From IMG/VR virus record IMGVR_UViG_3300042319_001471, positions 62,001 to 126,000 of that record: 64,000 bases of DNA; one strand, given 5' to 3'. Shown here piece after piece: positions 1 to 64,000 of this stretch. Origin of the DNA: a virus. The notes below the pieces were generated by a model that was given only the letters and a program-made list of their open reading frames with translations, was not told the DNA's origin and did not search any database. Made by a program: the position numbers and the translations under genes. How positions within the stretch are numbered: position 1 is the first letter of the stretch; every line of letters begins with the position of its first letter.

Positions 1-360
1 AATTTGGATGAATTGGGTGTCCATTTGATGAATATTGCGGAGGGATTGTCATACAAGATCAATTTCATCCGTTATTCCAAGTCTTGGAAACAGGAAATGG
101 TCGGGGATGCGGTGTTGAAAATGTATGCAGCTTTGGAAAAGAAGCTCTATAACATCGAATCGGAATACAACCCATTTTCCTATTTCAACCGCATTGCTTG
201 GAACGCTTTCTGTAACCGCATCAAGAAGGAAAACGGTCAACACAAGGGTCTGGAGGATTACAAGGAGATGGTGTATATGGAAAGCATGAGTGGGCCGGAT
301 TCCATGGGACATGTATATGTGAAACCGAATTTGGAGGGAGATGAGTATGATGACGAATAG
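1..360 (+). CDS. 55: Late-transcription sigma factor gp55-like (5' partial)
   Basis: C-terminal ~119 residues of a T4 gp55-type sigma factor, the subunit that directs RNA polymerase to phage late promoters together with the sliding clamp. The frame is open to the window edge, so the N-terminus is missing. The core around residues 55-77 (NPFSYFNRIAWNAFCNRI) is the sigma-2-like helix typical of gp55. Its position directly before gp47/gp46 matches the 55-47-46 order of T4-like phages. The acidic tail ends at the start of the next gene. It fits the many TAAATA late motifs seen in this window. Family assignment is by remembered motif and synteny. Confidence 0.85.
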   Translation, partial: NLDELGVHLMNIAEGLSYKINFIRYSKSWKQEMVGDAVLKMYAALEKKLYNIESEYNPFSYFNRIAWNAFCNRIKKENGQHKGLEDYKEMVYMESMSGPDSMGHVYVKPNLEGDEYDDE

Positions 361-649
361 CATGAACTTACAACAAATTAAATCGCAAGCATCTCTTGAT
401 CAGAGATTGTTGATTGAAAAAGTGGAAGGATTGATTCGATCAGAATACGACAAGGATGAATTATTGAACGAAGTGAGAAAGGATTATCTCGACAGGGTTC
501 AGCAGAAATCTGCTAAAATTATTGATCAATATACACCGTCTTTTGGACGAGATATGATGTGGAGAGATAACTACCACATTGAAAGTTTTTTCCGAAATAT
601 TGGAGATGTGCTTAATGAAACAGCAAAAGAATATGATAAAGAAAAATAA
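341..649 (+). CDS. Hypothetical small charged protein
   Basis: About 102 residues, no family recognised. It overlaps the end of the gp55 gene; GGAGGGAG lies just upstream, so initiation could be at 341, 347 or 350 (three close in-frame ATGs). It is rich in Lys, Asp and Glu and predicted helical. It also overlaps the start of the gp47 gene, suggesting translational coupling in a 55-orf-47-46 operon. Confidence 0.6.
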   Translation: MSMMTNSMNLQQIKSQASLDQRLLIEKVEGLIRSEYDKDELLNEVRKDYLDRVQQKSAKIIDQYTPSFGRDMMWRDNYHIESFFRNIGDVLNETAKEYDKEK

Positions 650-1652
650 AGTAGCATTATTTTCAGACCTTCATTTGGGTCTATATGGAAATTCGACGGA
701 GTGGCATGAGATAGCCTTAAAATGGGCTGATTGGATCGTCGCTGATTTAAAGAAAAAGAAGATTTCAGACATCTTTTTCCTTGGTGATTTCTTCCACAAC
801 CGTTCGGAGATTTCCGTTCAGACAATTCACGTTGCATCCGAATTGATCGCCAAATTCAAGAATTTCAACCTCTTTATGGTGATTGGCAACCACGATGCGT
901 TCTACAAGAACCGTTCCGATGTCCATAGCTTGGGATTCCTCAAGGGTCATGATAACATCACCATCATTGACCAGAATTTGGAATTTGATGCGTTTGGTAA
1001 GAAATTGCTATTCGTTCCATGGAACCATGAATTGCCGGAAGGTAAATTTGATCACATCTTTGGACACTTTGAAATTCAATCATTTCAGATGAACAATTAC
1101 AAGGTTTGTGATCATGGATTCCAAGTTATGGATTTCCTAGCATCCCGAACAACCAACGTTTGGTCTGGTCATTTCCATACTAAGAGTATCAAGAAATACA
1201 ATGAGGGAACAATCCGCTATATTGGCAATACCTTTCCCCACGATTTCAACGATTGCGGAGATGATAAGGGCTATCACATTCTGAATCTGGAAGATGATTC
1301 GGTGGAATTCGTGAAGAATACGGTGTCTCCAGAATTTATCAAAATTCCCCTGTCCAAGATTAAGGACTACAAAGCGGAGGATGTGGAAGGAAACATCGTA
1401 AAGCTGATCATTGACAAGGAGATGGATGATGATAAGGTGGAGAAGTTAAAGATTTACCTGTCCAACTTTGCTCCATTCCGCCTCACAACGGAATACAACG
1501 TGGCAACCAAGACAATCGGGGATGTTGAACAGGTGGATTCCATTGATATTGTGGGAATGTTTGACGAGTTCTATGAACAATTGAATTTAGAACCAGATAA
1601 ATTGGTAAGAGTTAAAAAAATCAACGACGAATTGTATGAAAAGTGTAGATGA
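615..1652 (+). CDS. 47: Recombination nuclease subunit gp47-like (SbcD/Mre11 family)
   Basis: Calcineurin-like metallophosphoesterase, the nuclease partner of gp46 in recombination-dependent replication and end resection. All family metal motifs are visible: SDLHLG (motif I, about residue 17), GDFFH (about 56), GNHD (about 94) and GHFH (about 188). About 345 residues, the usual length for T4 gp47. The frame is open from a TTG at 579, but ATG at 615 or 633 gives an N-terminus that begins close to the SDLHLG strand as in the family. Followed by a 66-residue gene and then the two gp46 pieces. Confidence 0.9.
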   Translation: MKQQKNMIKKNKVALFSDLHLGLYGNSTEWHEIALKWADWIVADLKKKKISDIFFLGDFFHNRSEISVQTIHVASELIAKFKNFNLFMVIGNHDAFYKNRSDVHSLGFLKGHDNITIIDQNLEFDAFGKKLLFVPWNHELPEGKFDHIFGHFEIQSFQMNNYKVCDHGFQVMDFLASRTTNVWSGHFHTKSIKKYNEGTIRYIGNTFPHDFNDCGDDKGYHILNLEDDSVEFVKNTVSPEFIKIPLSKIKDYKAEDVEGNIVKLIIDKEMDDDKVEKLKIYLSNFAPFRLTTEYNVATKTIGDVEQVDSIDIVGMFDEFYEQLNLEPDKLVRVKKINDELYEKCR

Positions 1653-1836
1653 GGAATTTCCCGTAAAGGATGGTTATATTCGGGTGTATGAAGACCACAC
1701 TGGTAGGTGGTATAAGGATTACACACAGGAAGAATATGATGAAGCGTTCAATTCAATTGAAATGCAAATATTTCGTGATATTATTCAAGAAGAGATTGAT
1801 AAAGAAGTTATCCAAAAAATGAAACAATGCGGATGA
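1636..1836 (+). CDS. Hypothetical 66-residue protein
   Basis: Small acidic protein, no family recognised. Its ATG lies inside the last codons of gp47 (17-bp overlap) and it ends 9 bp before gp46-N, so it is probably co-translated with them. The N-terminal half is aromatic and strand-like (GYIRVYEDHTGRWYKDY); the C-terminal half is helical. Confidence 0.6.
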   Translation: MKSVDEEFPVKDGYIRVYEDHTGRWYKDYTQEEYDEAFNSIEMQIFRDIIQEEIDKEVIQKMKQCG

Positions 1837-1845
1837 TAAAATAAT

Positions 1846-2763
1846 ATGAGACGAATAATTTATAAAAATTTAAAAGGTCAAAATTTCCTCAGTGTGGGAA
1901 ATGACCAAATATCGGTTGACTTCCAATCAGGATTTAATCTGATCACTGGTAGGAATATTGATAATCCAGATCGTGTGAACGGTATTGGAAAATCAGTTAT
2001 GGCCGAACTTTTCTATTTCGCATTATTCGGTAAAACCATCCGTGAAATTAAAAAGGATTTCATCATCAACAACATCACCAAAGGAAAGGGTGCCATTGAG
2101 CTTACGTTCGACGTAGAGACGGAGCAAGACGTTCAGACATACACGATAAAGCGGCAAGTCAAACCAAGCACTGTGACGCTTCTGAGATGCGAGGAAGACA
2201 TCACCAAGGATTCCATTGCCAACACCGACAAATTCATCTGTGATTTGATCGGTTCCAATCCTGTGATTTGTCGTAGTTGTGATATTTTATCTCTTTCGGA
2301 TAACATCCCATTCATGGCAAAGAAACCTGAAGAGAAGCGCAAGTTCATCAATGACATTTTCTCTCTGGAAGTCTTTGGTAAGATGAGCAACGAATTGAAG
2401 ACTTTGATTCGTGATAATAAAGGGGAGATGAACATTTCTTCTGCCAAGTTGGAAGAAATCAATAACACATTGGAAACCCTAAACAAGCAGCAAGAAGATT
2501 ATTTGAAGAAAGTCCAAGAGCGGGAAGCGATTCTTGATCAAAAGCGCAAAGAAATTCAGGAAAAGATTGATGAAACATCTGAAAAGATTGCTAAAACATC
2601 TATTATGGATATTTCTACCATCCAAACGGAGAAAGAGAAGTGGGATGATGCTTGGAGAAAGCTGGATGGAAAGATCGGTCATGTGAATAACGAAATCTCT
2701 TCCAAGGAGACTTTGAGGAAGCTGAAGGTGAAAGAAATTGAACAAATTGAGAAAGTGATATGA
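1846..2763 (+). CDS. 46: gp46-like (SbcC/Rad50) N-terminal half
   Basis: N-terminal ATPase lobe plus first coiled-coil arm of the gp46 recombination exonuclease subunit. Walker A is NGIGKS (about residues 45-50), preceded by GRN and a small insertion; the Q-loop/lobe II region (KPEEKRKFINDIFSL) follows, and from about residue 200 the sequence is a long coiled coil. The ORF stops after KVI, just where the zinc-hook cysteines would come; the hook and second half are in a separate gene at 3061. The two parts total 595 residues, close to an undivided gp46. The stop overlaps the next ATG (ATGA), so translation is coupled. SF-type nuclease partner gp47 is upstream. Confidence 0.85.
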   Translation: MRRIIYKNLKGQNFLSVGNDQISVDFQSGFNLITGRNIDNPDRVNGIGKSVMAELFYFALFGKTIREIKKDFIINNITKGKGAIELTFDVETEQDVQTYTIKRQVKPSTVTLLRCEEDITKDSIANTDKFICDLIGSNPVICRSCDILSLSDNIPFMAKKPEEKRKFINDIFSLEVFGKMSNELKTLIRDNKGEMNISSAKLEEINNTLETLNKQQEDYLKKVQEREAILDQKRKEIQEKIDETSEKIAKTSIMDISTIQTEKEKWDDAWRKLDGKIGHVNNEISSKETLRKLKVKEIEQIEKVI

Positions 2764-3068
2764 AAAAACAACCAATATTCGTTATTGAAAAAAGTAGGGT
2801 TGAACACTGGATAAACCATCAATCTCATTTTACACAAATTCCTTATTCATTGGATTGGGGTAAGTTGACATCTATTGAAGATTTTCTAAATGTTTTAGAT
2901 AATGAAAAATCTGATGGTGATTATATTAGAATGTCTAAATTATATGATTTGTTGAATAAATTTAAAACCTATAAATTGTTACCTAACGCTAATAGAATGA
3001 TTGATCGTGTTTTTGCTATATGCAAAACGGAGAGAAAAGATTTAAACGAAATTTTGAAAAATGATTAA
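2760..3068 (+). CDS. Unknown small gene inserted between the gp46 halves
   Basis: 102 residues, no homology recognised; no endonuclease, intein or intron motif is visible. Start overlaps the gp46-N stop (ATGA) and its stop overlaps the gp46-C start (ATGATTAA), so all three are translationally coupled. Base use is more AT-rich than the flanking gp46 pieces (runs such as TTTTAGATAATGAAAAATC), consistent with later acquisition. Predicted helical and basic. Could be a cargo or morphogenetic insert, or a remnant of a mobile endonuclease; function unknown. Confidence 0.7.
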   Translation: MKKQPIFVIEKSRVEHWINHQSHFTQIPYSLDWGKLTSIEDFLNVLDNEKSDGDYIRMSKLYDLLNKFKTYKLLPNANRMIDRVFAICKTERKDLNEILKND

Positions 3069-3933
3069 ATGTGACAAGTGCCTTCAAGAAATTCCCCATA
3101 CACATGTGGAACATCTGGAGAAAATGAAGGAGCAATATCAATCCGAATTGGATAATATTGTTGAGGAAATTGATAAATTGAAGGAAGATAAATCCCAATT
3201 TCATTCCAAAAAAGAAAAGGTTCAACAAAAGGTAGCTGAATTTCAAGACCAAATCAACGAAGCTAAAGTCACCAAGCAGAAATTGGAAGGTCTGGAAATT
3301 AGTCTCAAACAATACAAGGAATCTCTGGATAATTTGAAGTTGGATGAATTACCCAAACCAGCTTTTGAGGAGAATATCATCAAGACGCAGGAGAGATATG
3401 ACACGGAACGTGATAATTTCCTATTGCTCAAGCAGAAATCGGAAGATTATGAGGTGTGTAAATTCGTTCTGGGAGAAGAAGGTGTCCGTAGCTTTGTGGT
3501 GAAGAGACTCCTTTCCATGATGAACGCAAGTATCCAGCAATATATTAATGATCTTGGTATGTCCATTCGTTGTAAATTCGATGAATACTTTGATGAACAG
3601 CTTTCCAATGACAAGGGCAAGGAAATTTCTTACTGGAATCTGAGCGGTGGAGAACGCAGAACTGTCGATCTCGCGTGTGCATGGGCATTCAAGGATTTGA
3701 AAAGGAAGATTTCAGGAGTGTCATCTAACGTGGAATGGATAGATGAGGTTTTTGACGCGGCGTTTGATGAGAGGGGGTTTGATTTATTGGTAGAACTCGT
3801 CAAAAAAAGAATTGAAAAGAACGATTTGGCTGTTTATGCAATTTCCCATAGAAAGGAAATATTGAAACAAGTCACGGGATCAATTATTGAACTTGAAAAA
3901 GAAGGTGGGATTACTAGAAGAATAAACAATTGA
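3061..3933 (+). CDS. 46: gp46-like (SbcC/Rad50) zinc hook and C-terminal half
   Basis: Starts MIKCDKC, so the CxxC zinc hook is at residues 4-7, followed by the second coiled-coil arm (to about residue 140) and the C-terminal ATPase lobe. ABC signature LSGGE (about residues 197-201), Walker B/D-loop segment WIDEVFD (about 225) and the H-loop SHR (about 262) are all present. The N-terminal lobe is encoded at 1846-2763. The split is at the hook apex, so two chains could still pair along the coiled coil to rebuild a functional gp46. A late-type promoter follows at 3940. Confidence 0.85.
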   Translation: MIKCDKCLQEIPHTHVEHLEKMKEQYQSELDNIVEEIDKLKEDKSQFHSKKEKVQQKVAEFQDQINEAKVTKQKLEGLEISLKQYKESLDNLKLDELPKPAFEENIIKTQERYDTERDNFLLLKQKSEDYEVCKFVLGEEGVRSFVVKRLLSMMNASIQQYINDLGMSIRCKFDEYFDEQLSNDKGKEISYWNLSGGERRTVDLACAWAFKDLKRKISGVSSNVEWIDEVFDAAFDERGFDLLVELVKKRIEKNDLAVYAISHRKEILKQVTGSIIELEKEGGITRRINN

Positions 3934-3939
3934 CAAATG

Positions 3940-3947
3940 TATAAATA
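3940..3947 (+). promoter_or_regulatory. Late promoter, TATAAATA
   Basis: Perfect T4 late consensus TATAAATA in the gap between gp46-C and the glycosyltransferase, 15 nt before ATG 3963. A second TAAAT lies at 3952. Confidence 0.7.
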
Positions 3948-3962
3948 TGGATAAATCTCTAC

Positions 3963-5153
3963 ATGTTTGTTCAGCCATTCAGCAGTCCTTTTCCTAAGAA
4001 TCCCTATTCGGTAAAAACCCCCACTCAAGAACCCCCTAAAAGGGGTAATACTTATCTAAACTTTGCCGCCGACAGGGGAGGTTGTGGTCAATATCGTATA
4101 GGATGGAGTGAGAATCACATCAATATGTGCGGATTGGGAGACTCCACCACAATCACCAAAATGGTTCTCAACAAGGATTGGTATCAGGATGTAAAAACCA
4201 TCAAGCTGCAACGTCAGTGTTCCACTCAACAGAAGGAGTTCTTCAAATTCCTCAAGAGCATCCAACCCGAATGCGGATTTAAGATTGTCTATGAGGTGGA
4301 TGATGTGGTATTCCACGAAGAGATTCCTGATTATAATTCATATAAACATGCATTTGCTTCCGATGAGATTCGTCAGAACTGTGTGGACATGATGAACATG
4401 GCGGATGAGGTGACAGTGACATGTAAATACATGCGTGATCTTTTCATCGAGAAGACGGGACAACAGAAGACTTCAGTAGTCCCCAATTTCCCCCCCGAAT
4501 GGTGGATTGGACATCACTATAATTATGGTAAGGTCATCCAGAATTTTGATAGAAATAAAAAGAAACCACGCATCCTTTATTCAGGATCGGGAGCGCACTT
4601 TGATGTGAAGAATGTCACGGGACAACAGGATGATTTCTCCCATGTTCTGAAATTCATCATTGATAATCGCCACAAGTATCAGTTTATTTTCATTGGTGCT
4701 TATCCCCCTCCCCTTCATCCTTATGTTAATAACAAGGAGATTGAATTCCACCCTTGGCAATCTTTGATGGATTACCCTAAATTCATCGCTTCTTTGAATC
4801 CCCAATTGCTTCTTGCGCCCTTGAAGGACATACCATTCAACAGATCAAAATCCGATATCAAATACATCGAGGGAGCTTGTTTGGGTATTCCTTGCATGGT
4901 GCAGGATATGGTGACGTATGAGGATGCTCCCGATTTCCTTAAATTCACAGATTCTACCGATTTGGAACAGAAGGTGGAAACGATTCTAAATTACAAGAAC
5001 CGTTCCAAATATTACAAGCTGGTTCCAGAGCTTAGAAAGCTTGGGGAAAGCAGATTCCTTGAAAGACCGGAGAATATCGGGGCATTCTTGGAGCCACTTA
5101 ATACAGCATGGGGTGATCCATCCCGTAGGTTCATGAAATATTGGAATGATTAA
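3963..5153 (+). CDS. Glycosyltransferase (GT4-like, GT-B fold)
   Basis: 396 residues. Likely transfers a sugar from an activated donor; the acceptor (phage DNA, virion or host glycan) is unknown. Visible features are a Gly-rich N-terminal region (GGCGQYRIGW, about residue 36), an interdomain strand with the VYEVDD motif (about 102), a strand PRILYSGSG (about 200) that starts the C-terminal Rossmann domain, and an SDIKYIEGACLGIP motif (about 298) typical of the donor-binding site in family GT4-like enzymes. Preceded by a perfect late promoter. One of four glycosyltransferases in this window. Confidence 0.75.
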   Translation: MFVQPFSSPFPKNPYSVKTPTQEPPKRGNTYLNFAADRGGCGQYRIGWSENHINMCGLGDSTTITKMVLNKDWYQDVKTIKLQRQCSTQQKEFFKFLKSIQPECGFKIVYEVDDVVFHEEIPDYNSYKHAFASDEIRQNCVDMMNMADEVTVTCKYMRDLFIEKTGQQKTSVVPNFPPEWWIGHHYNYGKVIQNFDRNKKKPRILYSGSGAHFDVKNVTGQQDDFSHVLKFIIDNRHKYQFIFIGAYPPPLHPYVNNKEIEFHPWQSLMDYPKFIASLNPQLLLAPLKDIPFNRSKSDIKYIEGACLGIPCMVQDMVTYEDAPDFLKFTDSTDLEQKVETILNYKNRSKYYKLVPELRKLGESRFLERPENIGAFLEPLNTAWGDPSRRFMKYWND

Positions 5154-5155
5154 TT

Positions 5156-5815
5156 ATGAAAAAAGATGATAAAATTTTGGGAATTATTTACGAGTCTATC
5201 AGATTTGGCGATATCGTTCTGATTGATGAACCCGATTTTGGATGGGACGGGATATTTGAATCTATCCCCCACAATGATTTATTCCTTCTGGAATCATTTG
5301 AGAAAATCAAAGACAAAGAACCGTTTGATGACGGCGTTTTTGATGCGTATGAGATTGAATTGAAAAATGGTCAGAAATTCCAAGTAACTTTGAGCTACAA
5401 CAATGCCAAGCGTATCCGCGATATTTCAAACAAAGCTTCCCTTGAAGCGGAACACAAGAATCAGATGGAAATTGTTTCAGGATATGAACCATTTTTAAAT
5501 ATCCAAGATGGAGAATATGTGATGATGGTTGAGTTCAAGGATTCCAGTGGGCGACATGATGACACTGGAAATGTGGGAATCCATGCCTTGGAATTGTTTG
5601 AGATGTTGAAACAATCATTCATCCACAGTGTTCAAGGTGGATTCGCGGACAAGTTGGTTGGTATCATGATGAGAGTTGATAAGAACAATCCAAGACGGAT
5701 GAATTTCTATAAAACATTGCTGAAACGACATATCAGCAAGGACTTCCCGAACATTTTTGTCGATCCCAATACAAACAGTGCAAGGGGATATGATTTATTG
5801 GTTGCTACCAAGTGA
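5156..5815 (+). CDS. Hypothetical protein
   Basis: 219 residues, no family recognised. Two apparent parts: an N-terminal strand-rich acidic domain and a C-terminal alpha/beta part (EYVMMVEFKDSSGRHDD, then helix). Starts 2 bp after the glycosyltransferase in the context TTAATTATG and ends 34 bp before the polymerase start. Soluble, no signal or membrane segment. Confidence 0.65.
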   Translation: MKKDDKILGIIYESIRFGDIVLIDEPDFGWDGIFESIPHNDLFLLESFEKIKDKEPFDDGVFDAYEIELKNGQKFQVTLSYNNAKRIRDISNKASLEAEHKNQMEIVSGYEPFLNIQDGEYVMMVEFKDSSGRHDDTGNVGIHALELFEMLKQSFIHSVQGGFADKLVGIMMRVDKNNPRRMNFYKTLLKRHISKDFPNIFVDPNTNSARGYDLLVATK

Positions 5816-5849
5816 TTGACTTAGAAAGAACCTGTGGTAATCTGTTGAT

Positions 5850-8357
5850 GTGTATAGGAACTGTGTTTACAACAATCGGGAAAGAAAGATCACACTTTTT
5901 TCATGGAATGAGAATGGGGAGCGCATCCGCGAAGAACATGATTTCAAGCCCTACATCCTTTTGGAAGACAAGAAGGGAACGGAGAAGTCCATATATGGGA
6001 CATCTCTCACGAAACGCGAATTTGCCAGTGGATACGACAGGAATAATTTCGTAAAAGATAGTAATATTAAGCGGATTTATGAGAATTTGCCACCATATCA
6101 GCAATTCCTGATTGATAATTATTGGTCTGTTTGTGAGGATGATAATTTCTCCCAACATCCTTTGAAGGTGGCTTATTTTGATTTGGAATGCCCGAATTCC
6201 TCACATTTTCCCGAACCGGAATTAGCTGAATCGATAATCAATCTGATCACGATCTATAATTCCGAATCCAAGATGTATCATGTATTTGGATTGAAGAATT
6301 TTCACACCACGAGAGATGATGTGAAATATTATTGGTGCAAATCCGAAGAGGAGTTGCTTAAATCATTCATCAAATTATTTCAAAAGGAAGGTTTCGATGT
6401 TTTAAGTGGTTGGAACATAGCAGCATTCGACGTTCCATATCTTGTAAATCGAATCACCTTTCAATTGGGGAAGGAATGGGCTGATAAGCTGTCCCCAACA
6501 GGTAGAATTTATGAAAAGACCAATCCAAACGGTAAATTTGGAATGCCATCCAAGGAATATGTGGTCGAAGGATTGTCAATCCTTGATTATTATGTGATTT
6601 ATCAGAAGTTCAATCTGGAGAAACAGGAATCGTATAAGCTGGATAACATCGGGGAAGTTGAATTGGGGATTAATAAGGTAGCTCACGAAGGCAATCTCTG
6701 GGAACTCGCAAAGAATGATTGGAATACCTACACTGATTACAATATACGCGATGTGGAAATCGTTGTGGGGTTAGATCAAAAAAAGGGATATATCAATCTC
6801 ATCCGATTCCTTGCATACACCGGATTATGTGATCTGGAAAGCGCAATCAGAACACTTCCAGCAATGAACGGAGCAATTGCCATACGCGCCCGTATGCGGG
6901 GGGAATACATTCCCACGTTCATTCGTCCCGTGACGGATTTCCGCGCTCCCGGTGGCTATGTGGCAGAACCAAAAATTGGGTTTGCGGAGAACATCGTATC
7001 CTTTGATGCCAATTCCCTGTATCCATCGGTGATGATTTCCTTGAATCTCTCTCCTGAAACGAAGATTGGGAGGGTGGAGAAGGATGGGGATAAGGTAAAA
7101 ATCCATCATGTTTCTGGTAGGTTATTTGAGATGACACCTGAGAACTTCAAGAAATTCATTGATGAGGAACAAGCGGCTTTAACCAAGGCTGGATTTCTAT
7201 TTTCCCAAAAGAAACGCGGACTGGTTCCTGAATTCTTAGATAATCTTTACACTAAACGTAAAGAGATGAAAAACAAGATGATGGAATGCCGTAAGAACGG
7301 GGATAAAGAAGGGGAGCAGAAATTCGATAGCATCCAATACGCTTACAAAATCCATCTCAATTCCCTGTATGGTTATATGCTCAACAAATATGCTCCCCTT
7401 GGAGATGAGGATATTGGAACATCGGTTACATTGACTGGACAAGCGGTAATCAAGAAGAGCAATGATCTGTTTCAGGATTATGTAAGAGAAAATCTACCGG
7501 ATTTGTCAGAATCCTTATTACAACAAAGTTGTGTTTACGGTGATACGGACAGTATATTTTTATCTTTAAAACAATTTGGGCTAGAAACCGCATCCGATGA
7601 ATTTTATAAGCTGTGTGATGATATTGAGGATTATATTAATATAAATATAACAGAATGGGCAAGAAAAGCCCTGAGAAGCACTGATCCACGTTTTGTGTTC
7701 AAGCGGGAAACCATTTGTGATAGCGGAATCTTCATCGGTAAGAAATATTATGTCCTTCATGTTTTGGATGATGAGGGAACCAAGGTGGACAAGTTCAAGT
7801 ATCGGGGAGTTGATGTTGTGAAAACAACGATGCCCAAGAAGGTTAAGCCTTATGTTAAGAAAGTTATTGAACATATGATAACGTCTCAATCTTTGAAGGA
7901 AACCAATGATATGTTCAACGAGGCTTATGAGGAATTCAAGAATCTATCCATTGCGGAGATTTCCAAGATTTCCAGTATGAACAATTTTGCAGAATATTCC
8001 TCAAGGTGTAATGGTATGAACACTGTGAAAGGTATGCCATCCCATCTGAAAGCCGCTTATTTTCACGACATGATCATGGAACAGAACGGATGGGGTTCCA
8101 AATATGAGAAATTCAAGTCGGGAGACAAGGTTCGCATGGTATATGTTAAGAAACCCAACAAATACAATCTGGATATGATCGGATTCAAGGGGGACTGGCC
8201 AGAAGAATTTGATAACATCTTCACAGTTGACTTTGAAAAGATGTTTAGTAAAGTGTTTTATGCAGCGATTGAGAGATTTTATAGGGCAGTGGGTTGGAAA
8301 TTGAGAAAACCCAGCGAAAACTTAACCGTAGAATTGGATGACTTGTTTGGAGAATAA
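5850..8357 (+). CDS. 43: DNA polymerase, family B (gp43-like)
   Basis: Replicative polymerase with 3'-5' exonuclease. Exo I DLE is at about residues 111-113 (YFDLECPN), Exo II is SGWNIAAFDVPYL (about 187) and Exo III has YNIRD (about 299). Polymerase motif A is FDANSLYPS (about 384-392), motif B KIHLNSLYG (about 500) and motif C YGDTDS (about 563-568). 835 residues, slightly shorter than T4 gp43. The start is a GTG; the first strands (YRNCVYNNRERKITLFSW) match the family N-terminus and no ATG fits better. Contiguous: no intein or split, unlike gp43 in some T4-like phages. The TTG/ATG-opened frame at 5812 is a shadow. Confidence 0.95.
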   Translation: MYRNCVYNNRERKITLFSWNENGERIREEHDFKPYILLEDKKGTEKSIYGTSLTKREFASGYDRNNFVKDSNIKRIYENLPPYQQFLIDNYWSVCEDDNFSQHPLKVAYFDLECPNSSHFPEPELAESIINLITIYNSESKMYHVFGLKNFHTTRDDVKYYWCKSEEELLKSFIKLFQKEGFDVLSGWNIAAFDVPYLVNRITFQLGKEWADKLSPTGRIYEKTNPNGKFGMPSKEYVVEGLSILDYYVIYQKFNLEKQESYKLDNIGEVELGINKVAHEGNLWELAKNDWNTYTDYNIRDVEIVVGLDQKKGYINLIRFLAYTGLCDLESAIRTLPAMNGAIAIRARMRGEYIPTFIRPVTDFRAPGGYVAEPKIGFAENIVSFDANSLYPSVMISLNLSPETKIGRVEKDGDKVKIHHVSGRLFEMTPENFKKFIDEEQAALTKAGFLFSQKKRGLVPEFLDNLYTKRKEMKNKMMECRKNGDKEGEQKFDSIQYAYKIHLNSLYGYMLNKYAPLGDEDIGTSVTLTGQAVIKKSNDLFQDYVRENLPDLSESLLQQSCVYGDTDSIFLSLKQFGLETASDEFYKLCDDIEDYININITEWARKALRSTDPRFVFKRETICDSGIFIGKKYYVLHVLDDEGTKVDKFKYRGVDVVKTTMPKKVKPYVKKVIEHMITSQSLKETNDMFNEAYEEFKNLSIAEISKISSMNNFAEYSSRCNGMNTVKGMPSHLKAAYFHDMIMEQNGWGSKYEKFKSGDKVRMVYVKKPNKYNLDMIGFKGDWPEEFDNIFTVDFEKMFSKVFYAAIERFYRAVGWKLRKPSENLTVELDDLFGE

Positions 8358-8360
8358 ATT

Positions 8361-8669
8361 ATGAAAAAATACGATATTATAGAAGATAGAGAAGAACTTG
8401 AAAAAAATATAAGATGGCAATCTGAGAGGACTGCTCACTGTGTAAAACGAATTGATGAATTTCTAGAGGAATGGCAAACAGAATTTGGTAGAAAGCCCGT
8501 ATTACAATCATGTATTGCTGGTATTGAATTTTTTGAATATCTATCGAAATCAGGATTTTCTAAAATTGTCGATGGGAATGAGATATGGTTGACATTATAT
8601 GGGGTAGTCATTGAAGTGTATCGGGATTGGTCTGTCCACCCTCTTTATATTGAACTTAATTTGCAGTGA
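8361..8669 (+). CDS. Hypothetical protein
   Basis: 102 residues, no family recognised. ATG in TAAATTATG context 3 bp after gp43. Acidic, mixed helix/strand. Ends in a TGA that overlaps the GTG start of the next gene. Confidence 0.6.
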   Translation: MKKYDIIEDREELEKNIRWQSERTAHCVKRIDEFLEEWQTEFGRKPVLQSCIAGIEFFEYLSKSGFSKIVDGNEIWLTLYGVVIEVYRDWSVHPLYIELNLQ

Positions 8670-8857
8670 TATTACAGTTAAATCCCACCATACCGATAGT
8701 TACCCCGAAAGGAAAGGGTTACGCGCATTTGATTATAGATTATTCCCAAGAACATGATCTATATTGGGTTTGTTTTATAAATGACACCAAAGAATGCTGG
8801 ACATTTTCAAATTCTGAGATAAGAATAGATAACAACATAACATTACAAAGAATATGA
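8666..8857 (+). CDS. Hypothetical 63-residue protein
   Basis: Small beta-rich protein starting at a GTG that overlaps the upstream stop (GTGA). The pattern VTPKGKGYAHLIIDYSQEHDLYWVCF followed by W and polar residues resembles small SH3-like or KOW-like beta barrels of phage accessory genes. Ends in an ATGA overlap with the next gene. No function assigned. Confidence 0.6.
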   Translation: MILQLNPTIPIVTPKGKGYAHLIIDYSQEHDLYWVCFINDTKECWTFSNSEIRIDNNITLQRI

Positions 8858-9105
8858 CACCCCAAGACGCTTATTTGAAAGGATTGACGGACGCAGAAAA
8901 CCGAATCATTGACAACCTGATCAACCTTCTGAACGATCCCAATCATGACGTTCCTTTTCCCAATCCCAAGTTGGAGATCGTAAGACACATTATTAAAGAT
9001 CGTTGTGATTATTATCATGATTTAGCCAAGCGTAATAATAACATGGGTAAGTCTTTTAAGAAAAAATTGAAAGAACAGAAAGAATACCTTGAAAAAACCA
9101 GATAA
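8854..9105 (+). CDS. Hypothetical helical protein
   Basis: 83 residues; starts with the ATGA overlap. Helical and basic at the C-terminus (SFKKKLKEQKEYLEKTR). No family recognised. Part of a coupled run of small genes after gp43. Confidence 0.6.
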   Translation: MTPQDAYLKGLTDAENRIIDNLINLLNDPNHDVPFPNPKLEIVRHIIKDRCDYYHDLAKRNNNMGKSFKKKLKEQKEYLEKTR

Positions 9106-9121
9106 TGAGGTAAGTTAATAC

Positions 9122-9502
9122 ATGACAGCAACATACAAAACAATTATGGATAAAGAAAAACACGTAGTAATCATCGACCAAATTGGACGCAACATCATCG
9201 GCAATTTGGTGAGAGAAACCGATACCACCCTGACACTCCACAATCCAGTTATTGTGTTTGTCCAGCCCGAACAAAGTGGACAGATTCAAGTTCAGAGCTT
9301 CCCTGTATTCTTCTTCGAATTTATCAACAAGGAATTCCGTGGACAAAACAATTGGACTTATCAAAAGGCTAATATCACTACAAGTGATGTCGTTCTGGAT
9401 GAGAGGATTCTTGCCCAATACGAAAAGATCAACACCCCTCCGCTGGAACCGCAAGTTATTTCAAGTGCATCTCCCAAGGTTGTAAGCATTAACTCTCTGT
9501 AA
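9122..9502 (+). CDS. Sm/LSm-like small phage protein
   Basis: 126 residues. The pattern VVIIDQIGRNIIGNLVRE followed by TLTLHNPVIVFVQP and a hydrophobic FPVFFFEF strand has the strand order and polar/Gly placement of an Sm fold and resembles a conserved small phage family known to me from other large phages. An RNA- or nucleic-acid-binding role would be inference. It ends at the ATG of the next small gene, a pairing also common in related phages. Confidence 0.5.
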   Translation: MTATYKTIMDKEKHVVIIDQIGRNIIGNLVRETDTTLTLHNPVIVFVQPEQSGQIQVQSFPVFFFEFINKEFRGQNNWTYQKANITTSDVVLDERILAQYEKINTPPLEPQVISSASPKVVSINSL

Positions 9503-9705
9503 TGTCTCCCGAATCGTTCACATATTGGCTACAAGGCTATTTTGAAATCTCCGATAGCAATAATCTGAGTCCCCAACAGGTTCAGATCATTCGGGATCAT
9601 TTGGCTCTGGTGTTTGAAAAGGTTACTCCTGATAGATCGGGACATGAATTGTTGGACACCGAATTTACGGGAGTAACATCCAAGCCATTAGGTGGGATTG
9701 ATTGA
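9502..9705 (+). CDS. Conserved small phage protein
   Basis: 67 residues with an N-terminal FTYWLQGYFEIS segment and the helix SPQQVQIIRDHLALVF; this core recurs in many large phages as a small protein of unknown function. Starts at the stop of the Sm-like gene (TAATG). No catalytic motif. Ends 45 bp before uvsX. Confidence 0.65.
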   Translation: MSPESFTYWLQGYFEISDSNNLSPQQVQIIRDHLALVFEKVTPDRSGHELLDTEFTGVTSKPLGGID

Positions 9706-9750
9706 ACAAAGATCAGAACACCCAAAGAAGAAACAAGATACTGTTAAATT

Positions 9751-10875
9751 ATGAGCAAAGATATTGATAAAGAATTATTCGCTTCTTTGAAAGCGTTGGA
9801 TGATGTGGTGCCGTATTCGGCATTCCTAAGTGAATCCACCCTATCATCGGTTGATGATTGGATTGACACGGGAAGTATGGTGCTAAATGCCCTGATTTCC
9901 GGTTCGTTGTATGGTGGTATTCCAAATGGAAGAATTACACAATTTGCAGGACCATCAGGTGCCTTCAAAACTGGCGTTGTTCTAAACATCATGGCAAATG
10001 CCCAAAAGAAAGGGCTAATTCCCGTCATCTTCGATACCGAAGGTGCCATTGATCCTGAGTCCGCTGCCAAATTCGGTTTGGATATTTCAAAAGTAAAGTA
10101 TGTGGGTTGTGAATCGGTTGAACAAACCAGAAACGCCATTCACAAGTTCCTTACTAATGTAAGAGAGAAGAAGCAATTCGGTAAATTCATTATCGTGATT
10201 GATTCTCTTGCCAACTTAAATTCTGAGATGGAACTGTCGAGAATGGATAAGGATTCCATGTCAGCAGACATGGGAACATTTGCTAAGTCGATCAAGAGTC
10301 TTCTCAAGCGTTGCACGAACATGTCAACTCTCACCAAGACTCCTATCGTCATCACCAATCATGTGTATGATGATCCAAGTGCTATGTATCCTTCTCTAGA
10401 GAAGAACATGCCGGGAGGTAAGGCTGCGGTGTATCTTCCATCCGTGACAGTTCAGCTTGCACGAAAGCTTGTCAAGGATTCGGAGAATAAGCAAGTTAGT
10501 GATAAGTTATCTGCTTCCCAAAAGAACTATTCTGGTGTTGTGATTCGCGCTCTAACTGTTAAGAATCGCTTCATCAAGCAATATCTGGAGGGAGAATTTT
10601 ATCTCTCCTTTAGCAAGGGTATTGACAAGTATTTTGGTCTTCTGGAAATCATGAAGGGTATGGGAGTTGTTAGTAATTCTGGCTCATCATATACCGATTG
10701 GGAAGGAAATAAGCTTGGTTATTATAAATCATTCTCCAAGAATATTGATCTTTGGGAACACAAATTGCTACCCGAACTTGAGAAGCGCATCAAAATCCAT
10801 TGGGCGTATGGTTCTTCTCCTGAAGATGATGATCTGGTGGCATTGGAAGAGGATGATGAATTAGATGCAGATTGA
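9751..10875 (+). CDS. uvsX: UvsX RecA-like recombinase
   Basis: 374 residues. Catalyses strand exchange for recombination and recombination-dependent replication on ssDNA held with gp32. Walker A is AGPSGAFKTG (residues 66-75), the catalytic Glu region is IFDTEGAIDP (about 94) and Walker B FIIVIDSLANL (about 147). An acidic C-terminus (DDDLVALEEDDELDAD) is typical. ATG lies in TTAAATTATG context. The 3' end overlaps the methyltransferase start by 11 bp. Confidence 0.92.
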   Translation: MSKDIDKELFASLKALDDVVPYSAFLSESTLSSVDDWIDTGSMVLNALISGSLYGGIPNGRITQFAGPSGAFKTGVVLNIMANAQKKGLIPVIFDTEGAIDPESAAKFGLDISKVKYVGCESVEQTRNAIHKFLTNVREKKQFGKFIIVIDSLANLNSEMELSRMDKDSMSADMGTFAKSIKSLLKRCTNMSTLTKTPIVITNHVYDDPSAMYPSLEKNMPGGKAAVYLPSVTVQLARKLVKDSENKQVSDKLSASQKNYSGVVIRALTVKNRFIKQYLEGEFYLSFSKGIDKYFGLLEIMKGMGVVSNSGSSYTDWEGNKLGYYKSFSKNIDLWEHKLLPELEKRIKIHWAYGSSPEDDDLVALEEDDELDAD

Positions 10876-11635
10876 AAAAGGTATTCACCTGTTTCATGGA
10901 GATTGCTTGGAAGTCCTCAAAAAGCTTCCAAGCAATTCCGTTGATTTGATTCTAGCTGATCCACCATATGAGAAAATGAAGTATGCAACTTCATGGGATT
11001 CAATCATTGATCTGAATCAAATGTGGGAAGAGTTGAAAAGAATTAGGAAAGATAAAACTCCCACCGTGTTGTTTTCTCAACAACCATTCACTTCTAAGTT
11101 GATTCATTCAAATTTGGAAGAATATAAATGTGAATGGATTTGGGATAAGCATATTTCACGGGGAATGCAAACCGCCAAGTATAAGCCCATGGTGAGACAT
11201 GAGAATATTTTGGTATTCGGTAATCCCAATCTTAATTATTACCCCGTTATGGTAAAACGTGATAAACCCATCAAACGAAAACTCTATAAAAAAGATAATA
11301 CTTTTTTTATTGGAAAAAATGATGGGGAATATCGGGAATACACCCATAAAAATCCTGAAACCATTTTAGAGGGATTTTGGGAAAAGAATAAAGGTAAGAT
11401 ACATCCAACTCAAAAACCAGTAGCATTGTTGGAATACTTGATTAACACATATTCCAATGAAGGCGAATTGGTATTAGATTTTTGTTATGGTTCCAACTCA
11501 TGTGGTATCGCAACTTTAAATACCAATAGAAAATATATTGGTATTGAAAAAGATGTGAAGTTTTATGAAGCTGGAAGAGATCGGTTGATCAATCATTTAA
11601 GCTTAACCAGTGGTGATAATTCACTGGCTTCTTAA
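10865..11635 (+). CDS. DNA N6-adenine methyltransferase
   Basis: 256 residues. Catalytic motif IV DPPY is at residues 32-35, and the AdoMet-binding motif I (FCYGSNSCG, about residue 205) comes after it, so the order is that of beta-class amino-methyltransferases. WEELKRIRK and the HPTQKP segment (KIHPTQKPVALLEYLI) are also typical. It would methylate adenine in a specific short site, probably protecting phage DNA or acting on host DNA. No cognate restriction gene is adjacent. The 3' end overlaps a convergent gene by 47 bp. Confidence 0.9.
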   Translation: MQIEKGIHLFHGDCLEVLKKLPSNSVDLILADPPYEKMKYATSWDSIIDLNQMWEELKRIRKDKTPTVLFSQQPFTSKLIHSNLEEYKCEWIWDKHISRGMQTAKYKPMVRHENILVFGNPNLNYYPVMVKRDKPIKRKLYKKDNTFFIGKNDGEYREYTHKNPETILEGFWEKNKGKIHPTQKPVALLEYLINTYSNEGELVLDFCYGSNSCGIATLNTNRKYIGIEKDVKFYEAGRDRLINHLSLTSGDNSLAS

Positions 11636-13001
11636 ATCCGCGTTCTTTAAACTCTCCAATATTGTTTAGAAGACTATCTTTTCTAACTTGCTCGGAGAAA
11701 TAACCCATAACACCGTTTTCTTCATCCTCTTGCTTTTGTTTACGAGGTTTTTTTGGTTTTTGAGTTGGGCTTTCTTTTTCTTTAGCGTAAAATCTTTTAT
11801 CAGCAGCTTTTCCAACATCAGAGAAATTACCGGATGTATCAATCTCTGCCGAACTAAATCCTGCCGCTTTTCTACCAGCGGAAACTTCTTGTTTTTCCAA
11901 AGCATCGGAAGATTTTATCAATTCTTTCCATTTGAGAACTATTTCAATTTCCGGTTCCGTTATAATACCCTTGGTTGCAACGCTTTTAAGAAAATCTGGA
12001 GTATATATGTCAAGAATATCTTCAACAGCTTTCCGTTTGTCATCTATCATTTCTTCAGATACTCCTTTTGTTTTACGGGATTCCAGATCACGTTCATATT
12101 CATCCGCAACATATTCGCTTATTTCTGCGGGAAATTTATTGATAAAAGCATCATAAAGTTTCTCCTTGGAGACTGGTTTATTATTTGATAATCTATCTTC
12201 CAAAGTTTTAATGATCCCACTCAATCCCTTAACATCTACGTTGTAATACTCAACTAATTCTTGATCATCCCGTAAGCCTATTAAAGTTTCGATAAACGCA
12301 TCCAAAGGTTTTAAATCTTCGGAAGTTGCTTTATTGCTTGTGTCAATCACGATTCTCTCTTTGTTGCGAAGAGTTTGTAGTGTTCCGGGAGGTAGTAAAG
12401 TTTTGCTTCTTCTATTGATTTTAGTAATAATCGGCCAAACCTCACCCTTCATGGTTGCAAAATCATTAGCAGACATGGAATATTTCGTTTGAATACTGGT
12501 AGCATATCCTTTTGCTCTGTTTTTAAATTCTAATCTATCTTCAAGTATTTGTTTATATTTTTCAATATATTCAGGACTGGTTACTTGGTTGAAGAATTCT
12601 TCGGAAGTTGCAAGATTGGGTTTTTTATTTGCCAAGTATGAGATAATCCATTTGGATCGTTTATTACTATCATTTGATCCCGTTCCAATGAAATCGAGAT
12701 AATCATCCTGTAATTCAGGAGATTTTTCCCACAACTTTGCAATGTATTGATTAACACTTGTATATTGAAAAGTTGTTTTAAAAATCTTCTCATATAATGC
12801 TTCCGTTACATAATCATTCAACAACTTAACATTTGCAGGAACTTTCCATTTTTCAAACAGTTTTTTTCCAATTTCTGGTCGAATCACATTGATAAAGTTT
12901 GCAACCTCTTTATTTTTTTCCGGTCTTGTTGAGGAAGTTTTCGCCATCTCAGACAAAACTTGAACCTTTTCCACCAAGTAATCAAATCCGTAATTTCTCA
13001 T
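11589..13001 (-). CDS. Late virion-associated protein candidate
   Basis: 470 residues, no fold recognised. Preceded directly by the late motif CTAAATATAATT. The N-terminus (MRNYGFDYLVEKVQVLSEMAK) is an amphipathic helix with LVE and LSE sites like T4 capsid-targeting sequences cut by the prohead protease. Mainly helical and highly charged, with a Lys/Pro-rich stretch near residue 435. The last residues (YHHWLSLND) lie in the overlap with the convergent methyltransferase gene. Confidence 0.7.
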   Translation of the reverse strand: MRNYGFDYLVEKVQVLSEMAKTSSTRPEKNKEVANFINVIRPEIGKKLFEKWKVPANVKLLNDYVTEALYEKIFKTTFQYTSVNQYIAKLWEKSPELQDDYLDFIGTGSNDSNKRSKWIISYLANKKPNLATSEEFFNQVTSPEYIEKYKQILEDRLEFKNRAKGYATSIQTKYSMSANDFATMKGEVWPIITKINRRSKTLLPPGTLQTLRNKERIVIDTSNKATSEDLKPLDAFIETLIGLRDDQELVEYYNVDVKGLSGIIKTLEDRLSNNKPVSKEKLYDAFINKFPAEISEYVADEYERDLESRKTKGVSEEMIDDKRKAVEDILDIYTPDFLKSVATKGIITEPEIEIVLKWKELIKSSDALEKQEVSAGRKAAGFSSAEIDTSGNFSDVGKAADKRFYAKEKESPTQKPKKPRKQKQEDEENGVMGYFSEQVRKDSLLNNIGEFKERGFKKPVNYHHWLSLND

Positions 13002-13013
13002 AATTATATTTAG
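13002..13013 (-). promoter_or_regulatory. Late promoter before 13001
   Basis: CTAAATATAATT on the minus strand directly abutting the ATG at 13001, and directly following the stop of the upstream gene. Confidence 0.6.
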
Positions 13014-13439
13014 TTAAATAGGTAATTGTTTATTTTGGGGTCTATTCATTTGATTGACTATCCCCTTTCTTCTACTACCAGTTGGAGGGCGATTAATATA
13101 ATCTCGTATCATTTGTTTATCTACCATTTTCATTTTTAATTCGTCGATATCAATATTTTTTATATTATTGTTGACAAGATCAATCACAAACGGTCTTAAA
13201 TATGCTCCGAAATTTTTTCTTTTTTCTTCTTCAACTTCTGGTGTTTTGATCGAATTTGGCAAATTTTGATAGATGTAATTCATCACATTAAAAGTTGCAG
13301 CAGTGGATTCTCCCAATTGTTTGAAAACATTATAACAAATTTGATACGCTTCTTTAAGCGTCATTTCTGAAAATTGGTGTTTTGATACACGACCTTCTTC
13401 TAAAATCTCCTCGTATAATTGTTGCAAATCTTCCAGCAT
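13014..13439 (-). CDS. Late protein with capsid-targeting-like N-terminus
   Basis: 141 residues, no family recognised. The N-terminus (MLEDLQQLYEEILEEGRV) is an acidic amphipathic helix ending LEE-G, a plausible prohead-protease site. The body is helical; the C-terminus is basic and Arg/Asn/Pro-rich (TGSRRKGIVNQMNRPQNK), suggestive of nucleic-acid contact. Transcribed from one side of a 24-bp divergent late promoter. Confidence 0.65.
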   Translation of the reverse strand: MLEDLQQLYEEILEEGRVSKHQFSEMTLKEAYQICYNVFKQLGESTAATFNVMNYIYQNLPNSIKTPEVEEEKRKNFGAYLRPFVIDLVNNNIKNIDIDELKMKMVDKQMIRDYINRPPTGSRRKGIVNQMNRPQNKQLPI

Positions 13440-13452
13440 ATTGATATTTAAC
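13440..13452 (-). promoter_or_regulatory. Late promoter before 13439 (divergent pair)
   Basis: Minus strand GTTAAATATCAAT abuts ATG 13439. It overlaps the plus-strand motif at 13452 in a shared TTTAACTAAA core. Confidence 0.6.
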
Positions 13453-13460
13453 TAAATAAT
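13452..13460 (+). promoter_or_regulatory. Late promoter before 13464 (divergent pair)
   Basis: CTAAATAAT ends 3 nt before ATG 13464. The whole divergent intergenic region is only 24 bp. Confidence 0.65.
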
Positions 13461-13463
13461 ATC

Positions 13464-14195
13464 ATGATTTCCTTTTCAGAGTTTTACCTAATCAAAGAAG
13501 CGTTTGATACTGTCACCGAATTCATGTTAAATCCTGAAAATTCAGATAAGGACTATGATGAACTTATTGCAGAATTTGAGGCATCAGGGGGGGAGGTCAT
13601 CGGTTCCGGTTCGTTTGGTATCGTGTATTCCCATCCCAAGTGGCCGTATGTTCTAAAAGTTTTCTCTTGGGATGATCCTTACTTAAAATTCGCTAGATAT
13701 GCTCACGATAATCCTCACCCATCCTTCCCCAAATTCTTCGGCAAACCACAAAGAGTAGTCCCGCAATTCACACGATACAAGGACGAAGCAAAGCAATATT
13801 TAGCGAGAATTGAAAGACTTAAACCAACACCTGTTAATGTGTTGGGGTTAATAGATAATAATTTGATGCTATATTTCCATTTGAAAGAAAATCCAAAATT
13901 AATACAAGATAGAACGCAATTCATGAAGCTATCTTCAAAAGTCAAATCTTTACCAAAAGCTGTTTATAATCTGCTGGAAGGATGGTATCTGCTCCGTAGG
14001 GATTTGCCTGATTTAAATCCTGATTTGCATGGAGATAATGTGATGATGCGAGATGATGGTCAATATGTTTGGGTTGATCCGGTCTGGACAGGGGATGAGA
14101 ATAGTGATAATCCTTTGACTGCCGCCATGACATCCAAGGATTACGAACCTAGTAACATGCTTAGAGGTGGGAGAACAAAGTTGACTTCCCGATAA
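13464..14195 (+). CDS. Protein-kinase-like fold protein, probably packaged
   Basis: 243 residues. Kinase-fold signatures: Gly-rich loop IGSGSFGIVY (about residues 47-56), the conserved Lys in YVLKVF (about 67), and a catalytic loop PDLHGDNVMM (about 191-200) with the DxHxxN arrangement of aminoglycoside/choline-kinase-like enzymes. The metal-binding DFG equivalent is VDP. The N-terminus (MISFSEFYLIKEAF) has an IKE-A site and looks like a capsid-targeting helix, and the gene has its own late promoter, so it may be injected with the DNA. The substrate is unknown; it could phosphorylate a protein or small molecule, or be a pseudokinase. Confidence 0.7.
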   Translation: MISFSEFYLIKEAFDTVTEFMLNPENSDKDYDELIAEFEASGGEVIGSGSFGIVYSHPKWPYVLKVFSWDDPYLKFARYAHDNPHPSFPKFFGKPQRVVPQFTRYKDEAKQYLARIERLKPTPVNVLGLIDNNLMLYFHLKENPKLIQDRTQFMKLSSKVKSLPKAVYNLLEGWYLLRRDLPDLNPDLHGDNVMMRDDGQYVWVDPVWTGDENSDNPLTAAMTSKDYEPSNMLRGGRTKLTSR

Positions 14196-14213
14196 GACAT
14201 GTTAAGGTAATTC

Positions 14214-14894
14214 ATGGAAAATCCTAATGTATCATCCAATATCGCCATTTTCACGGCAACCAAAGGCAATAATTGGCACTTTCCCTTAGCCCAAACAGCA
14301 TTGGAATTGAATCTGGATGAATTCATACACCCAAAATTCAACAATCGCCAAGGACTTGCCAAGGTTTACAACGAATTTCTAGACCTAGCCATCAAAGAGA
14401 ACTTTGAATACGTCATGTTCATCCACGATGATGTCCATCTGGAACACGATCCCCGTCCAAAGCTGGAGAAACTATTTCAGGAATTTGATATTGTCGGTGT
14501 TGCAGGATGTTCTCAAGCCGAAATCAAGTCTCCCGCGCTCTGGCACATCATGGGTGGTGGGTGGGAAGGTGGTAATCTACATGGTGCAGTAGCTCATGGG
14601 AACGCTGATAAGAAATACATGACCAGCTTTGGTTCCTATCCCCAAAGGGTAGTGATGATTGATGGTGTTTTCATGGCATTTAATCGGAAAGCGATTGAGA
14701 AAGTGCGATTTGATGAGGATTGTCCATCGAAGTTCCATTTTTATGACCTTTGCATGATCGCATCAATTTTAGAAAAGGGCTTGAAAATCGGGGTGGGGGA
14801 TGTTATGATAACTCACGAGTCTCCCGGTCTGAGAGAATTTACAGAGGATTGGAAAGCTGGGGAGTCATATTATATTCAGACATATGGAAAATAA
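14214..14894 (+). CDS. Glycosyltransferase, GT-A type
   Basis: 226 residues. An N-terminal nucleotide-binding half with IHDDVHLE (about residue 65; the DxD-type metal/nucleotide motif), then GVAGCSQ and DGVFMAFNRKAIEKVRFDED (about 145), followed by FHFYDLCM, where the Asp is placed like the GT-A catalytic base. These match small phage and bacterial GT-A enzymes. Acceptor unknown. The 3' end contains the start of a small zinc-finger gene. Confidence 0.75.
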   Translation: MENPNVSSNIAIFTATKGNNWHFPLAQTALELNLDEFIHPKFNNRQGLAKVYNEFLDLAIKENFEYVMFIHDDVHLEHDPRPKLEKLFQEFDIVGVAGCSQAEIKSPALWHIMGGGWEGGNLHGAVAHGNADKKYMTSFGSYPQRVVMIDGVFMAFNRKAIEKVRFDEDCPSKFHFYDLCMIASILEKGLKIGVGDVMITHESPGLREFTEDWKAGESYYIQTYGK

Positions 14895-15063
14895 AAATTC
14901 GATTAAATGTGATATCTGTGGGCGTTTCATGTCATACGATTCATTAGAATTGGGGTTAGCTACACACATTATGGTCACGCCTGATTCAGATGTGTCGTAT
15001 GAAACATTTGAGAGTTATCATCATGCTTGTAAGAGAAAAGAATTAGAAAAATATGGAAAATAA
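14884..15063 (+). CDS. Small zinc-finger protein
   Basis: 59 residues, shorter than most gene-calling cut-offs. Contains CDIC (residues 9-12) and HHAC (about 48-51), a C2-HC zinc-binding layout. It overlaps the glycosyltransferase by 11 bp and the next ORF by 11 bp. Both junctions carry nearly the same sequence, ATATGGAAAATAAAA, giving YGK-stop upstream and MENK downstream at each. Possible DNA-binding accessory protein; function unknown. Confidence 0.65.
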   Translation: MENKNSIKCDICGRFMSYDSLELGLATHIMVTPDSDVSYETFESYHHACKRKELEKYGK

Positions 15064-15529
15064 AATTAAATTTAATGAACACTATGAGATGATGTATGTC
15101 AAGGACAATGACCATTTTTACAATATGTTTGATGAACAAAGTGTCAGTAGCTCAATGGTAGAGCGCGAAACGAGTGATGAGAACATCACGGAGTCCGAAA
15201 GGAATAGGTTCCCTATTAAGGCGGGTATCGGAGTTCAATTCTCCGCTGACGCACCAGATTTTTGTAAAAAATGGCAGTTGGATAATGAGAATGACTTTCA
15301 AAACACGTTGAATATTTATAATAATTGGATTTCCGATAATCTTAAATCAGTATCAACCAAGCAAAAAGCGGAAGATTTGACGGAGGATGAAAGATTTGCG
15401 CTTGCTTATTCGGCGGGTGTGAAATGTAATTGGTTGATGGTGGATGGTAAATTCAAAGGACAGACAGAAAAATGTGGTATCATCAAGGATGGGGATAAGT
15501 GGGTGGTATTAACACATAATGATGGGTAG
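15053..15529 (+). CDS. Unknown protein whose ORF contains a tRNA-like element
   Basis: 158 residues. Residues 1-29 and about 69-158 look like ordinary phage protein, while the middle (SSMVERETSDEN to FSADAP) is the in-frame translation of a tRNA-like sequence at 15141-15256; SSMVE is the familiar product of a D arm read in this frame. The C-terminal part has paired Cys residues and a strand-rich DGKFKGQTEKCGIIKDGDKWVVL segment. Either the element inserted in frame into this gene, or the N-part is a leader and the real protein is truncated. There is no good alternative ATG after the element. Confidence 0.45.
   Translation: MENKIKFNEHYEMMYVKDNDHFYNMFDEQSVSSSMVERETSDENITESERNRFPIKAGIGVQFSADAPDFCKKWQLDNENDFQNTLNIYNNWISDNLKSVSTKQKAEDLTEDERFALAYSAGVKCNWLMVDGKFKGQTEKCGIIKDGDKWVVLTHNDG
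15141..15256 (+). tRNA. tRNA-like element with abnormal anticodon region
   Basis: The 5' GTGTCAG pairs with CTGACGC over 7 bp (one G-T wobble). D arm is GCTC-AATGGTA-GAGC and T arm CGGAG-TTCAATT-CTCCG (loop TTCAATT), then discriminator A and encoded CCA. Between D and T arms are 63 nt instead of about 22. They can form GTGATG-AGAA-CATCAC and a second hairpin closed by GTCCG/CGGGT around AATAGG-TTC-CCTATT. I could not place a normal 5-bp stem with a 7-nt anticodon loop, so no amino acid is assigned. It may be a degenerate tRNA, one carrying a short insert, or a tRNA mimic. Confidence 0.6.
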
Positions 15530-15537
15530 AAACAGAG

Positions 15538-15738
15538 ATGAACGGGCATCCAGACATGCGAACAGTTGAAGGTAACGGCGCGACTAAATGGTGTAACGGA
15601 ACTTTTGGGGAAGTCCATTCCGTGCGCTTACCTCAACTTAATTATAGGTGGGATTATGTGAGGAAGTGTGATGAGTGTGGATTTCTAATGCCTGTTGAAA
15701 ACCCTAACAGAACCAAAAAAATGAAAAAATATGAGTGA
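15538..15738 (+). CDS. Hypothetical small Cys protein
   Basis: 66 residues; contains one CDEC pair (about residue 44) and another Cys at about 19. No family recognised. It overlaps the next gene by 8 bp. Confidence 0.55.
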   Translation: MNGHPDMRTVEGNGATKWCNGTFGEVHSVRLPQLNYRWDYVRKCDECGFLMPVENPNRTKKMKKYE

Positions 15739-16027
15739 AATAGAAGAAAAAATTGATCAGTTAGTAGATTTATATACAAATACCAAAATGAAGGAAAAGG
15801 TAAATGTTGATATCACAGATATTGGTGATATCATGGGAATAGCTAGACTATATTGGGATTGTGTGCGATGTGGTGGGAGGGCAGATTTTTCAGTAACACT
15901 ATCAAACGAACAGTTACCGAAACCTTACATCAAAGATGGACGACGCAATGTTACATATTGCTCTAATTGTTTACCAAAACGTGCTAAACAAAGGTGGGAT
16001 TTTTATAATAATTTTGAAAATTGGTAA
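15731..16027 (+). CDS. Zinc-ribbon small protein
   Basis: 98 residues. CVRCGG (about residue 44) and YCSNC (about 76) form two CxxC knuckles around a beta hairpin, so a zinc ribbon is likely. N-terminal half helical. The stop overlaps the gp41 start (TAATG). Function unknown; a nucleic-acid-binding role is inference. Confidence 0.65.
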   Translation: MSEIEEKIDQLVDLYTNTKMKEKVNVDITDIGDIMGIARLYWDCVRCGGRADFSVTLSNEQLPKPYIKDGRRNVTYCSNCLPKRAKQRWDFYNNFENW

Positions 16028-17343
16028 TGAGTGAAATTGATTTTGATTATTTTGAAAAGGTTCTGGTAAAGAACGCGATCACGAATGGAGCTTACCTAGC
16101 TTCCATCGCAGATTACGTCCAGCCAAAATATTTCACGGATAAGAATATTGCGAAATATTTTGATATTGTCGCGGATTTCTATGATAAGCGACAATCTCTC
16201 CCCACATTTTCAGAAGTTAAGACCTACCTCACTACAGATGAACTCAAGACCAACTTTAAGAAGTTAATCGAGTCCTTTAAAGAGATAGATTCCAATCACA
16301 ATGAAGATGAATTGTGGGAGAATACGGAAAGATTTCTCAAGGAACGGGGGATGTATCATTCCATTTTGGAGTCAGCGGAAGAAATATCGGAAGGAGAAGT
16401 GGATACTTCCAAGATTGTTGAGAAATTTGAAAAGATTGCGGGTATCAATCTCAATGTTGATACGGGTATTGAGCTTTATGGGGATACGGAGAAGATCATT
16501 GAGGACATTTTGAGTGATGAGACTATGATCTCTTCCAAATGGCAATGGTTGGATCAAGCTTTGGATGGTGGTTTCACGGAAGCTGGTAAGGCTCTGTATG
16601 TATTCGCGGGACAATCCAACATTGGTAAGAGTATCTTCCTTGGTAATGTGGCAGCAAACATGGCATCACAGGGTAAGCATGTGCTTGTGGTGACTCTGGA
16701 GATGAGCGAAACGCTCTATGCCAAGAGAATCGCGTCCAATGTGACAAAGATTCCCATGAAGGAGTTCCGCAATTGTATTCCCACGCTCCGTCATGCTCTG
16801 GAAGAGGAGCATAAGAACACCGATGGTAGGATTTATATTAAGGAATTCCCCCCATCCACGATTACACCAAAGCAATTGGGAGCTTTCATCAAGAAAATGA
16901 AGGATTCTGGTGTCAGAATCGATGCTGTGGTGGTAGATTACCTTACTTTGCTTACTGCTGCGGGTAGTAATAGTTATGAACAGGGTAAGAAGATTTGTGA
17001 GCAAGTCCGCGCCCTATCTTACGTGTTCAAATGCCCATTTATCAGTGCTGCCCAATTGAATAGGTCTGCCGTGGGTCAAAATAACCCCGATATGTCGGGA
17101 ATTGCGGAGTCCTTGGCAATTGTTATGACTGCGGACTGTATCGTTTCCATCTTCCAGAACGAAGAAGACCAAGAAATGGCAGTGATTCGATTGGGAATGA
17201 TGAAAAATAGATTTGGTCCTCGTGGTATGGTTCAAGCCATGAGAATTGATTACTCCACGCTCTCCATTTACCAATCGGAGGACGACGAGGAAGAAATTAT
17301 GGATGATGATGAATTGGACTTGCTGCAAAAATTGTCGTCTTGA
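16027..17343 (+). CDS. 41: Replicative DNA helicase gp41-like (DnaB family)
   Basis: 438 residues. An N-terminal helical domain (1-120) is followed by a RecA-type motor: Walker A AGQSNIGKS (about residues 194-202), LVVTLEMSE (about 222) and Walker B AVVVDYLTLL (about 304), then SAAQLNR (about 339), all typical of DnaB/gp41. Hexameric 5'-3' helicase that works with primase gp61. ATG 16027 overlaps the upstream stop; the TTG at 16021 is less likely. No intein in the P-loop. Confidence 0.92.
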   Translation: MSEIDFDYFEKVLVKNAITNGAYLASIADYVQPKYFTDKNIAKYFDIVADFYDKRQSLPTFSEVKTYLTTDELKTNFKKLIESFKEIDSNHNEDELWENTERFLKERGMYHSILESAEEISEGEVDTSKIVEKFEKIAGINLNVDTGIELYGDTEKIIEDILSDETMISSKWQWLDQALDGGFTEAGKALYVFAGQSNIGKSIFLGNVAANMASQGKHVLVVTLEMSETLYAKRIASNVTKIPMKEFRNCIPTLRHALEEEHKNTDGRIYIKEFPPSTITPKQLGAFIKKMKDSGVRIDAVVVDYLTLLTAAGSNSYEQGKKICEQVRALSYVFKCPFISAAQLNRSAVGQNNPDMSGIAESLAIVMTADCIVSIFQNEEDQEMAVIRLGMMKNRFGPRGMVQAMRIDYSTLSIYQSEDDEEEIMDDDELDLLQKLSS

Positions 17344-17366
17344 CAAACCCATAAAAATTATTAATT

Positions 17367-18227
17367 ATGAATATGTCGCGTGTTTTTGCTTGGGTCAACT
17401 CTGATTTGGATGGAATTGGATCAACAATTCTATTGGGGAACATTTTCAAAAATTTTGAGTATCGTCACTGCTTCTTCGGCAAATTTGAAGAGCAATACCT
17501 ACCATGGGCTAAGGAAAACGCAGAGGACTATGATAAAATCTTCATCGTCGGCATGGTTCTAGATCAAAATCTTATCAAAAAGATTGATGACCATCGTGTG
17601 GTGTTCGTTTCAGACCGTCCTGAAGACTTCAAAACGTGGGATTCCACCATGATTCAGGAAGAATGCTCATCTTGCACCAAGATGTTATATAAAAAATTCA
17701 AAGAAAAGGTGGAATTTACCAAGAATTTGAAGAAATTCTTCCTTTATGTGGATGATTATAATTCTTATGATCTAAAACACGAAGAAACCAAGTATTTGAA
17801 TGCATTGTATAGGAAATCCGGTGGAAACCGTTTCATTAATTTTGTAAATAGGTTCTGGAACGGTTTTGATGGGTTCACGGCATCAGAAGTCAAATTGGCA
17901 GATGGATTTTTTAAAGAATTGGAAAAGGAATTGGAAGAAATCACTCTATATTTTGGTGAATGGGAGGAATTCAAGGTTATTTCGACCATATCCAAGTTCT
18001 CCGTAAATGAAATAGCGGGTGCTATTATGGATTCTTATCATGGAGATGTGGTTATCGTGATGAATGCGGATACACAATTCATTTCTTTTAGGAGATACAA
18101 GGGGTCGGAGGTTGACATTGCTAAAATGGCTGCTACTCTTTGTGATGGTGGTGGGGGCGAATGGGCATCGGGAGGCAAAATCACCAAGGAATTTTTGAAA
18201 TTTAGTGAAACCTTAACTGAAATATGA
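17367..18227 (+). CDS. DHH-family phosphoesterase-like protein
   Basis: 286 residues. N-terminal VNSDLDGIGS (about residues 10-19) is the DxD motif I of DHH enzymes, HRVVFVSDRP (about 75) resembles motif II/III territory, YVDDYNS follows, and the C-terminal GGGGEWASGG (about 262-271) is a DHHA1 motif in which the usual GGGH His is replaced by Glu. The family includes RecJ and nanoRNase. It may degrade nanoRNA or ssDNA; altered metal residues leave activity uncertain. ATG in TTAATTATG context after gp41. Confidence 0.65.
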   Translation: MNMSRVFAWVNSDLDGIGSTILLGNIFKNFEYRHCFFGKFEEQYLPWAKENAEDYDKIFIVGMVLDQNLIKKIDDHRVVFVSDRPEDFKTWDSTMIQEECSSCTKMLYKKFKEKVEFTKNLKKFFLYVDDYNSYDLKHEETKYLNALYRKSGGNRFINFVNRFWNGFDGFTASEVKLADGFFKELEKELEEITLYFGEWEEFKVISTISKFSVNEIAGAIMDSYHGDVVIVMNADTQFISFRRYKGSEVDIAKMAATLCDGGGGEWASGGKITKEFLKFSETLTEI

Positions 18228-18706
18228 ACTTTTACGAAACAGCACTGGATAGCATCGGCGGATATCCCAAATCAACCACAAAGGATGGGATTATTACCGA
18301 AAGAACCGAATGGCAAGAGGGGTGGAACGCTTGTCTGTCAAAAATCATAGACAATACCATAGCATTTGAAAAATGGTTCTACTCTCTGGAAGATAATCAG
18401 AGAACTCTACTGGAGAAAGTGGAAGATTATCGTTATCTCACATTGAAAGATGGGGAAGTGAAGTGCTTCATCAATTGCAATGACTTTTTCTGGTGGGCTT
18501 GCGGTGATTGTGAGGAGCTTGATGAATGGAATCTGTTGGAACAATCTCTGAATGATGCGGGAGACGATGGTTGTCTTCTGTATTGTGCTAGAAAGCGGAA
18601 GATGCGCCCTCAAGGAGCATTCTATAAATATCTGAAACCCAAAAATCATCATTGGTTTGATGCTTGTGGGGAGAAACGAGAAATTAACTTTGGAAATCCT
18701 GAATAA
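18224..18706 (+). CDS. Hypothetical phage protein with Cys/Trp core
   Basis: 160 residues. The core CFINCNDFFWWACGDCEEL (about residue 81) followed by DAGDDGCLLYCARKR recurs in unknown proteins of large phages. Starts with ATGA overlap to the DHH gene. No catalytic assignment. Confidence 0.6.
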   Translation: MNFYETALDSIGGYPKSTTKDGIITERTEWQEGWNACLSKIIDNTIAFEKWFYSLEDNQRTLLEKVEDYRYLTLKDGEVKCFINCNDFFWWACGDCEELDEWNLLEQSLNDAGDDGCLLYCARKRKMRPQGAFYKYLKPKNHHWFDACGEKREINFGNPE

Positions 18707-18708
18707 TA

Positions 18709-19398
18709 ATGAAATTATACGAAATACAACACATCAACGAGAAACACAACCCCAATAAGGTAATGGGGGAGGAATTGCGATTCGTCTCCGAAGTGTCTAA
18801 AATCTCTGAGAAATTCTATCCAGCGGAAAAACAACCAAAGGATTGGGATAACGTGCGAAGGATATCTCATATGCTGTTTCTGGCATGGAATAATGATAAT
18901 CCGTATGAAGGATCGGTATATCTTGGGGAGTTCTATACACCAAAGCCTAATAATCCTAATCCCACGGGGGAATTCTATAAGTTCTTTGAGAATTTTAATG
19001 GATATCCGATCAATTATGATCAAAAAACGATGTTTCGTGGTTATATTGAAGGGTATAATTATCTCACCTTTACCAGACGAAAAGGTGTATCCATTTTCTT
19101 GTTGACGCTGGCTGCTTGGGAAGCTTTCAACGGTAAAAATGTTATCCATTTTTCTTCCAACCGACAATTATGTGAGATGGTGCGGAGACAATATGATGAA
19201 AATATCGATATTCGTTTTGATGGTAAATCTCCTCCAATTGAGTTCCAAAATATCAATAGGGACACATTCCCATTGAAAGGTATTAGATATCAAGTGGGTT
19301 TATTTGACAATTCTGGTCTAAATCAATTTCATAAAAATTGGAGTCATTTCCAACCGCTTTTTGAAAACAATATTCACATAGAAACAATAGAATTATGA
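18709..19398 (+). CDS. Unknown protein with terminase-like degenerate P-loop
   Basis: 229 residues. The segment FTRRKGVSIFLLTLAAWEAF (about residues 122-141) followed by KNVIHFSSNRQLCEMV aligns with the Walker A strand/helix of the gp17 terminase encoded at the right end (SRQSGKTTCLTILALHE), but the Walker Lys is Val here. It may be a catalytically dead nucleotide-binding relative; that is inference from one segment. The 3' end overlaps the small truncated gene (ATGA). Confidence 0.55.
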   Translation: MKLYEIQHINEKHNPNKVMGEELRFVSEVSKISEKFYPAEKQPKDWDNVRRISHMLFLAWNNDNPYEGSVYLGEFYTPKPNNPNPTGEFYKFFENFNGYPINYDQKTMFRGYIEGYNYLTFTRRKGVSIFLLTLAAWEAFNGKNVIHFSSNRQLCEMVRRQYDENIDIRFDGKSPPIEFQNINRDTFPLKGIRYQVGLFDNSGLNQFHKNWSHFQPLFENNIHIETIEL

Positions 19399-19520
19399 GC
19401 AATCCTTCATCTGCAATTATAGAAAGCGAGAGCGATCACTTATTCATTTGTTATTGTTCCTTCGTGAACCATCTCAAAGGTGAACTACCGATGGGCAAGA
19501 CCCAGCGGCTTCAGTCTTAG
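19395..19520 (+). pseudogene. Truncated copy of the gene at 20837
   Basis: 41 codons. Residues 4-33 (PSSAIIESESDHLFICYCSF and on) align with residues 4-33 of the intact 95-residue protein at 20837 (PSSNIIENEQNHLFLCYCTF). Similarity stops at about 19485, where the TnpB element begins; the rest reads into the element's end and hits TAG at 19518. So an ancestral tandem paralogue was cut by the insertion. Confidence 0.75.
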
Positions 19521-20702
19521 TCTATAAGACTTCTTTTTAGACGCTTCACAGACAGTAGTTTCGTCGCCATTGCTGGCAACCAGAGCTTCCATCTCCACAT
19601 CTGTAATCGCCAATCCCTGACGATGAATGTTTTTTGCGGCGTTGATGTCCCTGTCATGGTTCTCACCACACTTGGGACATATCCAACGCCTCACTGACAA
19701 AGGTAGCTTATCGATAATATAATCACACTTATGGCAGGTCTTGGAACTAGGATACCATCTATCAATCTTCCTAATCTCCTTACCATACCACTTGGCTTTA
19801 TATTCCAACATTGATATAAAAGAACTCCAAGAGCTATCTTGAATACTATAAGAAAGATTTACATTCTTAATCATGTTCTTAACAGCCAGAGATTCTAAAG
19901 AAATCATATCATACTCGTTAATCAAACGAGTGCTTAATTTGTGTTGGAAATCCTTCCGAGAATTGGTTATCTTCTCGTGGATTCTCGCTACTTTTTTTCT
20001 TTGTCTTTTGTATCTATTGCTACCTTTCGTTTTCCTACTTAAATGTTTTTGAGCTTTTGAAAGCTTTTGTTTTAAAGAATGATTGAATTTGGGATTTTTT
20101 ACTTTCTCCCCATCGCTTGTTACTATGAAATCTGTAATACCCAAGTCAATACCCAAAGTCTTACCAGTCTTTGGTTTAGATTTCTTGGGGACTTCACAAA
20201 GGATGGAAGCAAAATATTTATCGGTGGGCGTTTTGGAAATTGTTGCTGATTTGATTTTTCCTTCCAATTTACGATGGAGATGAATCGGTATTCCTTCTTT
20301 AAATTTATAAATTTGTAATTTATTATTATTTTTTATTTTAACTCCTTGGCAAACCCCAAATGATTGTTGGTTTGATTTCTTTTTAAATTTTGGAAATTTA
20401 GATTTCTTACGGAAAAAATTGCCATACGCAGTCTCAAGATTTTTTAAAGATTGTTGTAGTGTTTGTGAATTGACTTTTTTGAGCCATGAATATTCATCAG
20501 AGTCTTTTAATTTTTTAACACCAGAACAACAATAATTATAATTTAAAGTTTTGCCATTATTCAAATAATGATCTTGTTTCTCTTTTAGAAAATAATTATA
20601 AATAAATCGAGAGCATCCAAAATGCTTTGCTAGTAATTCCTTCTGAGAATCTAACGGATAGATTCTGAATTTGAAAGCTTGGTATGTAATTTCCTCTTCT
20701 AT
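19485..20702 (-). CDS. tnpB: TnpB RNA-guided endonuclease (IS200/IS605 OrfB)
   Basis: 405 codons from an ATA at 20702. The family N-terminus (YQAFKFRIYP) is only recovered by reading upstream of the first TTG (20564), and no ATG, GTG or TTG lies before it in frame. RuvC residues are intact: Asp in GIDLG (about 186), Glu in ISLESLAVK (about 270), Asp in HDRDINAA (about 352). Zinc ribbon CHKC (323-326) and CPKC (342-345) is present. A perfect late-promoter motif ends right at the ATA, in the place ATG occupies elsewhere, suggesting an ATG-to-ATA change or use of ATA. No tnpA is nearby. Confidence 0.88.
   Translation of the reverse strand: MEEEITYQAFKFRIYPLDSQKELLAKHFGCSRFIYNYFLKEKQDHYLNNGKTLNYNYCCSGVKKLKDSDEYSWLKKVNSQTLQQSLKNLETAYGNFFRKKSKFPKFKKKSNQQSFGVCQGVKIKNNNKLQIYKFKEGIPIHLHRKLEGKIKSATISKTPTDKYFASILCEVPKKSKPKTGKTLGIDLGITDFIVTSDGEKVKNPKFNHSLKQKLSKAQKHLSRKTKGSNRYKRQRKKVARIHEKITNSRKDFQHKLSTRLINEYDMISLESLAVKNMIKNVNLSYSIQDSSWSSFISMLEYKAKWYGKEIRKIDRWYPSSKTCHKCDYIIDKLPLSVRRWICPKCGENHDRDINAAKNIHRQGLAITDVEMEALVASNGDETTVCEASKKKSYRLRLKPLGLAHR
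19488..19508 (-). repeat. Right-end hairpin of the TnpB element
   Basis: CCG-A-TGGG-CAAGA-CCCA-G-CGG: a 7-bp imperfect hairpin with one mismatch and a 5-nt loop, next to the insertion boundary and inside the 3' end of tnpB. This is where IS605-type ends and the omega-RNA scaffold lie. Confidence 0.6.
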
Positions 20703-20714
20703 GTTATTATTTAG
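20703..20714 (-). promoter_or_regulatory. Late promoter before tnpB
   Basis: CTAAATAATAAC on the minus strand, identical to the motif before the gp6 gene, directly followed by ATA where other genes have ATG. Confidence 0.6.
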
Positions 20715-20836
20715 TCTTTTTCTTAATATTTTATGAAATATCGTAATTTAATTTGACTTCGGTGAAAAATAGATTATAGTATATATATGAAACGCCTATT
20801 TGATTCATCTATCGAACAACCCCACGCAATTTAATT

Positions 20837-21124
20837 ATGATATACGACCCCTCCTCAAATATAATAGAAAATGAACAGAACCACTTATTTCTCTGTTATT
20901 GCACTTTCGTAAATAACATCAAAGGTAAGAAATTATCCATCCAGAACGTTTTCGTGACAACTCTCCAAGAGGAGAAGCTGAAAACGATCCTGAAAACGAT
21001 ATTGTCCCTTGACTCTGATCAGGAGCTTGTTAAGGTGTTTTTGGATCAAGACAGCACAATTTCGAAGAGTAAATTTGTCACCAAGTATGTTCGTTCCGAG
21101 CAGAAAAAAGTTAAAAAGAAATGA
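20837..21124 (+). CDS. Hypothetical protein, intact paralogue of the truncated gene
   Basis: 95 residues, no family recognised. The N-terminal third matches the fragment at 19395. The C-terminus is highly basic (YVRSEQKKVKKK). ATG in TTTAATTATG context; ends in ATGA overlap with the YopX-like gene. The 134 bp upstream hold only a doubtful 15-codon ORF and A/T-rich sequence. Confidence 0.65.
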   Translation: MIYDPSSNIIENEQNHLFLCYCTFVNNIKGKKLSIQNVFVTTLQEEKLKTILKTILSLDSDQELVKVFLDQDSTISKSKFVTKYVRSEQKKVKKK

Positions 21125-21555
21125 GAGATATAAAATTCAGGATTTGGAATATTCTATATAAAGAGATGTTTTACCCATCTTCGACTCCGATAATGAATGG
21201 AGAATATGCTGAAAAATTCTATTTACAATTGAACGGCAAGTTGCGTGGAGATTTTAAACATTGTGGAGATGTTGATTGTTCCGATGATTACGTTCTTCAA
21301 CAATTCACTGGATTGATAGACAAAAACAACAAAGAGATTTATGATGGGGATATCCTTGAGAGGGTGGGTAATGGGTCTTTTTGTAAAATTGTGGTTGGTT
21401 GGAATGATAAAGAATGTTGTTTCGTCCATAACAATGTCAATAATTTACATGGATCGCCATCTCCACTGCATGATAATTTTGTAAATTTATGCGACTGGAC
21501 ATATTGGGTGGTGTGTGGTAATATATTTGAAAATCCAGAACTCTTGGAACAATGA
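21121..21555 (+). CDS. YopX family protein
   Basis: 144 residues. Family hallmarks are MRDIKFRIWN at the start, QQFTGLIDKNNKEIYDGDILE in the middle (about residue 60) and a GNIFENPELLEQ end. YopX proteins occur in many phages and prophages; their function is not established. Coupled by ATGA to both neighbours. Confidence 0.88.
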   Translation: MRDIKFRIWNILYKEMFYPSSTPIMNGEYAEKFYLQLNGKLRGDFKHCGDVDCSDDYVLQQFTGLIDKNNKEIYDGDILERVGNGSFCKIVVGWNDKECCFVHNNVNNLHGSPSPLHDNFVNLCDWTYWVVCGNIFENPELLEQ

Positions 21556-21851
21556 AATACACCTATAGCATCCAAAGTCCATGTCTAAACAAATGGAACT
21601 CTTTCATCAAATATCAAATCAAATCGTATTGTGACGGTTATATGGATGGGAGAAAACACGATTTACCACGACCACATCTGAGAATGGTTAGGTCTGATGG
21701 AAAAATCATCCGCGAATTAACAGAATATGAAGATGTGGGTATTGGTATGATCGCGGGATTCCCCACTGCTGAACAATACGAACGGGCTGCTGAGAGGGCA
21801 TTGGAAAGAGCTAGGAAGATCAGAGAGAATCAAGAGAAGAACAGACGATGA
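21552..21851 (+). CDS. Hypothetical protein
   Basis: 99 residues, basic, helical C-terminus rich in Arg/Glu (EQYERAAERALERARKIRENQEK). Coupled upstream and downstream by ATGA overlaps. No family recognised. Confidence 0.6.
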   Translation: MKYTYSIQSPCLNKWNSFIKYQIKSYCDGYMDGRKHDLPRPHLRMVRSDGKIIRELTEYEDVGIGMIAGFPTAEQYERAAERALERARKIRENQEKNRR

Positions 21852-22078
21852 TACAAAAATACGATTTAATTAGTGGAGGAGTGAGAGAAGTGTATGATTA
21901 CATTGAATCTCTACCTCATTTTGATTCGTGGCAACTTGGGAAAAGTTATGAGGATCAAATTAATAGACTTTTAGCCCGTGATGTTTTTTTACGACATATT
22001 GGAGCAGTGACTTATCAAGGTAGGGATGACGATGGGGCTGTAACCATTCATGCAGCATTTGTGGCAATTATGGATTGA
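21848..22078 (+). CDS. Hypothetical protein
   Basis: 76 residues, no family recognised. Starts in an ATGA overlap; mixed helix and strand; no special motif. Confidence 0.55.
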   Translation: MIQKYDLISGGVREVYDYIESLPHFDSWQLGKSYEDQINRLLARDVFLRHIGAVTYQGRDDDGAVTIHAAFVAIMD

Positions 22079-22079
22079 T

Positions 22080-22400
22080 ATGAAACTTAATTTAGGAGAT
22101 TCCGGTTCACAACATTCCCATCGCAATTATTATTGCCCAACATGTAAATGTTTTGGTTGGAGAACACCACATGAAGAAGGCTGTGTTGGGGAGAAGGTTA
22201 TGATTTCCGCCACCGCTAGAATACCAAGGAAAAATGCTTCTAAGAAAACGTGGGATGAATTTTATGATAAGTTCGTTCTCCAGAAAGATTTGAAAGAATT
22301 TTTATCAAAACCTAAAAAAGAATCCAAATCGATGAAGACTTGGAGAATACGGAGAAAGTTGAAATCATTCGACGTTAAAACCAATAAATGGTATGACTGA
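22080..22400 (+). CDS. Hypothetical Cys-containing basic protein
   Basis: 106 residues from ATG 22080; the frame is open from 22050 but that would overlap the previous gene. YYCPTCKCFGWRTPHEEGC (about residue 17) is a zinc-finger-like cluster; the rest is Lys-rich. Function unknown. Confidence 0.6.
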   Translation: MKLNLGDSGSQHSHRNYYCPTCKCFGWRTPHEEGCVGEKVMISATARIPRKNASKKTWDEFYDKFVLQKDLKEFLSKPKKESKSMKTWRIRRKLKSFDVKTNKWYD

Positions 22401-23022
22401 TTTCCAAAAAAGAATATATAACTCCCATCTGGCGATTTCTCGTAAGATGCGCGACAAACCATTTCGGATTCGTAAGGACTTCTCCGATATGGATCAATCC
22501 AAATTGGATCACCTTGCTTCTCTGGAAAGGTTCTTCAACAGTTATAATAATATTAAAATTGATGATTACTTCTCTGCTCCTTATAGGATTTTCGAGGATG
22601 ATGATTATTTTGATCTGGAATTCTTCTTGACTTCCAAAGCTAAAAAGGCATATTCACAGTATATGAAGAAGATTGAGATGGATGATCCTGATTCTGAAAG
22701 TTCTCTCAAGAGATTGGTTGATAGTCTCAAATTTATTAAGAACTTTTGTAAAGAAAAAGGGTTGACTTTGGAACAATATCCCTTATATACAGAAGAGTCA
22801 CTACCAAACATGATTGACCATCTAAAGAACCATCACATTAATATGTATGCTTTGCATTCTTTGGGTGTCTCAAAAATCGAGGTGGAGAATCGGATTCTGG
22901 ATTTCATATTCTCAGATTTTTGGATCACTTTTCAAAAGACGAAAAACAAATTTCATCTGAGCAAGAAAATGAAGGAATTCTCTCACAAAGCAATAACAAA
23001 AATAAAAGAACAAATAAAATAA
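22393..23022 (+). CDS. Helical protein upstream of gp32, possible gp59-type loader
   Basis: 209 residues, all-helical and basic. A YFSAPYRIFEDDDYFDLEFF segment (about residue 56) followed by AKKAYSQYMKK is shared with unknown proteins near ssb genes of other T4-like phages. Its size, composition and place just before gp32 fit helicase loader gp59 (217 residues in T4), but no sequence motif settles it. Confidence 0.5.
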   Translation: MTDFQKRIYNSHLAISRKMRDKPFRIRKDFSDMDQSKLDHLASLERFFNSYNNIKIDDYFSAPYRIFEDDDYFDLEFFLTSKAKKAYSQYMKKIEMDDPDSESSLKRLVDSLKFIKNFCKEKGLTLEQYPLYTEESLPNMIDHLKNHHINMYALHSLGVSKIEVENRILDFIFSDFWITFQKTKNKFHLSKKMKEFSHKAITKIKEQIK

Positions 23023-23026
23023 AACA

Positions 23027-23935
23027 ATGGCAACAAAACAAAAAACAAAATTCGGCGCAGCTATGTTCGATTCGATCAAAGCGGCATTAAACAAGAACAA
23101 CGATTCATCGGGGGGTCAATTCTCCAATATCATGAGCTTCCCAGCAGGACACACCTACACGCTTAGGTTGATTCCCAACGTGGAAGACCCTGAGAAGAGT
23201 CTGTTTCATCATTGGGTGCATGGATTCACCAGCAAGGCGAGTGGTAAATACACAAGCTTCCTTGGACTTCAAACCATGGGAGATCGTGATCCAATTGCGG
23301 AGCTTCGTTGGAAACTTTTCAAAAGCTGGAAAGAAGCAAATCCAAAGGCTGAGAACAGGGAATACAGTGCGGACATCTCCCAAAAGGAGCAATGGCTTGT
23401 GAATGTCTATGTGATCAACGATCCCGCAAAGCCAGAGAACAATGGCACGGTGAAGATTCTTCGCATGGGACCACAACTCAAGAAGATCATTGATGATGCA
23501 ACCGAAGGGGAGCGTTCCGATGAACTTGGTTGGGACATCTTCGACCCTACCAAGGGACATGATTTCAAGATCGTGGCAGAGAAGAAAGGGGACTACACAA
23601 CCTTTGAATCTTCCTTTATCACAACCAAATCTAAGACTGTTCTGGATGAGGAAGAGATTGAAAAGATTTGTTCGGAAATCCATGATCTGGAAGCTGTGTA
23701 TTCCGTGAAGACCTATGATGAGCTTCAGGAAGTCCTTAACGAACACTTCTTCGTTGGCGAAGAAAAGGAAGAGCGCAAGACTCTGAAACAAGCCAAGAAA
23801 GAAGCGGTTGAAGACGAGGACAAGGATGAAATTCCCATGAAACATGAGGAAAAGAAACCAGCGGCAAAACCAAAGAAAGTTGAGAAGCAGGAGGACGACG
23901 ATATTGACGAACTTCTTGCAGGACTAGACGATTAA
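23027..23935 (+). CDS. 32: Single-stranded DNA-binding protein gp32-like
   Basis: 302 residues. The OB-fold core begins FPAGHTYTLRLIPNVEDPEKSLFHHWVHGF (residues about 39-68) as in T4-like gp32. The C-terminus is Lys-rich and then strongly acidic (EDDDIDELLAGLDD), the usual protein-interaction tail. The N-terminal basic segment for cooperative binding is present. The Cys residues of the T4 gp32 zinc site are absent; only one Cys is seen (KICSEI). Followed by a strong terminator, as expected for a highly expressed gene. Confidence 0.88.
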   Translation: MATKQKTKFGAAMFDSIKAALNKNNDSSGGQFSNIMSFPAGHTYTLRLIPNVEDPEKSLFHHWVHGFTSKASGKYTSFLGLQTMGDRDPIAELRWKLFKSWKEANPKAENREYSADISQKEQWLVNVYVINDPAKPENNGTVKILRMGPQLKKIIDDATEGERSDELGWDIFDPTKGHDFKIVAEKKGDYTTFESSFITTKSKTVLDEEEIEKICSEIHDLEAVYSVKTYDELQEVLNEHFFVGEEKEERKTLKQAKKEAVEDEDKDEIPMKHEEKKPAAKPKKVEKQEDDDIDELLAGLDD

Positions 23936-23942
23936 CCCGATT

Positions 23943-23976
23943 CCCTCCCCATCAAGTCGGTGGGGAGGGTTTCCTT
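23943..23976 (+). terminator. Rho-independent terminator after gp32
   Basis: CCCTCCCCA pairs perfectly with TGGGGAGGG around an 9-nt loop, followed by TTTCCTTTTT. Confidence 0.9.
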
Positions 23977-23985
23977 TTTAAATAT

Positions 23986-24462
23986 ATGAATCCGAACATA
24001 CCAGAAGAATATAAAACGATGGCTGCTCTACTTGGGGAGAGTGCTGCCATTGATTCGTTGATGATCAATAATCCTGCACAGTTGGCTACCAATACCAACA
24101 CTCTCAAGAGAGGTATCGCAGAATATCAAGAGCAACAGAAGCGAGAGCGCATTCAACCACCCCAACAATCCGTTCCAACACATCATTATGGTGATGTTGC
24201 GGCAACCAATATTCCACTGCCATATTATCCCCCTCAACCCATTCCACAAGTTCCCCAATATGCTCCCATGCCCCAAAAAGTGGATGACGGGCAATTGGAA
24301 CTGAATTTGGAACCATCCAAGGCAGATATCATCATCAATTTACTGAAAGAGATTTCTTTAAAGTTGACAAAGCAAAATAGTCTGATAGAAAAGCAATATG
24401 CAATTAAGCCTGAAAAAGAAAGAGTTCCAGTTCTTGCTACAAAGCCTCGGCACAATCCATGA
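23986..24462 (+). CDS. Hypothetical Pro-rich linker protein before the clamp
   Basis: 158 residues. A short helical N-terminus, a central Pro/Gln/Tyr-rich disordered region (residues about 55-95), and a C-terminal helix (ADIIINLLKEISLKLTK). It overlaps gp45 by 65 bp. A clamp- or polymerase-interacting role (for example gp33-like) is only suggested by its place between gp32 and gp45. Confidence 0.6.
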   Translation: MNPNIPEEYKTMAALLGESAAIDSLMINNPAQLATNTNTLKRGIAEYQEQQKRERIQPPQQSVPTHHYGDVAATNIPLPYYPPQPIPQVPQYAPMPQKVDDGQLELNLEPSKADIIINLLKEISLKLTKQNSLIEKQYAIKPEKERVPVLATKPRHNP

Positions 24463-25105
24463 CACCTGTGTTCTGGAACTGAGGGAAGATGGTATTCATG
24501 GGATTGCCTCCAGCGAGGATAATTCCATGTATGCCCATGCTTACCTTGCAGGTGATTATGAGGATCAGAATCTCAATCTACCATCCTTGAAGAAGCTTTC
24601 CAAAGCTTTGGATATGATTTCTTCCGATGATATCAAGCTCAAGCTGAATAACAATCATCTGGAATACAAGGACAAGTCCCTGAAGTTCAAGTATCATCTC
24701 CACGAAGATGGAGTGATCACCAAACCGAAGCTGTCTCTGGAAAAGATTCGTAATTTTGAATACAATCTCCAATTTGATTTGGATTTTGAATTCCTTTCCA
24801 ATGTTCTTCAGAAATCATCCATCACAAACACCAATAAGCTTTACCTCTTCACTGAGAATGATTCTCTGGTGTGGAAGCTGGGCGATGAGACGGTTCCCAA
24901 CAGTGACACTCTGAGCATCGTGGGGGATGAAGTGGATTTTGAATTGGAATCATTCATTCTGAAGATTGATAATCTCAAATTGCTTTCCAAGGTATCCAAG
25001 AACGGAAATGTGTTCAAGATCAATTCCAAGCTGGGAGTTGGTTGCATCATCACGAAGAGTGGGGATTTTGAGATGGAATACATCTTATCATCGCTTAAAA
25101 ACTAG
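24398..25105 (+). CDS. 45: Sliding clamp gp45-like
   Basis: 235 residues (T4 gp45: 228). The two repeated beta-alpha-beta units of a clamp are visible, with LKKKEFQFLLQSLGTIHDTCVLEL at the start, PSLKKLSKALDMI (about 62) and LESFILKIDNLKLLSKVSKNG (about 185) in the second domain. Processivity factor for gp43 and, in T4, the enhancer-tracking activator of gp55-dependent late transcription, which fits the late promoters here. The stop codon lies inside the TTAAAAACTAG promoter-like motif. Confidence 0.85.
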   Translation: MQLSLKKKEFQFLLQSLGTIHDTCVLELREDGIHGIASSEDNSMYAHAYLAGDYEDQNLNLPSLKKLSKALDMISSDDIKLKLNNNHLEYKDKSLKFKYHLHEDGVITKPKLSLEKIRNFEYNLQFDLDFEFLSNVLQKSSITNTNKLYLFTENDSLVWKLGDETVPNSDTLSIVGDEVDFELESFILKIDNLKLLSKVSKNGNVFKINSKLGVGCIITKSGDFEMEYILSSLKN

Positions 25106-25113
25106 AATATAAT
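25095..25113 (+). promoter_or_regulatory. TTAAAAACTAGAATATAAT motif, copy 1
   Basis: One of four copies of a 19-nt motif with a TATAAT-like box ending 6 nt before an ATG (25120). It overlaps the last codons and stop of gp45. Confidence 0.65.
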
Positions 25114-25119
25114 AAAATT

Positions 25120-25806
25120 ATGGGAATGTTTAACAACCTCACAATAGACGAGAGCATCACTCTACCCGATCTTCCTTCAGAGATTGATCGGAAGACTTTG
25201 GTGTTCCAAACCAAGGATTTGGATGAAAATCTGATGCTGAATTTCAGGGTAAATTCTGAAAAGAAGTTGGAAATCCTCAGACAAACAGGACATCATTTTG
25301 AAAATCCCAACATTCCGTTCTTTGGTATGGAATTCGTAGTTGAAAAAGAATGGTGGGAGCCATATGACTTCACCGGAACGGTTGGTATTTACGAATCTTA
25401 TCGTCATCCTGAAGATAAGGGTATGCAGTATGGCACTCCTGATGCTCATAGATTTATCTGTGGATGGATTGAATGGGATGTTAAATTCATTGATGGTGAA
25501 TTGAGTGATATTACTTTGGTAAAGCACGACATTCCTTACAAGAGAACGGATGATGAATTGAAAGCGTATTTGGAAGAAGTCGAACAAAACCGCAAGGAAA
25601 TCAATGACAGGCTTAGGAAGAATCGTTTGGAAAACCCAAACGCCAAAGAAATGCTGATTGATGGGATTGATGAGATCACCCGAAGGAATTATGTGATTCC
25701 TCAAATTGAGGATTATTACACGGATTTAAAAGAAATACAAAATAAAATAAATGAATACAGAACAAAATACGACAGATGGTATGGAACAGCACCGGAGCAA
25801 GATTGA
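25120..25806 (+). CDS. Conserved hypothetical phage protein
   Basis: 228 residues. Strand-rich N-terminal domain (to about residue 135, with WWEPYDFTGTVGIYESYRHPED) and a helical charged C-terminal part. No catalytic motif recognised. Has its own TATAAT-type motif. Overlaps the next gene by 56 bp. Confidence 0.6.
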   Translation: MGMFNNLTIDESITLPDLPSEIDRKTLVFQTKDLDENLMLNFRVNSEKKLEILRQTGHHFENPNIPFFGMEFVVEKEWWEPYDFTGTVGIYESYRHPEDKGMQYGTPDAHRFICGWIEWDVKFIDGELSDITLVKHDIPYKRTDDELKAYLEEVEQNRKEINDRLRKNRLENPNAKEMLIDGIDEITRRNYVIPQIEDYYTDLKEIQNKINEYRTKYDRWYGTAPEQD

Positions 25807-25993
25807 AGGAACGCGAGCGGTTATCGAACAGCTTCAACAGCAGCAGAATGATCTATATGACAAGTTGATTGATGAAATTGAGCCATCAGAAGAACAAGAA
25901 CCTTGGCTATGGGATCATTGTTTCAATAGTTATCCTTGTGACTCTTCCGAATATGGTAAAATGGTAGAAAGGGGTATCTATGGCGATCAATGA
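25751..25993 (+). CDS. Hypothetical protein
   Basis: 80 residues. Gln-rich helix (GTRAVIEQLQQQQNDLYDKL) then an acidic Trp-containing tail. Overlaps both neighbours. No family recognised. Confidence 0.5.
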   Translation: MNTEQNTTDGMEQHRSKIEGTRAVIEQLQQQQNDLYDKLIDEIEPSEEQEPWLWDHCFNSYPCDSSEYGKMVERGIYGDQ

Positions 25994-26237
25994 TGTGACG
26001 GGAAAAGTTATAAAGTCTGGTATCCAGAACAAAGCTTATGATGAAGGGTGGGAGCGTATCTTCGCCAAGAAGACCGCCCACGAATGGCTCAAGGAAACGC
26101 CAGAGGTTATTCGTATTGTGAATCCCAATGGCTGGGCATGGGACGATGGAGTGACGATGGATACTCCCATTAAATGGTCGGATTTTAATAATCGTTTGAA
26201 TCATTCAACAGTAATTGCCGATATATCAGTTAAATAA
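25980..26237 (+). CDS. Hypothetical protein
   Basis: 85 residues. A WLKETPEVIRIVNPNGWAWDDGVTMDTPIKW segment gives a compact, Trp-rich domain seen in small phage proteins. The 3' end (SVK-stop) overlaps the late promoter of the next gene. Confidence 0.55.
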   Translation: MAINDVTGKVIKSGIQNKAYDEGWERIFAKKTAHEWLKETPEVIRIVNPNGWAWDDGVTMDTPIKWSDFNNRLNHSTVIADISVK

Positions 26238-26240
26238 TTG
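26230..26240 (+). promoter_or_regulatory. Late promoter before 26242
   Basis: TTAAATAATTG ends directly before ATG 26242 and overlaps the upstream stop codon. Confidence 0.55.
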
Positions 26241-26241
26241 A

Positions 26242-26841
26242 ATGAAATCGTTTTATCAATTTTTTTGGGAAAAATTCACCGATATTGGCAAATTATCTCC
26301 CGAACAATTAAGAAAGGGTCAAAGACTTGATCCAAACAATCCTGATAATTTTCAACAGGTGAGCGGTAGGGTATTTTTCCAAGCCCTGACAAATATCACG
26401 AAGAATGATGAATTTCGCAAAACGGTAAATCCCAAATTTTTTAAGAACATCAAGAATAATCTCAGTGTTTATCCCGTTCAAGATTACCAGCGCATGAAGT
26501 GTTTCTTGGGTAAGAACAATTCCAGTGGATTTTGTATCAAGGATGAAGATGAATTGGTTTCGGTGTTCTCCTCGCAGGAATCTTCGGGTAATGCTCTGGT
26601 GCAGGAGGCTATCAAACAGGGAGCCACAAGATTGGACTGTTTTGCAACCCAAGACGATAAAGGCAACATCAAGGATGAAGGTTTGTTCAGGCTTTACAGT
26701 AGAAATGGTTTCGTGATTGATCGAACGCTGAATATGGAGGGAGAATATCCGGTGAAAAACGGTATTTCATATTTTGTGGATGATAACGGAAACGTTGATC
26801 CCACAAATCCTACGGTGGTGATTTTTATGGTTAAAAACTAG
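26242..26841 (+). CDS. GNAT-like acetyltransferase, probably packaged
   Basis: 199 residues. The segment SSQESSGNALVQEAIKQGATRLDCFA (about residues 111-136) followed by LFRLYSRNGFVI resembles the acetyl-CoA loop, helix and beta-6 YxxxGF region of GNAT-type proteins in phages. The N-terminus MKSFYQFFWEKF is a short amphipathic helix like capsid-targeting sequences, and a late promoter precedes it. Target unknown. The stop lies inside the next TTAAAAACTAG motif. Confidence 0.55.
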   Translation: MKSFYQFFWEKFTDIGKLSPEQLRKGQRLDPNNPDNFQQVSGRVFFQALTNITKNDEFRKTVNPKFFKNIKNNLSVYPVQDYQRMKCFLGKNNSSGFCIKDEDELVSVFSSQESSGNALVQEAIKQGATRLDCFATQDDKGNIKDEGLFRLYSRNGFVIDRTLNMEGEYPVKNGISYFVDDNGNVDPTNPTVVIFMVKN

Positions 26842-26849
26842 AGTATAAT
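26831..26849 (+). promoter_or_regulatory. TTAAAAACTAGAGTATAAT motif, copy 2
   Basis: Second copy; ends 6 nt before ATG 26856 and overlaps the last codons (VKN-stop) of the upstream gene. Confidence 0.65.
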
Positions 26850-26855
26850 GCTATC

Positions 26856-27161
26856 ATGATTATATTTTATCCAGAAGAATACAAAGAAAATGCTTCCAAA
26901 TACGAGAATGTTCGTTTTTATCCAATAAAAGACAAATTCATGTCTATTGACGTTGATGACAATGGGATGTATGATACATTCGTGTTAAAAGTTGAGCATT
27001 CTGACGGGGAAGATGTGTTGAATTATGGTGGTTATAAGGAATTGAATAGGAACATTCATTACTATACAACTTCAGTTGATTGTAGGTATGAATCTAAAAA
27101 TTTGGATATATTGATTGAAAAATTTAAAAAATGGGAGGAAATTTGGAACAATGAAGGATGA
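26856..27161 (+). CDS. Hypothetical protein
   Basis: 101 residues, acidic, beta-rich, no family recognised. The 3' end overlaps the next ATG by 11 bp. Confidence 0.55.
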   Translation: MIIFYPEEYKENASKYENVRFYPIKDKFMSIDVDDNGMYDTFVLKVEHSDGEDVLNYGGYKELNRNIHYYTTSVDCRYESKNLDILIEKFKKWEEIWNNEG

Positions 27162-27966
27162 TTTGAACATACGAGAGCTTTACCAAAAGATAATTGAGGA
27201 GCGAGCTACAGCAAGAGGTGTAATTTTAATGGAAAACGTTAAGATTCCTTCCAAAAATTCTAGTCCTGATCAGATTAATTTTGATGGGGACTCCTATTCA
27301 TATGAATCGGGAGAAGCTTTTTCTTTCATAGGAAAGACACTCTTTCATACTTCCAATACACACCCATCTATTTTCAATGCTTTAGCTAAAGTCAAAGCAG
27401 ACCCTAAACAATTTAAGAGTATTTTAAAAGATTACTCTGTTAAGGTTTGTGGTGAAGCGACTTCTGATGATCTTGACTATTATTATGATAATCAAAAGGA
27501 TCAGATCATGGGCAATACTCGACGCAACACATTTTCTGGAAGAATCTGGAAAAATATTAAATCCAAATCTGCTGGTAAGAATGTCTCTCTGATTGCTTTT
27601 TGGTGTGATACTAAAAATATTGATAATAATATATTGAAAAGTATTAAGAATTGTTTTGCGGGTGATGATATTTTTTGGGTTGCCATAGATTCCAAACAAT
27701 TTTCTCATTACGGTGATACTTTTAGGGACACGCCATCGGGGGAGATCAAAGAATTAAAAAGCAAAATATATCCCGAATTATCACATGAAGATATCGTTGA
27801 TATTCTGATGAGGGCGCATTCCAATTTCAAAATATCCCCCTTTGAAAAGAAGGTAGTATGGGAATTTCGAGGAATTAATCCAGAGGAATTGAAAGTTATT
27901 GATGGTGGATACCCATCGGTGGCTGAATTTAGAGATAAACAAAAATTTAGTGAGGGTGTTGAATAA
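27151..27966 (+). CDS. Hypothetical protein
   Basis: 271 residues from ATG 27151 (the frame is open from a TTG at 27115). Mixed alpha/beta with a repeated Tyr/Asp stretch (DDLDYYYDNQKDQIMG) and a GKNVSLIAFWCDTKNI strand. No catalytic motif recognised. GGGAGG lies 13-18 nt upstream of the ATG. Its TAA overlaps the next start. Confidence 0.6.
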   Translation: MKDDLNIRELYQKIIEERATARGVILMENVKIPSKNSSPDQINFDGDSYSYESGEAFSFIGKTLFHTSNTHPSIFNALAKVKADPKQFKSILKDYSVKVCGEATSDDLDYYYDNQKDQIMGNTRRNTFSGRIWKNIKSKSAGKNVSLIAFWCDTKNIDNNILKSIKNCFAGDDIFWVAIDSKQFSHYGDTFRDTPSGEIKELKSKIYPELSHEDIVDILMRAHSNFKISPFEKKVVWEFRGINPEELKVIDGGYPSVAEFRDKQKFSEGVE

Positions 27967-28370
27967 TGTCTTATTTATTATTTCTTGATGATGTGCGCCA
28001 ACCCAAAGATGCATTTCTATATAATGACGGGGGTGTGATGCTGTTGGATAAGACCAAAACATCCAATGGAAATTGGGAAATTGTTAGAAATTATAACGAT
28101 TTCGTGAAGATTATTGAGGAACGAGGGTTTCCATCCATTTGTTCATTTGACAATGATTTGTGCTTGGAACACATGAAATATTATATCAATTTTCTCAAGA
28201 ATCCCGGTTATTATGAATGGGAGAATTTCCAAACAAAGTCTGGTATTCACTGTGCCAAGTATCTGAAGGATAAATTGTCTCCAAATGATAACATCAAGGT
28301 CTATGTTCACTCTGCAAATGAGGAAGGAAGACGGATTATTCGTGACATTATGAAAGAATATCTTGCTTGA
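27966..28370 (+). CDS. Cyclic-phosphate processing receiver-domain protein (cPPR-like)
   Basis: 134 residues. LLFLDDVRQPKDA (residues 4-16) and CSFDNDL (about 59) match the receiver-like fold with paired Asp residues, and the YVHSANEEGRRIIRDIM end matches the family's C-terminal helix. Such domains are predicted to act in RNA repair or cyclic-phosphate metabolism and are common in phages. Its coupling with small unknown genes gives no further clue. Confidence 0.65.
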   Translation: MSYLLFLDDVRQPKDAFLYNDGGVMLLDKTKTSNGNWEIVRNYNDFVKIIEERGFPSICSFDNDLCLEHMKYYINFLKNPGYYEWENFQTKSGIHCAKYLKDKLSPNDNIKVYVHSANEEGRRIIRDIMKEYLA

Positions 28371-28386
28371 GTTATCCAAAATATTC

Positions 28387-28399
28387 GTTAAGTATTAAC
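28387..28399 (+). promoter_or_regulatory. Late-type promoter, GTTAAGTATTAAC
   Basis: Variant of the late motif, also an inverted repeat, abutting ATG 28400. The same element with one change (GTTAAGTATTAGC) precedes 60447. Confidence 0.5.
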
Positions 28400-28747
28400 A
28401 TGAAGAACAACGTTAGCACACAGGGGTATTTCATCAAGAGACTCAGGGATTCGGGGTTTGCAACCATTAAGCTGTTTGATAAGTATGCCCAACACGATCC
28501 CCGCAAATGGTCGATCATGGTTGATCCTAGCAATACTTCGGTTATTATTACCTGTTATCAGAACAAGGAAGCTCTGGGGGATGTGATGTTTGAGTTTAAT
28601 GACGGGGGTAATCGTTTTATCAAGAATTTCAACCTTAAAACTCAGAGTATGGAAATTGTTGTCACTACTCTGATTGAAAAAGGAGTGAGGCAGATGAATG
28701 TTAATTCTGTTTATGTCAAGGATAAGTATGAATATGGCCAAGAATGA
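28400..28747 (+). CDS. Conserved small phage protein
   Basis: 115 residues. GYFIKRLRDSGFATIKLFDKY (about residue 9) followed by DPRKWSIMVDPSNTSVIITCYQN is a pattern I know from unknown proteins in large phages. ATG 28400 fits the adjacent promoter; the frame is open from 28367. Function unknown. Confidence 0.6.
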   Translation: MKNNVSTQGYFIKRLRDSGFATIKLFDKYAQHDPRKWSIMVDPSNTSVIITCYQNKEALGDVMFEFNDGGNRFIKNFNLKTQSMEIVVTTLIEKGVRQMNVNSVYVKDKYEYGQE

Positions 28748-29048
28748 TGAAGAACCGGAGGAAATCTTCGTGGATGAGCAGGTATTGGAAGTTCTTCGGG
28801 AATCCCTGAAAAAGAAGCTTAGGAACGAGCGTAAGAAAGGTTCTCATCCACTGACAAACGATGCTCTAAAGGCTATTTTGAAGGAATTTTTAGTATGTGG
28901 TAAGCTCCTCGGATATGATCTGGATGGAAATGTTGTGGAAATCGCATTTCACGCCAATAAGATGGAGGATAATGCCATGCAAAACCTATTCATCCAGAAA
29001 TTTGGAGAGTTCATGGCTGGTAGGATGAATCTTGCAGACGATTTTTGA
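28728..29048 (+). CDS. Hypothetical acidic/basic protein
   Basis: 106 residues. AAGGA lies 5 nt upstream of ATG 28728; ATG 28734 is an alternative. Acidic N-terminus, then a basic helix (LRESLKKKLRNERKKG). Overlaps the upstream gene by 20 bp. No family recognised. Confidence 0.55.
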   Translation: MNMAKNDEEPEEIFVDEQVLEVLRESLKKKLRNERKKGSHPLTNDALKAILKEFLVCGKLLGYDLDGNVVEIAFHANKMEDNAMQNLFIQKFGEFMAGRMNLADDF

Positions 29049-29051
29049 ATA

Positions 29052-29321
29052 ATGTTTTTTAAAAAACCAAAAATTAAGAAAGGTGATGTTTATGCCGTTC
29101 AAACGGGGGATTTCGTTGGACAATTATTCAATTTTATTAAAAAAGATGGGGATGATTATGTGTTTCTCTCTGTTCCAGATATAAAAATCCAAAGAGTCCC
29201 GGAAGACAAATTTGACTTTGCCAAAGAACATGAGATTATTGAATTCGTTGAACATCTCCCAAAAAATATCCGCCGCGTTGTCCAAGCCCAATACGAAGTC
29301 CTTGCAAAAGAGGATCATTGA
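29052..29321 (+). CDS. Hypothetical SH3-like small protein
   Basis: 89 residues. KKGDVYAVQTGDFVGQLFNFIKK and VFLSVPDIKIQRVPEDKF suggest a small beta barrel. Ends inside the primase 5' region. Confidence 0.55.
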   Translation: MFFKKPKIKKGDVYAVQTGDFVGQLFNFIKKDGDDYVFLSVPDIKIQRVPEDKFDFAKEHEIIEFVEHLPKNIRRVVQAQYEVLAKEDH

Positions 29322-30333
29322 GTTTCCCACTGATTATGTGGTGTCCAAATTTTACGAATATGGATATAAAGTTTCTTTTAACAGCCATAATGGTAATTAT
29401 AATTGCTGTTGTCCCATATGCCGGGAAGGTAAAAGTTGGGGATCAAAGAAACGATGCTTCTACATTCCCGAAAATGACAACATATTTTGCCACAATTGCG
29501 GCTGGTCATCCAAGCCTTACAAATGGATCAAGGAAGTGTCGGGATTGTCCTTCAATCAGATGGTGGATGAGATTGAGAAAGGTAATTATGGGATGATTAA
29601 TGTCATGGATATGGAAGAAAAACAGGAAAAACCCAAATCAGCATCCTTACCGATGGATAGTATCAATCTATTTGATAAGAATCAGACCGATTACTACAAG
29701 AATAACAAGATCGTCCAAAAAGCTCTGGCTTACATCAAGGAAAGGCGATTGGATACCGCTGTGAACCGTCCAGATGCCTTCTACATCTCTTTGAAGGATG
29801 AAAAGCATGATAAGCGTCTGGTGATACCTTTCAAGGATGAGAACGGGAAGATTGTTTATTACCAGAGCCGACGATTGGTGGATGACGAATCCCCTTCTTA
29901 CCTATCAAAAGATGGGGGAGATAAGAGTGTGTTTGGAATTGAGCGCATATCATCCGATTTGGATAAGGTATTCATCATAGAAGGACCACTGGATGCTTGT
30001 TTTGTGAACAATGGGCTTGGTATTGGGGGTATTACCAAGGGTGATCAGCTTTTCACATCGTATCAACAGGAACAGATGGATGGTTTGAAGTTCTTTGAGA
30101 GGATTTGGGTATTGGATAGCCAGTGGATCGATAAAACAGCACGGGAGAAGACCCTAAAGCTGATTGATATGGGAGAAAAGGTCTTCATCTGGCCAGAATA
30201 TGATGGAAAAAAGTTCAAAGACCTGAATGCTGTGTGTATGGCTTATGGCATGGATGAATATCCCACGGATTTAATCGTGAAAAATAGCTGCAAGGGTTTG
30301 GCAGCTACGGTAAAAATGAAATTAATCAAATAA
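29302..30333 (+). CDS. 61: DNA primase gp61-like
   Basis: About 343 residues from a TTG at 29302 (T4 gp61 is 342). The start is uncertain, as the frame is open further upstream. A zinc-binding domain with CPIC (about residue 36) and FCHNCGW is followed by a linker, then a DnaG-type catalytic core with the TOPRIM Glu in FIIEGPLDACF (about 229) and IWVLDSQW (about 271). Makes RNA primers for lagging-strand synthesis with helicase gp41. The stop abuts the convergent gene's stop without a gap. Confidence 0.85.
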   Translation: MQKRIIEFPTDYVVSKFYEYGYKVSFNSHNGNYNCCCPICREGKSWGSKKRCFYIPENDNIFCHNCGWSSKPYKWIKEVSGLSFNQMVDEIEKGNYGMINVMDMEEKQEKPKSASLPMDSINLFDKNQTDYYKNNKIVQKALAYIKERRLDTAVNRPDAFYISLKDEKHDKRLVIPFKDENGKIVYYQSRRLVDDESPSYLSKDGGDKSVFGIERISSDLDKVFIIEGPLDACFVNNGLGIGGITKGDQLFTSYQQEQMDGLKFFERIWVLDSQWIDKTAREKTLKLIDMGEKVFIWPEYDGKKFKDLNAVCMAYGMDEYPTDLIVKNSCKGLAATVKMKLIK

Positions 30334-30750
30334 TCACTGAGACTTCTTCGCAGTCATAAACGACTGTTGAAGGGCAGCAAGATCGGAAGCAATGCGACCA
30401 ATTTTCACTTGTTGGTTCTTCAAATTACCCAACATCGACTCAGGATTGGCGGTAGCCAGAACACTCTGAATACTGTTTGGCTGATCACCATTGAGATAAC
30501 CAAGGAACTTATCAATATTTGAATTCCATTTATCAACAACACCAACCATTTGCTCATTCTGGCGAGCCATGGCATCCCCAATCTCATCCACAGCGGATGG
30601 ATCAACTTCCATGTCCACATCATAATCATCCATGGCAACATCATCGTCTAGGGACATCTCAGCAGCACCTCTCTCCAAATCAGGATCAATGTCAAGTTGG
30701 GGAGCTTCTTGGAGAATTTTGAGGAATTTAGCGTGGAATTTATTAGCCAT
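30334..30750 (-). CDS. Late acidic protein with capsid-targeting-like N-terminus
   Basis: 138 residues. MANKFHAKFLKILQEAPQ is an amphipathic helix ending LQE-A, the T4 prohead-protease pattern. Residues 20-60 are very acidic (DDDVAMDDYDVDMEVD), the rest helical. Acidic, processed proteins of this size in T4 are prohead-core or internal proteins. Preceded by late motif CTAAATACTATC. Confidence 0.65.
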   Translation of the reverse strand: MANKFHAKFLKILQEAPQLDIDPDLERGAAEMSLDDDVAMDDYDVDMEVDPSAVDEIGDAMARQNEQMVGVVDKWNSNIDKFLGYLNGDQPNSIQSVLATANPESMLGNLKNQQVKIGRIASDLAALQQSFMTAKKSQ

Positions 30751-30762
30751 GATAGTATTTAG
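30751..30762 (-). promoter_or_regulatory. Late promoter before 30750
   Basis: CTAAATACTATC on the minus strand abuts ATG 30750; matches the extended T4 late consensus TATAAATACTATT. Confidence 0.65.
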
Positions 30763-30773
30763 TGGAAATAGCG

Positions 30774-30792
30774 TTAAAAACTAGAATATAAT
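30774..30792 (+). promoter_or_regulatory. TTAAAAACTAGAATATAAT motif, copy 3
   Basis: Identical to copy 1 but in a non-coding gap, which shows conservation is not due to coding. Ends 6 nt before ATG 30799. Confidence 0.7.
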
Positions 30793-30798
30793 GAAAAT

Positions 30799-31089
30799 AT
30801 GACATACAAAAACGGGGAAACGGTGAAATGTGGTGATGTTATTCGGTGGCATTGTGATGATTGGGAAGAAGGGAAGACTTGGATATTTACAGGAATCTAT
30901 CATAATGAAAATAAAATAGTATATATTGGGGGTGGAATTGATTTTGGAATGGGAATTGGTAATACACTGACGGCAACAGAGGTTGAGGAAGAAGCTGGTA
31001 ATAACGATTCATATTGCCAAGGTGTTGAAAAGGTGGGTGAAGCATCTGATATTTATAGAATTATCAGGCTTTATGGAAAAAGTGATTAA
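30799..31089 (+). CDS. Hypothetical protein
   Basis: 96 residues. KNGETVKCGDVIRWHCDDWEEGKTWIFTGIY is a small beta-barrel-like domain. No family recognised. The stop overlaps the next late promoter. Confidence 0.6.
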   Translation: MTYKNGETVKCGDVIRWHCDDWEEGKTWIFTGIYHNENKIVYIGGGIDFGMGIGNTLTATEVEEEAGNNDSYCQGVEKVGEASDIYRIIRLYGKSD

Positions 31090-31097
31090 ATACTAAT
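31085..31097 (+). promoter_or_regulatory. Late promoter before 31098
   Basis: ATTAAATACTAAT abuts ATG 31098. Confidence 0.6.
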
Positions 31098-31448
31098 ATG
31101 TCTGCCTCAAATTCTCCCTATTCCACTGCAATCGCGTCCGGTGCCATCGATTTCGACTTTGAAAGTTCGCTGAATCCTTCGGAACAGATGCGAAAATACA
31201 AGACGGATGAGAAAGAAGCCAAGGCTCCCCACACTCTACCGTTTGAATTTGGGGAATTACCCCAACAAATGGCAAATATCGTGGATAATGCGTTTGCAGC
31301 GTCCCGAAATCTGGAAAATCTCCTGAAAATGGAGGAATTTCAGAAAAACGGGGAACTTATCAAACTCAAGGGAAATCTGGAGAAGATTATTATGTATCTC
31401 ATGCAGAACGGGGATAAAACGCTTGAGAAATTCACAATTGGACATTAA
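31098..31448 (+). CDS. Hypothetical late protein
   Basis: 116 residues. Disordered Ser-rich N-terminus with DFDFESS, then helical (MANIVDNAFAASRNLENLLKM). No family recognised. Has its own late promoter, so a virion or assembly role is likely. Confidence 0.6.
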   Translation: MSASNSPYSTAIASGAIDFDFESSLNPSEQMRKYKTDEKEAKAPHTLPFEFGELPQQMANIVDNAFAASRNLENLLKMEEFQKNGELIKLKGNLEKIIMYLMQNGDKTLEKFTIGH

Positions 31449-31463
31449 AAACTAGACTACAAT
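31445..31463 (+). promoter_or_regulatory. TTAAAAACTAGACTACAAT motif, copy 4
   Basis: Fourth copy, with a weaker TACAAT box; ends 7 nt before ATG 31471 and overlaps the upstream stop. Confidence 0.55.
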
Positions 31464-31470
31464 CCTAAGC

Positions 31471-31653
31471 ATGGAAGACGAGAATACAATTGATTTGGAC
31501 GTGGTAATGGATTTTATTGATCAAGCTGGGGAATTGCAGGATATCTGCAATAGGCTCTATATTGCTCGAAATATTTCACTATCAAGTGAAGGTGTGGAGA
31601 ATTGTTTGAGGGAAATTGACAATATTTTCAGAGATAAAGATAATTTTAATTGA
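31471..31653 (+). CDS. Hypothetical 60-residue helical protein
   Basis: Acidic and helical; no family recognised. Preceded by promoter-like motif copy 4. Confidence 0.5.
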   Translation: MEDENTIDLDVVMDFIDQAGELQDICNRLYIARNISLSSEGVENCLREIDNIFRDKDNFN

Positions 31654-31687
31654 TTATGAAATATGAAATACGAAATCCAACATAAAA

Positions 31688-31870
31688 GTGGCACGTAATA
31701 AAGAAATGAACAAACAACTTTGGAATCAACTCATGTTTGGGTGTGTGATGGGTGTGATAACTACCCCGCTATTGCTTCTCATTAACATAAAAAATCTTGA
31801 TTATCTTCCATTTACATGGATACTCTTGGGTGTGGTTGGGTTATACGCACACTATAAATCTGAAAAATAA
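31688..31870 (+). CDS. Small membrane protein
   Basis: 60 residues from GTG 31688 (ATG 31706 is an alternative). Two hydrophobic helices (about residues 15-33 and 39-54) with short polar ends, so an inner-membrane protein. Function unknown; small phage membrane proteins are often involved in exclusion or lysis control, which is not shown here. Confidence 0.5.
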   Translation: MARNKEMNKQLWNQLMFGCVMGVITTPLLLLINIKNLDYLPFTWILLGVVGLYAHYKSEK

Positions 31871-32254
31871 ATGAAAAATCAACAAAGATGGCTAACAAAC
31901 AAGCTCAAAGGAACTTGGATGGATAAGGACGCACTGCTGGAAATCTGTTTATTTGAATCTCTGGTTCATTATGTGGAGGAAGAACGAGGTCTTCGTGATA
32001 ATCTTGATGAGCTATTCAAAGAAGAGCTTGAGAAAGGACATGTGACGCAAGAGACTGTCGATCTGATCAAGGCCAGAGAAGGCTTGCTCAAACAATGTTA
32101 TGATTGGATCAAGGTGGGACGATCTGAAATCGTAAAAATTCTTGACACGATTGAGGATTGGAAAGAATATGAGAAGATTGAGAAAGAACTTTATGATGAG
32201 GATTCGGAAGTGATGCGGATCATCATCCAACAGCGGGGCTACATGTGGACATAA
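31871..32254 (+). CDS. Hypothetical helical protein
   Basis: 127 residues, charged helices throughout; no family recognised. Starts at the upstream stop. Confidence 0.55.
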   Translation: MKNQQRWLTNKLKGTWMDKDALLEICLFESLVHYVEEERGLRDNLDELFKEELEKGHVTQETVDLIKAREGLLKQCYDWIKVGRSEIVKILDTIEDWKEYEKIEKELYDEDSEVMRIIIQQRGYMWT

Positions 32255-32259
32255 AAATT

Positions 32260-32790
32260 ATGACAGAAAAAATAGAAAAAATAGGACTGCAAATATTGGG
32301 AGGAATTACTATTTCCCTTGGGTTGGCTTTTGGGTTGACCACAAATGAGATGGATTTCCTACGATATTTCGTGTTATCCATGATTGGATGTGGGGTGGGA
32401 ATGTTTTGGTGGAACAATCGCAAGCAAAAGGATGATAGGGTTATTGAATTGGAGAACCAGCTTGAGAAGAAACAGACCGATGAGCGGGTGATTCAATTGG
32501 AGAAGATGCTTCAGGAAGCGGATGGGGTGATGGTCGAACAGGAAGAGGTGATTAAAAACTACGAGAGTATGTTGGAAGAAGCTTCCGTTAGATTCCCCTG
32601 CAACTGTGGTCAAAACATGTTTGAGGGTATTTTCAAACCGGAGGAGGAATATGAAGTGAAATGTGATGCCTGTAATAACACATATTCCGTTACTTTAAAG
32701 CTTGATACTGTTCTGATCACGGAACCGATTGAGGATTTAAACATCGATAAATTAATTAAAACAAAACTAAATGATAAAAATACAAACTAA
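32260..32790 (+). CDS. Membrane-anchored coiled-coil protein with zinc knuckles
   Basis: 176 residues. Two hydrophobic segments (about 10-28 and 35-52), then a coiled coil (about 60-110, with heptad-like VIELENQLEKK) and a C-terminal domain with CNCG and CDAC, likely a zinc ribbon. ATG in AAAAATTATG context. Function unknown. Confidence 0.6.
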   Translation: MTEKIEKIGLQILGGITISLGLAFGLTTNEMDFLRYFVLSMIGCGVGMFWWNNRKQKDDRVIELENQLEKKQTDERVIQLEKMLQEADGVMVEQEEVIKNYESMLEEASVRFPCNCGQNMFEGIFKPEEEYEVKCDACNNTYSVTLKLDTVLITEPIEDLNIDKLIKTKLNDKNTN

Positions 32791-33001
32791 AAAAAGAGGG
32801 GTGATCAAAATGACCATCGAGGAATTTGCAAAATGGGCTTGCTTGGTGGAAGCATTCCATTTCATTCAACAGAGGGCGGAAGAACTTGAAGTCAATCCAG
32901 CGGAGATGATCAAACCGTTGGCAATCACCCAATATATTGAGGATAGACTTCCTGCAATGTTATGGGACACAAGAATTGAACATCAATTGGGAAATATTTG
33001 A
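32771..33001 (+). CDS. Hypothetical protein
   Basis: Up to 76 residues; ATG 32810 (63 residues), which follows GAGGGG, is an alternative start. Helical, with WACLVEAFHFIQQRAEEL. No family recognised. Confidence 0.5.
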   Translation: MIKIQTKKRGVIKMTIEEFAKWACLVEAFHFIQQRAEELEVNPAEMIKPLAITQYIEDRLPAMLWDTRIEHQLGNI

Positions 33002-33004
33002 AAC

Positions 33005-33190
33005 ATGGAAGAAATAATCTACGAAAATATTACACTTGCCAAATCTGCCTGTGAACAATATATTAAAGCAATTTACGAATTGCAATCTACTCTAGGAGTA
33101 TGGGAGGAAAACGAAGATTCTTGTGTAGCTACATATTCATATGCAAGATACCGTGATGAGATGGGTAATGTGAAGAACTATTGTTTATAA
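33005..33190 (+). CDS. Hypothetical 61-residue protein
   Basis: Small acidic protein rich in Tyr; no family recognised. Ends in a 6-bp overlap with the convergent glycosyltransferase. Confidence 0.45.
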   Translation: MEEIIYENITLAKSACEQYIKAIYELQSTLGVWEENEDSCVATYSYARYRDEMGNVKNYCL

Positions 33191-34021
33191 TTTTGATAAT
33201 ATCGTAGCTTCCACTTCAATCTTGTTCATATCTTCCACTGATACGACCCCTTTGAACTGTTCCTTGAGAACTTTGGTATCTTGCCCCAATTCGTGATGCC
33301 CAATCATGTAATTACGAAAGCGATCCTTGAGATCATTCTTGTATGGGATACCAGCAGGACGCTCAAAGCGGTGTAACCAACGCAGGAAGGGCAAGCAGAG
33401 CGTCTTCTTACCGTGTTGGCGGTATTTCTCATGGATATACTTCTCCTCCCCCCCAAAGCCCCTAAAAGCTTTGTTGAATCCCAACCATGAGTCTGTCCTA
33501 CAGGAGAACAGTCCCATGCCTTGGGCTGGTATTTCAAAGGGGGGAGCATCCGTTTCCTTGCCCCTCTCATCCGTTTGCCACGTTCCCCACATATGGGAAC
33601 TCCAAGTGTCATCAAAGTGGGTGGAATAATGATGGAAATCATCATAAAGCAGAGGACCTTGTAAAAGATTTCCACCATCTCCACCACAATCGTATAAATG
33701 GATCAGCTTTTTCAAGGCACCGGGGACAATCATCACATGGCTATCCATGCATAGGGTATAAGGGGTATCCGATAGGGAAAACACCTTATTTTTAACGGTG
33801 GATGCGTTGTATTTGGTGAATGGGAGGTATTGAAAAGGTTCTTTGATCCAATTCGTGAGATTCCTATTGGATTGCCCATGGGGAGAATCAGGATTATTAT
33901 CAATAATAATAAATTCAATATCATCTATAACTTCCCGATGATATGTTCTAATGGCTTGAATGCTGAAATATAATCCATCATAATCATTATAGGTGGGAAT
34001 ACCAATCGTGAGTTTTCGCAT
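33185..34021 (-). CDS. Glycosyltransferase family 2-like
   Basis: 278 residues. TIGIPTYNDYDGLYFSIQAI (residues 4-23) is the classic GT2 start, EFIIIDNNPDS (about 36) follows, CMDSH (about 92) is the DxD-equivalent, and GFGGEEKYIHEKY (about 190) is in the place of the catalytic ED motif. It would glycosylate a virion or host acceptor. Last gene of the minus-strand fibre cluster and next to a Thr-rich protein that is a plausible O-glycan acceptor. Confidence 0.85.
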   Translation of the reverse strand: MRKLTIGIPTYNDYDGLYFSIQAIRTYHREVIDDIEFIIIDNNPDSPHGQSNRNLTNWIKEPFQYLPFTKYNASTVKNKVFSLSDTPYTLCMDSHVMIVPGALKKLIHLYDCGGDGGNLLQGPLLYDDFHHYSTHFDDTWSSHMWGTWQTDERGKETDAPPFEIPAQGMGLFSCRTDSWLGFNKAFRGFGGEEKYIHEKYRQHGKKTLCLPFLRWLHRFERPAGIPYKNDLKDRFRNYMIGHHELGQDTKVLKEQFKGVVSVEDMNKIEVEATILSKL

Positions 34022-34032
34022 GTTAATAATTA

Positions 34033-34509
34033 TCAGAACCCAAGCTTTTTACAATAACTTTCACATTCAATAGGCACAACTGTTCCAGTTCTTGGAACAG
34101 TTGTTGTGGTCGTTGTGGTCGTAGTCGTTGTTGTGGTGGTCGTAGTTATTTGAATGGTAAATGGATTGAGAGATGTCGGGGGTGTTATATCAATCACTAA
34201 CGGGGGAATGGTTCGTGTTGTAAAGTTCAGAATGATGGGGGGATTGATTACTGGTGGGTTTGGAGGGGGAGCGCAACAACTTAAAGATGGTGTTGTGGGG
34301 GGTTCTGTAGTGGTGGGGGGTTCTGTAGTGATGGGGGGTTCTGTAGTGGTGTCTGATGGAGCAGTCGTGGTGCTTGTAGTAGTCGTGGTGTCTGATGGAG
34401 CAGTCGTGGTGCTTGTAGTAGTCGTGGTGTCTGATGGAGCAGTCGTGGTGCTTGTAGTAGGCGTTGGAGTGGTGGTGCCTGAGAGAGTAGTGGTGGTGCT
34501 TGTAGGCAT
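34033..34509 (-). CDS. Mucin-like Thr/Pro-rich protein
   Basis: 158 residues, about half Thr. The N-terminal third has 13-residue repeats (SDTTTTTSTTTAP), then TEPPTT units, a CC-APPPNPPVINPP stretch, a strand-rich region and a run of about 17 Thr near the C-terminus. Codon use is uniform in the repeats, so they are recent tandem expansions. Lies between the GT2 gene and the fibre genes on the same strand. Probably an exposed virion or fibre decoration; O-glycosylation is inference. Confidence 0.6.
   Translation of the reverse strand: MPTSTTTTLSGTTTPTPTTSTTTAPSDTTTTTSTTTAPSDTTTTTSTTTAPSDTTTEPPITTEPPTTTEPPTTPSLSCCAPPPNPPVINPPIILNFTTRTIPPLVIDITPPTSLNPFTIQITTTTTTTTTTTTTTTTVPRTGTVVPIECESYCKKLGF
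34349..34460 (-). repeat. 39-bp tandem repeat in the Thr-rich gene
   Basis: Nearly identical units begin at 34349, 34388 and 34427 (the last incomplete), each encoding 13 residues. Shorter GGTTCTGTAGTG units follow at about 34307-34350. Confidence 0.85.
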
Positions 34510-34533
34510 TACAGTGTCAAAGTATATGTTACA

Positions 34534-35001
34534 TTAAACGATTATATAATTCACATCAGAAACGATGTAAAAAGTGTTTGGATCGTTGGAAGCAGACAGC
34601 GTTGACCACCCAACCGAAGTGACCCGAACCAGATTATCAATCTGAACACCTCCCAGAGCTTGGTTGATATCACTTGTCAACCCGGAACCGCCGATTTTTT
34701 CCCAATCGGATAAGTTTGACCCATCATTTTGTTTGAGTCTATATAATACGAGAGCATCACTATTATATGCCAAATCTCCTATTTCTGCGGGAGAGAAGGT
34801 GGTGACATCGGGATTTGATCCCTTGAATTTATTGCCAACCAAAACACCCCCGTTATCCGCACCATTGCCAATGAAAAGACGTTCAGTATCGGTGGTGAAT
34901 GCAAATTCTCCTGAATTTAACAGAACGTTTAAACGTTCTGCATTGGTTCCTTGGCGGGCAAGCAACTTTAAAAGGGTGTCGTTGGTGATTGATATTGACA
35001 T
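34534..35001 (-). CDS. Tail fibre-like protein, short
   Basis: 155 residues. RQGTNAERLNVLLNSGEFAF then TTDTERLFIGNG (residues about 16-48) is the N-terminal motif of many phage tail-fibre and tropism proteins. A paralogous motif opens the next gene upstream. The C-terminal part is beta-rich. Likely part of a distal fibre or its attachment module. Confidence 0.7.
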   Translation of the reverse strand: MSISITNDTLLKLLARQGTNAERLNVLLNSGEFAFTTDTERLFIGNGADNGGVLVGNKFKGSNPDVTTFSPAEIGDLAYNSDALVLYRLKQNDGSNLSDWEKIGGSGLTSDINQALGGVQIDNLVRVTSVGWSTLSASNDPNTFYIVSDVNYIIV

Positions 35002-35002
35002 A

Positions 35003-36061
35003 TTAGTATGTGAAGATTGGGATTGCGAATCTATTTACCGTTTTTCCGGTTTCGGATGTATCCCCCGCAAATGTGATGAATCCAGCGGAAGATAAGGTGA
35101 TTGATACGGAAGAAAGACCGTTGGAAGACAATGCCGTGAAACTTGTCAATTGTATTCCGGGAACCACACCATCCGTGAGTTGCGATGGACTACCATTAAA
35201 AAGAGCAGATAAGGAATGATGCGTGGAATTCCCAGTCAGAGTATCATAAATTGTCAATGCATCTTTGGAAATGGCTTCCCAATTCGATAGTGCGGTGGCT
35301 GGTAATGATTGTAATTGATAAATCACTTTATCAACTGATGCTGTGTTCCCAACTTTAGCAGTAACTCCACTGAGAGCGTTATATGCGGATACTGGCAAAT
35401 GGGATTGTGTGTTCAATCCATAGGCGGAAATTCTGGCGTAATTGGCGGAAAGTATTCCCGATTGGAATGTGAAATCGGTGGGGGAAACAGTCAAAGAAAT
35501 TGGTCTTCCATTACCACCACTCAATCCATTACTGAAAGAAGATGAAAGAATTTCCCTTGTTGTGATTCCTCCTGTTTTTATGGAGAGTTGATTGGAAGAT
35601 ATTTCAAAGAAATTTGTTCTATAATTTAATTGAATTTTACCATCAATGATATTGACACCATTTGTAACCGTGTTTGGGTTAATTTTGGATGCCGATAGTC
35701 CACTTACTGCCATATTAACAGTGGAAGTCGAATCATATATAAATTCAGAAGAGAATTTTGTTCTCACATCTCCCCAATTCGTGGCGGAACTATAAGGAGA
35801 TGCAGTAAGTTGATACCAGATTGAATTTACAGATACAAGATCACCAACTTCAGCCAAAGTGGTGCTAAGACTATAATAATTGTTGAGAGGGGGGTGGACT
35901 TTACTGGAAACCGGATTACCACCACTCAACACTCCGTTACCAATGAATAGACGTTTGGAATCTGTTGCGTGGACAAGTTCTCCTTGGTCAAAACGGGTTG
36001 AATTGATCTCAGCGTTTGTTCCTCTACGAACTTTGATTTTTGAAATGTAGATATCAGCCAT
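35003..36061 (-). CDS. Tail fibre-like protein, long
   Basis: 352 residues. Begins with VRRGTNAEINSTRFDQGELVHATDSKRLFIGNG-type motif (residues about 11-43), paralogous to the 155-residue neighbour, followed by Ser/Thr/Asn-rich beta repeats (for example LSSAGFITFAG). No enzymatic motif. Likely trimeric fibre shaft. Confidence 0.7.
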   Translation of the reverse strand: MADIYISKIKVRRGTNAEINSTRFDQGELVHATDSKRLFIGNGVLSGGNPVSSKVHPPLNNYYSLSTTLAEVGDLVSVNSIWYQLTASPYSSATNWGDVRTKFSSEFIYDSTSTVNMAVSGLSASKINPNTVTNGVNIIDGKIQLNYRTNFFEISSNQLSIKTGGITTREILSSSFSNGLSGGNGRPISLTVSPTDFTFQSGILSANYARISAYGLNTQSHLPVSAYNALSGVTAKVGNTASVDKVIYQLQSLPATALSNWEAISKDALTIYDTLTGNSTHHSLSALFNGSPSQLTDGVVPGIQLTSFTALSSNGLSSVSITLSSAGFITFAGDTSETGKTVNRFAIPIFTY

Positions 36062-36065
36062 ATTA

Positions 36066-36944
36066 TTACCACTCTAAATACACAATTCCACTACCAGCTA
36101 CGCTATCACTCGCCCCCGCTGTGCTACACCCAACCCCTCCACCATATGCTCGACTTCCACCCCAATAAGAAGACCCACCAGTGGAGTCTCTATCATTCTC
36201 CCCAGCAACAGCGTGTCCACCATCCCCACCTTTGACTTCCAAAAATGACGTAACTTTCGGAGAGGAACCAATATTAGCTCCCCCTCCACCATAACTCCCA
36301 CCAAAAACCGTCGTGGTATTTCCTCCTGTGGCAGATGCTACAATATTACCATCATCATCTGTTATCGATGATGTATCACCGACAGCATTCCCCGAATTAC
36401 CAGCAGCACCCACAACAACAGTGAATTCTTCACCGGGAATAGTATCCATATACCCAATGGCAGTTCCTCCCCCACCAGCACTTCTAACTACAGCATATCC
36501 CCCACCACCTGTCACAATGAATTTCACTACTTTGACATTTTCTGGCACGGTGAATGTGTAGGAACCTGCTATTGTATATGTTTGTATGCCTTTTGGTGCT
36601 GTGGTTATGTTCGTAATAGTCCCATCGGTCATAGTGATGATGGGATTATAGTAAGAACCATTTGCAATACCCCCTAAAAATTGCTGTATTTGCGACCAAG
36701 AACTGAGTGATAAAACATTGGTTCCCCCAGATGTCATAAGACTGAGATTAAAACCGGGATCAGATAGCGGATATGTTATTCCAGCTATTGACGCTCTATC
36801 ATTAGATAATTTCAAAGATGATGGGTTTCCAACACCATCATATATGGTTTTAAGATCGCTTGTTGTTAGTGCATTGTTGCTGGTGTGTAATATCCCTAAA
36901 AAGGAATCCGCAGCGAATTGGTCTGTTAAATCTGGTAAAGTCAT
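36066..36944 (-). CDS. Glycine-rich tail adhesin
   Basis: 292 residues. A fibre-like N-terminal half, then a PGTYTFTVPENVKVVKFIVTGGGG-type strand (about residue 125), several polyglycine segments (AGGGGT, GGSYGGGG, GGDGGH, YGGGVGC) and a terminal GIVYLEW. The pattern is that of Gly-rich distal adhesins of T4-like phages, which bind host receptors. Preceded by late motif ATTAAATAATGTT. Confidence 0.75.
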   Translation of the reverse strand: MTLPDLTDQFAADSFLGILHTSNNALTTSDLKTIYDGVGNPSSLKLSNDRASIAGITYPLSDPGFNLSLMTSGGTNVLSLSSWSQIQQFLGGIANGSYYNPIITMTDGTITNITTAPKGIQTYTIAGSYTFTVPENVKVVKFIVTGGGGYAVVRSAGGGGTAIGYMDTIPGEEFTVVVGAAGNSGNAVGDTSSITDDDGNIVASATGGNTTTVFGGSYGGGGANIGSSPKVTSFLEVKGGDGGHAVAGENDRDSTGGSSYWGGSRAYGGGVGCSTAGASDSVAGSGIVYLEW

Positions 36945-36957
36945 AACATTATTTAAT
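36945..36957 (-). promoter_or_regulatory. Late promoter before 36944
   Basis: ATTAAATAATGTT on the minus strand abuts ATG 36944; lies in the last codons of the upstream gene. Confidence 0.55.
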
Positions 36958-38731
36958 CCACGGTTATCAAATTGGCAACCAATTGTTTTTGGAGATCGGT
37001 TAATAGTGTTAAGATGCGTTGCATCATCAAAACATTGACAGATTCATTCCCATTCATGTAAAGATTGTTGGTGTCGTATGTGATTTCTTGTATTTTATTT
37101 AGAAATACGTCATTTTTACCAATTGAGTAGGAATTGGTTGCATTTGTATAAAGTGTTAGTATATCTTTGAGAATGTATGATATGGTTTTGTTGAAAAATA
37201 ATCCATACGAAGTGTCTGCACATTTGACACCATCATAATTTTTTATTAAATCCAAGGAAATGGAACTAAGATATGAATCGGGAATATTTTGCCGAAGAGG
37301 ATATATTCTACCAGAATTCAATAAGAAAACGTAATTTTTATCAGATTTAACGATATTATCGAACATATAATTAGTGTAATAATTGGAATCCAGAGATGTG
37401 GTATTCCATTTCAAATTACCATTTCCAAATTTTTGGATATAATTTTTCCACGTTTCTTTTTTCACATACTTGAGGTTGCTTTCTCGCATTTGCCCTGTTG
37501 GATATGTTGGGTTTGATACCACACGGGTTTGACATTGCGCCGAACTATTTAAATAAAATATATTGGAATCGTGATTGGAAAACGATACCCTATAATTGTC
37601 ACTATTTTGGAATTCTGATATTGGGGTGTCCCTCAACGTTCCTTCAATATCCAAAGGATCAAAAAACATAATATGAAAAATATTTGATTTTTGATGTAAA
37701 ATGATGACATAATCATCAATAACCCGAATATTAACGCTTAATAATTCCTCAATCCCAAGGGATGCTAAATTGAACTCAATTATTTTTTCTGTTGAGTATT
37801 TATTTCTAAGAACAAGAGCATCATTTTCAATGGATGTCCTGTAATTATCCCCGAAACGAATGAATTCTGTTGAAAAATTTGGGATATTATAAAATTTGCG
37901 TCCCCATTTACCGATCAAGTCCTTAAATTTCTTTTCAATACTCCATTTAAATATTTCAGAATTAACATCCCCTAATTTGATCGAGTCCACCAGAACTAAA
38001 GTATCGCATTCAATATAATTAATAGAATCATATACCAATAAATCACCAAGCGTGATAATGGTTATTTTATTTTCAAATTCATCATAATCAATTCCATATA
38101 CCTCTTCGGAAAATTCCAACTCCTGAACGGAGTATTCGATATATCCTTCATCTGTAAATGATCCCTTGAGAGTATAAAGTTCGAAACCAGTTGAACATAG
38201 ATATTTAAACGTTTGATCAGATTTGACAAATAACGCCCCATATTTAATCTTTTCAAGAAATGCCCATTCGAGAGAATATCGAAATGGATCGATATGAGAT
38301 ATATTTTTCTTCCCCGACATGAGATCGTCGTTTCTCATGTCAACGATGGTGGATGACAACCCGTAATAATGGGAGTCGTTTTCCGTGAAATTGATGATTT
38401 GAGGATTATTAACAACCAAAGATTTGAAAACAATTAGATTATTCTGGTTGATGATGGATAATAATCTTTCCATCTCAACCTTGTTGAGAACATCAAAAAC
38501 ATTGGCTGTTATATCGGATGTTTCCGTGATTGAATCAAATTGATTGTCAAATTCCATTTTATTGAGATAGAAATCTGAAATGAAAGTGTTCTTCGGGGTA
38601 AGTTGCTCAGAAGTCTCGCTTTTTTTGCGTTCCGTATATGCAACCCCTTCTTCAACGTGGAAGAATCCAGAGTAATCGGCACCATTTAAGGTAAATGCTT
38701 CACCTGATGTAAATTTGAAATACGAAATCAT
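36953..38731 (-). CDS. Large tail/virion structural protein
   Basis: 592 residues, beta-rich, many Asn, Tyr and Ser; no fold recognised. Start overlaps the upstream stop (ATGA). The order and strand place it among distal tail or fibre-connector proteins. C-terminal 45 residues are helical (VNVLMMQRILTLLTDLQKQL), perhaps for trimerisation. Confidence 0.6.
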   Translation of the reverse strand: MISYFKFTSGEAFTLNGADYSGFFHVEEGVAYTERKKSETSEQLTPKNTFISDFYLNKMEFDNQFDSITETSDITANVFDVLNKVEMERLLSIINQNNLIVFKSLVVNNPQIINFTENDSHYYGLSSTIVDMRNDDLMSGKKNISHIDPFRYSLEWAFLEKIKYGALFVKSDQTFKYLCSTGFELYTLKGSFTDEGYIEYSVQELEFSEEVYGIDYDEFENKITIITLGDLLVYDSINYIECDTLVLVDSIKLGDVNSEIFKWSIEKKFKDLIGKWGRKFYNIPNFSTEFIRFGDNYRTSIENDALVLRNKYSTEKIIEFNLASLGIEELLSVNIRVIDDYVIILHQKSNIFHIMFFDPLDIEGTLRDTPISEFQNSDNYRVSFSNHDSNIFYLNSSAQCQTRVVSNPTYPTGQMRESNLKYVKKETWKNYIQKFGNGNLKWNTTSLDSNYYTNYMFDNIVKSDKNYVFLLNSGRIYPLRQNIPDSYLSSISLDLIKNYDGVKCADTSYGLFFNKTISYILKDILTLYTNATNSYSIGKNDVFLNKIQEITYDTNNLYMNGNESVNVLMMQRILTLLTDLQKQLVANLITVD

Positions 38732-40953
38732 GGGATTGTTAAATTATTTATTTGAGTGGTTATTGAAGAGCGATCAACAATCTCTGAAGATATACGATTA
38801 CGAAGTCCATCCATATCAGAATCTTCCAATTCAACATTTTTGATGAATATATTGACAAAATTCGATTTATAAGCTTGATTGTTGCACACACTTTGAAGAT
38901 ATTCAACCGTGTCGGTGCTGTTTCTCATACCACAAGGTAAAGTAATTGTAATTGGGTCTATTTTAGATTCCCCGTCAAGCATTGGAGTGATAAATGCGAG
39001 ATTTTCTGATGTATATTCTGTAGTTACACCAACTTTCAACAAGGTATTTTGGTTAAAAATGTCCTCATCATTCACAACAAAATCTCCAAACACCAATCTT
39101 TTTCCATAAAATTGGTAAATATCAAAAGTATAATACCCCACAATTTGGTTATTTAGAAAGAAATATAATTGTCCGGTTACAGCATCAATGGAAACACAAA
39201 CAAAATTGCGCTGGGATGGTTTATACACAACCGTTTCCGTGAAAGTGGTGGTTTCAACGAATCCGGGATTATAAAGGTTCATTTCAAATATGAGATTATC
39301 ACCTCTTTTTTCAATGGTGAGTCCTCCATTGGTATTATTTCGTTTGCTTTTGAATTTCCAATTTTGTCTATTACCATCAAAATAAAATTTTACGGTGAAT
39401 TTACTAGCATCATTCAATTGTTTGAAATAATTAATATTATTTCCGGTTGTTGTTAGGGATTGACAGGGTGTTATCACCACCGGATCGGTTACAGACTCTT
39501 CCGCTTTAATTCTTTCGTATGTGTATTTGCAATTCGGTACAAATAACATATCACTTTTTTTATCAAACACCGTGAAAGATGAGAGACTGTCCCGTATTGA
39601 TGTATTTCCAGTCACTAATTCCTCCACCACATCATCATATGTAGGATTGAATGAATTATCTCCCACCAGTGCCAAGGATTTTTCAATCAAATCGGGGTAA
39701 TAGTAACGATCCACCCAAACTTTATCACTACCAAGGGGGGAACCGGACAACCAAGTGCATAGATATGTTTGCCCATCATCATAGCTCACTGAAACATCGG
39801 AGCGATATACCTTATCTGCATATTCGGGTGTTGGATATCCAAATGCTCCCGATTCCACGAATTTTGTATCATTGATATTGATCCTGCTGAATGGGGACAT
39901 GTTATCCGGCGCAGTAAAACGATTCAGTCCGGGAAGAATTTCATATGATTTGTTGTAAAGAACATAATTTAGAGCTAAAGTCTCATCTTTTTCAGTGTCG
40001 ATATCATTGAAAATGGATGTATAATTCCGCATACCATCAACGAAAAATTTCAAGTCTTGTGAAGATAATAATGTGTTGCCCGATGTAAACGTATTGTCTT
40101 GGGTGAGTTGATTCTTTAGAACAATGATATCAGTTGAATCGTTTTCACGGTGTAACAGATAGTTATTATCCAAATCCTTTAGTATTCCGTTTTCCGATAT
40201 GGTATTATCGTCCCCATATTCAACATAAGAAGTATTTGGATTAATATTGAAATCGGAATATATGTCTTTGCTCAGATAAATGGGATTGGTGTAAACACTC
40301 GCTTTATTTGCGGATGTGGATGGAGATAATGTCAGCGAATTACCCGTTTTTCTGACAAAATAAGGAACACCAGATAAGGTTTGGAAGAGGAATATAGCCT
40401 TGTTTGGGCGGGAGTAGATATATTTGAAATCATAGGCAGTCAATCCTAGATTTTGAGTATAAAAATTTAATTCATTATTAGCATTTCTAGTCAAATAATA
40501 TTTTTTATAGTCATAATATTGATGAATGTTGCAAACATTGTTGGGTTTCAGTGTAATGACAAAATTTGTGGACAAAGAATCACCGTTTGTCGAGAAATTA
40601 TAATTTCCGTAGTATTCACTCTCGTTATAGATACCCGACAATCCCAATCTTCTGGTATCTGCTCTTTGAAACGCCAAAAAATTACCCCCAAAGTTCAGAT
40701 TGGTTAATAATGAATCGGATTTCAGAATTTGATCTTCCTTTTCGAGAATGTTCGATACTTTGGTATTTCTAGTCAGTAAGAAATTGGTATAATTCTTATT
40801 TTTGACATCAACGATACCCGAAAGAGCGTTGTAAAACGTCAGCGTATAATCTCCTTGATAATATCTTGAAAAATTCTGAAACCTTATATCTTCCAAATTT
40901 GAGGAAAGGGGAACAGATTCACAGGATGATAATTTATCAAATAAAATAGCCAC
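38728..40953 (-). CDS. Large tail protein with LamG-like domain
   Basis: 741 residues from a GTG at 40953. The frame is open to an ATG at 40995, but the late motif ATTAAATAATCTT lies between and abuts the GTG, as the motif abuts starts elsewhere. C-terminal region (about 525-640) has the jellyroll pattern FTVKFYFDGNRQNWKF, FVCVSIDAVTGQLYFFLNNQ, typical of a concanavalin/LamG fold, suggesting carbohydrate contact. Rest beta-rich and unassigned. Confidence 0.6.
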   Translation of the reverse strand: MAILFDKLSSCESVPLSSNLEDIRFQNFSRYYQGDYTLTFYNALSGIVDVKNKNYTNFLLTRNTKVSNILEKEDQILKSDSLLTNLNFGGNFLAFQRADTRRLGLSGIYNESEYYGNYNFSTNGDSLSTNFVITLKPNNVCNIHQYYDYKKYYLTRNANNELNFYTQNLGLTAYDFKYIYSRPNKAIFLFQTLSGVPYFVRKTGNSLTLSPSTSANKASVYTNPIYLSKDIYSDFNINPNTSYVEYGDDNTISENGILKDLDNNYLLHRENDSTDIIVLKNQLTQDNTFTSGNTLLSSQDLKFFVDGMRNYTSIFNDIDTEKDETLALNYVLYNKSYEILPGLNRFTAPDNMSPFSRININDTKFVESGAFGYPTPEYADKVYRSDVSVSYDDGQTYLCTWLSGSPLGSDKVWVDRYYYPDLIEKSLALVGDNSFNPTYDDVVEELVTGNTSIRDSLSSFTVFDKKSDMLFVPNCKYTYERIKAEESVTDPVVITPCQSLTTTGNNINYFKQLNDASKFTVKFYFDGNRQNWKFKSKRNNTNGGLTIEKRGDNLIFEMNLYNPGFVETTTFTETVVYKPSQRNFVCVSIDAVTGQLYFFLNNQIVGYYTFDIYQFYGKRLVFGDFVVNDEDIFNQNTLLKVGVTTEYTSENLAFITPMLDGESKIDPITITLPCGMRNSTDTVEYLQSVCNNQAYKSNFVNIFIKNVELEDSDMDGLRNRISSEIVDRSSITTQINNLTIP
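38743..38751 (-). promoter_or_regulatory. Possible late promoter before 38731
   Basis: ATAAATAAT on the minus strand, 11 nt upstream of ATG 38731 and inside the upstream gene; spacing is longer than in other cases. Confidence 0.35.
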
Positions 40954-40966
40954 AAGATTATTTAAT
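40954..40966 (-). promoter_or_regulatory. Late promoter fixing a GTG start
   Basis: ATTAAATAATCTT on the minus strand ends directly at GTG 40953 and overlaps the upstream stop. Confidence 0.5.
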
Positions 40967-41443
40967 GAGTAATTCCAATAGATAACCACCTTCATTAGTC
41001 ACCAATTGATGCATCTTTGAACCGCTCTGTAAATAAACGGTATTTACAAGCTTAACATCTCCCACTGATGTCGCATAATCATAGTTGGTGATGGATAAAG
41101 GTAATGTAAAAGTTGATATATCAGTATTGGTATAATATAAGGAAACCGTCGCTGTCAGTGTTTGACTTGTGGAGATGACAGATGGGAAGTATTCGTGTGT
41201 GTAGGTGGTCATCAGAAGAGATGAAAACACGTTGGATGCAATGTTTTGATTCTGTAGTATATCATTTTCAAAGAAATCTTCCACATTATCTCCCCAATCA
41301 ATGGTTAGGTGTGTGGGAAAAATTCGTTCAGTGACTCCCGATAAAGATAATGTCAACAAGGTATGATCAACCACACCTATTGTTGAATAGGTTGTGGTTT
41401 GGTTGGTGTTTGTTGAAGACAAGGATAGGAATTTGGTGTTCAT
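40958..41443 (-). CDS. Small beta-rich tail protein
   Basis: 161 residues, no family recognised. Alternating Thr/Ser strands (TATVSLYYTNTDISTFTLPL) resemble an Ig-like domain. Coupled to the 854-residue gene by ATGA overlap. Confidence 0.55.
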   Translation of the reverse strand: MNTKFLSLSSTNTNQTTTYSTIGVVDHTLLTLSLSGVTERIFPTHLTIDWGDNVEDFFENDILQNQNIASNVFSSLLMTTYTHEYFPSVISTSQTLTATVSLYYTNTDISTFTLPLSITNYDYATSVGDVKLVNTVYLQSGSKMHQLVTNEGGYLLELLIK

Positions 41444-44004
41444 CGTTGTTTGATTTGCTTATGGTTAATCATGGAGAACGGATTCAATTTGAAATCAAAT
41501 TCCTGAATGATGAATTGGTTGCCCACGGTTTTCATGAGGAATGATATGTTATATTGATCGGAGCGATTATCATAGGTGAACATTGGTTCCTCTGCCTTGA
41601 TGTATGCTTCCGATCCTCCTGACACCGTGTAGAAGTTGGTCAATCCCCCTACAGAATAGATTTTTTTGATGTGTTTCGTGGTATCAATCTCATAAATTGT
41701 TGGATATATTTTGAAATCGTTACTCACCACTGGATAAGTCTCAACATCCAATCTTGCGTAATACACCTTATCTTTTTTCTTGAATCGTTTGGACACTTTT
41801 TGGTAAGGATTATCATTGAATGATGTGACATATGTGGATTTCTTGGGATTTACAAAAGCTCCATTGTCAAAAAGGATTTTTTTAGCGATTAGATTGTTAT
41901 CGGTTTGGATGAATATGGTGTCTCCCACCACTTCGAATGAGGAAACACCCGATAATTCGTTATAAACAGAACTCAACAGGGTTGTTGAGAGGTAACTGAA
42001 GGTTGTTTGAAGTGATTTAACCTCTTTGGTGTATGCATTCCTAACATAGATCGTGCCATGTGACGACAACCTTGTGAAGTAATTCTCAGTTGGGGAAGAT
42101 GAAAGATTGTAAACACTGGATTGCAATACCGTGGGATCGTAATAGATAGATGGGAATTGAAATTGGATATCACACAACGAATTGGTTGCCTTACCCCCAT
42201 CAATCATGAATGTATTCACTTCATCAGGAACAATTTCTTGGGTTGCATTCGCAGTTAAAGTTGGATATGAAGGATCAACCAATGCTCTTTGAAGGGGGGA
42301 TGAGTCGTGGATACCCCCCTCAATCAAACGGGAGTAATAGTAAGTGCCACTGAGAGGATACCCACTCAAATCGGATGAAATGGTATCGGTTACGAGAACT
42401 CCATTGCGGAAAACATTATAACCTTCCAGAATTTGACAAATTGGATAAAAATCGGGAGGATATGTGAAATTATCCGTAAATTTTCCTCCGAACAGAATGT
42501 AATGGCGGGAGAAATCGGTGGTAAATCCTCCCGTGTGTGAAGATAACCCCGATCTTGTGGTATATGGAAAGGTGGAATCATCAACCGTTGAATAATCAAA
42601 GGCATATCCTTCCCCATATTTGAAATCGTAGAAGGTATGTCCATCTAGAATGATATATTGTTTCTCTGTTTCTGGTATTACCTTGATGGTTTGCTTGAAA
42701 CTCCCATCATTTTTAAACAAACCATAGAGATTGTTATAGATATCCTCCTTGGAATCCTGAATGTAACCCGATTCAAACACTTTATCCAGATATTTTGAAG
42801 GTGTCGTCTCCGTTTGGGAGATATAACCGTAATATTGGGAATCGCTTTTATTACTAATCGGTTGATTTTTGGCTTTCCCCGAAGAATCATTGCGTTTCAG
42901 GAATAAATCGTTGTTTACGAATGTTAGAATACCATCATTATTACCCCTGATATCAGGATCAGGAAAATAGTAGATGGTATTGGGTTCTAGATTATCAAAA
43001 TTGAAGGAATATGAAGGTATTTCCCCATCAATCAAAATAATGGATAGCTTGTGGGGGCGAAAGAACCCCATTTCCACAGGTGTTGTGAATTCTTTTCTCT
43101 GAGTGGAAGCTGTTGTGGGATATTTCGTGTTGAAAAAGGAAGCTGCTGGATTATCAGCATCCAACATCTTACCCGAAATGAAGTCATATACAGTGGAACC
43201 CGTGGAAAGATAATAATAATTGGAAGAAATGTATTTCTCCGTTAATTTTCTCTTGTTATCCAGTAAGGAGTTCCCTTCTTTCAATTCAATCAGTGAAGCG
43301 GATACCCCAGCAAATACTTCGGGAATGAGTTCTGCATTGGTTTTGAGGAAAATATCCAGCCCATAATCCAAATCCTTGTTATCATATATCTGAACATTCG
43401 GTGTTTGATTGAAGTATTCAGGATATGTTTCATACAACTCCTCGATTTCCACCTCCAAATCGTTTTTCAGATTGGAAAAGTCATAATTGATCTTTCTGTT
43501 ATCAAGATTTTCCAAATAATTTATGGTAATATCTTTGATATCCTTGGTCAATCCAAAATTTGTTCCTGAAATTCTCTTCTTGGTGATCTGAAACTTGGCT
43601 TCTTCCCGTTTTTTATTATAATATTCCGAAATTTCAATTAATTTGCGGGAATAAAACGGAATGGCAATATCAAGATCAAGGGGATCGTTGAAATCCAGCT
43701 TGGAAAGGAACTTCTGCTCCTCTAAAGTGGTGTATTCTAGATTGACATCCTGAATGAATTCCCGATACCTTTCGATGATCACGGAATTATCATCCGCAGT
43801 CTTGGTATTCTTCACAAAATTCCAAGATTTGAGATATGCCGTGTAATAATCCTGATTTTTTGAAGGATTGAAAGACACATCCATCGTTTTGATGAATTGT
43901 AGGAACGAAAGGGATGTATTCGCATCCAGAGCATCACGAACCACCACATTTGGATTGGTGATGGACTTGGGAATGTTTGGATAACCTAATGATGCTAGAG
44001 TCAT
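41440..44004 (-). CDS. Very large baseplate/tail structural protein
   Basis: 854 residues. N-terminal 260 residues helical (DVSFNPSKNQDYYTAYLKSW and IDNKRKLTEKY-type segments), the rest beta-rich with VDGEIPSYSF-like strands. Position between gp6-side genes and fibres, and size, suggest a baseplate wedge or peripheral protein such as gp7/gp8/gp10 analogues. No specific match can be claimed. Confidence 0.6.
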   Translation of the reverse strand: MTLASLGYPNIPKSITNPNVVVRDALDANTSLSFLQFIKTMDVSFNPSKNQDYYTAYLKSWNFVKNTKTADDNSVIIERYREFIQDVNLEYTTLEEQKFLSKLDFNDPLDLDIAIPFYSRKLIEISEYYNKKREEAKFQITKKRISGTNFGLTKDIKDITINYLENLDNRKINYDFSNLKNDLEVEIEELYETYPEYFNQTPNVQIYDNKDLDYGLDIFLKTNAELIPEVFAGVSASLIELKEGNSLLDNKRKLTEKYISSNYYYLSTGSTVYDFISGKMLDADNPAASFFNTKYPTTASTQRKEFTTPVEMGFFRPHKLSIILIDGEIPSYSFNFDNLEPNTIYYFPDPDIRGNNDGILTFVNNDLFLKRNDSSGKAKNQPISNKSDSQYYGYISQTETTPSKYLDKVFESGYIQDSKEDIYNNLYGLFKNDGSFKQTIKVIPETEKQYIILDGHTFYDFKYGEGYAFDYSTVDDSTFPYTTRSGLSSHTGGFTTDFSRHYILFGGKFTDNFTYPPDFYPICQILEGYNVFRNGVLVTDTISSDLSGYPLSGTYYYSRLIEGGIHDSSPLQRALVDPSYPTLTANATQEIVPDEVNTFMIDGGKATNSLCDIQFQFPSIYYDPTVLQSSVYNLSSSPTENYFTRLSSHGTIYVRNAYTKEVKSLQTTFSYLSTTLLSSVYNELSGVSSFEVVGDTIFIQTDNNLIAKKILFDNGAFVNPKKSTYVTSFNDNPYQKVSKRFKKKDKVYYARLDVETYPVVSNDFKIYPTIYEIDTTKHIKKIYSVGGLTNFYTVSGGSEAYIKAEEPMFTYDNRSDQYNISFLMKTVGNQFIIQEFDFKLNPFSMINHKQIKQR

Positions 44005-44017
44005 TGGTATTATTTAG
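44005..44017 (-). promoter_or_regulatory. Late promoter before 44004
   Basis: CTAAATAATACCA on the minus strand abuts ATG 44004. Confidence 0.65.
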
Positions 44018-46095
44018 AGATGATACAGTGATAAGGAAGAGTATAACATATCTCGCAAAGAAATGTTCATCATTTCAGAATTATAATTGAAATCAAATTC
44101 CTCAAAGATTGGTTGAGATGTTTCGGTGAGTATGGGTTCCCCATCTTCATCCCTTAATACATGTTTGGATGAGAGATTATCATAAAGGGTGTAGTCATAT
44201 ACAATCGTATTATCAACAAGGGTGTTTTCATATCCCGTCTGATATTCAAAGAATAAATAATACTTCTCCAGATCGGAATATTGGTAGGTGTCGGGAAGAA
44301 CCAGAGGCCAACCCCAATTTGCATTGTATCCCGATAACATGTAAGCACTCAACACGGTTTCTTCCACGGGTTGTTCAGTATTCAGCAACACATAGCGGTT
44401 GGAGAACTTTTCCAGAGCCACAATGGGGGTTCCCGCCGATATGATGTAGGTATCGGTGTTGATCTCCGTTCCCAGATTTGTTCCGAAGATTTCCTTGGAA
44501 GAAAATCCCTTGATATCAAAATTCTCCTTAAATTTGTTATTAAATCCAATCAATTTGTTCTTGCTGATCGATCCCAAGTCCAGAATACGCTTGATTTTCT
44601 CCGGATATGTGAAAAGGTTGGATTCAAACACATCATTATCAACCCCCGTCATTTTCATCTGGGAAATCAGGGAGAATATTTCACCTCTGTCCACATCTTG
44701 GGTGTTTTCCACGAAATTGGTAATCTTTTCATAGATTTTCTTACCAAGAGTGTCATAGGAAGAACTTAGGGTTCCAAACACCGATCCCATGAAATCGTCA
44801 AATAATACCGTCTTATCCAAGAGGAATTCTTGGAATCTTAAACCCTTGAATGTCTCTTGGGCATCAAAATCTTCATTTCTCTTTTCAATGGAAACGTAAT
44901 TTTTGGGATACACATCGAAGTAGTCGGTGATTCCTACCAAGGAATATGAACTCCCCTGATCATTGGTTGTGGACAGGTTTGCACTCAACTGAACATAGTG
45001 TAAAACATCGTTCGTTTTTAATTTTATCTTACCTCTGGCGGAACCATAATAAGCTCCCACATCTTCCAATTCATAATAGGAAGAATTTACTACGTCTCCC
45101 CCCGATAATACCAGAACATTGACATCGGAAGCGGAAAGCAGGGGAAAGTTCTTGACGCTGAAATTCTCCGAATCCTTGATTTTTATAACAAATGGTATGT
45201 CCACATGGGAGAATTTTCTACCATCAATTTTAAAAGAATCAATTTCATAGAATTCCCCATCCAATCCATTACTGGTGATTGATAAATCCTCCACCTCATC
45301 ATTATCCACGATAAGGGCTGATAGTGAAATTTTGGTATTGTTCCGATTATTGAGATATTCCACACTTCTATCAAAAAACAGATCAATGTTGATCCGATTG
45401 ATGGAATCATCCTTGAAATGAATATCCTTGGTTCCCGATACCCCAACAAAAAACGAATTATTATCAGATTCCGTGGCACCTATCAGATTGGTTCCCGATA
45501 TTTTGGCATAGATCGAAGTGTTATCCGTGGTGATGCGGTCAATTTCCTGATATTGATAGCTTGAGAGGTAATTGTTGTAAATCTTCTCATGAAAAGCATA
45601 TGTCTTATCCAAATGACGAAATTTTGTCAATTCATCGAAATAATAATCGCTGTTGCTACCGCTTATGCGGTAGAACAGGCTTGTGGTTGGAATGGTTGGA
45701 GGATAATATGCTCTGATTGTGATGGGATCGCTGATCTTACCACATTTCCATGATATATTGTCATAGTAGGTAGGACTGTCAAAATCCACGGTGAATGTGT
45801 GCTTGAGATAATCAATAATGTGAATGATCTTGTATTCCGTGGAAATCACCGCATTGGAATAGCAATCATAGAGGGTGAAATTGACGACATATTTGCCGGG
45901 ATTTTCCCAATACTTCTCTGCCGTCAAAGAACTGGAAATGGTTCCATCTCCAAAGTCCCACAAGACCCGAACATAGCTGAAATCATCCAGATCGGGAACG
46001 AACCGAAGCGGTGTCTGTTCCAGAGCATAGGAACTCAACACATTTTCGTTCTTCCAATCCAGAACACTAAATTCTATATCGCCAAAGCTGCTCAT
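44014..46095 (-). CDS. Baseplate-associated protein with PKD domain
   Basis: 693 residues. Residues about 40-110 form a PKD domain (LWDFGDGTISS and GKYVVNFTLYD). A helical region near 440-520 (LGKKIYEKITNFVENTQDVDRGEIFSLISQM) precedes a mixed C-terminus. Starts in an ATGA overlap with gp6, so it is likely made with it and part of the baseplate wedge. PKD domains in phage virions usually mediate protein or glycan contacts. Confidence 0.65.
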   Translation of the reverse strand: MSSFGDIEFSVLDWKNENVLSSYALEQTPLRFVPDLDDFSYVRVLWDFGDGTISSSLTAEKYWENPGKYVVNFTLYDCYSNAVISTEYKIIHIIDYLKHTFTVDFDSPTYYDNISWKCGKISDPITIRAYYPPTIPTTSLFYRISGSNSDYYFDELTKFRHLDKTYAFHEKIYNNYLSSYQYQEIDRITTDNTSIYAKISGTNLIGATESDNNSFFVGVSGTKDIHFKDDSINRINIDLFFDRSVEYLNNRNNTKISLSALIVDNDEVEDLSITSNGLDGEFYEIDSFKIDGRKFSHVDIPFVIKIKDSENFSVKNFPLLSASDVNVLVLSGGDVVNSSYYELEDVGAYYGSARGKIKLKTNDVLHYVQLSANLSTTNDQGSSYSLVGITDYFDVYPKNYVSIEKRNEDFDAQETFKGLRFQEFLLDKTVLFDDFMGSVFGTLSSSYDTLGKKIYEKITNFVENTQDVDRGEIFSLISQMKMTGVDNDVFESNLFTYPEKIKRILDLGSISKNKLIGFNNKFKENFDIKGFSSKEIFGTNLGTEINTDTYIISAGTPIVALEKFSNRYVLLNTEQPVEETVLSAYMLSGYNANWGWPLVLPDTYQYSDLEKYYLFFEYQTGYENTLVDNTIVYDYTLYDNLSSKHVLRDEDGEPILTETSQPIFEEFDFNYNSEMMNISLRDMLYSSLSLYHL

Positions 46096-47900
46096 TCGCT
46101 ATCCGTGATTAGGATTCTATCTCCGATTGTTTGTGGTCTGTAAAAATAAGGGAACTTGAAAAATGGTAGTGTGGTTGTTTGGTTCACAAATTCTTCATCC
46201 ACACCTTCATAGACGGGATTCCAGCTTATGAAGGAGATTCCATTGAATATCTCATTCCCATTGCGGGTTCTGATCTTGTCAACACCTTCCAATCCAAGAA
46301 TTGTGGATGTCAGGTCTGAAAGATCAAGCCTTTGACCCAGAGAATTATTGAGAGGGTTGAAGAAATCCAGAATAATGTTGATAATACGCTTTTTCAGGTT
46401 CTCCTTGTTAATCTTGGAATTGGATGTGCGAACGATTTCCAATTTGGAGGTGGAATACACATCCTTATTCGCTGCTTGAGCGGAATACCCAATATCAAAT
46501 GCCGTATAGATTGGATCACGGGGAACAACCTCGTGACTAAGCATCTTCTTATCAAATGTGGAGTCAATGATCAGGTTTTTCAGGCTGTTTGAGAGAAATG
46601 GGGGATACTCTGCATCCGTTTGAACCACAAACTTGGGAACCACGAAGATATTCACATTGTTGAAGTCACAGGAATCCGCAAAATTAACCTGATTCAATAT
46701 AACCCTATTGGATTTATTGGGATCAACACAGATTCGATAGAAATAATCAATGTATTCATCAATGAACTTCTTATTGTTCACCACTTCCACCGATTGAAGC
46801 ACGTTGGAAAGGTTTTTAGTGAGATATGTGTCATAATCAATCTCTGTCACAAGCCTAAGCTGCGAACTGAGATACTTGGGAACATTCTGGCGAATCTGAT
46901 CCACCGTCTCCCCATCGGAAATTGCCGTGGAATTGGCGGTATTGGAGAAATTCAGAGTTGCATTGTTTGTCAGGTCAATGATGGACGAAGGATCAACAGT
47001 AATTACATCATTATAAATCTGAGTGAATTGAGAAGTGTTTAAATTGAACAATTTGTTGCCATTGATGACATTCTTGCTGATAATACCCTTGTCATTATCG
47101 CTTAGGAGATAATAAACGGCAACCTGATCACCCTCGGCAAGTTTCTTACCAAACACATTATTACCAAATTTGATTTCATAATGCCCGTTCTCATTGAGAC
47201 GAACCGAATAGTATCTATCGGAATCAGGAGTGAGAAACAGGTTGTCAGTCTCGTCATATTCATACCAAGTTGCATCTCCGATTTCTTTCACGTAAACAGC
47301 GAGAGTGCCATGGGCAATGAAACGATCATCGTTCTCATCCACCAGATTATCAACAACAATCGGAAAGGTTTCAAATTCCTTACCCTCCGCTGTGTAAATC
47401 GGGTATTCCTGAACGGTTCCCTGATAGAGAATGAGATTATTTTCAATGGAATCGATTTTCTCCGATCCGCTTGTGGTCTTCTCAAAGGAGAAATCGTTCA
47501 GGATGGTGTATTGGATGTTATTGACAAGGAAATAGGAATACTTGCGGAGGGTGTAGTTCCCAGCCGCTAGGGAGGCACTGGCGGTGCAGGTGACGGGAAC
47601 CAGAGACGTTTGTTTGCCCGTAGGATTGTATCCCACAAGGTTCACGATCTTGTTCATGTTCTCATAGAGAGATGTCTGGGAGAAAAGAGCTTCCGATCCC
47701 GTTTGATTCAAATAGAAAAGCAGGGTGTGGTAACTATAAGCGATGATGTCGATGAAAGAAGCTAGATTGCTCCCCTCGTAATTCTGATCCGTGAATTTGG
47801 GATTCTCATTCAGCCGTTGGATGATGAAATCTTTCAGGGACAACGCATCGAAGTTGATGTATGCGTTTTTGGGCAGGTTATACTCAAGAGAATCACTCAT
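46092..47900 (-). CDS. 6: Baseplate wedge protein gp6-like
   Basis: 602 residues, near the T4 gp6 length. The N-terminal segment (ALSLKDFIIQRLNENPKFTDQNYEGSNL to SYHTLLFYLNQTGSEALFSQTSLYENMNKIVNLVGYNP) is the conserved gp6/baseplate-J start. The middle has GEIKFGNNVFGKKLAEGDQVAVYYL-like strands and a DYDTYLTKNLSNVLQSVEVVNN helix; the C-terminus has the INIILDFFNPLNNSLGQRLDLSDLTSTILGLEGV pattern. Forms the wedge heterodimer with its neighbours. Divergent late promoter upstream. Confidence 0.88.
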   Translation of the reverse strand: MSDSLEYNLPKNAYINFDALSLKDFIIQRLNENPKFTDQNYEGSNLASFIDIIAYSYHTLLFYLNQTGSEALFSQTSLYENMNKIVNLVGYNPTGKQTSLVPVTCTASASLAAGNYTLRKYSYFLVNNIQYTILNDFSFEKTTSGSEKIDSIENNLILYQGTVQEYPIYTAEGKEFETFPIVVDNLVDENDDRFIAHGTLAVYVKEIGDATWYEYDETDNLFLTPDSDRYYSVRLNENGHYEIKFGNNVFGKKLAEGDQVAVYYLLSDNDKGIISKNVINGNKLFNLNTSQFTQIYNDVITVDPSSIIDLTNNATLNFSNTANSTAISDGETVDQIRQNVPKYLSSQLRLVTEIDYDTYLTKNLSNVLQSVEVVNNKKFIDEYIDYFYRICVDPNKSNRVILNQVNFADSCDFNNVNIFVVPKFVVQTDAEYPPFLSNSLKNLIIDSTFDKKMLSHEVVPRDPIYTAFDIGYSAQAANKDVYSTSKLEIVRTSNSKINKENLKKRIINIILDFFNPLNNSLGQRLDLSDLTSTILGLEGVDKIRTRNGNEIFNGISFISWNPVYEGVDEEFVNQTTTLPFFKFPYFYRPQTIGDRILITDSE

Positions 47901-47913
47901 TGTTATTATTTAG
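47901..47913 (-). promoter_or_regulatory. Late promoter before gp6 (divergent pair)
   Basis: CTAAATAATAACA on the minus strand abuts ATG 47900. Confidence 0.7.
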
Positions 47914-47922
47914 GTGGATGAT

Positions 47923-47933
47923 ATTAAATAATC
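47923..47933 (+). promoter_or_regulatory. Late promoter before 47936 (divergent pair)
   Basis: ATTAAATAATC ends 2 nt before ATG 47936. The pair occupies a 35-bp gap. Confidence 0.65.
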
Positions 47934-47935
47934 AT

Positions 47936-49324
47936 ATGGAATTTGATAAGGAGTATCGTAGATTGATGTTGGAGTTCTCGGAAGGAGCGATCCGTAACAT
48001 TGTGAAGAAATTTCAGAACGATGCCACGGAACAGGAAATCCGTAGGGAATTACAAGATTTTGAGAAATATAAGAACGCTCTCCAAAAGAAAGACCCTTTC
48101 CAATATAAATCGTGGATAGAGTTCACGGAAGCGATCCATGCTGCAAAGGGTAAGGCGGAATTTAAAAAGAAAAAAGCACCAACCAAAGATGTGGTTGCCA
48201 ATCAGGAGGATATTGTAGCTGATGATGAGAATGTGACGATCTATCGGGGGGATTCCCAAGATAAATGTGTGTTATATGGAAAGGGATACTCTTTCTGTAT
48301 CTCAAGAACGGGAGGTGGTAATATGTTCTCAAATTATCGGTTTAATGATTTGGCAACGTTTTATTTTATTTATTTTAAAAAGAAGCCTAAGACCGCAACT
48401 GACCATATTATGGTATTAGATCGTAATAGACGAGGATATGATTGGACATTTGCAGATAATAATACCAAAGAAGTGGAAGGTGGGTGGAACGAGATAGTTC
48501 GTAAATATCCAGAATTAACGAAATATGAAAAATTATTGGTTAATAAGGAACTGGATAACGTGGAAAAAGATTTTTTAGAAAGAAAAAGAAATTTTAAAAA
48601 ACAATTACCATCATACACCAATGATCCAGATGTTGATTTTGATAAAGCGGTGTTACTGTGGAATAAATTTTCTCATAAAGAAAAAGCGGCAGTTCTTTCG
48701 GATTACTACGATGATACACTTCACGATGTAATCTGGAAACAATTGGATTCTGGTCTTAGGAACGAATATATCAACATTAATCCTAATTTGTCTGATTATC
48801 AAATGGATGATTTGAAACCGAATGAGATATTACGATATAAAAAAGTCAGAGATACGTTATTTGATGATGAGTATCCCGATTATTATCCAGAATTTAGTGC
48901 CAACAAGCTTGATGATATTGAAAATGTTTTGAAGCATCCTTTTTTTGCGATGACTTATATGATGTCATGGAAAAACAATTTAGAAAATATCCCATATGAA
49001 GTGTATGAATTACTAGCAGACGATCCTTATTTGGCTTTGGAGTATGCAGAATGGGTTGTTGAAAATGCCCCAAACACCATGATACCAGCAGATATTTATG
49101 AATCTATAATGGAATCGGAGCGTGGTAGTGACATCTCTGATGAATTGCGTAACTATTTTGGAAAACGTGGATATTTTGGAGAAGATTGGGAAGAAGATGA
49201 TACTTTTACAGAATCATTTCATTCAGAATTATGTGATATTTTATCGGAAACAACAGATAGTATTCAAGAATCCACCCACTTTGACAAATACTATCAAAGT
49301 ATAATGTCGAGTTTTTTCAAATGA
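47936..49324 (+). CDS. Late protein of unknown function, likely virion
   Basis: 462 residues; ATG 47936 is chosen because a late promoter abuts it (frame open from 47861). N-terminus is an acidic amphipathic helix (MEFDKEYRRLMLEFSEGA) with an FSE-G site. A central VTIYRGDSQDKCVLYGKGYSFCISRTGGGNMF domain (about residues 100-131) recurs in unknown phage proteins. The rest is helical and acidic. Inserted on the opposite strand between gp6 and gp25; 3' end overlaps gp25 by 8 bp. Confidence 0.65.
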   Translation: MEFDKEYRRLMLEFSEGAIRNIVKKFQNDATEQEIRRELQDFEKYKNALQKKDPFQYKSWIEFTEAIHAAKGKAEFKKKKAPTKDVVANQEDIVADDENVTIYRGDSQDKCVLYGKGYSFCISRTGGGNMFSNYRFNDLATFYFIYFKKKPKTATDHIMVLDRNRRGYDWTFADNNTKEVEGGWNEIVRKYPELTKYEKLLVNKELDNVEKDFLERKRNFKKQLPSYTNDPDVDFDKAVLLWNKFSHKEKAAVLSDYYDDTLHDVIWKQLDSGLRNEYININPNLSDYQMDDLKPNEILRYKKVRDTLFDDEYPDYYPEFSANKLDDIENVLKHPFFAMTYMMSWKNNLENIPYEVYELLADDPYLALEYAEWVVENAPNTMIPADIYESIMESERGSDISDELRNYFGKRGYFGEDWEEDDTFTESFHSELCDILSETTDSIQESTHFDKYYQSIMSSFFK

Positions 49325-49802
49325 TCGAATAACCCGTGGAATTCAACTTCGATTTCAGGGAAAGTCCCTTGACACCCAGAGATGGAACATCAATTTGCAG
49401 GGACACATCATATTCCTGTTCATCCTCATTACCCACCACACTCACGTTTCTCACGACAATGCGTGGTTCCGAACGGGGTAATTTCCTTTCAATATCATCC
49501 TGAATGTCTTCCGCTGTGAATTCATCCACGGGTTCAAACAGATATCGTCTCAGATCAATGCCAAAGAGGGGATTGAGTATCTTTTGACCGGGGGAGGTGA
49601 GGAATGCATTGGAAATGCTTGTCTTGATGGCTTCCACATCAAAAATAGCCCGAATATCCTTCAATTGCTCCTTACGATTGAGTTGGTTGTTGAAAGAATA
49701 TGATGGTTCCAAATCAAATGACACATCTTTGTAGAGATAGTCATTTTTCAACGATGCCTCATCAATCTTGGATGCTTGAAGTGATTTGATTTTGATGTTC
49801 AT
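49317..49802 (-). CDS. 25: Baseplate wedge protein gp25-like
   Basis: 161 residues from ATG 49802, 4 bp after the upstream stop; a longer frame from 49910 would overlap that gene heavily. DIRAIFDVEAIKTSISNAFLTSPGQKILNPLFGIDLRRYLFEP (about residues 52-95) is the lysozyme-like/gp25 (Gpw/W family) core with the GEKxF-P-like PGQKILNPLFG motif. Initiates sheath polymerisation at the baseplate. gp6 lies just beyond on the same strand. Confidence 0.85.
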   Translation of the reverse strand: MNIKIKSLQASKIDEASLKNDYLYKDVSFDLEPSYSFNNQLNRKEQLKDIRAIFDVEAIKTSISNAFLTSPGQKILNPLFGIDLRRYLFEPVDEFTAEDIQDDIERKLPRSEPRIVVRNVSVVGNEDEQEYDVSLQIDVPSLGVKGLSLKSKLNSTGYSII

Positions 49803-49806
49803 ATGA

Positions 49807-51444
49807 TTACCAGTCGGAGCAAGCAGCAGCCTTGGGTGATCCGGGTTTAGCGGAAGAACATTTATGCCGTGCGCGGAATGATTTGCGGCGTTTTGGATTA
49901 TCCTTCCCAACTCTTACACCAGCTTCTCCCCAATGAATCCTTTTATAAGAACCATCTGGTTGTCTGGCACACTTAGTCCACTTTTTACCCTTGCGATCAC
50001 TGGAGGCTTTTTTGGTTGGACCGTCACATTTCTTGGATTTTTCCAAAAACACGGCGACTTCCTGAAGATCAATCATGAAATCATTCAAATCCACGTTGAA
50101 AGAGGATGCGTATTTGTTCGCCAATTCATCGAATGACTCGGTGATAGCTGCCGCTTTGAGGGCTGTGACGAGCTTGATTGCAGCATTGGCTCTACCACGG
50201 ATGGCTTGGAATCTTCCTTTGGCTAGATCGGTAAGCATTCTCTTACGATCTTTGTCAATTTTCTGTTTTTTGAGATATACAAGCAGATCGGGACGAATTT
50301 CTTCCCATTCTTTTTCATTTTTAACACCTTCCAAACGCTGGATCATGTCATCTCCTCCTCCAAGAGCCTTGGCACGTTTGGCTTGCTTCATATTGAGGGA
50401 AATCGCAGGACTTTTCATGATCACATTATAAAAATAAGAAATCATTTTAAACAGGGGCAAGCTTCTGTAAAGTTGTTCAATGGAAATACTGTAATTATCC
50501 CCTCTTTTAGCTTCAAAGAAGTTATTTTTATATTCATCATAATTCTGCTTCTGCATATCAAGGAACAAAACCAAAGGATTCATATCAGAATTATCTGAAA
50601 ATAACATTTCCAAAAGTTGAAGCTGTGTTTGAGCATCCTTGGCAACTTCTTTCTCAATCATATTAATATCCAATTCATGAAGAGGTATCGTTCTTTTCGG
50701 AGATTCTTCGGGAGTTGACAGGATTTCTTCGGCTTGTTTTTTATAAAGTCTTTTGGCAGTGTCACGAATCACTGCAAGCATTTGTTCCAGATAGCTATCG
50801 TTAATTTCCTCGTTTTCTTGAGAAACATTTTCAATGGATTCGTAAACATCATCTAACTCAGATTGTGCTTCATCACGAATAGCCTTAAATTTTATTAAAT
50901 CTTTCTTAAAATCCTCAATATCCTTTTCAGTTTTATTTTTTGGATTGTTTATAATAGTGGCAAGATTGTTGATCTTTCCCCAAAGATTGTCAATGTGTTT
51001 TGGTTTGGTTTTAAGCACACTTTCCTGATATGCGGAGATTTGACGACGATTTTTCTCAAATCCTTTCATAATACCTTTCATTTGGTCTGCAAACACATCA
51101 TCATTCTTGAGAAGTTGAAAAGATTTACCTAAAAGCTTGATAACATTGGCTTGATCTGTCATACCTTTATCTTTAGGGTTATGGGCTGGTGTTATATGAG
51201 AATTGGGATCGTAAGATGCAAAACTTGAAAGACTCATAACATCCGTTAAATTTTCTCCTTTATACTGGTCTATTGTTTTTCGTCTTCCTTCCCTGTCTCT
51301 ATTGACCGGATTGTAATTTGATTTGCCTATTGGAGAAGACGAAAAACCAGATGGTCCAGCCGCTTGTTGGGCGTTGAATACTCTTTCCCCCGGCTTGGTT
51401 CCTTTTGCTTCCACCACTAAATTATACAAATCATCAAAGTTCAT
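49807..51444 (-). CDS. Late protein with CTS-like start and C-terminal Cys/Arg domain
   Basis: 545 residues. MNFDDLYNLVVEAKG is an amphipathic helix with a VVE-A site. The middle is long helical/coiled coil (about 140-400). The C-terminal 65 residues carry KRIHWGEAGVRVGKDNPKRRKSFRARHKC and end CSDW, a compact basic Cys domain common in large-phage virion-associated proteins. Possibly a head or core protein that contacts DNA. Confidence 0.7.
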   Translation of the reverse strand: MNFDDLYNLVVEAKGTKPGERVFNAQQAAGPSGFSSSPIGKSNYNPVNRDREGRRKTIDQYKGENLTDVMSLSSFASYDPNSHITPAHNPKDKGMTDQANVIKLLGKSFQLLKNDDVFADQMKGIMKGFEKNRRQISAYQESVLKTKPKHIDNLWGKINNLATIINNPKNKTEKDIEDFKKDLIKFKAIRDEAQSELDDVYESIENVSQENEEINDSYLEQMLAVIRDTAKRLYKKQAEEILSTPEESPKRTIPLHELDINMIEKEVAKDAQTQLQLLEMLFSDNSDMNPLVLFLDMQKQNYDEYKNNFFEAKRGDNYSISIEQLYRSLPLFKMISYFYNVIMKSPAISLNMKQAKRAKALGGGDDMIQRLEGVKNEKEWEEIRPDLLVYLKKQKIDKDRKRMLTDLAKGRFQAIRGRANAAIKLVTALKAAAITESFDELANKYASSFNVDLNDFMIDLQEVAVFLEKSKKCDGPTKKASSDRKGKKWTKCARQPDGSYKRIHWGEAGVRVGKDNPKRRKSFRARHKCSSAKPGSPKAAACSDW

Positions 51445-51456
51445 GTTAATATTTAG
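51445..51456 (-). promoter_or_regulatory. Late promoter before 51444 (divergent pair)
   Basis: CTAAATATTAAC on the minus strand abuts ATG 51444. Confidence 0.65.
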
Positions 51457-51465
51457 AGTAAATGA

Positions 51466-51474
51466 CTAAATAAT
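51466..51474 (+). promoter_or_regulatory. Late promoter before 51478 (divergent pair)
   Basis: CTAAATAAT ends 3 nt before ATG 51478; the gap is 33 bp. Confidence 0.65.
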
Positions 51475-51477
51475 CCT

Positions 51478-52293
51478 ATGGGCAAGAAATTTGATCAGAT
51501 ATTTGAAGCGGTTGTGTCACGTTCGGAAATTGGGGGGTACCTTAACGGTGATATTGTAAAGTTCCGTGATGGATATAAGAACACGGAAACTTACAAGTAT
51601 ATGCCATCCACACTCAAGAAAGAAGTGGATGAATTGGCAACTTGTGGACTGAACATCAAGGTATGCCAAGTTGGAGATAAGCAATCGGGATATTCCGTTG
51701 GGAATCAATTCAAACCAGCATCACAGGTCGTTCTCACCATTGCTGCCGATCATGGTGGTGGTAGAACGTATGGTAGAGTCACAGTGACTCCCGACATGGT
51801 TGATATGGTGGATGTGAGCGCAGGAGTTCCAGTTCCAGACAAATTCAAGAAAAAAGACGTTGTGATCATCAAGCCCAAGCAGCTTAAAATCGATCCTAAT
51901 ATCATCACCAATGTCACTGACAAGGGAAATGGCAAGAATACCCCCACCGATCTGAAATTGGCAGGAGAATCCAAGTCTTGGGATTTCACCAAAGAATTGG
52001 GTAATATTTATGATGAAATATTGCAAGAAAAATTTGATTTCAAAAAAGCCGATAGAAATAAAAATGGTGAATTAGAAGATTGGAAAGAAAATATAGGTAA
52101 AAAAGTCTTCGGTGATGATGAAGATGGGGATGAAGAAGAAGATAACGAAGAATGCGGAGAAGAAGACGAACAAGATGCTTGTTATGAAAAAGTAAAATCT
52201 CGATATGATGTATGGCCTAGTGCATATGCCTCTGGAGCATTGGTCAAATGTAGAAAAGTGGGAGCAAAAAATTGGGGAAATAGTGAAAAATAA
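51478..52293 (+). CDS. Late protein with EF-hand-like and WPSAYAS domain
   Basis: 271 residues. MGKKFDQIFEAVVSR has an IFE-A site after a short amphipathic helix. Residues about 15-130 form a beta-rich domain (NGDIVKFRDGYK, GYSVGNQFKPASQVVLTI). DRNKNGELEDWKE (about 192) is an EF-hand-like loop followed by a very acidic stretch. The C-terminus KSRYDVWPSAYASGALVKCRK is a small Cys domain widespread in large phages and giant-virus proteins. Likely virion-packaged; biochemical role unknown. Confidence 0.7.
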   Translation: MGKKFDQIFEAVVSRSEIGGYLNGDIVKFRDGYKNTETYKYMPSTLKKEVDELATCGLNIKVCQVGDKQSGYSVGNQFKPASQVVLTIAADHGGGRTYGRVTVTPDMVDMVDVSAGVPVPDKFKKKDVVIIKPKQLKIDPNIITNVTDKGNGKNTPTDLKLAGESKSWDFTKELGNIYDEILQEKFDFKKADRNKNGELEDWKENIGKKVFGDDEDGDEEEDNEECGEEDEQDACYEKVKSRYDVWPSAYASGALVKCRKVGAKNWGNSEK

Positions 52294-52544
52294 TGGAACA
52301 GATGTCCCAAAGAGAATTACTGGAAAATTTACGTGATTGGTTTGCTCCTCATGTAGATAAGGAAGGTAAAAAATTTAAAGGTTGGATCAATTGTAAAACG
52401 GGAGGTCCATGTGGTAGGAAGGATACCTCAAAAGGTTCTTACCCTGCATGTAGAGCTACAAAGGCAGACTGTAAAAAAATAAAAGGTAAGATGTATAAAA
52501 AGAAAAGCTCCAAAAGAGTTAATTGGGGAAAAAAGAATAAATAA
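52293..52544 (+). CDS. Small basic Cys protein (GPCGRK domain)
   Basis: 83 residues. FKGWINCKTGGPCGRKD then YPACRATKADCKK (residues about 28-62) is a compact Cys-rich basic domain that in other large phages sits beside or is fused to the WPSAYAS and RARHKC domains seen in the two neighbouring genes. The start overlaps the upstream stop, and the TAA lies within the next late promoter. Confidence 0.7.
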   Translation: MEQMSQRELLENLRDWFAPHVDKEGKKFKGWINCKTGGPCGRKDTSKGSYPACRATKADCKKIKGKMYKKKSSKRVNWGKKNK

Positions 52545-52548
52545 TAAT
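52537..52548 (+). promoter_or_regulatory. Late promoter before 52549
   Basis: ATAAATAATAAT abuts ATG 52549 and contains the stop of the upstream gene. Confidence 0.6.
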
Positions 52549-53241
52549 ATGGCACAATTCAATAACAAAGACCAGCGCAATTTGGAAGAACTTCTTGAGG
52601 AAGGATGGATGGATCGTCTCAAGGCACGGGGAGCCGAAGCTCTGGGTTCCGCCAAGGGTTTGGGTCAACAAATCAAAGGTGGTTTTCAACAAGCTGGTGG
52701 TTCTGCCCTTAGCAAAGCTGGAGATTGGATTGAAAGTGATAAGTTATCCAGAAAAGGTCAGGAATATTCCCAACAAGGTCAACAAGCATCGGGAGAAGGT
52801 ATGGTTTCTGGTCACAATGCTAAAGTCCAGTATCTTCAAAAGAATATTGACAAACGTATTGACTCATTTGTCGCTGATATTAAAAATGATATTAAAAAGC
52901 TTGGGTTGGACATTGGTAACATTGAAATTGTGTCTGGTATCAATGCTGCTCTCGGACACCTCAAGAAAAGCGTGAGTGGTGCAACACCTCCTCCGCTACC
53001 ACAACAATCTGGTGCAACACCTCCCCCTTTACCAAAACAATCTGGTGCAACACCTCCTCCTTTACCAAAACAATCTGGTGCAACACCTCCTCCTTTACCA
53101 CAACAGCAAATGGATGTAGAGAATTCTGAAATAATTCAAAACCCAAACAAGAGCAAGATTGTGCAAAACCGCTTAGATAAATATCTTCCGGGTTCTCCAT
53201 CAGAGGCAGAAGAGGATTTGGATAAATTATTCTGGAAATAA
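52549..53241 (+). CDS. Late repeat protein with CTS-like start
   Basis: 230 residues. The first 25 residues (FNNKDQRNLEELLEEGWMDRL) give a helix with an LEE-G site. Residues 25-85 are Gly/Gln/Ser/Lys-rich, then a helical part, then four SGATPPPLPxQ repeats (about 143-186) and an acidic end. Probably internal head or scaffold-associated; the Pro-rich repeats may be a spacer. The 3' end overlaps the convergent clamp-loader gene by 15 bp. Confidence 0.65.
   Translation: MAQFNNKDQRNLEELLEEGWMDRLKARGAEALGSAKGLGQQIKGGFQQAGGSALSKAGDWIESDKLSRKGQEYSQQGQQASGEGMVSGHNAKVQYLQKNIDKRIDSFVADIKNDIKKLGLDIGNIEIVSGINAALGHLKKSVSGATPPPLPQQSGATPPPLPKQSGATPPPLPKQSGATPPPLPQQQMDVENSEIIQNPNKSKIVQNRLDKYLPGSPSEAEEDLDKLFWK
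52975..53106 (+). repeat. 33-bp tandem repeats (4 copies)
   Basis: Four consecutive 33-nt units encoding SGATPPPLP(Q/K)Q, differing at a few bases. Confidence 0.9.
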
Positions 53242-54150
53242 TTCCTCAAGCTGTAGCAAGCAAGCAATAGCACAAATCTCTCTGTCCGTAACGGACATCA
53301 TCTTAAACAGGCTCTCCGCAATGATAAGGATAGCCTGTTTTTTTGTGGTATCATCCATGGAGAGATCGTAGAAATAATTCAAAAGGTCTTTCAACAAAGA
53401 TTCGTGATCGGAATCGAATAATTCCTCGTTCTCAATCAGGAATTTACGTGTTTTCAAAGTATCTCCCGATTGGAGATTGGTGTAAATCAAATCCATCACC
53501 TGATTGGTGTCTTTTTTCGTCTCAATGGAGAGAATACCGGATTTGGAATATTTTTCCAATTCATTGATACATTTTCTGATATCAGGATAATGGCTTTTGA
53601 TCAGGGCAACCAAAGGTTTCTTCTGGTTATCAGGAATCTCAACATTTTCCTTTTTCAGAATCTCCAGACACCTACGGGTGACATCTTTCAGGGATGTATG
53701 GAGCGTGAGACTCTGGCAACGGGATTGTAGGGCGGGTTCAATCTTATATTTATTATTACCAGTTAGGATGAATCTGGTGGTTGATGCGTAAGACTCCATC
53801 ACATTGCGAAGAGCATTTTGAGCATTTTTGCTTTGCCCATCACACTCATCAAGGATGATGATTTTCAACCCCCCGTCAAAGCTTCTTGTCTGTGCAAACC
53901 CAATTACTTTTTCCCTGATGGTGTCAATACCATTCTCATCGGAAGCATTTATATATAAAAAGTCACAGTTGAGAATATCTTTGGCGATGATTTTAGCTAA
54001 GGTGGTTTTTCCCACTCCGGGTTTACCAGTCAACAATAAATGGGGTATTTTTTTACCAAAATTTTGAATAATTTTTCTAGTATTATCATCTACCATCAGA
54101 TCATCCAAGGTCTGTGGTCTGTATTTTTCCACCCAAATTTGCTCTTCCAT
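53227..54150 (-). CDS. 44: Clamp loader ATPase subunit gp44-like
   Basis: 307 residues, RFC/AAA+ family. RFC box II-like WVEKYRPQTLDDLM (residues 6-19), Walker A GKPGVGKTT (about 43-51), Walker B IILDECD (about 98), and the SRC motif in LQSRCQSL (about 140; arginine finger) are visible. It loads gp45 with gp62; no gp62 is recognised here. Its plus-strand neighbour ends convergently. Confidence 0.92.
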   Translation of the reverse strand: MEEQIWVEKYRPQTLDDLMVDDNTRKIIQNFGKKIPHLLLTGKPGVGKTTLAKIIAKDILNCDFLYINASDENGIDTIREKVIGFAQTRSFDGGLKIIILDECDGQSKNAQNALRNVMESYASTTRFILTGNNKYKIEPALQSRCQSLTLHTSLKDVTRRCLEILKKENVEIPDNQKKPLVALIKSHYPDIRKCINELEKYSKSGILSIETKKDTNQVMDLIYTNLQSGDTLKTRKFLIENEELFDSDHESLLKDLLNYFYDLSMDDTTKKQAILIIAESLFKMMSVTDREICAIACLLQLEELFPE

Positions 54151-54170
54151 GATTGGAAATTATCACACAT

Positions 54171-54923
54171 TCAAGACAAATCAAGCCCGATTGAGTGATT
54201 TGAGCGTTCATCGATAGTTCTAACAAGATTAGCACAATCCAATAAACTAGAAAATGTGCCAACGTCGAACCAAAATCCATCCAATTTCTCAACCCCTACA
54301 CCTTCTTTATCATTCATCAAACGAATCAGGTCAACGATTTCCAGTTCTCCCCTAGCAGATGGTTTTACCTTTTTAGCCATTTCCACAACTTCATTGGAAA
54401 ACACGTAAAGACCAATCACAGCATCCTCTGAGATGAATTCCTTGGGTTTTTCCACAATTTGAATAATATTATCGTTTTCATCCGTTTCAACTACACCATA
54501 TGCTGAAGGGTCTTTTACCTTGTAGGTGTAAATAGTGTTTGGTTGGGGATGAATGGGGGAATTGCCAATAATGACATTATCTCCAAGAATTAAGCATATT
54601 TCATCAGCATCTTTGATAAATTCCTCTCCAACAATGAAAGCATCCACCAATCCCTTTGGGGAATCTTGAATAGCGTAAGAAAGATTCAATCCGAATTTAC
54701 TTCCATCTCCAAGCAGAATCTTGAATTGTTTCTGTTGATCCTCATCGGCATTAATAATGAGAATGTCAACATATCCCATATCCTTCAGTGTTTGGAGTGG
54801 AAATGCAATGACGGGCTTATTGTATAAATTTAAAAGCTGTTTTGATATTACCTTGGTTACAGGGTAAAGACGGGTTGCCCTCCCACCCGAAAGCACAATA
54901 CCACGCTTAATATTCTCTTGCAT
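54171..54923 (-). CDS. Sugar-nucleotide thymidylyltransferase (RmlA-like)
   Basis: 250 residues. GIVLSGGRATRLYPVTKVISKQLL (residues 8-31) is the nucleotidyltransferase signature, LILGDNV (about 90) carries the metal Asp, and IVEKPKEFIS (about 135) and RGELEIVDLI (about 170) match RmlA. Would activate glucose-1-phosphate or a similar sugar for phage glycosyltransferases. Overlaps the epimerase-like gene by 17 bp, so both are one unit. Confidence 0.88.
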   Translation of the reverse strand: MQENIKRGIVLSGGRATRLYPVTKVISKQLLNLYNKPVIAFPLQTLKDMGYVDILIINADEDQQKQFKILLGDGSKFGLNLSYAIQDSPKGLVDAFIVGEEFIKDADEICLILGDNVIIGNSPIHPQPNTIYTYKVKDPSAYGVVETDENDNIIQIVEKPKEFISEDAVIGLYVFSNEVVEMAKKVKPSARGELEIVDLIRLMNDKEGVGVEKLDGFWFDVGTFSSLLDCANLVRTIDERSNHSIGLDLS

Positions 54924-55821
54924 ATTTTTCCTCTATTTCTTGTTTGATTCTCTTGTCTTCCGCTTGTTTCTCAAGCATTTTATTGAAGCATTCTTTCATT
55001 ACATCTTTCTCAAATCGCATCTCATAGATTTCCTTCGATTTTGAGCCATCCAGAACGCAATTGCTCCTACCCGTGGCAATGGGAAGATCGGCAAGATATA
55101 CGAATTTCCAATTATCGTTGTGGAAACCGTATTCTTTCATAATATCACATACTTCCTGAGTGGTCAATGCCCCCGGATTGATGACATTGTAGATGTTCTG
55201 TCCTTTCCATTTACCGACTTTTTTAATCAAAAGATTTCTTACAAATTCGCAGAAATCGGGAATATATGTCTTGGAATTGCGGAAATTGATCAGATCGTTG
55301 TATTGTCTAATTTTGTTCAAATAATTCCTACCAGATGATTCGTAATGGAATGGCATACGAACGCGCAGAATTATATTATCCATGGTTTTTGATAGGTTTT
55401 CAAAAGCGTGTTTGGATTTGGAGTAGAATGAAGCCCTGTTACAGAACAATCCATAATTCGGGGAATCTTCCTCACTCCACACTTTCTCATAACCATCATA
55501 AACACAACCAGATGAGATATGAAGATAATTTATATTTCTGGTATTGCATATGGCATTCACTCTTAGAGGAGATGTTGTGTTCAAATCCCAACAAAGCTCT
55601 TTTTTTTTCTCAGCTTCGTCAATATTGGGTCTTCCCGTGAATCCTGAACAATTGATCACCGTGTCAATATCATTATTGAGAAGAAATTTATGTAATGTAT
55701 TTGCATTGTGGTAATCCATTTCTTTAGCCGATTGGATAATCACGTTAAAATCATTTTTCAGATGATTGAAGAGGTGATTGCTGACGTAACCTTTTCCTAA
55801 AATTAATAAATTAAGCTTCAT
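54907..55821 (-). CDS. NAD-dependent sugar epimerase/dehydratase-like (RmlD type)
   Basis: 304 residues from ATG 55821; the frame is open to 55935 but the Rossmann strand starts at MKLNLLILGKGYVSNHL. GKGYVSNHL is a variant GxGxxG; SGCVYDG (about residue 115) and YSKSKHAFE (about 147) give the SYK-type catalytic set, with Tyr-xxx-Lys as YSKSK. Probably reduces or epimerises the activated sugar from the RmlA-like step. Overlaps the small gene upstream by 11 bp. Confidence 0.8.
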   Translation of the reverse strand: MKLNLLILGKGYVSNHLFNHLKNDFNVIIQSAKEMDYHNANTLHKFLLNNDIDTVINCSGFTGRPNIDEAEKKKELCWDLNTTSPLRVNAICNTRNINYLHISSGCVYDGYEKVWSEEDSPNYGLFCNRASFYSKSKHAFENLSKTMDNIILRVRMPFHYESSGRNYLNKIRQYNDLINFRNSKTYIPDFCEFVRNLLIKKVGKWKGQNIYNVINPGALTTQEVCDIMKEYGFHNDNWKFVYLADLPIATGRSNCVLDGSKSKEIYEMRFEKDVMKECFNKMLEKQAEDKRIKQEIEEKYAREY

Positions 55822-56029
55822 ATACGTTTTCAATAAATTCCCGAACGTTTTCCAAATTACAAATATCATTTTCGTATAGATATCCCTGTATGCCCTCACA
55901 TAAATCATCAGCCATTTGGGAAATCTCTTCGTCATCCACGGTATGAAGGAAATCCTGTAAATCCATAATGGATTTGATGATTTTCTCTTCGTGTAGTTCC
56001 AATTTTTTCAGTATCGTATTCTTTTTCAT
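55811..56029 (-). CDS. Hypothetical 72-residue acidic helical protein
   Basis: Acidic and helical, no family recognised. Preceded by a late motif (CTAAATAAATTCC) and overlapping the epimerase-like gene, so it may lead the sugar operon. Confidence 0.6.
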   Translation of the reverse strand: MKKNTILKKLELHEEKIIKSIMDLQDFLHTVDDEEISQMADDLCEGIQGYLYENDICNLENVREFIENVYEA

Positions 56030-56036
56030 CGATGTA

Positions 56037-56049
56037 GGAATTTATTTAG
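56037..56049 (-). promoter_or_regulatory. Late promoter before 56029 (divergent pair)
   Basis: CTAAATAAATTCC on the minus strand, 7 nt before ATG 56029. Confidence 0.5.
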
Positions 56050-56067
56050 AGTTTTTCATATGTCAAC

Positions 56068-56077
56068 ATTAAATAAT
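56068..56077 (+). promoter_or_regulatory. Late promoter before 56081 (divergent pair)
   Basis: ATTAAATAAT ends 3 nt before ATG 56081, and shows that ATG 56060 is unlikely to be the start. Confidence 0.6.
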
Positions 56078-56080
56078 CGT

Positions 56081-57289
56081 ATGCCGAAGATTTCTCAAAT
56101 ACCATCCGCAACATTACCCATTATTGGTAATGAAGTGGCTATCATCAATCAAAATGGAAGCACTTATTCCAGTGTTTTGAGTAATTTTATTGGGCGGGGT
56201 TCTGATGTTTCTACCTTATCTGCCAATTGGCAAAACACTTACACCACATTTTCCTCAAATTCCGCCAATTATGCAAAGGTTAATGTCAATAATAATTTTT
56301 CATCTACCCAAACGTTCACCACAAGTTCAATAAATGTCGGAGGATTTCCTTTATCTGCGACAGTGGGTGGTAATAGTTTGTTTGGTGGTAATCGCGCAGG
56401 TAACGGTGCCACATGCGCATGTTTCTCCAATTTCCTTGGTTATAACGCAGGTAACGGTGCCACGAACGCATCCAACTCCAATTTCTTTGGTCGATGTTCA
56501 GGTAACGGTGCCACGAACGCATCCAACTCCAATTTCTTTGGTAATGGTGTAGGTAACGGTGCCACATGCGCATCCAACTCCAATTTCTTTGGTAATGGTG
56601 TAGGTAACTGTGCCACATGCGCATCCAACTCCAATTTCCTTGGTTATAACGCAGGTAACGGTGCCACATGCGCATCCAACTCCAATTTCTTTGGTCGATG
56701 TTCAGGTAACGGTGCCACGATCGCATCCAACTCCAATTTCCTTGGTAATGGCGCAGGTAACGGTGCCACAGGCGCATTTAGATCCAATTTCCTTGGTTAT
56801 AACGCAGGTAACGGTGCCACGTTCACAAACAACTCCAATTTCTTTGGTTCAAACGCAGGTAACGGTGTCACGAACACAGGTAACTCCAATTTCTTTGGTT
56901 CAAACGCAGGTAACGGTGCCACGAACGCATCCAACTCCAATTTCTTTGGTCGATGTTCAGGTAACGGTGCCACAAACGCATCCAACTCCAATTTCTTTGG
57001 TAATCGCGCAGGTTACTGTGCCACATGCGCATCCAACTCCAATTTCCTTGGTTATAACGCAGGTAACGGTGCCACAAACGCATGTCACTCTATATTCATT
57101 GGTTATAACGCAGGTAACGGTGCCTCTCTATCAGCTTCAATCGCCCTTGGCTCTTGTGCCATCCCCACATCACACAATCAATTAGTGTTGGGGTCGTCAG
57201 CATACCCACTATCAACTGTTAATAGCGGCAACTGTTTAGTTGTAAACATAAATGGAACTATGAAGAAAATAGCGTTGCTTTCCGTTTAA
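56081..57289 (+). CDS. Repeat-rich tail fibre / adhesin
   Basis: 402 residues. The N-terminus MPKISQIPSATLPIIGNEVAII is typical of phage fibre proteins. Residues about 107-348 are 14 full 17-residue units of the type GNGATxASNSNFFGxxx, a likely trimeric beta-solenoid. The end (ASIALGSCAI, HNQLVLGSSAYPLST, NCLVVNINGTMKKIALLSV) looks like a fibre tip before a chaperone or peptidase domain, which is absent. Likely host recognition or a side fibre. Confidence 0.75.
   Translation: MPKISQIPSATLPIIGNEVAIINQNGSTYSSVLSNFIGRGSDVSTLSANWQNTYTTFSSNSANYAKVNVNNNFSSTQTFTTSSINVGGFPLSATVGGNSLFGGNRAGNGATCACFSNFLGYNAGNGATNASNSNFFGRCSGNGATNASNSNFFGNGVGNGATCASNSNFFGNGVGNCATCASNSNFLGYNAGNGATCASNSNFFGRCSGNGATIASNSNFLGNGAGNGATGAFRSNFLGYNAGNGATFTNNSNFFGSNAGNGVTNTGNSNFFGSNAGNGATNASNSNFFGRCSGNGATNASNSNFFGNRAGYCATCASNSNFLGYNAGNGATNACHSIFIGYNAGNGASLSASIALGSCAIPTSHNQLVLGSSAYPLSTVNSGNCLVVNINGTMKKIALLSV
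56399..57124 (+). repeat. 51-bp tandem repeats in the fibre gene
   Basis: GGTAACGGTGCC-type unit starts recur every 51 nt from 56399 to 57113 without a single length change: 15 registers, 14 full units. Units form subtypes (GYNAG, GRCSG, GNGVG, GSNAG) in mosaic order, a sign of recombination among units. Confidence 0.92.
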
Positions 57290-57294
57290 TGTTA

Positions 57295-57302
57295 TATAAA
57301 TA
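57295..57302 (+). promoter_or_regulatory. Late promoter, TATAAATA
   Basis: Perfect T4 consensus TATAAATA, 5 nt before ATG 57308. Confidence 0.75.
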
Positions 57303-57307
57303 GCAAT

Positions 57308-58180
57308 ATGATAAAAAATGCTATTTTTCATATTGAGGGGGGGTTGGGTAAAAACATTGTAGCCACTTCGGTTATCCGTTCCTATAAAAAGGAACATCCA
57401 ATCCACAACATTATAGTAAATTCTGCATATCCTGACATTTTTCAAGGAAATCCTGATATTGATAGGTGTTATCTATTGGGAAATACTCCGTATTTTTATG
57501 AGGACTTTATCTTCGATAAAGATTGTGAAATATTTGCACATGATCCATATAAAACAACAAATCATATCACCAAACAACAACCTCTGGTGAAATCGTGGTG
57601 TGATATGATAGGGATTAATTACGATGGTTTAAATCCAAACATTTATTTTAATTTTAGGGAAGGGGAAATACCCAGAGCGTTACTACCTCAAACTGATAAA
57701 CCCATTCTCATCTTCCAACCATTTGGAGGCGCACAAAACCAAGAATTTCCATACTCATGGACAAGGGATATTCATCCTTTCATTGCTCAACAAATAATCA
57801 ATAATCTTAAAGAACAATATACGATATTGCATATTTGTCACCCCCACCATCCTCAATTACAAAATGTGATTCGCTATGATAAAAATCAAAATAAAAAGAT
57901 TTTATGTGCCATGTTGAATCTTTCTAAAAAAAGAATTCTAATCGACTCTTCTTTACAACATGCTGCGGCTGCCATGGGATTACCATCAACAGTGGTGTGG
58001 GTTGGGACACAACCGGAAGTATTTGGTTATGACATGCATAATAATATAACTCCCCCTGTTACCTTTCCAAAGGGTAATATTAATTCGTATTTATATGATT
58101 ATAGTTTCAATGGAATCATCCATGAATGCCCATATGATAATATTTATCAAATTTTCAATATCGAAAACATCATAAAATGA
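57308..58180 (+). CDS. Glycosyltransferase family 9-like (GT-B)
   Basis: 290 residues. IEGGLGKNIVATSVIRSYKKE (residues 8-28) is the GT9/heptosyltransferase-type N-terminal loop, PILIFQPFGGAQNQEF (about 133) the interdomain strand and acceptor loop, and LIDSSLQHAAAAMGLPSTVVWVG (about 215) the donor-binding site. Coupled to the sulfotransferase by ATGA overlap. A late-expressed glycan-building gene beside a fibre gene suggests virion glycosylation. Confidence 0.75.
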   Translation: MIKNAIFHIEGGLGKNIVATSVIRSYKKEHPIHNIIVNSAYPDIFQGNPDIDRCYLLGNTPYFYEDFIFDKDCEIFAHDPYKTTNHITKQQPLVKSWCDMIGINYDGLNPNIYFNFREGEIPRALLPQTDKPILIFQPFGGAQNQEFPYSWTRDIHPFIAQQIINNLKEQYTILHICHPHHPQLQNVIRYDKNQNKKILCAMLNLSKKRILIDSSLQHAAAAMGLPSTVVWVGTQPEVFGYDMHNNITPPVTFPKGNINSYLYDYSFNGIIHECPYDNIYQIFNIENIIK

Positions 58181-58968
58181 GAGATATATTTTATGTGTCT
58201 GGCTTACCCAGATCGGGAAGCACTCTTCTGATGAATCTGATGGCACAAAATCCTAAAGTATTCTGTACTCCTACATCGGGTTTGAATCAATTGATGAATA
58301 ATATCAAAACATCGTGGGGTAATATCATTGAACATCGATCTGATAAAAACGCTGGTAATGATGAAAATTTGAAGCGTATCCTCAACACTGTATTACATTC
58401 CTACCATAATACCGAAAAACCGTATGTCATCGACAAATGTAGGGGGTGGGGATTCTCCATTGAAATGTTGGAGGCAATCACCAATAAAAAAACCAAGATC
58501 ATAGCACCAGTTAGAGATATAAAGGATGTTCTTGCGTCTTTCGAATTATTATATCGAAAGGGTTCCTACAAGTTCAACCCCCAAGGACCAATGCCCCAAT
58601 GTTTAACAACTGAAGGTAGGATGATGCATTGGGCAAGTTTGGAGGGGGAAGTCGGTGCTGCTTACGCAATATTGAAGGATGCTTTTTTAAGAGGATTGGG
58701 GGATAGATTCCTTTTGGTGGATTATGATTACCTGACACATAATCCTAAAATTGTCATGGACGTAATTTGGGATTTCCTCAATATACCCAAATGTGAACAT
58801 GATTTTGAAAACATATTGAACCAAACACCAGAAGATGATGGTGTTTATAATTATGTCGATTTACATAAAATTAAGAGTAAAGTCACCCCATCCAGTTCAA
58901 AAGCTAAAGAAATTTTGGGGGATGAAATATGTAAAGGATTGGATGGTTATGAATTTTGGAAGAAATGA
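58177..58968 (+). CDS. Sulfotransferase
   Basis: 263 residues. GLPRSGSTLL (residues 9-18) is the 5'-phosphosulfate loop of PAPS-dependent sulfotransferases, and APVRDIKDVLASF (about 111-123) holds the 3'-phosphate-binding Arg. The Gly-rich late loop of the cytosolic type is not clear. Would transfer sulfate from PAPS to a hydroxyl, most simply on the glycan made by the coupled glycosyltransferase. Sulfotransferases are uncommon in T4-like phages. Confidence 0.85.
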   Translation: MRDIFYVSGLPRSGSTLLMNLMAQNPKVFCTPTSGLNQLMNNIKTSWGNIIEHRSDKNAGNDENLKRILNTVLHSYHNTEKPYVIDKCRGWGFSIEMLEAITNKKTKIIAPVRDIKDVLASFELLYRKGSYKFNPQGPMPQCLTTEGRMMHWASLEGEVGAAYAILKDAFLRGLGDRFLLVDYDYLTHNPKIVMDVIWDFLNIPKCEHDFENILNQTPEDDGVYNYVDLHKIKSKVTPSSSKAKEILGDEICKGLDGYEFWKK

Positions 58969-58980
58969 CTAAATAATGAT
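58969..58980 (+). promoter_or_regulatory. Late promoter before 58981
   Basis: CTAAATAATGAT abuts ATG 58981; it starts at the upstream stop codon. Confidence 0.65.
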
Positions 58981-59346
58981 ATGTCTATACTAGGTAATAA
59001 CACACTACCACCACCCCCGACACCCAATAAGGAAGTCCTATTGAAACAAGCGGTATCCCGTATCAAAAATCTTTCCAAGGAATGTTTCAGTAATTTGGTG
59101 AGAACCCAACGAGAAGGTATTGAGATTGTTTGGGAGGACGAAACCCTCACTCCGCAGGAAATAATTGATGAGATGGGGTCGGATGTTTTTAAGATTTTTC
59201 AATTCCATGGGGAGCTTACACAATTTATTCTGATGTTGGCCAAAGGGGATGGAGCAACGGTTGATGTCAAGTATCCCACCCACTCATTTACCGCAAACCT
59301 CAGTGCTGGAACTATCACCGTCCACGATACACTTTACCAACAATAA
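58981..59346 (+). CDS. Conserved phage structural protein, small
   Basis: 121 residues. Pro-rich start, then helix LLKQAVSRIKNLSKECFSNLVRTQREGIEIVWED and DEMGSDVFKIFQFHGELTQFI (about 55-80), a pattern I recall from unknown small proteins encoded near structural genes in several large phages. Late promoter adjacent. Confidence 0.6.
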   Translation: MSILGNNTLPPPPTPNKEVLLKQAVSRIKNLSKECFSNLVRTQREGIEIVWEDETLTPQEIIDEMGSDVFKIFQFHGELTQFILMLAKGDGATVDVKYPTHSFTANLSAGTITVHDTLYQQ

Positions 59347-59350
59347 TTAT

Positions 59351-60376
59351 ATGAAAAAACAACCGACATTGGGAGATATATATGGACAAATGCTGAACAG
59401 TGTTCAAGTCGTTCAAGAGAACGCACAGGAAAACATCAACAAGTCCAAAAAAATTCCCAAGCAATCCAAAAACGCTTTCAACGAAACAAATCCCTTGCAA
59501 AAAGGTGGTCCATCTGAGAAAAGCGGTTATCACAAAGCTTTGAATGATACTTATGATGAGGATGAAGAGCGTAAGTATGCTAATCTTGATAAACTTAAAG
59601 AAAAGTTGAAGAATCCCAATCTTTCTGATAAACAGAAGGAATCTCTTAAAAAAGAAATTGCAAGAATGGAGAGTGGAATCCAAAGAGAGGAAGCGGAAGA
59701 GAGAATTCACAAGGAATCTAAAAAAATTGCAAGAGATAGACTAAATACATTTATGACTAAGAAATCTACATTTGATAAGTTGTTTGAATCCGTTATGGGT
59801 AATAATTTTGACCAGCAAGAGGATGCTCAAGAAGTTGATGCCCTCGGCCTTGGTGATGCTCCCATGGACGATGAGTTTGGAGATGACGAATTCGGTGACG
59901 ATGAAGACCAAGTTACATTTACTCTTGATCGTGCCACAGCACAAAAGCTTCACGATGTTTTGATGGGAGTTCTTGATGGTGGTATGGAAGACGAAGGAGA
60001 TGATCTGGACTTTGATGAAGGCGATGATTTCGGAGGAGACGACGAAATGGATGAAGATAACGAAGAAGAAGATGATTTCTCTTATGACGAAGATGAAGAG
60101 CGCGGAACGTTTCCAACTGACAAGGTTGGTAATGACGGAACCGTAGGTGCCAAGGATGGCAAGGGTGGTGGTCAACAACACAAGCTCCAAGGTCGTAGCA
60201 ACAAGGTTAATGGCCGTCCCCAACCAAAAAACCAAAAAACCAAGGTAGTGGGAACCACTGATAAGGTTGGTAATGACGGTGATTATGGTCACGCTCTCCA
60301 CGGTGCAAAGCAACCTGATATGGGCAAGCAGAACAAAGTTTCGGATATTAGACAGGCAGAAGATTTCTTCCGCTAA
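59351..60376 (+). CDS. Acidic head/core-like protein with internal start
   Basis: 341 residues from ATG 59351 (frame open from 59249). Residues 1-130 are basic helical (coiled-coil LKEKLKNPNLSDKQKESLKKE). At codon 135 an ATG follows directly on an internal late promoter, so a shorter product (59753-60376) is likely. The C-terminal half is extremely acidic (EDNEEEDDFSYDEDEERG), then Gly/Lys/Gln-rich repeats (DKVGNDG twice). Resembles acidic prohead-core or internal proteins; exact function unknown. Confidence 0.65.
   Translation: MKKQPTLGDIYGQMLNSVQVVQENAQENINKSKKIPKQSKNAFNETNPLQKGGPSEKSGYHKALNDTYDEDEERKYANLDKLKEKLKNPNLSDKQKESLKKEIARMESGIQREEAEERIHKESKKIARDRLNTFMTKKSTFDKLFESVMGNNFDQQEDAQEVDALGLGDAPMDDEFGDDEFGDDEDQVTFTLDRATAQKLHDVLMGVLDGGMEDEGDDLDFDEGDDFGGDDEMDEDNEEEDDFSYDEDEERGTFPTDKVGNDGTVGAKDGKGGGQQHKLQGRSNKVNGRPQPKNQKTKVVGTTDKVGNDGDYGHALHGAKQPDMGKQNKVSDIRQAEDFFR
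59741..59752 (+). promoter_or_regulatory. Internal late promoter
   Basis: CTAAATACATTT lies inside the 59351 ORF and abuts an in-frame ATG at 59753. Confidence 0.6.
59753..60376 (+). CDS. Internal product of the acidic head/core-like gene
   Basis: 207 residues starting MTKKSTFDKLFESVMGNNF, an amphipathic helix with an LFE-S prohead-protease-like site. The start directly follows a late motif within the larger frame. It would lack the basic N-terminal half of the long form, much like nested genes in phage scaffold modules. Existence is inferred from promoter and N-terminal signal together. Confidence 0.55.
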   Translation: MTKKSTFDKLFESVMGNNFDQQEDAQEVDALGLGDAPMDDEFGDDEFGDDEDQVTFTLDRATAQKLHDVLMGVLDGGMEDEGDDLDFDEGDDFGGDDEMDEDNEEEDDFSYDEDEERGTFPTDKVGNDGTVGAKDGKGGGQQHKLQGRSNKVNGRPQPKNQKTKVVGTTDKVGNDGDYGHALHGAKQPDMGKQNKVSDIRQAEDFFR

Positions 60377-60401
60377 TATGAATTAAAAAAATAAACCTAA
60401 G

Positions 60402-60433
60402 AAGAGGGGATCGTGATGATTCCCTCTTTTTTT
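60402..60433 (+). terminator. Rho-independent terminator
   Basis: AAGAGGGGA pairs with TTCCCTCTT (one wobble) over a 10-nt loop and is followed by a run of T, after the acidic gene. Confidence 0.85.
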
Positions 60434-60446
60434 GTTAAGTATTAGC
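60434..60446 (+). promoter_or_regulatory. Late-type promoter, GTTAAGTATTAGC
   Basis: Same variant as at 28387; abuts ATG 60447 immediately after the terminator. Confidence 0.5.
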
Positions 60447-60803
60447 ATGAAGTCCTTTCTGGAATTTTTCGAAGAGCGCAATGGTGTGATACTTGAGTAT
60501 CGACACAAGGATGGATTTGGTGACATTAAGCAATCCCTCCACGCCAATAATAAGAAGGGGGGTAATATTACCCGCGATCCCCTGACAAGAAAGATACCAT
60601 GGAACAAAGGACCGTATAAGAAGATCAGAACAGCAGGAGAGATTCTGATTGGGGATGATCTGTTAAAGGAATTGGGACAACTCAATGGTGTGGAATTTAA
60701 AGATGGTAAAGAGATCAAAAGAAAAAACAGTAATCAAATCCTAAAGCTGTTCACCAATCTCCATGGTCAACAATGTGGTAAAATCGTAGAAGTTAAAAAA
60801 TAA
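60447..60803 (+). CDS. Basic late protein with CTS-like start
   Basis: 118 residues from ATG 60447. MKSFLEFFEERNG is an amphipathic helix with an FEE/LEF cleavage-like site. The rest is Lys-rich (DPLTRKIPWNKGPYKKIRTAGE) with no known fold. The stop abuts the neck-protein start (TAATG). Probably a packaged or head-assembly protein. Confidence 0.6.
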   Translation: MKSFLEFFEERNGVILEYRHKDGFGDIKQSLHANNKKGGNITRDPLTRKIPWNKGPYKKIRTAGEILIGDDLLKELGQLNGVEFKDGKEIKRKNSNQILKLFTNLHGQQCGKIVEVKK

Positions 60804-61711
60804 TGGGTTGTCCAACAATTCCACTTTCCTGTCTCACTCCTGAAAACATCTTTGCTGGTGTTTATCGCCCCAATTGCGGGGGATTTGCCGATCCTTCCAA
60901 TTTCAAGGCTGAAAGAGCCATATTCAATTCCCAATTTGGGGAGCTTATCAATAATTATGGGGTGGAGATTGATTATTATGTGAACACCTTCAACCCAAAG
61001 GCAATGAACTCCATCTATGGGGAACACACTCTCATGTATTGGCTCGGTCCAACAGTTATCAAAGCATATATCCAGATGGAGAATGCCTCCCCAATTTATG
61101 CTCTGGCTGGTATGGATTCCCCCGATACTTTGACACTCTATTTACATATTGATGATTTTAATGTCAAATTTGCTGGACTTAGCGTATTTGATGGTGTTTT
61201 AAGAGATGAAAACAATAATCCCATATTAACGGAAGCAGGGGAGCAAATTATTATTGATCAGGAAAATGGTCCATGGGCTTGCGAACCCAAATCACAGGAT
61301 AAGATCAGGGTGACACCATTTGGATGTGATAGGCCGAATGGCAGGGGAGCCAAGATATTTGAGGTTACGGAAGCTCTGGATGAAGATGCCGCTGAACTCA
61401 ATCCTGCAATGGGTCATTATGTTTGGAGATTGAAAGCTGTTCGTAGTGAGCATAACTTCACCACCAATGAACCAAGGGAAAATATGAATCATCAAATTGC
61501 TGATAATTCTTTCTTCGGTAAGCTGTCTTCCACGATGTTCCCAGAATTGACGGGAATGTATCCGGGTCTTTCGGCAGCATTTTTGTCGCTATCTTCTGTT
61601 CTGGATGATAACAAGATATACACCGAAAGTTCCGATGAAATCGTGCAAAGGGATGTGTTTCCTCCATCCACGGGAGGTAGTGATGGTAGTGTATATGGGA
61701 ATTATTTCTAA
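60803..61711 (+). CDS. 14: Neck protein gp14-like
   Basis: 302 residues. The pattern ELINNYGVEIDYYVNTFNPKAMNSIYGEHTLMYW (about residues 46-80), with later RGAKIFEVTEALDEDAAELNPAMGHYVWRLKAVRSEHNF, matches the YG-V-YY...D-IYGE and ALFYQ-like layout of T4-type gp14 head-completion/neck proteins. Its place just before terminase (T4 order 13-14-15-16-17) supports this. It would close the filled head and join the tail. Longer than T4 gp14 (256). Confidence 0.6.
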   Translation: MGCPTIPLSCLTPENIFAGVYRPNCGGFADPSNFKAERAIFNSQFGELINNYGVEIDYYVNTFNPKAMNSIYGEHTLMYWLGPTVIKAYIQMENASPIYALAGMDSPDTLTLYLHIDDFNVKFAGLSVFDGVLRDENNNPILTEAGEQIIIDQENGPWACEPKSQDKIRVTPFGCDRPNGRGAKIFEVTEALDEDAAELNPAMGHYVWRLKAVRSEHNFTTNEPRENMNHQIADNSFFGKLSSTMFPELTGMYPGLSAAFLSLSSVLDDNKIYTESSDEIVQRDVFPPSTGGSDGSVYGNYF

Positions 61712-61720
61712 ATAGGTAAT
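61708..61720 (+). promoter_or_regulatory. Late promoter before terminase N-part
   Basis: CTAAATAGGTAAT abuts ATG 61721 and overlaps the upstream stop. Confidence 0.6.
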
Positions 61721-62080
61721 ATGGGTAGGAAAAAAGATACATATATGGGCAATCCTAATTTGCCCACAGCTAGTGCTACATTCGAATATACACCAGAGAT
61801 GGTGGCTGAGATTGCCAAGTGTCGGGATGATATTTTATATTTTGCTGAAAATTATTTCTATATCATTGAGCCGGATTTAGGTAAGATTAAAATACCGTTG
61901 TTACCATATCAGAAGCGGTTGCTGAACGCATTTAGAGATAACAGATTTAATATTGTCAACTCATCTCGTCAATCGGGAAAATGTTTTGTTGGTGATACTA
62001 AAATAAAAATACGAAACAAAAAAACAGGTGAAATAGAAGAAGTTGAAGCTGAAAAGTTTTACAATTCTATTAAAAAATAG
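61721..62080 (+). CDS. 17: Terminase large subunit gp17 N-part fused to N-intein
   Basis: 119 residues. Residues 1-87 are the gp17 N-terminus, ending LPYQKRLLNAF and NIVNSSRQSGK, that is, half of Walker A. The next 32 residues (CFVGDTKIKIRNKKTGEIEE to stop) are an intein N-terminal piece: Cys1 and a block-A-like CFVGDT start. The stop follows TnpB-unrelated sequence, and the C-intein is at 63362. Trans-splicing would rejoin SRQSGK with TTCLTIL to restore the ATPase. The short N-piece is of the atypical kind described for the AceL-TerL intein, also in a terminase. Confidence 0.9.
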   Translation: MGRKKDTYMGNPNLPTASATFEYTPEMVAEIAKCRDDILYFAENYFYIIEPDLGKIKIPLLPYQKRLLNAFRDNRFNIVNSSRQSGKCFVGDTKIKIRNKKTGEIEEVEAEKFYNSIKK

Positions 62081-62101
62081 ACAAATATCTAAGCGATTAG
62101 A

Positions 62102-62113
62102 CTAAATATATAC
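62102..62113 (+). promoter_or_regulatory. Late promoter before the endonuclease
   Basis: CTAAATATATAC abuts ATG 62114, so the endonuclease gene is transcribed independently of terminase. Confidence 0.6.
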
Positions 62114-63361
62114 ATGACGAACAAAACATGTATAATTACTGGAAAATTATTGTCAGATGGAAAAAAGTGGAAGGGTTGTCATAGTAGAACCTTGTTTTTT
62201 ATATATAAAGATAATAAATTTGATTTAGAAAAAACTAAAGAAGATGTTGAAAATAACTTGATATATATTGACGAGTATGATGAATATTATTCTTGTTGGA
62301 GAGCAGCATCCAGATCATTGGGAATGAGATACAATCTGAGTGAAGTTGATAAAATATCTCTCTATGAAAAATATTTTAAACCGAATAGTAAATGTAAAAA
62401 ACATGATTGTAATAATCAAGTTCCTTATGATTTTTTGAAGTATAATACTTGTTGTTTGTTGCATTATAATCAAAATTTGAAAAGTTTAAAATTAAAAGAT
62501 TTTAAATACACCTGTTTAGAAGATGGGAATACATTCACAAGAATAAATCGCTTGACTAGACACCTCAAAGGTGTGCTAAACATCGATCCAGAAGATTATT
62601 ATAAAAAACATATTAAAAAATGTGATAGTGAGGGATTTTGTAAATGGTGTAAAACCCCAACACGATTTAAAAATGTGCGAGATGGATACGATAAATTTTG
62701 CTACAACACATCTTGTAATGTTTTGTGGTATAATAAACATGAAAATCGCGCTAAAAATTGCGCTGAAAAGATTAGAAAAACACATTTAATCGGGGATCGT
62801 TTACCATCTCAAGAGGGATATTGGTTAAAACGAGGACATACGCAAGAGGAGGCTTATAAAAAAGTTAGAGAAACACAAGCCACCAACGCTGTTGACTCTA
62901 TCATGGAAAGAAAGAAATGCTCATTGGAAGAAGCAGTTCAAATTAGAGCTGAAATAACCGATAAATGGTTGAAATCATTTAAGAGAATGAATTATTCAAT
63001 GATTTCACAGAAATTGTTTGTTGAGGTTTGGAAAAGAGTGAAAGATAAATATAAAAATATTTACTTCGCAACATTAAACAATGGAGAGATTGTCAACGAT
63101 GGTAAAAATCATGAGTTTAGGGTGAAAACATTTAGATCAAGTAGAAAAATAGATTTTTATATCAAAGATATTAATAAATGCATCGAATTTGACGGGACAT
63201 ATTGGCATGGGAAAAAAGGTAAAGGGGCTTCTGAAGAATTATTAAGGGAAAGTGAAATAATTGGAACGTTGGGGTGTAAAGTTTTACACGTTAAAGAAAA
63301 AGATTTCAATAATGATAATGAAAAAATCATAGAAGATTGTGTAAATTTTTTAAATAGTTAA
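62114..63361 (+). CDS. Free-standing homing-type endonuclease (Vsr-like)
   Basis: 415 residues between the two intein halves. Several Cys/His clusters (CKKHDCNNQ, CCLLH, CKWCKTPTRF, CYNTSC) suggest DNA-binding zinc fingers; GYWLKRGHTQEEAYKKVRETQ (about residue 236) is a repeat motif of phage homing endonucleases. The C-terminal nuclease domain has KIDFYI (about 355), then CIEFDGTYWHG (about 364), then GCKVLHVKEKDF (about 393), the Vsr/PD-(D/E)xK layout. Such enzymes occupy fractured phage genes and would spread the split-intein locus. More AT-rich than its neighbours. Confidence 0.85.
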   Translation: MTNKTCIITGKLLSDGKKWKGCHSRTLFFIYKDNKFDLEKTKEDVENNLIYIDEYDEYYSCWRAASRSLGMRYNLSEVDKISLYEKYFKPNSKCKKHDCNNQVPYDFLKYNTCCLLHYNQNLKSLKLKDFKYTCLEDGNTFTRINRLTRHLKGVLNIDPEDYYKKHIKKCDSEGFCKWCKTPTRFKNVRDGYDKFCYNTSCNVLWYNKHENRAKNCAEKIRKTHLIGDRLPSQEGYWLKRGHTQEEAYKKVRETQATNAVDSIMERKKCSLEEAVQIRAEITDKWLKSFKRMNYSMISQKLFVEVWKRVKDKYKNIYFATLNNGEIVNDGKNHEFRVKTFRSSRKIDFYIKDINKCIEFDGTYWHGKKGKGASEELLRESEIIGTLGCKVLHVKEKDFNNDNEKIIEDCVNFLNS

Positions 63362-64000
63362 ATGGGGAAGATAATAGAAACCATAGATTTAACTGATTAT
63401 GAAATCTGGACTGATTCTGGGTGGCACGACTTGACACATCTTCATAAGACAGTTGTATATGATGTGTGGATCATAACAACCGAAAATTTTCAATTAGAAT
63501 GTGCTGATGAACACATAATTTTTAAAAATTCTGATTATGAGGAAGTTTTTTGTGAGAACTTGAATATTGGTGATAATATTTGGACGGAAAACGGTCTTGA
63601 AGCGGTTTTATCAATTGTTAAGACTGATCGTAGCGAACATATGTATGATGCGACTGTGGATAGCGAAGATCATCGAATTTTCACTAACGGTATTTTAAGT
63701 CATAATACCACATGTCTAACCATATTAGCCCTACATGAGACTTGTTTTAAGGATTATAGAAACACTATAATCGTTGCCAACAAAGAAGACACCGCGAAAA
63801 TGATTTTCAAGCGTGTTAAATTAGCATATGAGGAATTGCCCAACTGGTTGAAACCCGGAGTTAAAACATGGGGTCAGGAAAGCACCGAATTTTCAAATGG
63901 TTCAACCATCGGGATTGCAACGACAAGTAGTTCAACTGCGAGAGGAAGCACTATTCAATGCCTCTTACTTGACGAATTGGCGTGGGTTGATCCCGATAGT
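63362..64000 (+). CDS. 17: C-intein fused to terminase gp17 ATPase (3' partial)
   Basis: The frame starts at ATG 63362, one base after the endonuclease stop, and runs off the window. Residues 1-115 are the intein C-piece: ECADEHII (block-B-like His), MYDATVDSEDHRIFTNG (block F) and the terminal SHN (block G); the next residue is Thr as +1. From residue 116 the terminase resumes with TTCLTILALHETCF, then TARGSTIQCLLLDELAWVDP, the Walker B region. Joined to 61721-62080 it gives RQSGK-TT, an intact P-loop of the packaging motor. Confidence 0.9.
   Translation, partial: MGKIIETIDLTDYEIWTDSGWHDLTHLHKTVVYDVWIITTENFQLECADEHIIFKNSDYEEVFCENLNIGDNIWTENGLEAVLSIVKTDRSEHMYDATVDSEDHRIFTNGILSHNTTCLTILALHETCFKDYRNTIIVANKEDTAKMIFKRVKLAYEELPNWLKPGVKTWGQESTEFSNGSTIGIATTSSSTARGSTIQCLLLDELAWVDPDS

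Follow-up and report, generated by a model that had tools for sequence, protein, structure and literature searches.

The locus described here raises the question of how a T4-like phage can obtain a whole packaging ATPase from a gene that is broken inside the P-loop. In the window (the whole stretch of 64,000 nt that was analyzed), the conserved enzyme gp17 is split at one point into two ORFs, with the halves of an intein on either side of the break. Direct reading of the first ORF (61721-62080) gave 87 aa of gp17 ending in SRQSGK, followed by 32 aa (CFVGDTKIKIRNKKTGEIEEVEAEKFYNSIKK) and a stop codon. The second ORF starts at 63362, 1,281 nt past this stop, with 115 aa that end in SHN and are followed by TTCLTIL; over the full record this ORF is 620 aa long and supplies 505 aa of gp17. 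The PHROG terminase family phrog_5989 matches both gp17 halves (4.4e-28 and 9.2e-22). The initial annotation had described this split of gp17 at Walker A and an intein whose N-piece is short (32 aa) and whose C-piece is long (115 aa), and both claims are confirmed by the direct reading, the PHROG matches and the 11 contigs described below. The features of the locus are listed in Table 1.

Table 1. Features of the split gp17 locus (positions in the window).
Feature	Position	Strand	Basis
gp17 (TerL) N-extein, 87 aa, ending in SRQSGK (first part of Walker A)	61721..61981	+	ORF reading, PHROG, locus comparison
IntN, 32 aa, Cys1, with stop codon	61982..62080	+	ORF reading; IntN profile in related loci
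Free-standing homing endonuclease gene (predicted), 415 aa	62114..63361	+	ORF reading, profile, fold
Ros/C2H2 zinc-finger-like stretch, endonuclease residues 131-166	62504..62611	+	PF05443 (below cut-off), Ros 2jsp profile
EDxHD/Vsr-type nuclease domain (predicted), endonuclease residues 295-415	62996..63358	+	3r3p, 1cw0 and MTES_1575 matches
IntC, 115 aa, block B-like CADEH, C-terminal His114-Asn115	63362..63706	+	ORF reading, alignment
gp17 C-extein, starting TTCLTIL (+1 Thr), continuing past the window	63707..64000	+	ORF reading, full record

Eleven other IMG/VR contigs (L003-L013) encode protein that is 100% identical across the covered parts, three of them (L011-L013) stopping within the middle ORF, and the diverged loci L014 and L021 keep every part. 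These results show that the split arrangement is neither an assembly slip nor a product of chance. Searches of the full record of 177,639 b, which is linear and may be incomplete, gave one match each for PF03237, IntC and the middle ORF; thus, no continuous gp17 was found there, nor was a second IntC or a second endonuclease. PF14890 did not detect the window's intein in the record (its match to the C ORF was weak, E 0.024), and this search is therefore a poor guide to further inteins there. The start codon of the IntC ORF directly adjoins the stop codon of the endonuclease, which makes coupled translation of the two ORFs likely, and no good Shine-Dalgarno sequence was seen by eye before the IntC ORF.

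The initial annotation was silent on the 415-aa ORF between the two halves. In structure comparison, the nuclease domain of this ORF matched I-Bth0305I (PDB 3r3p) with a Z of 10.5 over 94 residues and Vsr (1cw0) with a Z of 9.2, and the family profile matched 3r3p at E=8.9e-4; Foldseek alone reached only E=0.0049 with 3r3p, and the endonuclease model has a pTM of 0.40. The Pfam matches of the nuclease domain (MTES_1575, E=3.9e-4) and of the zinc-finger-like stretch (PF05443, E=0.013) are below the Pfam cut-off, while the family profile matched Ros (2jsp) at E=7.4e-4 and the relative L192 is above the PF05443 cut-off. With the nuclease domain by itself as query, phmmer returned designed barrels and other unrelated chains. 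E334, D347, E358, H365 and E395 are invariant in the alignment of 34 family sequences and are candidates for the EDxHD catalytic residues. Judged by modeled fold and profile, the middle ORF is a predicted homing endonuclease gene of the EDxHD (I-Bth0305I) type. The two endonucleases share the nuclease fold and the phage context; the one in the window sits between intein halves, whereas the context of I-Bth0305I is an intron. By eye, the DNA around the P-loop junctions shows little similarity beyond that imposed by the common amino acids, and it gave no indication of the endonuclease's target.

The intein has the features of class 1, namely Cys1, block B His51, His114-Asn115 and a Thr+1 nucleophile, and His51, His114 and Asn115 are invariant across the 21 rows of the IntC alignment. 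Many inteins carry Thr in block B; here the block reads CADEH, with Ala at the Thr place as in VidaL. The dN/dS of IntC was 0.052-0.226 in 14 of the 14 pairs examined, which indicates that IntC is under purifying selection, and sequence comparison indicates the same for the C-extein. IntN, with ~31 codons per pair, looks less constrained than IntC: its dN/dS was defined for 11 of the 14 pairs and ranged over 0.12-1.02. The model of the contiguous relative L155, whose IntC is 88% identical to that of L014, has the intein fold (pLDDT 94.3; VidaL Z 22.2). Its first helix spans residues 23-29 and its least confident block is residues 31-40, at the split point, so that the split falls after helix 1. 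From the conserved residues, the selection and this model, we infer that the gp17 halves are probably stitched together by a self-splicing intein. In line with the initial annotation, for which head assembly would depend on trans-splicing, gp17 could hardly work with its halves unjoined, given the break inside the P-loop.

We found 107 distinct relatives with Thr/Ser+1 in TerL, SbcC-like, DnaB-like and clamp-loader genes; one Cys+1 case was left out of this set. N-junctions were counted with a profile of IntN residues 2-32, which places no requirement on residues -1 or 1. In this way 73 of the 107 N-junctions were recovered and 34 were not, and 72 of the 73 have Lys directly before Cys1 (71 directly, plus L124, read one residue off), the remaining one, L068, being a masked stretch. 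IntC ends in His-Asn in 106 of the 107 relatives and in Ser-Gln in L066. Not every relative is split, as was first supposed: 14 of 107 are contiguous in a single frame. The endonuclease gene lies in a second frame of an unbroken intein that is open throughout in L151/L152, L192/L196 and L204/L207/L208, and in the last-named it is of the HNH/NUMOD3 type. Some split loci without the endonuclease gene still carry remnants of it, and in 28 of 60 related loci the site is empty, with extN joined directly to extC (TT... or like).

One gp17 backbone occurs with three alleles: split with the endonuclease (L021), with a contiguous intein (L032/L033/L053), and empty (L037). The contiguous intein starts with Ala, and LAGLIDADG_3 is above the Pfam cut-off in L032. 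Extein DNA of L021 and L037 is identical at 260 of 261 positions upstream and 1466 of 1497 downstream. In several pairs the dS of IntC is lower than that of the exteins, for example 0.18 compared to 0.47 (N) and 0.68 (C) in L082/L088; L167/L092 opposes this horizontal pattern (IntC 0.24, extC 0.12, extN 0.08). By these comparisons, the module of intein and endonuclease looks mobile, and the endonuclease probably spreads the intein element. Each of the three distances, for endonuclease, IntC and C-extein, correlates with the others (r 0.40-0.46), and hence they do not discriminate co-movement from shared descent.

Other accounts of the broken gene were weighed against these data. If gp17 worked as two non-covalent subunits produced by endonuclease insertion, the intein pieces would be dead remains and no splicing would occur; there is a precedent in a phage ribonucleotide reductase, whose gene is reported to have been split by an endonuclease without splicing of the product (cited in the available part of PMC10448857). 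However, a non-covalent ATPase is unlikely with a break between Lys and Thr inside the P-loop, and the purifying selection on IntC and its almost constant His-Asn end also speak against dead remains, which makes this account highly improbable. We give even less weight to RNA splicing, in which the 1.7-kb insert would be an intron of group I or II that carries an endonuclease ORF, and its intein-likeness would be incidental. A review of group I intron endonucleases covers the EDxHD enzymes, I-Bth0305I among them (available part of PMC3943268), but an Rfam scan of 58000-64000 gave no intron match at E<=1 (two sub-threshold matches both lie outside the insert), the frame passes without a break out of the extein and on to the conserved residues of IntN and IntC, and other phages have homologous inteins in one uninterrupted frame. 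A gp17 broken in a defective phage or by an assembly error, which the metagenomic origin and the linear, possibly incomplete record might suggest, is extremely unlikely given the 11 identical contigs, the diverged relatives in which all five pieces are open, and the selection on the C-extein. We consider it very probable that gp17 is fractured by a class-1 type intein between the Walker A Lys and Thr, which is itself split by a free-standing EDxHD endonuclease gene.

The initial annotation also likened the intein to AceL-TerL. This stands for the TerL host, the short IntN and long IntC (32/115 aa, compared to 25/104 and 37/115 aa for AceL-TerL/GOS-TerL) and the S2 split position, which the available part of PMC13014065 gives for both. 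It does not stand for the +1 residue, which is Cys in AceL-TerL and GOS-TerL (table of PMC11766414) and Thr in the window, where the site lies between Lys and Thr of Walker A, nor for the sequence family: IntC matched the AceL/GOS consensus Cat (6dsl) at E=0.0061 and VidaL at 6e-5, and profile comparison gave 3.2e-6 for Cat and 9.9e-13 for VidaL (6vgv). In addition, a Cat-like intein occupies another TerL site, before CEFLGS (second IntC of L108, 1.3e-15 to Cat). True membership of the AceL-TerL/GOS-TerL family is thus very unlikely and was dropped. VidaL is the best match among solved inteins, but it is split after strand 2 (S1) with an IntN of 16 aa (available part of PMC13014065), whereas the window has an IntN of 32 aa and a split after helix 1, so the two differ in split type.

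The TerL1-a inteins of mycobacteriophages likewise separate Lys from Thr in Walker A, in a different terminase family, and the available part of PMC5050341, which describes them, does not use the term split intein. The terL inteins of Ackermannviridae (Kuja, Menlow, VP-1, LIMEstone) and of VPALA (a record without a family name) are homologous and at the same site, but they are contiguous and have no internal endonuclease gene. The fractured genes of Dassa, from 2009, are reportedly essential enzyme genes interrupted by a split intein whose halves enclose a free-standing endonuclease, and the examples are said to be split near the usual endonuclease point. The window shares the split intein and the free-standing endonuclease inside an essential enzyme gene, whereas its break lies after intein helix 1, inside Walker A. 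The gp17 locus is very probably a fractured gene of this kind.

The intein tree was built from 72 of the 107 rows, including 46 of 79 TerL rows chosen by hand, and leaves out L234, L068, L126, L212, L215 and L185 by name. Single clades of SbcC-hosted (p 0.27) and DnaB-hosted inteins (p 0.19) were not rejected, while a single clade of all non-TerL inteins, a group named after the first tree had been seen, was rejected (p 0.0155). We lean somewhat towards a P-loop-specialist intein family that passed from the Walker A codons of one phage ATPase to those of others unrelated to it (terminase, SbcC/gp46-like nuclease, DnaB-like helicase and clamp loader), with its endonuclease gene free-standing or in an overlapping frame. 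The overlapping-frame form could be a bridge between contiguous and split inteins, which would explain the odd split position.

In the mechanism that we propose, the N ORF, the endonuclease ORF and the IntC ORF would be read in order, and IntN would bind IntC and fold into a HINT domain. Splicing via Cys1, the block B His, His114-Asn115 and Thr+1 would then yield SRQSGK-TTCL and a whole ATPase. The endonuclease would bind DNA via its zinc-finger-like and helical parts and cut intein-free gp17 alleles, and repair would copy intein and endonuclease together, a homing step that the allele comparisons support. After decay of the endonuclease, the intein may stay split or be fused back into one chain, if this is the direction of change.

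Taken together, these results link two oddities that have been described apart, namely fractured genes and inteins with a split close to the N-terminus. They offer a testable account of the odd split position, an endonuclease gene where contiguous homologues have a variable linker, and the loci represent several stages in the loss of the endonuclease or, in some cases, hold its gene in a second frame. They are also a source of split inteins with a short IntN and Thr/Ser+1 for protein labeling, and the cultured Delftia phage PhiW-14, whose TerL is split at the same site, offers a test system. A single intein family recurs at this loop in four families of ATPases, and, if splicing occurs, a phage's packaging ATPase relies on protein trans-splicing within its catalytic loop.

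Direct reading of the window upheld the initial annotation of a split gp17 (TerL): the first ORF has 87 aa ending SRQSGK, then 32 intein residues (IntN) and a stop, and the second ORF has 115 intein residues (IntC) ending SHN, then TTCLTIL, totals 620 aa and extends past the window end. Between the halves we found an ORF of 415 aa that the annotation lacked, whose stop codon directly abuts the start codon of the second half. In 58 of the 68 related loci measured (L-numbers), the IntC ORF has a possible Met start codon -30 to +10 nt from the endonuclease stop, and this proximity suggests that the two ORFs may be translated in a coupled fashion. A continuous gp17 elsewhere, which the annotation had named as counter-evidence, did not appear in the source IMG/VR virus record (177,639 bases, of which the window spans 62001-126000), where whole-record searches gave a single match each for TerL, IntC and the endonuclease. 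Elsewhere in the window, two ORFs (both phrog_77) make up the SbcC/gp46-like gene and flank an ORF of 102 aa that matched no PHROG, the second of the two opening with a CxxC motif; another ORF of this T4-like phage resembles, by eye, an IS200/IS605-type TnpB. In locus L002, a 168-aa ORF directly after gp17 is macro domain-like by eye, and an ORF that by eye starts like a GIY-YIG protein, downstream of a 798-aa ORF taken for a tail sheath gene, is probably a further free-standing endonuclease.

Coordinates of features in the window and in L-numbered loci
Feature	Location	Coordinates	Length
gp17 first ORF	window	61721-62080	
ORF between gp17 halves	window	62114-63361	415 aa
gp17 second ORF	window	from 63362	620 aa
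SbcC/gp46-like ORFs	window	1846-2763; 3061-3933	
TnpB-like ORF	window	19485-20564 (-)	
Overlapping endonuclease gene, TerL, other frame than intein	L151/L152	3081-3992	912 nt
Overlapping endonuclease gene, TerL, other frame than intein	L192/L196	3156-3992	837 nt
Overlapping gene, NUMOD3/HNH kind, TerL P-loop intein, other frame	L208 (also L204, L207)	2461-3237	
Walker B-site split intein	L024	1165-2779	
Walker B-site split intein	L047	2699-4321	
Walker B-site split intein	L039	2380-4258	
Nuclease domain fused before IntC	L067	1598-5015	
GIY-YIG-like ORF	L002	9091-9852	
Macro domain-like ORF	L002	5256-5762	168 aa

The split locus is not an artefact. Its protein pieces are identical, over the parts covered, in eleven other contigs (L003-L013), three of which stop within the middle ORF. 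Among 60 mapped loci, 20 represented either the record of the window itself or these same contigs, two diverged loci (L014, L021) kept all five pieces, four had a contiguous intein at the window's insertion site (L030, L032, L033, L053), six were fragments without the site, and 28 had an empty site with directly joined exteins; in five of the 28 (L024, L039, L047, L059, L060), an intein instead occupies a second TerL site. A near-single backbone carries three alleles: the window's intein type plus endonuclease (L021), a contiguous intein with Ala as first residue (L032/L033/L053; LAGLIDADG_3 exceeds the Pfam cut-off in L032), and an empty site (L037). Extein DNA of L021 is identical at 260/261 positions upstream to both L037 and L032, and downstream at 1466/1497 and 1461/1497, respectively. 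The dS values of hand-chosen pairs were 0.18 (IntC), 0.26 (endonuclease), 0.47 (N-extein) and 0.68 (C-extein) for L082/L088, 0.54, 0.40 and 1.32 (IntC, endonuclease, C-extein) for L087/L088, and 0.60 and 1.45 (IntC, C-extein) for L190/L210, and by these values the module appears more recent than the host gene in several pairs; L167/L092 is a contrary pair (IntC 0.24, C-extein 0.12). In such pairs, dN/dS was 0.052-0.226 for IntC (14/14) and 0.119-0.371 for the endonuclease in the four where it was defined.

Atypically split inteins occupy a second site in the same TerL family, immediately ahead of Walker B (TIQ, the intein from its C, then CLLLDE): a phrog_314 homing endonuclease gene lies between the halves in L024, and similarly by eye in L047, while an endonuclease-like stretch is fused to IntC in L039. 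In L067 (Vibrio phage Va1), a window-type nuclease domain is fused in frame before IntC and the TerL C-extein at the C-NFLGS site, and the ORF before it encodes the N half, IntN included. Terminases L081, L090, L083 and L086 have at least three inteins: the split P-loop one and others near Walker B and beyond it.

Motifs in the window IntC are a block B-like CADEH, an MYD and, at the C-terminus, HN. Its best solved match by sequence was VidaL (6e-5 alone, 9.9e-13 as a profile); gp41-1 and a DnaX mini-intein came next, and Cat, the AceL/GOS consensus, scored 3.2e-6. The protein folded was the natural contiguous relative L155 (IntC 88% identical to that of the split locus L014) rather than the window's joined halves. 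This model has an intein fold (pLDDT 94.3) and matched VidaL with Z 22.2 and rmsd 1.4 over 136 residues. Helix 23-29 of the model ends shortly before the point where split relatives stop and the model's confidence is lowest at the split point (block 31-40, mean pLDDT 59), which places the split at the S2 position, as defined for AceL and GOS TerL in PMC13014065. The AceL-TerL likeness proposed initially therefore held for the split position; the class assignment was rejected, since the +1 residue is Thr here and Cys in the AceL/GOS inteins of a table in PMC11766414. K/T itself is a known 'classic' P-loop site (PMC5050341). A Cat-resembling intein lies at another TerL site, as the second IntC of L108, before CEFLGS (1.3e-15). 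By eye, L066, L104, L106, L112, L127, L143 and L245 have an extra C-terminal helix-like stretch on IntN and, together with L110 and L136, an extra hydrophobic N-terminal stretch on IntC; these could be docking helices that draw the halves into contact.

The 415-aa ORF gave only sub-threshold Pfam matches (MTES_1575, Ros/MucR, DUF559); among its relatives L192 and L152, two passed the DUF559 cut-off and one that of Ros/MucR. A profile built from 34 sequences, one of them the window's, matched the catalytic domain of I-Bth0305I (3r3p, E 8.9e-4) as well as zinc fingers of the Ros/C2H2 type. In the AlphaFold model (pLDDT 89.2, pTM 0.40), the C-terminal domain matched 3r3p and the endonuclease-like protein 3hrl (Z 10.5 each) and Vsr 1cw0 (Z 9.2); by Foldseek alone, the 3r3p match had E 0.0049. 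We read the ORF as a putative homing endonuclease of the EDxHD/Vsr type, whose DNA-binding parts are zinc-finger-like and which would cut intein-free gp17.

The endonuclease alignment as query (best 80 of 166 kept), the IntC alignment (best 80 of 487 kept, plus 16 loci from a further search) and loci from other searches together gave 239 loci. Of 108 distinct IntC above the score cut, L132 (Cys+1) was removed; counts on the remaining 107 are lower bounds skewed to close relatives. Among these listed matches, the +1 residue was Thr in 71 and Ser in 36, and a search that did not presuppose the N-junction recovered it in 73, with K/C in 71; that of L124 is also K/C, its reading being displaced by one residue, and that of L068 is masked. 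At least 72 distinct IntC are split with a window-type endonuclease (the N half being off contig in some), at least three with another or undetected ORF (one of these, L094, carries a window-type endonuclease) and at least 12 with a short gap; at least 12 are in one frame and at least two in one frame with a long insert, while six of the 107 listed are ambiguous. The endonuclease end is still encoded, by eye, in several short-gap loci, most clearly L161 and L183, with shorter pieces in L186, L210, L224 and L228. The contiguous L155 is nested among split loci that carry the endonuclease (clade SH-aLRT 99), and the linker at the split point varies among contiguous homologues. The natural reading would be a cycle in which the endonuclease is gained and decays and the intein halves fuse, and we infer its direction.

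In some relatives, though not in the window, the endonuclease gene overlaps the intein. In L151/L152 and L192/L196, the extein-IntN-IntC frame is uninterrupted by stops across the whole endonuclease gene, and synonymous-codon shuffles of the L151 and L192 genes left it open in 0/2000 each (mean stops 17.7 and 15.5). As a control, such an open frame was found in 2/57 distinct endonuclease domains of at least 500 nt (L191, L151). The overlap is seen in part in L191, L168 and L222, whose contigs begin within the endonuclease; L168, tallied among split loci, has its intein frame open through it. L204, L207 and L208, identical over the intein, carry an overlapping gene with NUMOD3 above cut-off and a weak HNH match (0/2000 shuffles open, mean 14.0 stops). 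Since window-type and NUMOD3/HNH genes both overlap, two endonuclease kinds seem, from sequence, to have found room within an unbroken intein by using a second frame, and both frames are presumably translated. The final 100 aa of IntC in L194 are the same as in L191, yet L194 lacks an endonuclease and its linker is short; between L194 and L192, the C-extein DNA is identical at 1063/1290 positions.

IntC matches occurred in 310 of 50,697 phage records. The intein is contiguous in five phages whose records were translated (Kuja, Menlow, VP-1, VPALA, LIMEstone). TerL of Delftia phage PhiW-14 is split at the same K/T with no endonuclease gene between the halves, Agrobacterium phage Atu_ph07 is akin to it but has Ser1, and in Campylobacter phage F379, which has an annotated endonuclease, the TerL split lies a few residues earlier. 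The P-loop range of the atypically split intein is not described in the portions consulted of PMC11766414, PMC13014065, PMC12707363, PMC5050341, PMC10448857, PMC6892783, PMC7765530, PMC3943268, PMC5874633, PMC7090010 and PMC10343443, nor is an endonuclease in a second intein frame; we do not claim that either is unpublished.

Hosts among the 107 listed IntC were TerL (79), SbcC-like (16), DnaB-like helicase (9), clamp loader (2) and unknown (1). A TerL profile confirmed 78 of these 79 TerL hosts (the L115 extein has only 9 aa); non-TerL labels follow a motif rule, and Pfam or PHROG confirmed 10/10 representatives (six DnaB, two SbcC, two clamp loader). On the intein tree, from 116 columns with long branches meeting, the host label needs 10-11 changes (minimum 3-4, shuffled mean 24-27), of which starred branches force only two for TerL and two for SbcC. 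All non-TerL inteins as one clade was rejected (p 0.0155, for a group picked after seeing the first tree); in the same test neither SbcC nor DnaB as one clade was rejected. Of six DnaB- or SbcC-hosted loci examined, five (L109, L180, L123, L213, L131) had a TerL-hosted endonuclease domain as their nearest or tied-nearest, L124 being the exception. Taken together, these results incline us, by a small degree, to regard the intein family as a P-loop specialist that moves between ATPase families.
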